Positions 1 to 32,763 of a stretch of 32,763 nucleotides of DNA are shown piece after piece (the stretch's first letter is position 1; each line of letters begins with the position of its first letter). The stretch is from the NCBI GenBank assembly GCA_030019475.1, contig JASEER010000026.1:1-32763 (forward strand). Reading direction: 5' to 3'. Source of the DNA: Thermoanaerobacterales bacterium. Its GTDB lineage: Bacteria > Bacillota > Desulfotomaculia > Desulfotomaculales > JASEER01. The translations under genes were made by a program, and so were the position numbers. The notes beneath the pieces were generated by a model. That model did not search any database. It saw only the letters and a program-made list of their open reading frames with translations, and was not told where the DNA came from.

Positions 1-1
1 G

Positions 2-1072
2 CTGGTTTCCGGCTACTACGGTTTTCACAATGCGGGCGACGAGGCCATCCTCCACGCCCTGACGCGCGCCTTGCGCCGCGCGGTGCCGGGGGTGGAGATC
101 ACCGTCCTTTCGGCCGACCCGGAGCACACGGCGCGGACCGACGGGGTGGCGGCGGTGCCCCGCGGAGGAGGCGCAGCGGCGGCGGCGATGCGCCGTACCG
201 ACCTGTTTATCAGCGGCGGCGGGGGCCTCTTGCAGGATACGACCAGCCTGAAGAGCCTGGCGTACTATCTCGGCCTGATCGCCCTGGCCCGCGCGCTGCG
301 GAAGAAGGTTTTCTTTTACGCGCAGGGGATCGGTCCCCTGCGCACGGCCGCCGGGCGGGCGCTGGTGCGCCTGGTGGCCGACCGGGCGACATTGATCACG
401 GTCCGCGACCAGGATTCGCGGGAGGAACTGTGCGGCCTCGGTATCCGCCGGCCGCCGGTGATCGTCACCGCCGACCCGGTCCTGGGGCTGGTGCCGGAGC
501 CGGACTGGACGGCCGCCGGGCGGGAGATCCTCGGGGGCCTTGGCCTTGGGGAAGGGCCGGTGGCCGGGATCTCGGTCCGCGCGTGGCCGGGACAGGACGG
601 CTACCTGGAGACGATAGCGGGAGTCTGCGACCAATTGGCGGCCAATGGGTGGCGGGTCGTGTTGCTGCCTTTCCACCACCCGACCGACCTGGAAATGAGC
701 CGCCGGGTGGCGGAACTCTGCCGGGCGCCGGCGGCCGTGGTTGAACAGAGGCTTGAATTCCGTGAACTCCTCGGGGTGACGGCGCACCTCGGCCTGGCGG
801 TGGGGATGCGCCTGCATTTCCTCATTTTTGCTGCGGTCTGCGGGCTGGCGCCGGTGGGGCTGGTCTACGACCCGAAGGTGGGCCGCTTCCTGGACCGCCT
901 CGGGCTGCCCCCGGAAGCGCGCGTGACGCGGCCCGAACCGCAGGCCCTGGCGCGGGCGGTGGACCTGGCCCTGGCGAACCGGGACGCCTGGCAGAACCGG
1001 GTACGGGAACGGGTGCCCGCCCTGGCGGCGGAGGCGGAACGTACGGCGGAGTTGGTAAGGGACCTGCTGTAG
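2..1072 (+). CDS. csaB: Polysaccharide pyruvyl transferase CsaB (5' partial)
   Basis: Transfers a pyruvate ketal from phosphoenolpyruvate to a secondary cell-wall polysaccharide, which then anchors S-layer-homology proteins. The reading frame is open to the first base and begins LVSGYYGFHNAGDEAIL, the typical N-terminal glycine/GDEA motif of CsaB, so only a few residues are missing; the first internal start (71) would remove this motif. Further support is SGGGGLLQD near the end of the first domain, YAQGIGP, the VGMRLHFLIFA stretch and VGLVYDPKVGRFLDRLGLP in the C-terminal half. The visible 356 codons are close to full family length (about 360-370). The gene opens an envelope gene block. The CsaB family is clear; the polymer that is pyruvylated is inferred. 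Confidence 0.86.
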   Translation: MVSGYYGFHNAGDEAILHALTRALRRAVPGVEITVLSADPEHTARTDGVAAVPRGGGAAAAAMRRTDLFISGGGGLLQDTTSLKSLAYYLGLIALARALRKKVFFYAQGIGPLRTAAGRALVRLVADRATLITVRDQDSREELCGLGIRRPPVIVTADPVLGLVPEPDWTAAGREILGGLGLGEGPVAGISVRAWPGQDGYLETIAGVCDQLAANGWRVVLLPFHHPTDLEMSRRVAELCRAPAAVVEQRLEFRELLGVTAHLGLAVGMRLHFLIFAAVCGLAPVGLVYDPKVGRFLDRLGLPPEARVTRPEPQALARAVDLALANRDAWQNRVRERVPALAAEAERTAELVRDLL

Positions 1073-1154
1073 CGGTCGTCGGCCTTTGGGTTAGAAAAGT
1101 TTTCCCGAAAGGAATGGCGGGGCTGGTGTCGAACAACGGGGGAAAGGAAGGGGG

Positions 1155-1619
1155 ATGACGATGTCCCGCAGAATTCTCCTGGCCCTAACCGGGCTGGCGG
1201 CCGGCGGGGGGCTTTTCCTCCTGATCTACACCGGGGTTGCGGCCGGAGGGGGCGGCGCTCCCGGGACGCCGTCCGACCCCCTGGTGACGCAGAGCTACGT
1301 GCACGAATACGTGGAGAAATACTTCGAGGAGCACGTGCCCGGTGGCGGGCCGGCCCTTGAGTGGAAGATCGTCAGCGTCGCCGCGGGGAAGAACCTCGCG
1401 GCCGGCGCGGGGAGCGAACTGATCCTGCGGGCGGGGCGCGCCGGCGTTATCGACCCAACGGGCTCCGGGTTACCCGACCTGACGAGCGGCGGGAACCTGG
1501 CCGCGGGGGCGGCGGTGCCGGCCAACCACCTCTGCCTGGTGCCCCGCGCCGACGGCCGGGGGTTCAGGGCGGTGACCGACATCGTGGTCATGTACCGCGG
1601 CAGGGCCGAAATCAAGTAG
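1155..1619 (+). CDS. Small exported conserved hypothetical protein
   Basis: A 154-residue protein with a basic N-terminus and a hydrophobic segment at about residues 5-28, so probably secreted or membrane-anchored. After it comes a short polar stretch (PSDPLVTQSYVHEYVEKYF) and a Gly/Ala-rich domain ending in VVMYRGRAEIK. The pattern of a hydrophobic leader, a DPLVT-Y segment and a final 'MYRG' strand is one I associate with uncharacterised Firmicutes envelope proteins found beside LCP genes, but I cannot give it a family name. A purine-rich GGAAGGGGG site precedes ATG 1155; ATG 1161 is an alternative. It lies between csaB and the LCP gene with short gaps, suggesting cotranscription and an envelope role. 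Function unknown. Confidence 0.72.
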   Translation: MTMSRRILLALTGLAAGGGLFLLIYTGVAAGGGGAPGTPSDPLVTQSYVHEYVEKYFEEHVPGGGPALEWKIVSVAAGKNLAAGAGSELILRAGRAGVIDPTGSGLPDLTSGGNLAAGAAVPANHLCLVPRADGRGFRAVTDIVVMYRGRAEIK

Positions 1620-1633
1620 CGAGGGACTGAGAA

Positions 1634-2839
1634 ATGCGCAAGATTCGTAGCTGGCCCCGGCTGGCGGCCATTGTCCTGGCCGTGGCCGTTGCCGGGTCCG
1701 GCATATACTGGGCGGCGGCCAACGTCATTCTGCCGTTGTTCTTCCCGGCTTTCGGGGTTTCCGACAACGCCGGCGGCGATGAGGACGGATTCCCGCGGGG
1801 GCGGATGAACCTCCTGGTCCTGGGGGTTGACGCGCGGAAGGGCGAGACCGTAACGCGGAGCGACACGATCATGTTCATCAGCGCCGAGCCCCGCCAGCAC
1901 CGGGTTTCGATCCTCTCCATCCCCCGTGATACGCGGGTGGAGATCCCCGGGCACGGCTGGGATAAGATCAACGCCGCCACGGCGCTGGGGGGGGCGGAGC
2001 TGGCGCAGAAGACCGTTTCCGGGTTCCTTGACGTACCCATCGATTACTATGTGCTGACCAACTTCGAGGGCTTCAAGAAGCTCGTGGATATCCTGGGCGG
2101 AGTGACCCTTGACGTGGAGCAGGATATGCAACACCGCGAGGGCGACGGCTACGTCATCGACCTGAAGAAGGGCGTGCAGCGGCTGGACGGCGAGAAGGCG
2201 CTGCAGTACGTGCGCTACCGCGGGTACGCGATGGGGGACATCACCCGCGCCGAGAAGCAGCAGAAGTTCCTGAAGGCCCTGGCGCAGGAGTTGGTCCAGA
2301 GCCGGAACATCACCAAGCTGCCGAAGCTGGTGCCCCAACTGCAGGAGTGCGTGGAGACGAACATGAGCGTCCGGGAGATGGCCCGCTGGGCCGGCGTGGC
2401 CCGCAAGATGGATGACGTGCAGATGGTGGCCTCGACCCTGCCGGGGTATCCCCTGAGCATCAACGGGGCGAGCTACTGGTACGTCGACCCGGCACGGGCG
2501 CGGCAGGCGGCGGCGCAGCTGATGGACGGGGTGGCCCTGGCGAGCGCCGTCGAGGAGCCGCCCGCGGGCGCCGATGTCCCGCAGCCGAAGTCCGAGCCGC
2601 AGCCTCGACAGCCATCCCCGCCGCCGCAGGAGACCCTGCCGCCGTCCCAGCAGGAGCCGGCGCCGGGTGAGCCGGGCAAGAAGCCGGGCCAGGACGGAAA
2701 CGGCGGCCAGAACGGGCAGGAGCCCGGGGACGTCGAGGTGATCATCACCCCCGAGCCGCCGCAGCAGCCGCCGGAGGGCGGAGGGCAGAACCCTCCCCCG
2801 CAGGACCAGGGTGACCTGATCACCCTGCCACCGCTCTAA
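1634..2839 (+). CDS. LytR-CpsA-Psr (LCP) family glycopolymer ligase
   Basis: LCP enzymes transfer undecaprenyl-pyrophosphate-linked wall polymers to peptidoglycan outside the membrane. The 401-residue protein has a cytoplasmic basic start, one membrane segment at about residues 10-32 and an extracellular LCP domain from about 58 to 205. Family motifs visible in order are MNLLVLGVDAR, RSDTIMFIS, SILSIPRDTRVEIPG, DKINAA, NFEGFKKLVDILGGV and the late YVRYR; the conserved Asp and Arg residues that bind the pyrophosphate lie in these motifs. From about residue 305 the protein becomes a Pro/Gln/Gly-rich tail of about 95 residues, likely a flexible wall-spanning region. It starts 14 bases after the upstream small gene, with GAGGGACTGAG before ATG. 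Which of the paralogous LCP roles it has cannot be told. Confidence 0.93.
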   Translation: MRKIRSWPRLAAIVLAVAVAGSGIYWAAANVILPLFFPAFGVSDNAGGDEDGFPRGRMNLLVLGVDARKGETVTRSDTIMFISAEPRQHRVSILSIPRDTRVEIPGHGWDKINAATALGGAELAQKTVSGFLDVPIDYYVLTNFEGFKKLVDILGGVTLDVEQDMQHREGDGYVIDLKKGVQRLDGEKALQYVRYRGYAMGDITRAEKQQKFLKALAQELVQSRNITKLPKLVPQLQECVETNMSVREMARWAGVARKMDDVQMVASTLPGYPLSINGASYWYVDPARARQAAAQLMDGVALASAVEEPPAGADVPQPKSEPQPRQPSPPPQETLPPSQQEPAPGEPGKKPGQDGNGGQNGQEPGDVEVIITPEPPQQPPEGGGQNPPPQDQGDLITLPPL

Positions 2840-2843
2840 CGCC

Positions 2844-2876
2844 TTTTAAGTTAGGGGTCAGGCCCCTAACTTAAAA
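2844..2876. repeat. REP-like palindrome, copy 1
   Basis: Perfect 14-bp inverted repeat (arms 2844-2857 and 2863-2876, loop TCAGG) with the core GGGGTCAGGCCCC and TTTTAAGT/ACTTAAAA ends. It lies between the LCP gene and the DUF5693 gene and could also work as a bidirectional terminator, since T/A-rich arms bracket a GC core. One of eight related copies in the window. Confidence 0.85.
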
Positions 2877-2914
2877 TTTGCGGCGCAGCCGCCGTATTCG
2901 ATGGAGGTATTCTC

Positions 2915-4846
2915 GTGCGCCAGCCGTGGTACCGGACTGTCACTCTCCTTATCCTTATCATCGCTGTCTGTGCCGCCGGGTACCTGGCCTGGCAACGGCA
3001 CGTCCTGGAAACCCGCTTCCGCACCGTCGAGGTCGCCCTCATCTACGACGAGGTCGCGAAGACGGCTGCCCTGGGACGGATGTCGATCGACGAGACCCTG
3101 GCGCGCTTCAAGGACGCCGGGGTGACCACCGTCCTCTTCAAGGAGCCCTCGGTGGATGATGCACGGCTGGCCGGAATGTTCGAGGTCCGGCAGGGCGCCG
3201 AGCTGCTGGCCGACCCCCGGTTTCAGCTCTGGGCGGGCCGTATCGGTCCCCTCGACACCTGCCTGATCGCCCGCGACGAGACCACCATCGGGCGCCTGCG
3301 CACCCAATTCAGCTTCAAGATTCCCGCCGCCCGGGCTTTCTACCACGCGGGCGGCCTCTTCGTCCTGGATATCCCGGCCCCGTACAGCCAGGTGAAGGAC
3401 CTCGGGGTGGGCTTCGACCCCGCCGCCCTGGCGGCCGTGGAGCGCGCCGGGCTGCGGATCGTGCCCCAGGTGCGGACCTGGCCCGGAACCACTCCCGCCG
3501 GCCTGGAGAGGTTCGGGCGTTACCTGGCGGAAATCCCCAACCTCTCGGCGGTGGCCTTTAATGATAAGACTATCCCCGGCTTCCCGGTCGGGCTTGGCGA
3601 CCTGGCGCGGGCACTGGAGGGCCTGGACGTGCCTGTTGTCTCCATCGAGTTCGCCCCCCAGGCCGGGGTCTGGAACCTCGGCGCCCGCCTTTCCAAGAGG
3701 GTAGTCCTGGCCCACACCATCTCCGAGGGGGAGATGGAGAAGTACACCATCCCCCGTGCTCTGGACCGTTATACCCTGGCCGCCGCGGAGCGGAACGTCC
3801 GGCTCCTGCTGGTGCGCCTCTTCTTCGTCCCCGAGCGCCAGACCGACCTGGTGGGACAGAACCTGGACTTCATCGGCGCTCTGGCCGGGCGGCTGCGGAA
3901 CGAGGGTCTGGCCCTCGGGCCGGCCTCCTCGTTGCCTCCGTGGCATTATCCGCGCGTCCTGCCGCTGCTGGCCGGGCTGGGTGTCGTCGCCGGCGGCGTG
4001 CTGCTCCTGGAGCGGTTCGGCGCCGGGCGGTGGGCCTACATCCTCGGCGCCGCGGCCGGCGCGGCGTGGGCGCCGGCCTTCGCCGCCGGGATCGGCCCGG
4101 CGGTAAAGCTGGCCGCCCTGGGGGCGGTTGTGGTCTTTCCCGCCCTGGGCGTTATCGCGCTGGTCCCGGCGCGGGGCCTGGGGCTTGGGCAGAGCCTGGG
4201 CCGGCTGGTCCTGATCGTCGGCACGGCGCTCATCGGGTCCTTGTTCGTGGTCGCCCTCCTTGGGGGTACAAAGTATATGTTGAAGCTCGATGCCTTCTCG
4301 GGGGTCAAGCTGGCCTACGCCCTGCCCCTGGCGCTGGTGGCCGCCTATTTCGCCTTTCCCCCGGACCGCCGGGGCGAATGGTGGGCCCGCGGCGCGGCTT
4401 TCCTGAACCAGCCGGTCAGGGTGGTTTGGGCCCTGGCGGGCGCCGTGCTGGCCGCCGCGGCGGCGATCTACATCCTGCGTACCGGGAACGACGCCCAGGC
4501 CCTCATCTCGCCGCTGGAGCTGAAGGTCCGCGCCCTGCTGGACCAGGTGCTCCTGGTGCGGCCGCGGACGAAGGAGTTCGCCCTGGGCTACCCGCTGCTC
4601 CTGCTGCTGCTCCGGCGGGGCTACCGGAACGACCGCTACCTGCCCCTGGCGGTGCTGGCCGCCATCGGGCCGGTTTCGGCGGCGAGCACCTTCCTGCACC
4701 TGCACACCCCGCTGGCGGTGTCCCTGCTGCGAACCTTCAACGGGCTGTGGCTCGGGGCGCTCATCGGGCTGGGCCTGATCGCGGCATGGATGCTCGGCGA
4801 GCGCCTGTGGGCGCGCCTTGAGACGCCCGCCCGCCGGAAAGACTAG
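2915..4846 (+). CDS. DUF5693 family polytopic membrane protein
   Basis: A 643-residue membrane protein matching the Firmicutes DUF5693 pattern. It has an N-terminal membrane anchor (about residues 7-26), an extracytoplasmic domain of some 310 residues beginning VALIYDEVAKTAAL and containing FNDKTIPGFP, then a block of about eight hydrophobic segments from residue 345 to the C-terminus. The molecular function of this family is not established; neighbours (csaB, LCP, tagO) suggest a role in envelope polymer synthesis or export. The start is GTG 2915, nine bases after GGAGG at 2902-2906; the next in-frame starts lack a ribosome site. It begins 39 bases after REP copy 1 and ends before copy 2. 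Confidence 0.85.
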   Translation: MRQPWYRTVTLLILIIAVCAAGYLAWQRHVLETRFRTVEVALIYDEVAKTAALGRMSIDETLARFKDAGVTTVLFKEPSVDDARLAGMFEVRQGAELLADPRFQLWAGRIGPLDTCLIARDETTIGRLRTQFSFKIPAARAFYHAGGLFVLDIPAPYSQVKDLGVGFDPAALAAVERAGLRIVPQVRTWPGTTPAGLERFGRYLAEIPNLSAVAFNDKTIPGFPVGLGDLARALEGLDVPVVSIEFAPQAGVWNLGARLSKRVVLAHTISEGEMEKYTIPRALDRYTLAAAERNVRLLLVRLFFVPERQTDLVGQNLDFIGALAGRLRNEGLALGPASSLPPWHYPRVLPLLAGLGVVAGGVLLLERFGAGRWAYILGAAAGAAWAPAFAAGIGPAVKLAALGAVVVFPALGVIALVPARGLGLGQSLGRLVLIVGTALIGSLFVVALLGGTKYMLKLDAFSGVKLAYALPLALVAAYFAFPPDRRGEWWARGAAFLNQPVRVVWALAGAVLAAAAAIYILRTGNDAQALISPLELKVRALLDQVLLVRPRTKEFALGYPLLLLLLRRGYRNDRYLPLAVLAAIGPVSAASTFLHLHTPLAVSLLRTFNGLWLGALIGLGLIAAWMLGERLWARLETPARRKD

Positions 4847-4876
4847 AGTCGGAGATCGGGGGGGGGCGAGTGTCCT

Positions 4877-4909
4877 TTTTAAGTAAAGTGCCTGACCCCT
4901 TACTTAAAA
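4877..4909. repeat. REP-like palindrome, copy 2
   Basis: TTTTAAGTAA ... TTACTTAAAA arms (10 bp) around the core AGTGCCTGACCCC. It ends four bases before the GAGGAGG ribosome site of fabZ, so it lies in the leader of that gene if transcription starts upstream. Confidence 0.85.
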
Positions 4910-4924
4910 CTGAGGAGGCCGCCT

Positions 4925-5356
4925 ATGCTGGACATCAACGGTATCAAGAAGATCCTGCCCCACCGCTACCCCTTCCTGCTGGTGGACCGCATCCTGGAGC
5001 TGGAGCCCGGGAAGCGGGGCGTGGGGATCAAGAACGTGACGGTGAACGAGCCCTTCTTCCAGGGGCACTATCCGGGCCACCCGGTGATGCCGGGGGTGCT
5101 GATCGTCGAGGCCCTGGCCCAGGTCGGGGGCGTGGTGGTGCTGAGCCTGCCGGGGTTCGAGGGGGCCCTGCCGCTCTTCGCCGGGATCGACGGCGCGCGC
5201 TTCCGCCGGCAGGTGGTGCCGGGCGACCAACTGCGGCTGGAGGTCGAGTTGGTGCGCCTGCGCGGGACGGTGGGCAAAGGCCGGGGCCGGGCGCTGGTCG
5301 ACGGCGAGACGGCGGCCGAGGCCGAGTTATTATTTGCCATCACAAAGGGGAGTTAG
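4925..5356 (+). CDS. fabZ: 3-hydroxyacyl-ACP dehydratase FabZ
   Basis: Dehydrates (3R)-hydroxyacyl-ACP to trans-2-enoyl-ACP in type II fatty acid synthesis; a cytosolic hot-dog-fold enzyme. The 143-residue length is normal. Diagnostic motifs are [12 protein letters not shown] near the start and [20 protein letters not shown], in which His48 and Glu62 (14 residues apart) are the expected catalytic pair. ATG 4925 follows a strong GAGGAGG. In many Clostridia fabZ sits in wall/lipid gene clusters rather than with the other fab genes, as here between DUF5693 and tagO. No anomaly seen. Confidence 0.96.
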
Positions 5357-5423
5357 GCGTCAAGAACCTTATTGCACTCGGGGAATTCGACGTTTTAGGG
5401 CATTTTGCAGGGCCTTTCGGTTA

Positions 5424-5452
5424 TTGTCAGAGATCCTAGATTAAGGTAAACT
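5424..5452 (+). promoter_or_regulatory. Candidate sigma-A promoter of tagO
   Basis: TTGTCA (5424-5429), 17-base spacer, TAAACT (5447-5452). Five of six and four of six matches to the sigma-A boxes with ideal spacing place the start near 5459, ahead of the TTG start codon at 5495. The 138-base gap after fabZ holds no other recognisable element. Confidence 0.5.
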
Positions 5453-5494
5453 GGGTGCGAACTGCGATGCTTGTCCATTTGGGGAGGGGAAGCT

Positions 5495-6556
5495 TTGGCA
5501 GGTTTTCTGCTGCCACTGGTAGGCGCCTGCACGCTGGGTCTTTTGCTGACCCCATGGGCCGGGCGCCTGGCGCGGCACATCGGCGCCATCGACCGGCCCG
5601 ACCGGCGGAAGGTCCACACGGAGCCCATGCCCCGCCTGGGCGGGCTGGCGGTCTACGCCGCTTTCACGCTGACGGTGCTCCTTACGCAGCCCCTCAGCCG
5701 CGAGCTGCTGGGCCTGCTGCTCGGCGCCAGCCTGATCGTGGCCGTCGGCCTCCTGGACGACGCCCGCGGCCTGCCCCCGCGGGTCAAGCTGGCCGGGCAG
5801 GTGCTGGCGGCGCTGGCAGTGATCCCCTTCGGCCTCCAGGTGCAGTTCGTCACCGATCCCCTGCACGGGGGAATGCTCTCCCTGGGCTGGTGGGGGATCC
5901 CGTTGACCGTCTTTTGGCTGGTGGCCGTCACCAACGCCGTGAACCTGATCGACGGGCTGGACGGCCTCGCCGCCGGCACGGCGATCATCGCCGCGGTGAC
6001 GCTGGCCCTGGTGTCCTGGACGGAGGGGGAGGCCGCGGCGGTGGCCGTGGCCGCCGTCCTGGCTGCGGCGACGCTGGGCTTCCTGCGCTACAACTTCCAC
6101 CCGGCGCGGGTCTTCCTCGGCGACACCGGCTCGATGTTCCTGGGGTTTGTCCTGGCCGGCACGGCCATCATGGGCCTGGCGAAGAGCGCCACGGCCGTCT
6201 CGGTGCTGGTGCCGATCGTCGTGCTGGGCCTCCCGCTCTTCGACACGGCGTTCGCCATCCTGCGGCGCGCGCGCAACCACCGGCCGATCTTCTACCCCGA
6301 CAAGGGGCACCTGCACCACCGCCTGCTGCGGATCGGGCTGTCACACCGGGGGGCGGTCCTGGTCGTCTACGGCGTCGACGTGGTCTTGGGCGCCAGCGCG
6401 GTGGTCCTGACGCTCCTCAGTACGGACCAGGCCATGTTGCTCCTGGCCATCCTGGCGACGGTGCTGATCGCCCTCGCCAACCGGGTCGGGGTGCTGGGAC
6501 GGGACTGGACACGAGCGCCCGACACAATGGAAGCCACCAAGCGCTCCGGAATGTAG
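5495..6556 (+). CDS. tagO: Undecaprenyl-phosphate GlcNAc-1-phosphate transferase (MraY/WecA/TagO family)
   Basis: Transfers a sugar-1-phosphate (normally GlcNAc-1-P) from UDP to undecaprenyl phosphate, the first membrane step of wall-polymer synthesis. The 353-residue protein is hydrophobic throughout, with about eleven membrane segments. Signature motifs are GAIDRPDRRKVH, LLDDARGLPPRVKLAGQ (the DD magnesium motif), NAVNLIDGLDGLAAG, FLGDTGSMFLGF and the HLHHRLL loop. Start: TTG 5495 lies five bases after GGGGAGGGG (5481-5489); an upstream in-frame TTG at 5471 would add eight residues but has no ribosome site. The family is sure; the sugar specificity (GlcNAc versus another HexNAc) is inferred. 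Confidence 0.92.
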   Translation: MAGFLLPLVGACTLGLLLTPWAGRLARHIGAIDRPDRRKVHTEPMPRLGGLAVYAAFTLTVLLTQPLSRELLGLLLGASLIVAVGLLDDARGLPPRVKLAGQVLAALAVIPFGLQVQFVTDPLHGGMLSLGWWGIPLTVFWLVAVTNAVNLIDGLDGLAAGTAIIAAVTLALVSWTEGEAAAVAVAAVLAAATLGFLRYNFHPARVFLGDTGSMFLGFVLAGTAIMGLAKSATAVSVLVPIVVLGLPLFDTAFAILRRARNHRPIFYPDKGHLHHRLLRIGLSHRGAVLVVYGVDVVLGASAVVLTLLSTDQAMLLLAILATVLIALANRVGVLGRDWTRAPDTMEATKRSGM

Positions 6557-6568
6557 GGGCGCTTTTTT
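6539..6568 (+). terminator. Intrinsic terminator overlapping the tagO stop codon
   Basis: AAGCGCTCC (6539-6547) pairs with GGGGCGCTT (6556-6564), nine pairs including one G-U, loop of eight, followed by a T run to 6568. The TAG stop (6554-6556) lies in the loop and 3' arm, so translation to the stop would cover the hairpin. It may be a partial terminator ahead of galU. Confidence 0.7.
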
Positions 6569-6587
6569 ACTAAGGGGAGAGTAAACA

Positions 6588-7469
6588 ATGGCGTTACCTG
6601 TCAGAAAGGCGGTCATCCCCGCGGCCGGCCTTGGGGTGCGTTTTCTGCCGGCCACTAAGGCCCAGCCGAAGGAAATGATCCCGATCATCGATAAGCCGAC
6701 CATCCAGTACATCGTTGAAGAGGCCCTGGCAGCAGGTATCACGGACATCCTGATCATCACCGGCCGGGGCAAGAGGGCCATCGAGAACCACTTCGACCGC
6801 TCCTTTGAACTGGAACTGTTCCTGGCCGGCCGCGGCAAGGACGAGCAACTGGCCGAGATCCGCCGCATCAGCGAGATGGCCGATATCTTTTACGTCCGGC
6901 AGAAGGAGCCCCGCGGCCTCGGCCACGCCGTCGCCTGCGCGCGCGCCTTTGTGGGCAACGAGCCCTTCGCCGTGATGCTGGGCGACGACGTCGTCCGCGC
7001 CGAGGTGCCCTGCCTGAAGCAGATGCTGGCGGTCTACGAGCGCCTCGGGGCGCCGGTGATCGCCGTTGAGGAGGTCCCGGAGCCGGACGTCGAGAAGTAC
7101 GGCGTCATCCGGGGGGAGAAGGTCGAGCCCGCGCTGTGGCGGGTTACCGACCTGGTCGAGAAGCCGCGGCGGGAGGAGGCGCCCTCGCGGATGGCCATTA
7201 TCGGCCGCTACATCCTGCCCCCGGAGATCTTTCCCCTGCTGGACCGGACCCCGCCCGGGGCCGGGGGAGAGATCCAACTCACCGACGCGCTGCGGGCGTT
7301 GGTTCGCGAGCAGCCCCTCTACGGCTACGCCTTCAGCGGCCGGCGCTACGACGTCGGTTCCAACCTCGGTTTCCTAAGAGCCACGGTGGAGTTCGCCCTG
7401 GAGCGGGATGACCTGCGGGAGCCGTTTTTGGCCTACCTGCGGGATCTCGCTGCGTTGAGAAGGTCCTGA
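6588..7469 (+). CDS. galU: UTP-glucose-1-phosphate uridylyltransferase
   Basis: Makes UDP-glucose from UTP and glucose-1-phosphate in the cytosol. The 293-residue protein shows the nucleotidyltransferase loop KAVIPAAGLGVRFLPATKAQPKE at residues 5-27, then IIDKPTIQYIVEEA, LGHAVACAR, the metal-binding MLGDDVV, VEKYGVI, LVEKP and GGEIQLTDAL: all standard GalU features and a normal length. ATG 6588 follows AAGGGGAGAG. The stop TGA shares its last base with the ATG of the epimerase gene, so the two are translationally coupled. Together with the phosphohexomutase at 8810 it would supply UDP-glucose for wall polymers. Confidence 0.95.
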   Translation: MALPVRKAVIPAAGLGVRFLPATKAQPKEMIPIIDKPTIQYIVEEALAAGITDILIITGRGKRAIENHFDRSFELELFLAGRGKDEQLAEIRRISEMADIFYVRQKEPRGLGHAVACARAFVGNEPFAVMLGDDVVRAEVPCLKQMLAVYERLGAPVIAVEEVPEPDVEKYGVIRGEKVEPALWRVTDLVEKPRREEAPSRMAIIGRYILPPEIFPLLDRTPPGAGGEIQLTDALRALVREQPLYGYAFSGRRYDVGSNLGFLRATVEFALERDDLREPFLAYLRDLAALRRS

Positions 7470-8374
7470 TGCGCGCCCTTGTCACCGGGGGGGCCGGTTT
7501 TATTGGCTCCCACCTGGTGGACGCCCTGGTGACGGAAGGGGCGGAGGTGCTCGTTCTTGACGACCTTTCCCGCGGCCGGGAAAGCTTCGTCAACCCGGGG
7601 GCGTCCCTCGTGCGGGCCGACCTCGCCGGACCCGAGGCGGGGGAGGCCGTCCTGCGCTTCGCCCCGGAGGTCGTCTTCCACCTCGCGGCGCAGGCCAGCG
7701 TGCCCATGTCGCTGGCCGACCCCGCGGCCGACGCCCGGACGAACGTCCTCGGCACCCTCAACCTGCTCGAGGCCTGCCGCCGGGCGGGGACGCGCAAGGT
7801 GGTCTACGCCTCGTCGGCCGCCGTGTACGGTGACCCCCGCTACCTTCCCGTCGACGAACAGCATCCCCTGTCCCCTCTCTCCCCCTACGGCGTATCCAAG
7901 TACACGGTCGAGCTGTACCTGGGCGTTTACCATGCCGTCCACGGGCTGGAGTGGACCGCCCTGCGCTACGCCAATGTCTACGGCCCGCGCCAGGACGCGC
8001 TGGGTGAGGGAGGCGTGGTGGCCGTTTTTGTGGAGCGGCTGCGGCGCGGGGAGCCGCTGGACGTGTTCGGGGACGGGGAGCAGACGCGGGACTTCGTCTT
8101 TGTCGGGGATGTCGTACGGGCCAACCTGGCCGCCGCGCGGGCCGGGTCCGGGCGGGCGCTCAACGTCGGCACCGGCCGGGCGACCAGCGTCAACACCCTG
8201 GTCGCGCGGTTCTCGGCGCTGGCCGGGCGGCCCCTTGAAGTGCGTTACCTTCCGCCCCGGGCGGGGGACATCCGCCACAGCTACCTGGCCGACGGCGAGG
8301 CCCGCCGCGCCCTGGGTTGGGAGCCGGCGGTGGATCTGACGGCCGGTTTAAAGATGATACTGAGAGACCGCTGA
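7469..8374 (+). CDS. NAD-dependent UDP-sugar epimerase (GalE-like)
   Basis: Extended short-chain dehydrogenase/reductase, 301 residues. The N-terminus carries the NAD-binding GGAGFIGSH at residues 7-15, then VFHLAAQASVP, ASSAAVYGD and the catalytic Tyr140-x3-Lys144 in SPYGVSKY; RYANVYGPRQ and GDGEQTRDFVFVGDV are typical of UDP-glucose 4-epimerase-like members. Coupling to galU (one-base overlap) supports UDP-glucose to UDP-galactose conversion. The length (301, against about 330 for classical GalE) and motifs fit the archaeal/clostridial GalE-like subgroup, in which UDP-glucuronate or UDP-GlcNAc epimerases are also found, so the exact substrate is uncertain. Confidence 0.88.
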   Translation: MRALVTGGAGFIGSHLVDALVTEGAEVLVLDDLSRGRESFVNPGASLVRADLAGPEAGEAVLRFAPEVVFHLAAQASVPMSLADPAADARTNVLGTLNLLEACRRAGTRKVVYASSAAVYGDPRYLPVDEQHPLSPLSPYGVSKYTVELYLGVYHAVHGLEWTALRYANVYGPRQDALGEGGVVAVFVERLRRGEPLDVFGDGEQTRDFVFVGDVVRANLAAARAGSGRALNVGTGRATSVNTLVARFSALAGRPLEVRYLPPRAGDIRHSYLADGEARRALGWEPAVDLTAGLKMILRDR

Positions 8375-8404
8375 AAAACGTCGCCTGCCCCCTTAAAAGC
8401 GTAA

Positions 8405-8426
8405 GGGCGGACCTCTACGTCCGCCC
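8405..8426. other. Strong 8-bp hairpin downstream of the epimerase gene
   Basis: GGGCGGAC (8405-8412) and GTCCGCCC (8419-8426) form a perfect stem with loop CTCTAC. It has no T run, so it may act as a 3' stabilising or weak terminating hairpin for the galU-epimerase mRNA. It lies in a 435-base spacer that otherwise holds the hairpin array, the 34-codon gene and REP copy 3. Confidence 0.6.
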
Positions 8427-8471
8427 GTTGGGGCGCCGGTTCCCGCCTGCGCCCGCCGTTGCCCCTGTCGG

Positions 8472-8536
8472 TTTCGCCCCCGTAGGGGCTGGTTTCGCGA
8501 CCGAAGGTCGCTAATTTCGCACCCGCAGGGTGCTAA
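8472..8536. repeat. Three tandem ~22-bp hairpin modules
   Basis: Three consecutive units share the flanks TTTCGC...GCT(AA) while the stem sequence changes: GCCCC/GGGGC (8476-8489), GCGACC/GGTCGC (8497-8511) and GCACCC/GGGTGC (8519-8533), with loops of 3-4 bases. Each stem is perfectly paired despite different bases, so pairing rather than sequence is conserved. The array sits just downstream of the 34-codon minus-strand gene. Confidence 0.7.
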
Positions 8537-8545
8537 TTACGGCTG

Positions 8546-8650
8546 TTATTGCGCCGCCTTCTTGCCCTTGCGCGCCGCCAGCTCCTTGAGGTAGTCCTGG
8601 AGCATGCGCTTGCGCTGCTCGAGCTTGGTCAGCAGTTCCGCCTTGTTCAT
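8546..8650 (-). CDS. 34-residue charged helical protein (hypothetical)
   Basis: A short gene on the minus strand in the epimerase-phosphohexomutase spacer. It encodes 34 residues starting MNKAELLTKLEQRKRM and ending in a Lys-rich KGKKAAQ tail; the heptad-like Leu spacing suggests a single amphipathic helix. An exact AAGGAGG (8663-8669 on the plus strand) lies 12 bases before ATG 8650; GTG 8659 (37 residues) is three bases from it, too close to be likely. The Shine-Dalgarno, codon use like its neighbours and lack of overlap with another gene argue that it is real. No function can be assigned; it is too short for routine gene finders. Confidence 0.6.
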   Translation of the reverse strand: MNKAELLTKLEQRKRMLQDYLKELAARKGKKAAQ

Positions 8651-8766
8651 CGTCGACACTTACCTCCTTGGTTCGTTCCTTTACCGGTAATTATTGCCAT
8701 CAGGCGGCGGCGGTAAACGCATAACCCTGGCAGCATACGGCAATTTTAAGGAGCAGCGATGTAGGC

Positions 8767-8798
8767 TTTAAGTTAAGGGCCTGACCCCTTACTTAAAA
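8767..8798. repeat. REP-like palindrome, copy 3
   Basis: TTTAAGTTAAGGG (8767-8779) faces CCCCTTACTTAAA (8785-8797), with one mismatch, around CCTGA. The copy runs directly into the GGAGG ribosome site of the phosphohexomutase gene (8799-8803). Confidence 0.83.
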
Positions 8799-8809
8799 GG
8801 AGGATACGG

Positions 8810-10231
8810 ATGGCAGGGATCTCCTTCGGCACCGACGGCTGGCGGGGGATTATGGCCGCCGACTTCACCTTCGCCAACGTGCGCCTGGTGGCGCAGGCCA
8901 TCGCCGACCACGTTCTGGAAAGGTATCCGGGGGGCGATGGGCGCCGGGTGGTTATCGGCTACGACCACCGCTTCCTGTCGGAGCATTTCGCGGAAGCGGC
9001 GGCCGAGGTGTTCGCCGGGCGCGGGCTGCAGGTGCTCCTCGGCGAGCGGGCCATGCCCACGCCGGTCACGGCCTTCACCGTGGTGCACTGCGGGGCGGCC
9101 GGCGCGGTGATGCTGACGGCCAGCCACAACCCGCCGGAGTACAACGGGATCAAGTGGATCCCGGAATACGGCGGGCCGGCGCTGCCGGAGGTCACCCGGG
9201 AGATCGAGGCGCAGATCCGCCGCCGGGAGGCCGGGGGCGCCGCGGAGCCGGGGAAGCCGGCAGATGGCCGCCGTAGGCCGCCCCGGATCGACCCGCGGGC
9301 GGCCTACGGCGAGCACGTGCGCGGGCTGGTGGACGGGGAGGCCATCGGCCGGGCGGGGCTCTCGGTGGTCGTCGACCCCCTGTGGGGGGCGGGCACGGGC
9401 TACCTGGAGAGCATCCTCGGGGAAATGGGCGTGCGGGTTAGGGCGCTGCACAACTACCGGGACCCGCTCTTCGGCGGTTCCCTGCCGGACCCGTCCGAGG
9501 CGCGGCTGGGCGCCCTGCGGGAGCGCGTCCTGGCGTCCGGGGCCGACCTGGGGCTGGGCCTGGACGGGGACGCCGACCGCCTGGGGATCATTGACCGGGA
9601 CGGGTCCTTCATCTCCCCGAACCAGCTGCTGGCCCTGGTCTACTACCACCTGCTGGAGGCGCGGGGCGAGCGGGGCCCGGCGGCCAGGACGGTGGCCACG
9701 ACGCACATGCTGGACCGGCTGGCCGAGGCGCACGGGACGAGGGTTGTCGAGACGCCGGTGGGCTTCAAGTATATCGGGCAGAGCCTGATGGACCGGGGCT
9801 GCATTGTCGGCGGGGAGGAGAGCGGGGGGCTGTCCATCCGGGGGCATGTGCCGGAAAAGGACGGCATCCTGGCCGGGCTGCTGGCGGCGGAGATCGCCGC
9901 CGTGCACCGGAAGGGCCTGGGGGAGCTCATGCGGGACATCCACGCGCGGCTCGGCCCCCTCTACAGCGGGCGGCGCGACGTCCGCACGACGCCGGAAAAG
10001 AAGAAGGAAGTCCTCGAACGGCTGACCGGGCTGCGGCCGGAGCGCCTGGCCGGGCGGACCGTCCGGGGGCGGCTGGACATCGACGGCCTGAAGCTGCTCC
10101 TCGACGACGGGGCCTGGGTCCTGGTGCGCGCCTCGGGGACCGAGCCCGTGTTCCGCATCTACGCCGAGGCCCCGGCCCGGGAAGGCGTGGCCGAGGTGCA
10201 GGGGGCGATGCTCGAACTCGCCGGCCTCTGA
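8810..10231 (+). CDS. Phosphoglucomutase/phosphomannomutase family enzyme
   Basis: Alpha-D-phosphohexomutase, 473 residues, interconverting hexose 1- and 6-phosphates through a phosphoserine. Domains appear in the usual order: FGTDGWRGIMAADFT at the start, catalytic Ser105 in TASHNPPEYNGIK, the metal-binding DGDADR loop at residues 252-257, the sugar-binding GGEESGGLS and the C-terminal phosphate-binding RASGTEPVFRIYAEAP. The start ATG 8810 follows GGAGG supplied right at the edge of REP copy 3. Likely provides glucose-1-phosphate for GalU, but the family also includes phosphomannomutases and glucosamine mutases, so the substrate is inferred from context. Confidence 0.92.
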   Translation: MAGISFGTDGWRGIMAADFTFANVRLVAQAIADHVLERYPGGDGRRVVIGYDHRFLSEHFAEAAAEVFAGRGLQVLLGERAMPTPVTAFTVVHCGAAGAVMLTASHNPPEYNGIKWIPEYGGPALPEVTREIEAQIRRREAGGAAEPGKPADGRRRPPRIDPRAAYGEHVRGLVDGEAIGRAGLSVVVDPLWGAGTGYLESILGEMGVRVRALHNYRDPLFGGSLPDPSEARLGALRERVLASGADLGLGLDGDADRLGIIDRDGSFISPNQLLALVYYHLLEARGERGPAARTVATTHMLDRLAEAHGTRVVETPVGFKYIGQSLMDRGCIVGGEESGGLSIRGHVPEKDGILAGLLAAEIAAVHRKGLGELMRDIHARLGPLYSGRRDVRTTPEKKKEVLERLTGLRPERLAGRTVRGRLDIDGLKLLLDDGAWVLVRASGTEPVFRIYAEAPAREGVAEVQGAMLELAGL

Positions 10232-10305
10232 TTTGAACTGGGAAGGGAAGGGAAGGCCGAAGGTCGAAGTGTGACGAAAAGGTGACGGGGAAGCGGTGGT
10301 CATCA

Positions 10306-11421
10306 ATGACCTTGAACGAAATGATGGATCGCCTGGCGGGATGGTTTCATCTGGGAGGCATGGTCGAGCTGGGCCTGATTATCGCGATCTACGTCATCGG
10401 GGCCATTGCGGCAGGCTGGCTGGCCGGACGGCTCTGGACCATGATTCTGGGCCGTATCGCCGCAAAGGCCGCCGGGGCCGAATTGGACACCCGGCTGGTG
10501 ATCATCTCCCGGCGGCCGGTGGCCGTCCTGGTCTTTATCCTGATTCTCCAGGCGGCGAAGACCCGGCTGTCTCTTCTCCCCCAATGGGTGGGTTCCCCCG
10601 TTTTCGACTGGCTGGGCGACTTCATCTTCGCCGTGGGCGCGGTGGCCGCCGCGCTCTGGCTGAACCTCGTACTGTGCACGGTCATCGACTGGTACCTGCA
10701 CAACATCGCCCACCGTACTCAGACCTCTCTCGACGAACTGTTCTTGCCCCTGGCGCGCAAGGTCCTGGCCATTGTGATCTACTTCCTGGCCCTGACGGTT
10801 ATCCTCAGCCGTTTTGATATCAACATTACCGGTCTGATCGCCACCGCCGGGGTGGCCTCCCTGGCCCTGGCCCTGGCGGCCCAGGATACCCTCAGCAATA
10901 TGCTGGCCGGGTTTATGATCCTCACCGACCGGCCCTTCCGGGAAGGGGACCGCATCGAGATTAACGGGGGGATGCGCGGGGATGTCCTGCACATCGGCCT
11001 CCGTTCAACGAAGATCCTGAGCCGCGAGGGCAAGCTGGTAATCATCCCGAACAAGGACATCGCCAACTCCACGGTCATTAACCACGTCCTGCCCGACAGC
11101 CGGCTGCGGCTGCGCATTCCGGTCGGCGTGGCCTACGGCACCGACCTGCACCGGGTGAAGGAAATCCTCTTTGAGATCCTGGAGAACCACCCCAAGGTTC
11201 TAAAGGAGCCTCAACCGGTGATCTGGTTCACGGAATTCGCCGAGTCTTCCTTGAACCTGCTCATCCGTTGCTGGATCGAGGACGCGCGCGACCAGTGGCG
11301 GGTGACCGACGGCATCAACATGAGCATCAAGGAGCGCTTCGAGCAGGAAGGGATCGGGATCCCCTTCCCGCAGCGGGACATACACCTCTTTATGCCCGAA
11401 CAACCTCGGACATACTGCTAA
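10306..11421 (+). CDS. MscS-family mechanosensitive ion channel
   Basis: Membrane channel that opens on hypo-osmotic stretch. The protein (371 residues from ATG 10306) has three to four membrane segments in the first 165 residues and then the MscS pore helix and beta domain: TAGVASLALALAAQDTLSNMLAGFMILTD is split by the typical Gly/Ala pattern, followed by RPFREGDRIEI and VIIPNKDIANS. The C-terminal domain ends near IPFPQRDIHL, a hallmark of the family. ATG 10306 follows a weak GGGGAAGCGG; GTG 10282 in frame would add eight residues. murJ starts one base after the stop, so the two are cotranscribed. Confidence 0.9.
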   Translation: MTLNEMMDRLAGWFHLGGMVELGLIIAIYVIGAIAAGWLAGRLWTMILGRIAAKAAGAELDTRLVIISRRPVAVLVFILILQAAKTRLSLLPQWVGSPVFDWLGDFIFAVGAVAAALWLNLVLCTVIDWYLHNIAHRTQTSLDELFLPLARKVLAIVIYFLALTVILSRFDINITGLIATAGVASLALALAAQDTLSNMLAGFMILTDRPFREGDRIEINGGMRGDVLHIGLRSTKILSREGKLVIIPNKDIANSTVINHVLPDSRLRLRIPVGVAYGTDLHRVKEILFEILENHPKVLKEPQPVIWFTEFAESSLNLLIRCWIEDARDQWRVTDGINMSIKERFEQEGIGIPFPQRDIHLFMPEQPRTYC

Positions 11422-11422
11422 T

Positions 11423-13030
11423 ATGGAAGGAAATGGAGCAAAGGGCTTGTCGACAAGCCGTCTGATCTTTAAGGCAACGCTGGTGATCGCCCTCTTCAAC
11501 CTGCTCTCCCGCGTCCTGGGCTTCGTCCGGGAGATGGTCATCGCCCGCCAGTTCGGAGCCACCGCCGTCACCGATGCCTACCTGGTGGCCTACACGATCC
11601 CCTACGTCCTCTTCGCCATCCTTTCGCAGGCCCTGGCGGCGGTCGTGGTCCCGGTCTTCACTGAGTACGCCGCCCGGGGCGAGCGGAGGGAGGCCTGGCA
11701 CCTTTCGGCCAACGTTATCAACCTGCTCTTTGTGGTCCTGGCCGTGCTCGCCGCCGTCGGCATCCTGGCCGCGCCGCTGGTGGTAAAGGTGGTGGCCCCC
11801 GGCCTGCCGCCGGAGACGTCCGCCCTGGCGGCCGATCTGTCCCGGATCATGTTCCCCACCCTGGTCTTCGCCGGGGTGGCCACTCTGTTCTCCGGTTTCC
11901 TCAACGCGAATAACATCTTCGGCATCCCGGCCTTCAGCGGCGCGGTGAACAACATCGTGATCATCGTCGCGGCGCTGACCGCCGGCAGCCTCTTCGGCAT
12001 CCGTGGCCTGGCCTGGGGCACGGTGGGCGGGATGGTCCTCTCGGCGCTGGTACAGGTGCCCACCCTGCGGCGGGCGGGGTTCCGGTTCAGTCTCGGTCTG
12101 GACTGGCGGCACCCCGGGGTGCAAAAGATCCTGGTCCTGGTCATGCCGGTCACCCTGGGCATCTCGATCAGCCAGGCTTACGTGATCGTGGACCGCATCC
12201 TGGCCTCGCTTCTCCCCGAGGGCAGCATCGCCGCCCTCAACTACGCCACCAAGCTGGTGCAGCTGCCGGTCAGCCTGTTCGTCCTGGCTGTGAGCACGGC
12301 GGTCTTCCCCTCGCTGACCCAATGGGTGGCCGAGGGGCGCCTGGACGAGGTCTCCAGTGCCATGCGGCGTGCGATGCGGATCATCATCCTGGTTACCATC
12401 CCCGCCGGTGTGGGACTGATGGTCCTGCGCACGCCGATCATTCGCCTCCTGTTCGAGCGGGGCGCCTTCGACGCGCGGGCGACGGAGATGACGGCGGTGG
12501 CGGTCTTCTTCTACGCCTCCGGGTTGGTGGCCCTGGCGGCCAACATCCTGCTGACGCGGGGCTTTTACGCCTTCCAGGACACGAAGACCCCGGTCCGCAT
12601 GCTCGGGATCAACATTGCCGCCAACATCATCCTGAGCCTCATCCTCATCCGACCGATGGGACTCGGGGGGCTGGCCCTGGCGGCGGTGCTCTCGGCCCTG
12701 CTGAACACCTTCCTCCTGGTCCGGCACCTGGACCGGCGCCTGCCCGGGCTCTGGCACGCCTCCTGGCTGGGCTTCACGGCGAGGGTGGTGCTGGCTGCGG
12801 GCGCCCTGGCCTGGGCGGCGCAGGCCGCCGATGCGGCCCTGGCGGGGGCCGCCGCCTCCCTGGGGACGGCCGGCCTCGCCCTGCGGGTCGCGGCGGGCAT
12901 CACGGCGGGCCTGGCGGCCTACGCCGCAGCCTGCGTTGCCCTGCGCTTTGAGGAGGTGGGCCTGGCACGGCGCGAGCTGGAGAACCTGACCAGGCGCCTC
13001 CACCGGGCGGCCTTTTCCCGCGCGCGCTAG
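11423..13030 (+). CDS. murJ: Lipid II flippase MurJ
   Basis: MOP-superfamily transporter that flips lipid II across the membrane for peptidoglycan synthesis. It has 535 residues and about 14 membrane segments; the N-terminal RVLGFVREMVIARQFGATAVTDAY with its essential Arg residues and the SQALAAVVVPVFTEY segment are diagnostic. Later motifs include FSGFLNANNIF, VDRILASLLPEGSIAALNYA and LLFERGAFD. ATG 11423 lies one base after the mscS stop with no clear ribosome site, so translation would depend on coupling; in-frame TTG 11447 behind AAGGAAATGGAGCAAAGGG is a possible alternative. It fits the envelope gene theme upstream. Confidence 0.93.
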   Translation: MEGNGAKGLSTSRLIFKATLVIALFNLLSRVLGFVREMVIARQFGATAVTDAYLVAYTIPYVLFAILSQALAAVVVPVFTEYAARGERREAWHLSANVINLLFVVLAVLAAVGILAAPLVVKVVAPGLPPETSALAADLSRIMFPTLVFAGVATLFSGFLNANNIFGIPAFSGAVNNIVIIVAALTAGSLFGIRGLAWGTVGGMVLSALVQVPTLRRAGFRFSLGLDWRHPGVQKILVLVMPVTLGISISQAYVIVDRILASLLPEGSIAALNYATKLVQLPVSLFVLAVSTAVFPSLTQWVAEGRLDEVSSAMRRAMRIIILVTIPAGVGLMVLRTPIIRLLFERGAFDARATEMTAVAVFFYASGLVALAANILLTRGFYAFQDTKTPVRMLGINIAANIILSLILIRPMGLGGLALAAVLSALLNTFLLVRHLDRRLPGLWHASWLGFTARVVLAAGALAWAAQAADAALAGAAASLGTAGLALRVAAGITAGLAAYAAACVALRFEEVGLARRELENLTRRLHRAAFSRAR

Positions 13031-13050
13031 GGCCGCATCCCCCGGGGATT

Positions 13051-13095
13051 TTTTAAGTTAAGTGCCTGACCCCTTACTAAAACCCTTACTTAAAA
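13051..13095. repeat. REP-like palindrome, copy 4, with internal duplication
   Basis: TTTTAAGTTAAGTGCCTGAC is followed by CCCTTACTAAAA and a second CCCTTACTTAAAA: the right arm is present twice, so this copy carries a partial tandem duplication of about 12 bases. It lies between murJ and the ylmC gene. Confidence 0.8.
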
Positions 13096-13106
13096 CGGGG
13101 TCTGTA

Positions 13107-13133
13107 ACGCGATTTGCCGCCCCCGCATAGCAT
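13107..13133 (+). promoter_or_regulatory. Possible sporulation sigma (E/K-type) promoter of ylmC
   Basis: AC (13107-13108), 17-base spacer, CATAGCAT (13126-13133). This resembles the AC-N16/17-CATAnnnTA pattern of mother-cell sigma factors. The -10 lies in the loop of a CCGCCCC/GGGGCGG inverted repeat (13117-13140). Support is a short motif plus the sporulation annotation of the gene family, so confidence is low. Confidence 0.3.
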
Positions 13134-13156
13134 GGGGCGGGGGAGGTGGAAGAGAA

Positions 13157-13393
13157 GTGTTCAAGGCCAGCGAGTTGTCAGACCGGGACATTGTCAACAT
13201 CATTGACGGCCGGCGTCTGGGCGCGGTGAAGGACATGCACGTCGACGAGGCCGGCGTGGTCCGGGCCGTTGTCCTCCAGGGGCCGAAAAAGCTCCTGGGG
13301 CTCTGGCACGGCAAGGACATCGTCATCCCGTGGTCCCAGGTGCGTAAGGTCGGCGTGGACGCCGTGCTGGTGGAGTGGCGCGAGGCGGGGTAA
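13157..13393 (+). CDS. YlmC/YmxH-type PRC-barrel protein
   Basis: A 78-residue PRC-barrel protein of the YlmC/YmxH family, often annotated as sporulation-associated in Bacilli and Clostridia. The sequence starts FKASELSDRDIVNIIDGRRLGAVKDMHVD and continues with GLWHGKDIVIPWSQVRKVGVDAVLVE, which matches the beta-barrel pattern along its whole length. GTG 13157 follows GGGGGAGGTGG. The biochemical role of this family is not known; PRC barrels usually mediate protein or RNA contacts. It is followed by a hairpin and the BirA-regulated bioY, so it is probably its own transcription unit. Confidence 0.88.
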   Translation: MFKASELSDRDIVNIIDGRRLGAVKDMHVDEAGVVRAVVLQGPKKLLGLWHGKDIVIPWSQVRKVGVDAVLVEWREAG

Positions 13394-13440
13394 ATGACGG
13401 GCGGCCGGCGGGACGGCGGTGCCGCAAAAAGTTCTCTTGG

Positions 13441-13465
13441 AGACCGGGGGCTGCTCCGGTCTTAA
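13441..13465 (+). terminator. Hairpin terminator after ylmC
   Basis: AGACCGG (13441-13447) pairs with CCGGTCT (13456-13462), loop of eight, followed by TAATTGTT. The T run is weak, so this may be an imperfect terminator between ylmC and the bioY operator. Confidence 0.5.
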
Positions 13466-13523
13466 TTGTTAACCTGGGGAATAAAATTTATGGTTGACAA
13501 TTGGAGGGACTCCCCTCTATAAT
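13464..13523 (+). promoter_or_regulatory. BirA operator overlapping a sigma-A promoter (bioY)
   Basis: An inverted repeat AATTGTTAACC (13464-13474) and GGTTGACAATT (13492-13502), one mismatch, 17 bases between arms, resembles the Firmicutes biotin operator bound by BirA. The right arm contains the -35 box TTGACA (13494-13499); TATAAT (13518-13523) follows after 18 bases. Both promoter boxes are perfect. BirA with biotinyl-AMP bound here would block RNA polymerase, so bioY should be repressed by biotin. Confidence 0.8.
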
Positions 13524-13560
13524 CAGGCCAAGCATTTTAATCCAGGGAGGGGATGGACCG

Positions 13561-14157
13561 GTGGAATTAGTGTTCGAACGGTATCGTTACCGCGCTTTCG
13601 AATGGCGTAAAGGCCTGGCGTTGCCTTACAAGGTGGCCCTGGCCATGCTCGGGGCGGGCCTTATCGGGCTGGCCGCCCAGGTAAGGTTTCACCTGCCCTG
13701 GACGCCGGTGCCGATTACGGGGCAAACCTTCGCCGTGCTCCTGACGGCTGTTCTGCTGGGCCGCCACTGGGGCGGGATCGCCGCGGGCTTGTACGCCGTC
13801 CTGGGCGTAGCCGGCCTGCCGTGGTTTGCGGGCGCTACCGCCGGGTTCGCCGTCCTGGCCGGCCCGAGCGGGGGGTATATCGTCGGTTTCGTGCTGGCGG
13901 CGCTTTTCCTGGGGCACGTCAGCGACCGGTACGTCCGGGCGCGGTCGTGGTACGGTCTTCTCGCTTTGATGCTCGTCGCCGATTTCGTGCTCCTCTTCGG
14001 CCCGGGGCTTGCCTGGCTGGGGGTGATGACAGGGGTGGCCGACCCGCGGCAACTCCTCTGGATGGGACTGGTGCCGTTCGTTCCGGGCGAGCTGGTGAAG
14101 ATTCTAGCCGCCGCCGTGACGGCCTTCGCCCTGGCGCCGAGGAAGGGCTCATGGTAG
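13561..14157 (+). CDS. bioY: Biotin transporter BioY (S component)
   Basis: Substrate-binding membrane component of an energy-coupling-factor biotin transporter. The 198-residue protein has about six membrane helices and the family motifs TPVPITGQTFAVLLTAVLLG, GLPWFA, GPSGGYIVGF and the C-terminal PFVPGELVKI. The start is GTG 13561 behind AGGGAGGGG; earlier in-frame codons lie upstream of the deduced transcription start and are excluded. The BirA-type operator agrees with the function. No EcfA/EcfT genes are visible, so a shared energising module elsewhere is likely. The stop overlaps the next gene by seven bases. Confidence 0.94.
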   Translation: MELVFERYRYRAFEWRKGLALPYKVALAMLGAGLIGLAAQVRFHLPWTPVPITGQTFAVLLTAVLLGRHWGGIAAGLYAVLGVAGLPWFAGATAGFAVLAGPSGGYIVGFVLAALFLGHVSDRYVRARSWYGLLALMLVADFVLLFGPGLAWLGVMTGVADPRQLLWMGLVPFVPGELVKILAAAVTAFALAPRKGSW

Positions 14158-14552
14158 AAACCGGGGTGGTCAAGTTGAGGGCGCACCACCTGTTGTGTCT
14201 GGATCAGTTCCGGGGGCTGGGATACAGCCCCTTTTTCGTTGCCAACTTCCGGCGCGTCCAACAGGAGTTGGCCGACCCGGAAACCATGGTGGAGATCACC
14301 GCCGGCCCCGACGGCATCTGTATGGCCTGCCCGTGGCTTAAAGGCCGCGACTGCGGGCGCGGCGAGGCGGCGGCGCGGCGCGACCGCCTGGTGCTGGCGC
14401 GGCTGGGCCTGGCCACGGGTACGCGGATGCGTGCGGCCGCGCTGCGGGCGGCGTTTGCCGCCGCCTGTCCGCCGCCGGTGCGGCCCGCGCTCTGCGCCGG
14501 CTGCTCCTGGCTGGCGCGCGGCGTCTGCCACCAAGAAAACCGCCGGTTTTAA
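14151..14552 (+). CDS. DUF1284 family cysteine-rich protein
   Basis: A 133-residue protein beginning MVETGVVKLRAHHLLCLDQF, with the LRAHHLLC and FRGLGYSPFFVANF stretches of DUF1284. Cys residues occur in CMACPW, DCGRG and CAGCSWLARGVC, suggesting a metal or iron-sulfur site, though this is not proven for the family. ATG 14151 lies behind GAGGAAGGG inside the bioY end and overlaps its last seven bases, so the gene is coupled to bioY and would share biotin control. Its TAA stop (14550-14552) is made by the left arm of REP copy 5, so the original C-terminus may have been different. Confidence 0.82.
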   Translation: MVETGVVKLRAHHLLCLDQFRGLGYSPFFVANFRRVQQELADPETMVEITAGPDGICMACPWLKGRDCGRGEAAARRDRLVLARLGLATGTRMRAAALRAAFAAACPPPVRPALCAGCSWLARGVCHQENRRF

Positions 14553-14579
14553 GTAGGGGGTCAGGCACCTTACTTAAAA
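14547..14579. repeat. REP-like palindrome, copy 5
   Basis: TTTTAAGTAGGGGG (14547-14560), TCAGGCACC, then TTACTTAAAA. Orientation is GGGGTCAGGCAC, opposite to copy 6 five bases on. It overlaps the stop codon of the DUF1284 gene. Confidence 0.85.
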
Positions 14580-14583
14580 AACC

Positions 14584-14615
14584 TTTTAGTAAAGTGCCTG
14601 ACCCCCTACTTAAAA
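14584..14615. repeat. REP-like palindrome, copy 6
   Basis: TTTTAGTAAAGTGCCTGACC followed by CCCTACTTAAAA, inverted relative to copy 5. Copies 5 and 6 together make an inverted repeat with perfect 22-base arms at the outer edges, able to fold as one long hairpin. Confidence 0.85.
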
Positions 14616-14636
14616 GTGACTCCTGTTTTAAAGCGG

Positions 14637-14681
14637 ACGCCCGCCTCATAAGCCTCATAGAATGAAGGGAGGAGGTGGGCG
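14637..14681 (+). promoter_or_regulatory. Leader of the L,D-transpeptidase gene: possible sigma-K-type promoter and ribosome-site hairpin
   Basis: AC (14637-14638), 17 bases, CATAGAAT (14656-14663) fits the mother-cell sigma pattern, with spacing identical to the ylmC motif. Separately, CGCCCGCCTC (14638-14647) can pair with GAGGTGGGCG (14672-14681), ten pairs with one G-U, hiding the GGAGG ribosome site. The hairpin could form only in transcripts that begin upstream of 14638, so the two elements would act in different transcripts. Confidence 0.35.
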
Positions 14682-14684
14682 TTT

Positions 14685-15518
14685 GTGTCTTCCAACGGTT
14701 TCGTTCCGGGGCCGGGGTCGGACCTGGTCCTGGTCGGCAACCTGCAGGAACAGTTGAACGACCTCGGTTTCGACTGCGGCCCCCCGGACAACGTCTACGG
14801 GGAGCGGACCGTCGAGGCCGTCAAGCGGTTCCAGGAGAGCGCCGGCCTGCCCGTCACAGGGCTGATGGACGGGGCGACCTGGCGGAAGATCTTTAACACC
14901 GACTGCATCCCCGACGACCTGCTGAACCCCGAGGCCGCCGTCGAAGCGGCGGTGGCGCCTTACACGATCGGGATCAACCTCGCGGCGCGCCGCCTGACCT
15001 TCTTCGAGGGCCGCAGCTCGCGCGGGACCTACCCGGTGGCCGTGGGCAAGCCGGCTACGCCGACCCCGACCGGGGATTTCGTGATTGTCAACAAGCGGCT
15101 TAACCCGGGCGGCGTCTTCGGCTCGCGCTGGATGGGCTTCACCACCCGGGGGCACGGCATCCACGGGACCAACGCCCCCCAGTTCATCGGACAGGCGGTC
15201 TCCCTGGGCTGTGTGCGCATGCACAACCACCACATCGAGGCCATCTACCCCCTGGTACCGATCGGGACGCCGGTCGTCATCCGGATCTCCGAGGCCGGGC
15301 CGGTGACCCCGGCCCCCGCGAATCCCGGGACGGCCCCTTCGCCGGGCGGGGGAGGGACGGCGCCGCCGGTGGGCGGGAAGCGGACCTATGTCGTCCAGCC
15401 CGGGGATTCCCTCTGGTCGATCGCGCGACGGTTCGGGACCACGGTCGAGGCCATCCAAAGGGCCAACGGGCTGGCCACCACGGTGATTCATCCGGGGCAG
15501 AGGCTGGTTATACCGTAG
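14685..15518 (+). CDS. L,D-transpeptidase (YkuD) with PG-binding and LysM domains
   Basis: Forms 3-3 peptidoglycan cross-links or modifies spore wall peptidoglycan. The 277-residue protein has a PG_binding_1 domain (about residues 18-68: LQEQLNDLGF, YGERTVEAVKRFQ), a YkuD catalytic domain (about 90-205) with HGIHGTN and SLGCVRM, where the Cys is the nucleophile, a Pro/Gly linker, and a C-terminal LysM (about 232-277: YVVQPGDSLWSIARRFGTT). No signal peptide or membrane segment is visible at the N-terminus, as in spore-type YkuD made in the mother cell. GTG 14685 follows GGGAGGAGG. A spore role is inferred. Confidence 0.92.
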   Translation: MSSNGFVPGPGSDLVLVGNLQEQLNDLGFDCGPPDNVYGERTVEAVKRFQESAGLPVTGLMDGATWRKIFNTDCIPDDLLNPEAAVEAAVAPYTIGINLAARRLTFFEGRSSRGTYPVAVGKPATPTPTGDFVIVNKRLNPGGVFGSRWMGFTTRGHGIHGTNAPQFIGQAVSLGCVRMHNHHIEAIYPLVPIGTPVVIRISEAGPVTPAPANPGTAPSPGGGGTAPPVGGKRTYVVQPGDSLWSIARRFGTTVEAIQRANGLATTVIHPGQRLVIP

Positions 15519-15532
15519 CAGGGCAGGTTTAA

Positions 15533-15600
15533 TTGACAGGGCATGCCTCTCTTGCTAAAATGAAATGGCAAATTTCCACATAAACAAGAACAAGAGAGGC
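15533..15600 (+). promoter_or_regulatory. metK promoter with flanking perfect inverted repeat
   Basis: TTGACA (15533-15538), 17-base spacer, TAAAAT (15556-15561): a near-perfect sigma-A promoter with start near 15568. GCCTCTCTTG (15545-15554) in the spacer is an exact inverted copy of CAAGAGAGGC (15591-15600) at the ribosome site. The left arm is not transcribed from this promoter, so a protein operator is more likely than an RNA hairpin. No SAM riboswitch fits in the roughly 40-base leader. Confidence 0.75.
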
Positions 15601-15607
15601 GGACGCG

Positions 15608-16753
15608 ATGAAACACCTCTTTACATCCGAATCGGTAACCGAGGGCCATCCGGATAAGGTGGCCGACCAGATCTCCGACGCCATCCTGGATGCCATTCTC
15701 GCCGGCGACCCGGCGGCGCGCGTGGCCTGCGAGACGCTGGTGACGACGGGCCTGGCCCTGGTGGCGGGGGAGATCACCTGCAACTGCTACGTGGATATCC
15801 CGTCCATCGTGCGCCGGACCGTGCGGGAGATCGGCTATACGCGGGCGAAGTACGGCTTCGACGCCGACACCTGCGCCGTGCTGACGACGATCGACGAGCA
15901 GTCGCCCGACATTGCCCAGGGTGTCCTCCAGGGGGACGACATCGGTGCCGGGGACCAGGGGATCATGGTCGGTTACGCCACCGACGAGACCCCCGAGTTG
16001 ATGCCCCTGCCGATCACTCTGGCGCACCGCCTGGCCCGGGCCCTGGCGGCGGCCAGGAAGGACGGGTCCATCCCCTACCTTCGCCCCGACGGCAAGACGC
16101 AGGTGACCGTCGAGTACGAAAACGGGCGCCCCGTCCGCGTGCACACAGTCATCGTCTCCACCCAGCATCATCCCGACGTGTCCCAGAAGACGATCCGCGA
16201 GGACGTCATTACCGGGATCATCGAGACCTCGATCAGCCCCGAGCTGCTGAGGAACACGGTCTACCACATCAACCCCACGGGAAGGTTCGTTCTCGGGGGG
16301 CCGCACGCCGATACCGGCCTGACCGGAAGGAAGATCATCGTCGACACCTACGGCGGCATCGCCCGCCACGGCGGTGGGGCCTTCTCCGGGAAGGACCCGA
16401 CCAAGGTCGACCGCTCGGCCAGCTACGCCGCCCGCTACGTGGCGAAGAACATCGTGGCCGCGGGGCTGGCCTCCAAGTGCGAGGTGCACGTGGCCTACGC
16501 CATCGGCCTGGCGCACCCGGTCTCGGTGCGGGTTGACACCTTCGGGACGGCACGCGTCGACGAGGAGCGGCTGGCGAAGCTGGTGGCCGAGAACTTCGAC
16601 CTGCGCCCGGCGGCGATCATCCGGGAACTGGACCTGCGGAGGCCGATCTATCGCGCCGTTGCGGCTTACGGCCACTTCGGCCGCCCGGACCTGGACCTGC
16701 CCTGGGAGCGGACCGACAAGGCCGAACTGCTGCGCGACCTGGCGGGGCTCTAA
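15608..16753 (+). CDS. metK: S-adenosylmethionine synthetase
   Basis: Makes S-adenosylmethionine from methionine and ATP, with release of phosphate and pyrophosphate; cytosolic homotetramer. At 381 residues it is slightly shorter than most bacterial MetK (about 385-400), with all key motifs: [20 protein letters not shown] at the start, [32 protein letters not shown] and [17 protein letters not shown] (the phosphate loop). ATG 15608 follows AGAGAGGCGG. It is a single-gene unit, bounded by its own promoter and a strong terminator. No anomaly in catalytic residues. Confidence 0.97.
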
Positions 16754-16773
16754 CCCGCGTTTACCCCTCGACG

Positions 16774-16798
16774 AAGGCCGGGACGTTCCCGGCCTTTT
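16774..16798 (+). terminator. Intrinsic terminator of metK
   Basis: AAGGCCGGGA (16774-16783) and TCCCGGCCTT (16787-16796) form a perfect 10-bp stem with loop CGT, followed by TT and a T-rich stretch. A second perfect hairpin, GGGCCGGGG/CCCCGGCCC (16805-16832, loop with TTTTT), follows at once and may reinforce termination. Confidence 0.88.
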
Positions 16799-16913
16799 AT
16801 GTTCGGGCCGGGGTATCTTTTTCCCCCGGCCCGGGAGGCATTGTCCCTTCCCGTGTCGAATTTTCCCCTAAACCTCCAAAACCTGGCTGGGTTTGCACCC
16901 CGGGGGTGACGGA

Positions 16914-18602
16914 ATGTTCAGGCTCTGCTACGTGTGGGCGGTCATCGGCCTGGGGCTCTACCTGCTCATCCAGTCCTTCCCGGCCCTCGACCTGGACCTC
17001 GCCGCCCGTTTCGGCGCCCTGGTCCTGCTGGGGGTCCTGGCGGAGTGGCTCGTGGTGTCCTTTCCGCACGGGCAACTGTCCAGCGGGTTCGCCGTCGTCC
17101 TGGCGACCTTTCTCGTGTTCGGACCCGCGGCCGCCATGTGGGTCAATGGCCTCGCGACCCTGGTCGGCCAGGGGATCGTCAACAGGGGCAACTCATTCCG
17201 CACGACCCTCTTCAACGCCGCGCAGCACGTTCTCGCCGTGTCCGGCGGCGCCTGGACCTACGCGGCGCTCGGCGGCGGGGTGCCGGACGGGGGCCGCCTG
17301 GCGGCGGGCAACATCGTGCCCCTGCTGGGTTTCGCCGCTGTCTACTTCGCGTTGAACCACCTCCTGGTCTACTTCTACCTGCACCCGCGGCGGCGGGCCT
17401 TCCCCTCCATCAACTGGCCCGACACCCTGCGCTGGGACGCCGCCCTGTACCTCTTCGCGCTCCCGGTCGCCGCCCTGATGGCCTACCTCTACCGGATCGC
17501 CGGGGAAACGGCGGCCTTGCTGTTCTTCCTCCCGATCCTGGCCCTGCAGCTGTTCCTGCGCCGCGCCGTCAGGCTCGAGCTGACGAACCGCGAGTTGACG
17601 GTCCTCTACGAGGTGGCGAAGCGGCTCGGCACCAGCCTGCACGTCAACCGGCTGATCGAGATCATCCTCAGCGAAACGCGGCGGATCCTGCCTTACCACA
17701 CGGCGGCCGTCTTCCTCTGGGACGAGGAGCGGGAGTTGTTCCACGCCTGTGCCGTGCGCAGCCCCTACGCCGACGACATCCGTGCCATGGTCGCCGGACG
17801 GGATGAGGGGGTCGTCGGCTGGGCGGCGGAGCGGAAGGAGCCGGCGATCGTTGAAGACGCGCGGGACGACCCCCGTTTCGCCGGGGAGCCGGGGCTGGCC
17901 CAGTTCCTGCGCTCCCTGATCACCATCCCCCTGATGGTGGAGGACGAGGTCCTGGGCGTCTTCCTGGTGGGGGATCGCCGCCCGGGGGCCTACGACCGGC
18001 GCAACCTGCACGTCCTGACGATCATCGGGGGACAGGCCGCCGTGGCTATCTACAACGCCCTCCTGTGCGAGCGGACGGCGCGCCTGGCCTCCCGCGACCC
18101 CCTGACGGGCCTGGCCAACCGCCACCAGTTTATGCTCCGGGCGCGCGCCGAGCTGGACCGGGCGCGGGAGGAAGAGGAACCGTTGAGCCTGCTGCTCCTA
18201 GAATTGATGAACCTTGCGGAGGTCAACGCCCGCTACGGACAGGCGTTCGGGGACCGGGTCCTGGTCCAGGCGGGCCGCATGCTGACCGCCCATCTGCCGG
18301 CGACGGCGGTCGTCGCCCGCTACGGGGGCCGGGTCTTCGCCGCCCTGCTGCCCGGCGTCGGGGAGGTCGCGGCCGCCGAGACGGCCACGGGCCTGGCCCG
18401 GGCTCTCGAGCAGCGACCCATCGGCGACGGGGAGGGGCACGAAGTCCTCCCGGCGGTGGCCGCGGCGGCGGCCGCCCTGTCCCGCGGCGTCATGGAACTG
18501 GACGATCTGCTGGCCGCGGCCGAGGAGGCCCTGCGCCACGCTGCGGATGAACGCAGGGCCGCCGCGGGCTGGACGCGCGCCCGGGGCGCCCGGCCGCGAT
18601 GA
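16914..18602 (+). CDS. Membrane GAF protein with degenerate GGDEF domain
   Basis: A 562-residue protein: about seven membrane helices (residues 1-215), a short coiled linker, a GAF domain (about 235-385, GVVGWAAERKEPAIVEDARDD) and a GGDEF-type domain (about 397-555) beginning DPLTGLANRHQFM. The active-site signature is changed to GGRVF (residues 471-475), and the metal-binding Asp in the usual LLLxDIDxFKxIND is Glu/Met in LLLLELMNLAEVNARYG. It is therefore unlikely to make c-di-GMP and may be a sensor or effector. ATG 16914 is preferred over TTG 16893, which precedes the hydrophobic start. The stop overlaps the comFC ATG by four bases. Confidence 0.85.
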   Translation: MFRLCYVWAVIGLGLYLLIQSFPALDLDLAARFGALVLLGVLAEWLVVSFPHGQLSSGFAVVLATFLVFGPAAAMWVNGLATLVGQGIVNRGNSFRTTLFNAAQHVLAVSGGAWTYAALGGGVPDGGRLAAGNIVPLLGFAAVYFALNHLLVYFYLHPRRRAFPSINWPDTLRWDAALYLFALPVAALMAYLYRIAGETAALLFFLPILALQLFLRRAVRLELTNRELTVLYEVAKRLGTSLHVNRLIEIILSETRRILPYHTAAVFLWDEERELFHACAVRSPYADDIRAMVAGRDEGVVGWAAERKEPAIVEDARDDPRFAGEPGLAQFLRSLITIPLMVEDEVLGVFLVGDRRPGAYDRRNLHVLTIIGGQAAVAIYNALLCERTARLASRDPLTGLANRHQFMLRARAELDRAREEEEPLSLLLLELMNLAEVNARYGQAFGDRVLVQAGRMLTAHLPATAVVARYGGRVFAALLPGVGEVAAAETATGLARALEQRPIGDGEGHEVLPAVAAAAAALSRGVMELDDLLAAAEEALRHAADERRAAAGWTRARGARPR

Positions 18603-19348
18603 TCGGGCGTTTCCTCCGCGACCTCCGCGACGGTTTCCTGGGGCTCTTTTTTCCGGCGGGCGACGGCTGCCCGGCGTGCGGCGGGGCGGCCGGGGCGGAC
18701 GGCGGGGTCTGCCCGGATTGTGCCGCGCGCTTCCGGGCCTTCGCCCGCCTGCCGGCCTGTCCCCTCTGCGGCCGCTTCGGGGCGGCGCCGGACGCGGGCC
18801 CCTGCCCCGACTGCCGCCGAGACCGCCCGTCCTTCACCCTGGCGCGGGCCTGCGCCCCCTACGAGGGCGCGGTCCGCGTCGCCGTCCTGCGCCTCAAGTA
18901 CGGCCGCTGCCGTTCGGTGGCCGGCGTCCTGGGAGAGGCCATGTCCGAGGCCGCGCGGGCCGAGCCGGCCTTCACCGGCGCCGCCGCCCTCGTGCCCGTA
19001 CCCCTGTCGGCCGCCCGCCTGCGGGAGCGGGGTTTCAACCAGGCCGACCTCCTGGCGCGGGAGGCGGGGCGCCGGCTGGGGCTGCCCGTCGTCCATGCCC
19101 TGGTGAAAGAACGGGACACCCCGCCCCAGGCGCGCCTTCCCCGGGCCGCCCGGGAGCAGAACCTGAAAGGGGCCTTCCGCGCGGTGAACCCCGGGATGCT
19201 TGCCGGGCAAGGCGTCATCCTCGTCGACGACGTGCTGACCACCGGCAGCACGCTGGCCGCCGCCGCGCGGGCCCTGCGCGAAGCCGGGGTTTCCGACGTT
19301 TTCGGCCTCACTTTCGCCACGGGCCGTGTGACGTTCGACAAGAGGTAA
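18599..19348 (+). CDS. comFC: ComF family phosphoribosyltransferase-like protein
   Basis: ComFC-type protein, needed with ComFA for DNA uptake in competent species and widely conserved elsewhere. The 249-residue product has a four-Cys zinc site (CPACGG...CPDC), a second Cys pair set (CPLCGR...CPDCR) and a type I phosphoribosyltransferase domain with LVPVPLSAARLRERGFNQADLL split around residues 130-155 and the PRPP loop VILVDDVLTTGST at 206-218. ATG 18599 overlaps the preceding TGA (ATGA), so the gene is coupled to the GAF/GGDEF-like gene. No other competence genes are visible in the window. Confidence 0.92.
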   Translation: MIGRFLRDLRDGFLGLFFPAGDGCPACGGAAGADGGVCPDCAARFRAFARLPACPLCGRFGAAPDAGPCPDCRRDRPSFTLARACAPYEGAVRVAVLRLKYGRCRSVAGVLGEAMSEAARAEPAFTGAAALVPVPLSAARLRERGFNQADLLAREAGRRLGLPVVHALVKERDTPPQARLPRAAREQNLKGAFRAVNPGMLAGQGVILVDDVLTTGSTLAAAARALREAGVSDVFGLTFATGRVTFDKR

Positions 19349-19362
19349 CATGCCTTCGTCTC

Positions 19363-19423
19363 TTGTCCACACCATGAAGGCTTGGAAACACCGTTATGCA
19401 CAGGTTTATCCACGTTATCCACA
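19363..19423 (+). promoter_or_regulatory. Cluster of four DnaA boxes upstream of hpf
   Basis: TTGTCCACA (19363-19371), TTATGCACA (19394-19402), TTATCCACG (19406-19414) and TTATCCACA (19415-19423) lie in the same orientation within 61 bases; the last is the exact consensus and the others differ by one base. An AT-rich stretch with TATAAT (19514-19519) follows. The cluster fills the 205-base comFC-hpf gap, which otherwise holds only the hpf leader. Confidence 0.75.
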
Positions 19424-19553
19424 GGAATTTCCGTCCCCTGCCCGGTTCGCCAAACCTTTTTTCGACAATCCTGTTTTGTACTGCCAAGTGCAGAATTCTA
19501 TGTTAAAAGGGGTTATAATATTAACTAACGCGAAGGGAAGGGGTGAAGGACAG

Positions 19554-20066
19554 GTGCGAGTTAACGTTCGGGGGAAGAACATCGAAGTCACGGACGCGCT
19601 GCGCGGCTACGTGGAAAAACGGCTGAAGAAACTGGAGAAGTACCTCAACAACTACGGCGACGCACAGGTCACCCTGACGGTCGAGAGGGATTCGCACCGC
19701 ATAGAGGTCACGATCCCGATCAACGGCATGATCCTGCGGGGAGAGGAAAGCACGGGCGACATGTACGCGTCCGTGGACCAGGTGGTCGAGAAGCTGGAGA
19801 AGCAGGTCGAACGCTTCAAGGGGCGCATCACCAGGCGCCTGCGCACGGCCGGGGCCGCCGGGGTGGGCGTGGAAAACGAGGAACCCCTGGAGGTCGTGCG
19901 GACAAAACGGTTCGCCATCAAGCCGATGGAGGTCGAAGAGGCCATCATGCAGATGAACCTCCTGGGGCATAGCTTCTTTGTCTTCGCCAACGCGGAAACC
20001 GAGCAGGTCAACGTCGTCTACAAGCGCAAGGACGGCAATTACGGACTGATCGAACCCGAGCCGTAG
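19554..20066 (+). CDS. hpf: Ribosome hibernation promoting factor, long form
   Basis: Binds the 30S subunit and dimerises 70S ribosomes into inactive 100S particles in stationary phase. The 170-residue length marks the long form: an N-terminal S30AE domain (VNVRGKNIEVTDALRGYVEKRLKKLEKYL) and a C-terminal dimerisation domain (VVRTKRFAIKPMEVEEAIMQ, LLGHSFFVFAN, YKRKDGNYGLIEP). The start is GTG 19554 behind GGGTGAAGG; upstream in-frame codons would read through the DnaA boxes and have no ribosome site. TATAAT at 19514 is a probable -10 box, but I see no good -35. The secA neighbour is common in Firmicutes. Confidence 0.95.
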   Translation: MRVNVRGKNIEVTDALRGYVEKRLKKLEKYLNNYGDAQVTLTVERDSHRIEVTIPINGMILRGEESTGDMYASVDQVVEKLEKQVERFKGRITRRLRTAGAAGVGVENEEPLEVVRTKRFAIKPMEVEEAIMQMNLLGHSFFVFANAETEQVNVVYKRKDGNYGLIEPEP

Positions 20067-20127
20067 AGAACGATCGTCGGTCGTCGGGATCAAAGGGGTT
20101 TGCTACGTGAATCCCCGGGAAGATACG

Positions 20128-20156
20128 GGCGGGCGGCGGCTTCAGCCCCGCCCGCC
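20128..20156 (+). terminator. GC-rich hairpin after hpf
   Basis: GGCGGGCGG (20128-20136) and CCGCCCGCC (20148-20156) form a perfect 9-bp stem with an 11-base loop. There is no T run, so it may be a weak or Rho-assisted terminator or a 3' end stabiliser. Confidence 0.5.
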
Positions 20157-20188
20157 ATGTCCTTCCTGGAAATTGCTTCCTGCCCCGG

Positions 20189-20217
20189 TTGCAAGTTTTT
20201 GACCGGAATGTTAAAAT
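20189..20217 (+). promoter_or_regulatory. Candidate secA promoter
   Basis: TTGCAA (20189-20194), 17-base spacer, TAAAAT (20212-20217). Four of six and five of six matches with ideal spacing give a start near 20224 and a leader of about 60 bases. Confidence 0.5.
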
Positions 20218-20234
20218 AAAAAACGTACCTTTCA

Positions 20235-20259
20235 TAAGGAACCGCTCAGGGGTTCCTTA
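20235..20259 (+). promoter_or_regulatory. Leader hairpin of secA
   Basis: TAAGGAACC (20235-20243) and GGTTCCTTA (20251-20259) form a perfect 9-bp stem with loop GCTCAGG. It lies within the predicted secA leader, five bases before the GAAAGGGG ribosome site. It may be an attenuator or a control hairpin; the T run expected of a terminator is poor. Confidence 0.5.
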
Positions 20260-20286
20260 ATTGTTGAAAGGGGATGTGTAACGCCG

Positions 20287-22971
<2,685 letters not shown>

Positions 22972-22972
22972 G

Positions 22973-23005
22973 TTTTAAGAAAGGGGTCAGGCACTTAACT
23001 TAAAA
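22973..23005. repeat. REP-like palindrome, copy 7
   Basis: TTTTAAGAAAGGGGTCAGGC then ACTTAACTTAAAA, in the GGGGTCAGGCAC orientation, starting two bases after the secA stop codon. The arms are less perfectly paired than in other copies. Confidence 0.8.
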
Positions 23006-23027
23006 AGTGGTTAAAAGTAGTCCGGTA

Positions 23028-23058
23028 TTTAAGTTTAGTGCCTGACCCCAAACTTAAA
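23028..23058. repeat. REP-like palindrome, copy 8
   Basis: TTTAAGTTT (23028-23036), AGTGCCTGACCCC, AAACTTAAA (23050-23058): perfect 9-bp arms, opposite orientation to copy 7, 22 bases from it. It ends just before the G-rich prfB ribosome site. Confidence 0.85.
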
Positions 23059-23073
23059 CGGGGGGGTTCTTCG

Positions 23074-24226
23074 ATGTACGTTGAACTGCGCAAAGACCTC
23101 GAGGACCTGGAGCGCCGGATCAGGGACCTCGAGTCCTCTCTTTGACCTGGCGGGCAAGGAAAGCGAAATAGCGGCCCTGGAAACGCAGATTGCCGCGCCG
23201 GACTTCTGGTCCGACCAGGAGCGGGCGCAGAAAGTGCTCCAGAGGGCGTCCGCGCTCCGGGACAGGGTTGACTTCTTCCGGCGGATGGAAAATGATTATG
23301 AGGACCTCAAGGTTCTCTGCGGCCTGGGCGAGGAAGTGGACGATCCGGAGACGGCGGCCGAGGTCAGGGAAGGGCTCAGGAAACTGGGTGCCCGGGTGGA
23401 GTCCCTGGAGCTGGAGTTGCTCCTTTCCGCGCCCTATGACCGGCGGAACGCGATCATGAGCCTGCATGCCGGGGCCGGCGGGACCGAGGCCCAGGACTGG
23501 GTGGCCATGCTGGTCCGGATGTACACCCGCTGGGCCGAGGAGCACGACTTCAAGGTGGAGATCCTCGACCAGCTGCCAGGGGACGAGGCGGGGATCAAGA
23601 GCGCGACGCTCCTGTTTTCCGGCCAGAACGCCTACGGTTACTTGAAGGCCGAGAAGGGCGTGCACCGCCTGGTACGCATTTCGCCCTTCGACGCCAGCGG
23701 CCGGCGCCACACCTCCTTCGCCTCGGTGGATGTCCTGCCGGAGGTCGACGAGGAGGCCGAGGTCGAGATCAACCCGGACGATCTGCGCATCGACACCTTC
23801 CGCTCCGGCGGCGCCGGCGGGCAACACGTGAACAAGACCGACTCCGCGGTGCGCATCACCCACCTGCCGACCGGGATCGTCGTGAGCTGCCAGAACGAGC
23901 GCTCCCAGATCGCCAACCGCAACGCGGCGATGAAGCTTCTGCGGTCCAGGCTCCTGGCCCTGGAGATCCAGCGCCGGGAGGAGGAGATCGCCAGCCTGCG
24001 GGGCGAGCAGATGGATATCGCCTGGGGCAGCCAGATCCGCTCCTACGTGCTGCATCCCTACACGCTGGTCAAGGACCACCGGACGAAGGTGGAAAAGGGC
24101 AACATCGCGGCCGTGCTGGACGGGGAGATCGACGACTTCATCAAGGCCTACCTGGTGTACGAGGCCCGGCGGGGGCAGCAGGGAGCCTGGAAGGATGCTG
24201 TAAAAGCACAAAGTAACGGCAAGTAA
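23074..24226 (+). CDS. prfB: Peptide chain release factor 2, programmed +1 frameshift
   Basis: Releases peptides at UGA and UAA. Translation starts at ATG 23074 (MYVELRKDLEDLERRIRDLE) and meets an in-frame TGA at 23143-23145 in the slippery CTTTGAC (23140-23146). A +1 shift after CTT (T23143 skipped) continues as DLAGKESEIAALETQ to the TAA at 24224, giving 383 residues. The SPF stop-recognition tripeptide (RISPFDASG) and the catalytic GGQ (RSGGAGGQHVNK) are intact, so this is autoregulation, not a pseudogene. Unlike the E. coli site there is no AGGGGG just upstream; only GAG is found six bases before CTT. The ribosome site is a G7 run. Confidence 0.95.
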
Positions 24227-24356
24227 CGGCACAAGTGTCAAAGTGACAGCTGGTCCCGGAAAGCCGGGGGACCGCGGAAAAAGAGCATGGCGCGGACGGC
24301 GAGCCTGACAAAGCCAGGCGAAGTTTTGCAGCGGTCTCCGAGGCGCCCCCGCCGGT
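24227..24356. other. Structured intergenic region between convergent genes
   Basis: No coding sequence. A direct repeat of AAGTAACGGC crosses the prfB stop. GGTCC/GGACC and CCGG/CCGG near 24252-24273, GCCTG/CAGGC near 24301-24317, and distant GACCGC/GCGGTC arms could fold together, which would fit a bidirectional terminator or a structured RNA. I recognise no known RNA family. Confidence 0.35.
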
Positions 24357-24872
24357 TTACTGCATCTGGTATATCGGGGGCTGCTCCAGCCACCCCTTTA
24401 TTTTCCCGTACTTGCACAGGTCGTTGAAAATGTCCAGCTCCTCCTTGGCGAACCTGATGAAGACGGCACGCAGGGGATCGTTGGTGATAACGGAGCGGAT
24501 GGTGCGGATGTGAGAGTCCAGGAACCCCTGAATCCCCGTGAAGACCTGCGAGAACAAGAACCTGTCCTCCATCAGGGTACCGCTGACCGGGATATTCACG
24601 CTCTTGGGAGGCCTGTGCGGCAGGGGCATTTCATACCTGTTCATTTCCTCTTCCAGCGTGTTGACCTGTTTTTCCAGGGCCTCAGCCAGCCCTTTTCGTA
24701 AGACGTACTTGAATTCGGGGTCGTGGACGAAATTGAGATAAAGCTGGGTTTGTTCGATGATGTTGTACCTCGAAACCAGCTGGTCCCACAGGGCGAACGC
24801 TTCTCCACAATCCAAAACGGGTTTTTTAGCATTTTCAGCCTTGCCGATGTGGTAGTTGCCTATCTGAACCAT
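24357..24872 (-). CDS. DUF3231 family protein
   Basis: A 171-residue minus-strand gene. LWDQLVSRYNIIEQTQLYLNF, EMPLPHRPPKSVNI, FTGIQGFLDSHIRTIRS, TNDPLRAVFIRFAKEELDI and KYGKIKGWLEQPP are the conserved blocks of DUF3231, a helical-bundle family of spore-formers related to spore-coat CotF-like proteins; members usually carry two repeats, here only one. The start is ATG 24872, ten bases after GAGGAGG; the in-frame ATG 24917 adds 15 residues that would include the ribosome site. Its base composition is visibly less GC-rich than its neighbours. It converges with prfB. Exact function unknown. Confidence 0.82.
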   Translation of the reverse strand: MVQIGNYHIGKAENAKKPVLDCGEAFALWDQLVSRYNIIEQTQLYLNFVHDPEFKYVLRKGLAEALEKQVNTLEEEMNRYEMPLPHRPPKSVNIPVSGTLMEDRFLFSQVFTGIQGFLDSHIRTIRSVITNDPLRAVFIRFAKEELDIFNDLCKYGKIKGWLEQPPIYQMQ

Positions 24873-25002
24873 ATCCGGCGAACCTCCTCTTCCATCCTTT
24901 CTCATTAACTTAGCCAACTATCCGCCGGATATTGCAATCCCGCACAGTTATTTTATGGCACCCGGGCCGGCTCTACCCGATCCGGGCCGGTAATAGTTCG
25001 GG

Positions 25003-25097
25003 TGGAGGAGGGAAGTGGGAATCGAACCCGACCCCGGCCGCACTTACGGTCGGCCAACGGATTTGCAGTCCGCGGGGAGCCCAGCTCCTTTCCCTCC
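25003..25097 (-). tRNA. tRNA-Sec-like tRNA-Cys(GCA), tRNA-ReC type
   Basis: Ninety-five bases including an encoded CCA (25005-25003). The acceptor stem is eight perfect pairs, GGAGGGAA (25097-25090) with TTCCCTCC (25014-25007), and the discriminator is T (25006). The D arm is tight (GGAGC/GCTCC with a 3-base loop, or 4 pairs with a 5-base loop). The anticodon loop CTGCAAA gives GCA (25066-25064) on a 5-bp stem. A long variable arm GGCCG/CGGCC (25055-25051, 25040-25036) and a TTCGATT loop follow. An 8-bp acceptor, short D loop and long variable arm are tRNA-Sec features, while U73 and GCA are cysteinyl-tRNA synthetase identity elements. This matches the tRNA-ReC class of Desulfotomaculum relatives. 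Confidence 0.9.
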
Positions 25098-25238
25098 ATA
25101 GCATATATTCTTCATTATTAATAACAACCCTCTATGAATACCATAACCTTTTGGAATGTAAATTCCGCCCAGGCCCTAACGGCCCTGCATTTCCTGTCGC
25201 GCGGCAGGAGTCGGCGTCGAAAGGAAGAATAGGTAGGA

Positions 25239-26132
25239 GTGGCCGATCACAGACAGGAGCATTCTAAAGCCAGGGGTTCCAACGTGCTGCGCGCTGTGCG
25301 GGAATACCTGGTGCTGCTCGCGGGCGTCATCCTGATGGCCCTCGGGCTCGACCTGTTCCTGGTGCCGAACAAGATCGCCGCCGGGGGCGTCGGGGGCATC
25401 GCCACCATTATCCATTACCTGCTCGGCTTCCCGGTGGGCATGACCATGCTCGGCCTGAACGTGCCCCTCTTCATGTGGGGGCTCTACCGCCTGGGGCTGC
25501 CGTTCGGGTTCCGCTCCCTGGTGGGGACGGTGGCCCTTTCGCTGTTCATTGACGTTATGGCGCCCTACCTGCCGGTGCCGACGAACGACGTGCTACTGGC
25601 CAGCGTGTTCGGCGGGGTGCTGGTCGGCCTGGGGCTGGGTCTGGTCTTCCGGTCCAAGGCGACCACCGGGGGTACCGACTTCGCGGCGGCCATCGTGCGC
25701 AGTTACGTAGGGATCAACGTCGGGCAGCTGCTCTTCCTGATTGACGCCGGCGTGGTGCTGGCGGCGGGGATCGCCTTCAATTCGTGGGAGTTGGCCCTCT
25801 ACGCCCTGATTACGATTTTCATCACCGCCTGGATCGTCGACGTGGTCCAGGAGGGCTTGAGCTATACGAAGGCCTTTTTCATCATCTCCAACCGCCCGGA
25901 GGAGATCGCCGCGACCGTTACGAAGGAGCTGAACCGCGGGGCGACGATCTGGCGGGCCAGGGGAGCCTATACCGGCGCCGAGCGGCCTGTGCTGCTGACC
26001 GTGGTCAGCCGCAGCGAGATCACCCGCCTGAAGGAGATCGTCCACGCCATCGACCCCCAAGCCTTCGTGATCGTCACCGAGGTCCGGGAGGTCATCGGGG
26101 AAGGTTTCAAGGAATACACGCCCAGGAGGTAG
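25239..26132 (+). CDS. YitT family membrane protein
   Basis: A 297-residue protein of the YitT (DUF161/DUF2179) family. About five to six membrane segments span residues 18-190 (LFLVPNKIAAGGVGGIATIIHYL is the characteristic early stretch; GLGLVFRSKATTGGTDFAAAI follows), then a cytoplasmic DUF2179 domain (VTKELNRGATIWRARGAYTG, VVSRSEITRLKEIVHAIDPQAF). The physiological substrate of YitT proteins is unsettled. Start: GTG 25239 after AAGGAAGAATAGG; GTG 25284 is an alternative with AGGGG upstream. Three bases separate it from the transketolase N gene, so it may lead that operon. The 138 bases upstream, towards the tRNA, contain no clear gene. Confidence 0.88.
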   Translation: MADHRQEHSKARGSNVLRAVREYLVLLAGVILMALGLDLFLVPNKIAAGGVGGIATIIHYLLGFPVGMTMLGLNVPLFMWGLYRLGLPFGFRSLVGTVALSLFIDVMAPYLPVPTNDVLLASVFGGVLVGLGLGLVFRSKATTGGTDFAAAIVRSYVGINVGQLLFLIDAGVVLAAGIAFNSWELALYALITIFITAWIVDVVQEGLSYTKAFFIISNRPEEIAATVTKELNRGATIWRARGAYTGAERPVLLTVVSRSEITRLKEIVHAIDPQAFVIVTEVREVIGEGFKEYTPRR

Positions 26133-26135
26133 GAT

Positions 26136-26945
26136 ATGGACATCGCGGCTCTGGAACAGAAGGCCCGGGAGATCCGCCGCCACATCATCCGCATGGTCGG
26201 AACGGCCGGGTCGGGGCACCCGGGCGGGTCCCTCTCGGCGGCCGATATCGTGACCGCCCTCTACTTCGCGGTGATGCGCCTGGACCCGGCGCGGCCCGAC
26301 TGGCCGGACCGCGACCGCTTCGTGCTCTCCAAGGGCCACGCCGCCCCGGTGCTCTATGCCGCCCTGGCGGAGCGGGGCTACTTCCCGGTGGACGAGTTGG
26401 GGACGCTGCGGAAGCTGGGCACCCGCCTGCAGGGCCACCCGGACATGAAGAAGCTGCCGGGGGTGGAGATGTCGACGGGCTCCCTCGGCCAGGGCCTCTC
26501 GGCGGCCAACGGCATGGCGCTGGCCGCGAAGCTGGACGGGAAGGACTACCGCGTCTACGTGCTCCTGGGCGACGGGGAGATCCAGGAGGGGCAGGTCTGG
26601 GAGGCGGCCATGGCCGCGGCCCACTACAAGCTGGACAACGTTACGGCCATCGTGGACTTCAACGGCTACCAGATCGACGGCCCGGTGACCGAGGTCATGA
26701 ACCCGGAGCCGATCGCCGCCAAGTGGTGGGCCTTCGGGTGGCGCGTCCTGGAGATCGACGGGCACGACATGCGGGCCATCCTGACGGCCCTGGACGAGGC
26801 GCGGGCCACCGAGGGCCGGCCGGCGGTGATCGTCGCCCGGACGGTCAAGGGCAAGGGCGTATCCTTCATGGAGGGCCAGGTCGATTGGCACGGGAAGGCA
26901 CCCAAGGAGGATCAGGTACGGGCCGCCCTGGCGGAATTGGGATAG
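26136..26945 (+). CDS. Transketolase, N-terminal subunit
   Basis: Thiamine-pyrophosphate-binding half of a split transketolase in the non-oxidative pentose phosphate pathway. The 269 residues hold the GTAGSGHPGGSLSAADI start, the DRFVLSKGHAAP segment, EMSTGSLGQGLS and the TPP/magnesium motif GDGEIQEGQVWEAAMAAAHY (about residues 147-166) followed by NVTAIVDFNGYQIDG. ATG 26136 lies behind AGGAGGT. The C-terminal partner follows after 15 bases; split transketolases are common in Clostridia and archaea. It works only as a heteromer with that subunit. Confidence 0.95.
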   Translation: MDIAALEQKAREIRRHIIRMVGTAGSGHPGGSLSAADIVTALYFAVMRLDPARPDWPDRDRFVLSKGHAAPVLYAALAERGYFPVDELGTLRKLGTRLQGHPDMKKLPGVEMSTGSLGQGLSAANGMALAAKLDGKDYRVYVLLGDGEIQEGQVWEAAMAAAHYKLDNVTAIVDFNGYQIDGPVTEVMNPEPIAAKWWAFGWRVLEIDGHDMRAILTALDEARATEGRPAVIVARTVKGKGVSFMEGQVDWHGKAPKEDQVRAALAELG

Positions 26946-26960
26946 GGGGGAACGAAGACC

Positions 26961-27902
26961 GTGCAAGAAAAGATCGCCACCCGCGAGGCCTACGGCAAGG
27001 CGCTCGTGAAGCTGGGCGAGGAGCGGCCCGAGGTCGTGGTGCTGGACGCCGACCTGGCCAAGTCGACCAAGACCATAGACTTCAAGAAACGCTTCCCGGA
27101 CCGCTTCTTCGACTTCGGCGTGGCCGAGGCCAACATGGTCGGCACCGCCGCCGGCCTGGCCGCCTCCGGCAAGGTACCCTTCTGCAGCACGTTCGCCGTC
27201 TTCGCCACCGGCCGGGCCTTCGACCAGATCCGCCAGAGCGTGGCCAACACGAAGCTGGGCGTGAAAATCGCCGCCAGCCACGCCGGCCTGACGGTGGGCG
27301 AGGACGGGAGTTCGCACCAGTCGGTGGCCGACATCGCCCTCATGCGGGCGCTGCCCAACTTCACGGTTTTCGTCCCGGCGGACGCCGCCGAGGTCGAGGG
27401 GGCGGTGCGGGCGGCGGCGGAGACCAACGGACCCGTCTATATCCGCCTCGGGCGCTCGCCGGTGCCCACCCTCCACGGCAAGGACTTCAAGTTCGTGCCG
27501 GGCCGGGCGGTCTGGCTGCGCCGCGGGCGGGACGCAACGGTCGTCGCCTGCGGGATCATGGTCGAGGCGGCCCTGCGCGTGGCCGAGGCCCTGGCCGGAG
27601 ACGGCCTGGAGGTGGGTGTGCTCGACATGCACACCATCAAGCCGCTTGACGCCGAGGCGCTGGCCGAGGCCGCCGCGGCCAGCGGCGCCATCGTCACCGC
27701 CGAGGAGCACAGCGTCATCGGCGGCCTGGGCGGGGCGGTGTGCGAGGCCCTGGCCGAGCTTCACCCCGTTCCGGTCAAGCGCATCGGGATCCGGGACACC
27801 TTCGGCGAGTCGGGCAAACCCGGCGAACTCCTGATGAAGTACGGCCTGACGGCCGACGGCATCGCCGACGCCGTGCGGGAAGTTGTCAGGCGCAAGGGAT
27901 AA
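26961..27902 (+). CDS. Transketolase, C-terminal subunit
   Basis: The 313-residue partner of the preceding subunit, covering the pyrimidine-binding and C-terminal domains. Recognisable stretches are ATREAYGKALVKLGEERPEV cut at the first domain, VVLDADLAKST, FFDFGVAEANMVGTAAGLA (with the catalytic Glu that activates TPP), DGSSHQSVADIALMR and VYIRLGRSPVP, and a late EEHSVIGGLGGAV. Start GTG 26961 follows GGGGGGAACGAAG. A strong terminator follows the stop, so the yitT-transketolase unit probably ends here. Confidence 0.95.
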   Translation: MQEKIATREAYGKALVKLGEERPEVVVLDADLAKSTKTIDFKKRFPDRFFDFGVAEANMVGTAAGLAASGKVPFCSTFAVFATGRAFDQIRQSVANTKLGVKIAASHAGLTVGEDGSSHQSVADIALMRALPNFTVFVPADAAEVEGAVRAAAETNGPVYIRLGRSPVPTLHGKDFKFVPGRAVWLRRGRDATVVACGIMVEAALRVAEALAGDGLEVGVLDMHTIKPLDAEALAEAAAASGAIVTAEEHSVIGGLGGAVCEALAELHPVPVKRIGIRDTFGESGKPGELLMKYGLTADGIADAVREVVRRKG

Positions 27903-27928
27903 AAACCGGAAGGGCACAAAACGGGGTT

Positions 27929-27958
27929 AAGGGGCATTTTCCGAAATGCCCCTTTTTT
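27929..27958 (+). terminator. Intrinsic terminator after the transketolase genes
   Basis: AAGGGGCATTT (27929-27939) and AAATGCCCCTT (27944-27954) form a perfect 11-bp stem with a TCCG tetraloop and a T run to 27958. The ftsE ribosome site begins only about 12 bases later. Confidence 0.93.
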
Positions 27959-27979
27959 ATGCCTTTTTTGGAGGAATCA

Positions 27980-28717
27980 ATGCCAAAGCTGTCGAAGTAT
28001 GGACCCATCCGCCAAGGGGGACGTGAGCCTTTCTTGATCCACTTCTACAACGTCACTAAAATTTACCCTCCGGGAGTACAGGCCCTCACGGACCTTAACC
28101 TGCGCATTAAGCGCGGAGACTTCGTCTTCCTGGTCGGCCCCAGCGGCGCCGGAAAATCCACGATCCTCAAACTGATTTTCCGTGAGGAGTTGCCGACCAG
28201 CGGGCAGATCTTTTTCCAAGGGCGGAACATCGCCCGCATGCGCGGCCGCCACGTCCTGACCATGCGCCGCCGCATCGGCATGGTCTTTCAGGACTTCCGG
28301 CTGCTCCCCCAGAAGACGGCCTTTGAGAACGTGGCCCTGGCCCTGGAGGTGGTGGGCGCCTCCCGGCGCGAGATCGCGGCCCGGGTGCCGGGGGTTATGG
28401 AACTGGTGGGCCTCTCGGAGAAGGAAGGCTTCCTGCCCCACCAGCTTTCCGGAGGCGAGCAGCAGCGGGTCGCCCTGGCCCGCGCCCTGGTGCGCCAGCC
28501 CCTCTTAATCCTCGCCGATGAACCGACGGGCAACCTGGACCCCGAGACCTCCTGGGGCCTGATGGAGCTGTTCAGCAAGATCAATAAGGCGGGGACGACG
28601 ATCGTCATGGCGACCCACGCCTGGGACATCGTGGACCGCATGCAGCGGCGCGTCGTCGCCCTTGAGAAGGGGCGCATCGTGCGGGACGAGGAACAGGGGA
28701 GTTACAGCAATGTTTAG
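27980..28717 (+). CDS. ftsE: Cell division ATP-binding protein FtsE
   Basis: ATPase of the FtsEX complex, which activates septal peptidoglycan hydrolases. The 245-residue protein has Walker A GPSGAGKST (residues 53-61), the signature LSGGEQQR, Walker B LLILADEPTGNLD and the switch His in ATHAWD. ATG 27980 has a good GGAGG five bases upstream and adds an 18-residue N-terminal extension ahead of the usual IHFYNVTKIYP start; TTG 28033 with weaker GGGGG would give the usual length. ftsX overlaps its end by eight bases. A shared promoter was not identified; the strong terminator just upstream implies one close by or read-through. Confidence 0.95.
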   Translation: MPKLSKYGPIRQGGREPFLIHFYNVTKIYPPGVQALTDLNLRIKRGDFVFLVGPSGAGKSTILKLIFREELPTSGQIFFQGRNIARMRGRHVLTMRRRIGMVFQDFRLLPQKTAFENVALALEVVGASRREIAARVPGVMELVGLSEKEGFLPHQLSGGEQQRVALARALVRQPLLILADEPTGNLDPETSWGLMELFSKINKAGTTIVMATHAWDIVDRMQRRVVALEKGRIVRDEEQGSYSNV

Positions 28718-29588
28718 GATTACGGTTTACTGCATCCGGCAGGCGGCCATCGCCCTGGTCCGCAACTTCTGGCTGGGGCTGGCCTCGGCGGGGATGATCG
28801 CCGTCTCGCTGTGTATCCTGGGCGCTTTCCTGCTTGTCGCCCTGAACGCCAACCAGTGGATGCGCGGCGTCGAGTCTGAGGTCGAGATCAACGTCTTCCT
28901 GGCCCCCGAGGCGGAAGCGTCCGAGATCGGGGAGAAAATAGAGGCCCTGTCGGGCGTCACCCGCTGCACCTTCGTCCCCAAGAGCCAGGCCCTGCGCGAG
29001 ATGAGGGAGTCGCTGGGCGATAAGAGCGACATCCTGGAGGGTCTGGAGGAGGACAACCCCCTGCCCGACAGCTACCGCGTACAGGCCGCCCGCGCCGAGC
29101 TGGTGCCGGCCGTCGCCGAAAAAATTGAGGACCTGCCGGGGGTGGACCGGGTCAACTACGGCCAGGGGGTGGTCGAAAAGGTGATCATGATCACCCGCTG
29201 GTTGAATGTCGTTTCCCTGGTCGCCGCCGGGCTGCTGGCCGCGGCCGCCGTCTTCCTGATCGTGACCACCGTGCGGCTCTCGGTCGTCGCCCGGCAGCAG
29301 GAGATCAGCATTATGAAGTTCCTGGGGGCCAGCAACTGGTTCGTGCGCGCGCCCTTCCTGATGGAGGGGATGACGGTGGGCCTGATGGGGGGCCTGGCGG
29401 CGGTGACCGCGCTGGGCCTGGGCTACTACTACCTGGCCCTGCAGGTTGACCGGGCGTCCCTGCTCTTTTTCCAGTTGGTGACCGACCCCTACCTGCTCCT
29501 GCCGGTCTTCGGCGGCCTCGTGGCGCTGGGCCTCGGCATGGGCGGCCTGGGCAGCGTCGTGTCGATGCGGAAGTTCTTGAACGTGTAA
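28710..29588 (+). CDS. ftsX: Cell division protein FtsX
   Basis: Membrane partner of FtsE; its extracellular loop contacts peptidoglycan hydrolases such as PcsB or EnvC. The 292-residue protein has a cytoplasmic start, one membrane helix at about residues 20-45, a roughly 115-residue extracellular domain (VEINVFLAPEAEASEI, YRVQAA), and three helices in the C-terminal half (about 165-285), with KFLGASNWFVRAPFLMEG as the family cytoplasmic loop. ATG 28710 overlaps the ftsE stop; GGGGAG precedes it. The hydrolase gene 20 bases downstream is its probable partner. In Bacillus FtsEX also affects sporulation. Confidence 0.94.
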   Translation: MFRITVYCIRQAAIALVRNFWLGLASAGMIAVSLCILGAFLLVALNANQWMRGVESEVEINVFLAPEAEASEIGEKIEALSGVTRCTFVPKSQALREMRESLGDKSDILEGLEEDNPLPDSYRVQAARAELVPAVAEKIEDLPGVDRVNYGQGVVEKVIMITRWLNVVSLVAAGLLAAAAVFLIVTTVRLSVVARQQEISIMKFLGASNWFVRAPFLMEGMTVGLMGGLAAVTALGLGYYYLALQVDRASLLFFQLVTDPYLLLPVFGGLVALGLGMGGLGSVVSMRKFLNV

Positions 29589-29608
29589 GTGCGAAGGGGT
29601 GATCCGAT

Positions 29609-30739
29609 TTGCGACGTTCCTGGTGGCGGATGATGCTGGTCATCGCCCTGGTCGCCGGCCTGCTCGCCGGGGTGCCGGGCGCCGGCTGGGGGGGGAACCT
29701 CGAGAACCAGCTCAACCAGACGCGCCAGAAGGTGGAGCAGAAAAAGCGTCAGGTCAGCGGCGCCAAGTCCACGGTCACCAATTACGCCCAGCAGATCGCC
29801 TTCCTGGACCGCTCCATCGACCAGAAGAGCCGCGAACTCGACAGCCTGAGCGGCGCCCTCCGGGACGCGACCTTCCGTGTCCTGACCGCCGAGCGGCAAC
29901 TGGCGGACACCGAGGCCGACCTGGAGGAGAAGAACGACCTCCTGCGCCGGCGCATTGTGAGCATCCACGAGGCGGGAAGGGTCGGGTACCTGGAGGTGCT
30001 TTTCGGGGCGAAGGACTTCAACGATTTCGTCACGCGTATGGAGTTCCTGCGTCAGATCGTCGCCCGGGACGTGGGCCTTATCGAGCAGGTCCAGGCCAAG
30101 CGGGACGAGGTTCAGGCCCGAAAGGAGGCTCTGGAGCAGGAGCGGCGGCGCATCGCCTCTCTGCGTGCCGACCAGGAGGCCACCTACCGCGCCCTGACCA
30201 ACGAGGAGCGGGCGAAGCGGGAACTACTCGCCGGAGCGCAGAGGAACCTCAGCCAGCTCGAAAAGGAACTGGACGCCCTGGAGCGTCAGGAGCAGCAGAT
30301 CCTGGACGAGATCGCCCGGCAGCGCGCGGGCAAGGGCGGCGTCCAGGCGGAGGGGCCGTTCACCTGGCCCTGCCCGGGGCATACCGCGATCTCGTCCGAT
30401 TACGGTAACCGCATTCACCCCATCCTCCGCGTCCAACGCTTTCACGACGGGATCGACATCCCGGCGCCCAGCGGCGCCCGCGTCGTGGCCGCTCAATCGG
30501 GAAAGGTCATCTACGTGGGTACTTTGCAGGGCTACGGGAAGGTGATCATGCTGGATCACAACAACGGTTTGACCACCCTCTACGCCCACCTCTCAAGCCA
30601 GGACGTCGCCGAGGGGGAAACCGTGGTCAAGGGCCAGACCATCGGCAAGGTGGGCAGCACGGGCTGGTCGACCGGGCCGCACCTGCACTTCACGGTGCGT
30701 TCCAACGGGTCTCCGGTGAACCCTCACCAGTACGTTTAG
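29609..30739 (+). CDS. Coiled-coil M23 murein hydrolase (EnvC/PcsB-like)
   Basis: Secreted 376-residue protein, probable endopeptidase or hydrolase activator. A signal peptide ([20 protein letters not shown], cleavage near residue 27) is followed by a long coiled coil (about 30-245, rich in Glu/Gln/Arg heptads) and a LytM/M23 domain (about 252-376). The zinc site is intact: His279 and Asp283 in FHDGIDI and His358-Leu-His360 in HLHF; the TLYAHLS segment lies between them. An intact zinc site suggests real endopeptidase activity, unlike EnvC. Start TTG 29609 follows GAAGGGGTGAT. Linkage to ftsEX supports control by that complex. Confidence 0.92.
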
Positions 30740-30813
30740 CCTCTTACCGCTGCCGCATGCTCGGTATTTCGGCGGTTACAGTCACAAGTCACAATATTAA
30801 AGATAAAGTCTTT

Positions 30814-30850
30814 CGGGGGTGGCCTCCACGGCGCCCCCGTTAGTTTTTTT
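30814..30850 (+). terminator. Intrinsic terminator after the M23 gene
   Basis: CGGGGG (30814-30819) pairs with CCCCCG (30834-30839), with inner GCC/GGC pairing, followed by TTAG and a seven-T run. It marks the end of the ftsEX-M23 unit; base composition becomes less GC-rich downstream. Confidence 0.88.
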
Positions 30851-30907
30851 AGTGAACGGCTGTAAGCTCATGGTATAAGGGTAATGTACTTTATCGTTGT
30901 AATCATA

Positions 30908-30956
30908 TGCAGGCAGCCGTAGGGCCTTTACGGGCAGGCCCCAACGACTGCCTGCA
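30908..30956 (+). promoter_or_regulatory. Nested hairpin at the start of the sigma54-activator gene
   Basis: TGCAGGCAG (30908-30916) and CTGCCTGCA (30948-30956) are a perfect 9-bp outer stem; GGGCC (30922-30926) and GGCCC (30937-30941) form an inner stem. The hairpin ends five bases before ATG 30962, where no ribosome site is visible, so it probably affects translation initiation. It matches no riboswitch class I know. Confidence 0.55.
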
Positions 30957-30961
30957 ACTCA

Positions 30962-32080
30962 ATGGATCAAGGAACTGGTTTTGCTGTTATGGATCAGCGG
31001 GTTAAACATGAGGAGCCCTTAAAACGGGATAACAAAACGGCTGCCGGAGATGCCGGGCAGGAAACGCCGTGCAGCGAAAGGGCATTTTTTCGCCTGGTTC
31101 CCGGCGTAGGTGAAGTCGGCATTTTTTCCACGGCGATGGAAAAGGTTTTCGGGCAAGCAAAAAAGCTGCACGCCGACCGTTTGGTACCCGTCCTTATCGA
31201 AGGCGAGACGGGTACGGGCAAGGACATAGTCGCCCGGTATATCCACCATGGCGAAGAGAACGTCACAGAGCCGTTTGTTACCTTGAATTGTGCGGCCATT
31301 GCCCCGGGCAACGCGGAAAACGAGCTGTTCGGTTACGTGCCCGGAGCCTATAACGGCGTCTTGCTGAAAGGGAAAAAGGGTTGGCTTGACATGGCCCAGC
31401 GCGGAACTCTGTTTCTGGATCATGTCGCCGAAATGCCTCTCAACGTCCAGGCCAAACTGCTACGGGTGATCGAGGACTGGGCTTTTTTCCGGGTCGGCGG
31501 CTTGAGAAGGGTCGAGGCGGACGTCAGGATTATTTGCTCCACTAACGCTAACCTATCGGCAAAGGTGGAAAAAGGGGCGTTTCGTGCCGATCTGTATTAC
31601 CGCCTGAGTGTCGCCCGTCTCTATCTTCCCCCACTGCGCCAACGTAAGGAAGAAATCCTGCCTCTTGCCCATATGTTTCTCACACGGTTTGCCCACGAGA
31701 AAGGGAAGAAGTTCCGGGAAATCAGCGCCGAGGCGGCCCGGATGCTTACCGCCTATGAATGGCCGGGTAACGTGCGAGAGCTTAAGAACGCTGTAGAGCT
31801 GGCTGCATTAATGTGGGACGATGTCGTCTTGCGGCCCGCACACCTGGAAATCGCTATTGGAGCCAGATCCGTGGCCGGGCCCCCGCATGCGGAGGTAATA
31901 GACTGTAAGAATTTCTCTCTCCCCCTTGAAGGACTGCCGCTTGAAGAGTACAACAGCCGTATCATTCTTAAAGCACTGGAGATGCATTACGGTAATAAGA
32001 CCAGGACGGCGAGATATCTGGGTATTTCGCGCCGGTCCCTTGATTGCCGTCTGAAACGCCTCAGTAATTCACCTATATGA
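30962..32080 (+). CDS. Sigma54-activator-like AAA+ regulator with altered motifs
   Basis: A 372-residue transcription regulator: short N-terminal region without a recognisable sensor domain (about 1-60), an AAA+ sigma54-interaction domain (about 65-290) and a Fis-type helix-turn-helix at the C-terminus (about 330-372: NKTRTARYLGISRRSLDCRL). Walker A is GETGTGKD (81-88). The sigma54-contacting GAFTGA loop is GAYNGV (128-133), and Walker B is GTLFLDHV, with His replacing the catalytic Glu (154). It may bind DNA and sigma54 poorly or have lost ATPase-driven activation. No Shine-Dalgarno precedes ATG 30962; ATG 30989 is an alternative. Target genes are not evident. Confidence 0.85.
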   Translation: MDQGTGFAVMDQRVKHEEPLKRDNKTAAGDAGQETPCSERAFFRLVPGVGEVGIFSTAMEKVFGQAKKLHADRLVPVLIEGETGTGKDIVARYIHHGEENVTEPFVTLNCAAIAPGNAENELFGYVPGAYNGVLLKGKKGWLDMAQRGTLFLDHVAEMPLNVQAKLLRVIEDWAFFRVGGLRRVEADVRIICSTNANLSAKVEKGAFRADLYYRLSVARLYLPPLRQRKEEILPLAHMFLTRFAHEKGKKFREISAEAARMLTAYEWPGNVRELKNAVELAALMWDDVVLRPAHLEIAIGARSVAGPPHAEVIDCKNFSLPLEGLPLEEYNSRIILKALEMHYGNKTRTARYLGISRRSLDCRLKRLSNSPI

Positions 32081-32251
32081 GCACCCCTGTACCTTTGAGT
32101 GCACCTATAGGTATATTTTTTCTATCTAATCTGGCTTTGATACTTACAAGTTGCAAGGGTTGAAGGACCACGCAAGGTCCTACACATTATGCGACATTAT
32201 TTGTCTGGCATTAATGGTGTCGAAATTTGTTGTAATCTAAAATAGTTCATA
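32081..32251. other. AT-rich spacer before the riboswitch
   Basis: No gene. Contains a 10-bp palindrome ACCTATAGGT followed by a T-rich run (32103-32121), which may terminate the regulator transcript, a hairpin AGGACC/GGTCCT (32164-32181), and TAAAAT (32238-32243), a likely -10 box that would start transcription at the riboswitch P1 stem. I see no convincing -35, sigma54 or sigmaD box. Confidence 0.5.
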
Positions 32252-32399
32252 GACCCGCTCAGGGCAAAGTCACCGAAAGGTGGCGACGCAAAGCTACAGG
32301 GGCTAAGGCGGTATGCCGCTATGCCCGCCAGTTGCCGGGTAAGGTCCAGAATTTATGTCTTCTGGCATCGGACCCGCCCCAACCGGCACGGGTCTTTTT
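32252..32399 (+). promoter_or_regulatory. c-di-GMP-I (GEMM-I) riboswitch with terminator
   Basis: The aptamer core spans about 32253-32340: AGGGCAAA, P2 GTCACC-GAAA-GGTGGC with a GNRA tetraloop, GACGCAAAGC, P3 GGGC...GCCC with the CTAAG/TATG tetraloop-receptor bases and GCGG/CCGC tip, and closing TTGCC. The position that contacts the ligand (third G of AGGG, 32264) is G, as in c-di-GMP rather than cGAMP receptors. A terminator follows: GACCCG (32371-32376) with CGGGTC (32389-32394) and a T run. It would control cheW. Confidence 0.9.
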
Positions 32400-32447
32400 G
32401 ATTTATGGGCAAACAGGATGTCCCACGTAAGCAAGGAGGTGATTTAG

Positions 32448-32534
32448 TTGTCCGAGGCGCAACTGGTTATCTTCGGAGCGGGCGGGAACTGCTACGCGCT
32501 GGATATCGCCGATGTGCTGTCAATGGCCACTTAA
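32448..32534 (+). pseudogene. cheW: cheW, truncated by an IS21-family element
   Basis: A strong AAGGAGGTGAT precedes TTG 32448. The reading frame LSEAQLVIFGAGGNCYALDIADVL matches the N-terminus of CheW, the chemotaxis adaptor linking receptors to CheA (whole protein about 140-160 residues). After codon 24 the frame enters the insertion sequence at 32518 and stops at TAA 32532. Only the first beta strands remain, so no functional CheW can be made here. The riboswitch upstream fits chemotaxis control by c-di-GMP. Confidence 0.82.
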
Positions 32535-32763
32535 AAATCTGCACTTTTGGCCACTAGAAAATCGTCATTTTCGGTCACGAAAAGTCGTCAACTAGATCCT
32601 GGAAAGAGTCTTCTCATCCCTCCTTTGCCTGCATGAGTTTGGGCGGCACCAAACGGTTGCGCACCCGATAGCTGTCCCCACGCAGGGTAATCACATGAGC
32701 GTGGTGTAACAGACGGTCCAGAAGGGCGGCCGCCGTGCCGGGGCTGGCAAACAAGGTTCCCCA
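32518..32763 (-). mobile_element. IS21-family insertion sequence, right end (partial)
   Basis: The end begins TGTCAATGGCCACTTAAAAA, with TGT as in IS21 family ends. A ~21-base motif recurs at 32524 (TGGCCACTTAAAAATCTGCA), 32545 (TGGCCACTAGAAAATCGTCA) and, degenerated, at 32570 (CGGTCACGAAAAGTCGTCA): multiple terminal repeats are typical of IS21 transposase-binding ends. The istB gene reads toward this end on the minus strand. istA and the left end lie outside the window. Confidence 0.88.
32615..32763 (-). CDS. istB: IS21-family helper ATPase IstB (C-terminal part)
   Basis: The last 48 residues of the transposition helper: GTLFASPGTAAALLDRLLHH, AHVITLRGDSYRVRNRLV and a short Lys-rich tail. 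The LLDRLLHHAHVI...GDSYR block is the hallmark of the IstB C-terminus. The Walker motifs lie beyond the window edge. IstB is an AAA+ ATPase that with IstA selects the target and promotes insertion. It stops about 98 bases inside the element end. Confidence 0.92.

Follow-up and report, generated by a model that had tools for sequence, protein, structure and literature searches.

Transfer RNAs of the group termed tRNA-ReC or selC* are reported to receive cysteine, to be delivered by SelB and to decode UGA codons. One review (PMC11415595) states that a tRNA-Cys(GCA) of Desulfotomaculum nigrificans with a tRNA-Sec-like structure decodes UGA with cysteine via SelB and not via EF-Tu, which agrees with what the original prediction had stated for Desulfotomaculum tRNA-ReC. 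The tRNA studied here is a member of this known group. It is encoded in a stretch of 32,763 nucleotides (the window), which is contig C26 of a draft genome of 2.28 Mb that is 96% complete.

The gene, hereafter ReC, is 95 nt long and lies on the minus strand of the window (Table 1). From 5' to 3' it is laid out as GGAGGGAA A GGAGC UGG GCUCC CC GCGGA CUGCAAA UCCGU U GG, followed by the variable arm and by G GU-C-GGG UUCGAUU CCCAC UUCCCUCC U CCA. The acceptor stem GGAGGGAA/UUCCCUCC has 8 bp, and the T stem pairs as G-U-[C]-G-G-G with C-C-C-A-C. ARAGORN identified the gene as tRNA-Cys with the anticodon GCA, and the anticodon loop CUGCAAA is identical to that of the canonical tRNA-Cys of the genome. 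The hallmarks of canonical tRNA-Sec, a UCA anticodon and G73, are absent, the corresponding elements being GCA and U73. With the Rfam model for tRNA-Sec (RF01852), ReC scored 48.6 bits against a gathering score of 47. This was the best match within the tRNA clan, so that the ordinary tRNA model RF00005 was beaten. The canonical tRNA-Sec of the same genome scored 78.6 bits with RF01852, indicating that the two shapes are related yet clearly distinct. The original prediction had described tRNA-Sec hallmarks (an 8-bp acceptor stem, a very short D loop and a long variable arm) together with a GCA anticodon, U73 and encoded CCA, and had named no strand. The sequence, the covariation described below and the ARAGORN call all agree with this description, and in the comparison of the tRNA and tRNA-Sec models no better normal tRNA fold was found.

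Table 1. Positions of ReC, its structural elements and adjoining features in the window
Feature	Position	Strand	Basis
tRNA-ReC gene (tRNA-Sec-like tRNA-Cys, GCA, U73, encoded CCA)	25003..25097	-	ARAGORN, Rfam RF01852, model R1, 26-sequence covariation
Acceptor stem, 5' strand, 8 nt, GGAGGGAA	25090..25097	-	partner 25007-25014; compensatory change in 5/8 pairs, 99.5% of cells paired
Acceptor stem, 3' strand, UUCCCUCC	25007..25014	-	covariation, 26 orthologs
D arm, 5-bp stem GGAGC/GCUCC and 3-nt loop UGG	25076..25088	-	sequence; 100% of cells paired, 26 orthologs
Anticodon GCA	25064..25066	-	ARAGORN and sequence
Long variable arm, about 20 nt	25034..25053	-	alignment A1, columns 46-66; compensatory change in 6/8 pairs, 81.6% of cells paired
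T arm, 5 bp and one bulged C at 25030	25015..25032	-	alignment A1, pair counts
U73 and encoded CCA	25003..25006	-	sequence; invariant in alignment A1
Putative LysR-type box ATAG-N7-TTAT	25121..25135	-	differs from ATAA-N7-TTAT at one position; lies 24-38 nt before the tRNA
ORF, 186 aa, DUF3231	24357..24917	-	Pfam PF11553; directly downstream of the tRNA, same strand

A BLAST search of 60 relatives recovered ReC orthologs with 73-87% identity spread across the order. Their anticodon was GCA wherever ARAGORN made a call, and the aligned sequences have GCA, U73 and CCA. The cloverleaf was tested on 26 orthologs with an 8-bp acceptor, a 5-bp D, a 5-bp anticodon and an 8-bp variable-arm stem and a 5-bp T stem carrying a single bulge. 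In total, 93.8% of the stem cells were paired and 18 of 33 pairs showed compensatory change on both sides, a result matched by none of 500 shuffles; the support was lost when stem partners were slid out of register. The orthologs in many relatives and this covariation argue that the ReC gene did not arise by chance. In an unconstrained consensus fold the T arm was shifted; its register was therefore taken from the standard form of the T loop and the counts of paired cells. The bulge at the T-stem site is a single nucleotide in most orthologs and is missing in three. A potential extension of the anticodon stem (CC24-25/GG44-45) involves positions that barely vary and thus give no covariation signal.

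To map the distribution of ReC, the 26 aligned ortholog sequences were turned into a covariance model (R1). ReC matches with a checked GCA anticodon scored 74-112 bits across the order and the phylum, compared with at most about 69 bits for canonical tRNA-Sec. ReC of the window, with 100.1 bits, thus falls within the range of its orthologs; a match of 75.6 bits in another genome also has GCA. By a count of the model search results, a score of 84 bits or more is reached in about 63 of the 113 genomes of the order. Because selB and selA are nearly universal in the order (109 and 107 of the 113 genomes), their presence alone says little. Among 22 ReC genomes that were rechecked, a strong tRNA-Sec match was found in all but one, a genome that is 72% complete. 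Full reassignment, with ReC present and tRNA-Sec lost, was considered for four genomes and rejected, as all four have tRNA-Sec by RF01852. One genome carries three ReC copies, the third of which (L170:1444-1539) has the anticodon ACA instead of GCA and retains U73.

A specific ReC pattern, which gave no match in 100 shuffles of the window, was found in 40 stretches of GTDB species genomes. Seven of these lie on contigs of metagenome-assembled genomes whose titles name Actinomycetota, in three cases Ca. Solincola. An eighth stretch, titled Actinobacteria, is outside this count, being probably mis-titled and derived from a genome of the order. The phyla listed for the group in a second review (PMC7609411) are Firmicutes, Thermodesulfobacteria, Nitrospirae and Proteobacteria; Actinomycetota is absent from that list. 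No ReC was found in the viral contigs searched, and the plasmid BLAST hits were limited to short pieces of genes such as secA.

The original prediction had read the tRNA as a back-up for selenoprotein synthesis, and selA, selB, selC, selD, UGA-containing selenoprotein genes and a canonical tRNA-Cys were all found in the genome. The selB and selA genes are adjacent on contig C20, with one match above the selB cut-off in the genome. Canonical tRNA-Sec (UCA) lies on C4 and canonical tRNA-Cys (GCA) on C1. A single full-length cysS is present together with cysE, the tRNA not being among them. In two fdhA genes an in-frame UGA occupies the established Sec position (ARL-U-H), as it does in two selD genes on C32 and C2 (SG-U-A), and a hairpin directly follows each UGA in single folds made without shuffle control. 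All needed parts are thus present in the genome, and ReC could be charged with cysteine, bind SelB and back up selenoprotein synthesis in this organism. A search downstream of the tRNA for a second selB or a CysRS without anticodon domain, as in a selB*/cysS* operon, found neither. A LysR-family gene is divergent from the second selD; it had no NCBIfam match at E 1e-40 that would place it in the selenium subfamily.

As GCA pairs perfectly with UGC and reads UGA only by mismatch, ReC might instead be a SelB-bound tRNA for SECIS-directed cysteine insertion at UGC/UGU, or a buffer of free SelB. A tRNA-Sec with GCA from Aeromonas salmonicida has indeed been reported to read UGC (PMC11415595). We consider this improbable, because the selenoprotein genes examined here have UGA and the D. 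nigrificans tRNA, according to the same review, decodes UGA with cysteine.

In 18 of 55 distinct loci of ReC with GCA, yedE (TIGR04112, a putative selenium transporter) follows downstream on the same strand, mostly within about 110 nt. A LysR gene lies before or near ReC in 9 of the 55; those scanned as representatives gave matches to NF040786 (selenium metabolism-associated). Neither yedE nor a selenium LysR was present at any of 42 control tRNA loci, a set that includes 21 loci taken as tRNA-Sec matches from ReC-bearing genomes. One Actinomycetota contig has the arrangement gltX-cysE-ReC-cysS in one direction, and on another ReC follows a selD that contains UGA; both support a link to CysRS and selenium, independently of sequence. 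A gene for a double-cubane-cluster reductase (NF040772) stands beside ReC at six loci, and a tRNA-Lys(CTT) gene lies near ReC in several relatives. An ordinary cysteine tRNA, unusual in its variable arm and delivered by EF-Tu to UGU/UGC codons, would account for GCA, U73 and the anticodon loop shared with canonical tRNA-Cys. This is very unlikely given that ReC is conserved next to selenium genes in many relatives, that the genome already has a canonical tRNA-Cys, and that the covarying 8-bp acceptor stem is a published barrier to EF-Tu.

In the window, neither yedE nor a selenium LysR adjoins ReC. Its neighbours are the DUF3231 gene, prfB and yitT. The ortholog loci searched have no DUF3231 homolog next to them, and a tie of this gene to the tRNA is unsupported. 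A functional tie to prfB, about 780 bp away, whose product acts at UGA, was also considered and was dropped because prfB homologs were likewise missing next to the ortholog loci covered by the search. Promoter and terminator scans at the tRNA gave nothing convincing. Elsewhere in the window, a c-di-GMP-I riboswitch aptamer (32253-32339, plus strand, 77.5 bits) lies at the end and follows a gene (30962-32080) for a regulator of the sigma-54 type, and a GGDEF protein is encoded at 16893-18602. The N- and C-terminal halves of a transketolase are encoded as two separate genes (26136-27902, plus strand).

Gibbs sampling of the regions upstream of ReC yielded the dyad motif ATAA-N7-TTAT, which conforms to T-N11-A, the pattern typical of operators for LysR-type regulators. 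The exact box occurs in 32 of 49 non-redundant upstream regions, compared with 1.5 ± 1.3 in dinucleotide shuffles (largest value 6, in 200 shuffles), and strong enrichment was seen only for a spacer of 7. It was found downstream of ReC in 1 of 49 cases and upstream of canonical tRNA-Sec in 2 of 37 (Fisher p 4e-9 versus ReC, a value that overstates independence because the 49 regions share ancestry). The box also precedes one selD of the window's own genome and four of the six double-cubane reductase genes, where it hints at membership in the same regulon. The LysR encoded beside ReC is a candidate binder of the box. The window's copy, with its one mismatch, is not significant as a lone site in one sequence. 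The imperfect box and the lack of yedE/lysR linkage in the window would suit a decaying or silent copy that survives by chance and has no present role in the genome, a reading to which we give very little weight since stems, identity elements and CCA are all intact and the R1 score is that of a normal ortholog.

We therefore favor, with a probability of about 0.8, the view that ReC is a second aminoacyl-tRNA source for selenoprotein genes beside the canonical Sec pathway and that, across the order, a LysR-type regulator most likely couples ReC expression to selenium status. ReC would act as reported for the D. nigrificans tRNA, inserting cysteine at UGA after delivery by SelB, and the genes carrying UGA would need to tolerate cysteine. 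For the window organism, this activity is suggested by the literature on its relative and by the intact identity elements. According to PMC5322559, HrsM, the Methanococcus ortholog of LysR_Se, represses cysteine-containing hydrogenases when selenium is present. By analogy with HrsM, the neighbours and the box suggest that ReC would be made when selenium is short, its switch being set by selenium status. More tentatively, and with somewhat less than even odds, ReC, yedE, the double-cubane reductase gene and in part selD may form one selenium regulon, defined by ATAA-N7-TTAT boxes and a selenium-type LysR (LysR_Se/HrsM type), in which selenium shortage shifts SECIS-linked UGA from Sec toward Cys. 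If so, a recoding event would be under transcriptional control, and a switch like that of Methanococcus HrsM would here act on a tRNA. The proposed purpose of the group, to back up selenoprotein synthesis, has reportedly been based so far on activity in E. coli (2018 paper on tRNA-ReC).

Regarded by itself, the window tRNA extends a known group by one genome. Within the literature that could be consulted, the possibly new element is the context of ReC with yedE and the selenium LysR together with the upstream box. This context and the conserved box suggest a specific connection to selenium supply that lends itself to testing and comes with both a candidate regulator and a candidate operator.

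Among the described systems, tRNA-ReC of D. nigrificans (Vargas-Rodriguez et al. 2018, cited in PMC11415595) has in common with ReC of the window the tRNA-Sec-like body, GCA, cysteine identity, the bacterial lineage and a Sec pathway in the genome, a likeness drawn from the description in the review. The selC* tRNA-Cys (Mukai et al. 2017; see the review PMC7609411) share the 8-bp acceptor, the long variable arm, U73 and GCA (or UCA). They are reported there as 8/4 with a bulged A51a, whereas in ReC of the window the T stem has 5 bp and the bulged nucleotide is C (C or U in orthologs). The same review describes selB* and cysS* with some selC* of Deltaproteobacteria; the window genome, in contrast, has a single cysS and one selB match, neither beside the tRNA. 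Canonical bacterial tRNA-Sec (RF01852) has the overall fold in common with ReC, which exceeds the gathering score of that model, but differs in UCA, G73, a longer acceptor-D linker, a 6-bp D stem and a T stem without bulge. The relatives from the Pelotomaculum family have a body of the same family, score 66-79 bits with R1 and differ by UCA and A73 or G73, changes that indicate loss of cysteine identity. This intermediate form occurs in seven genomes of the family and is presumably tRNA-ReU.
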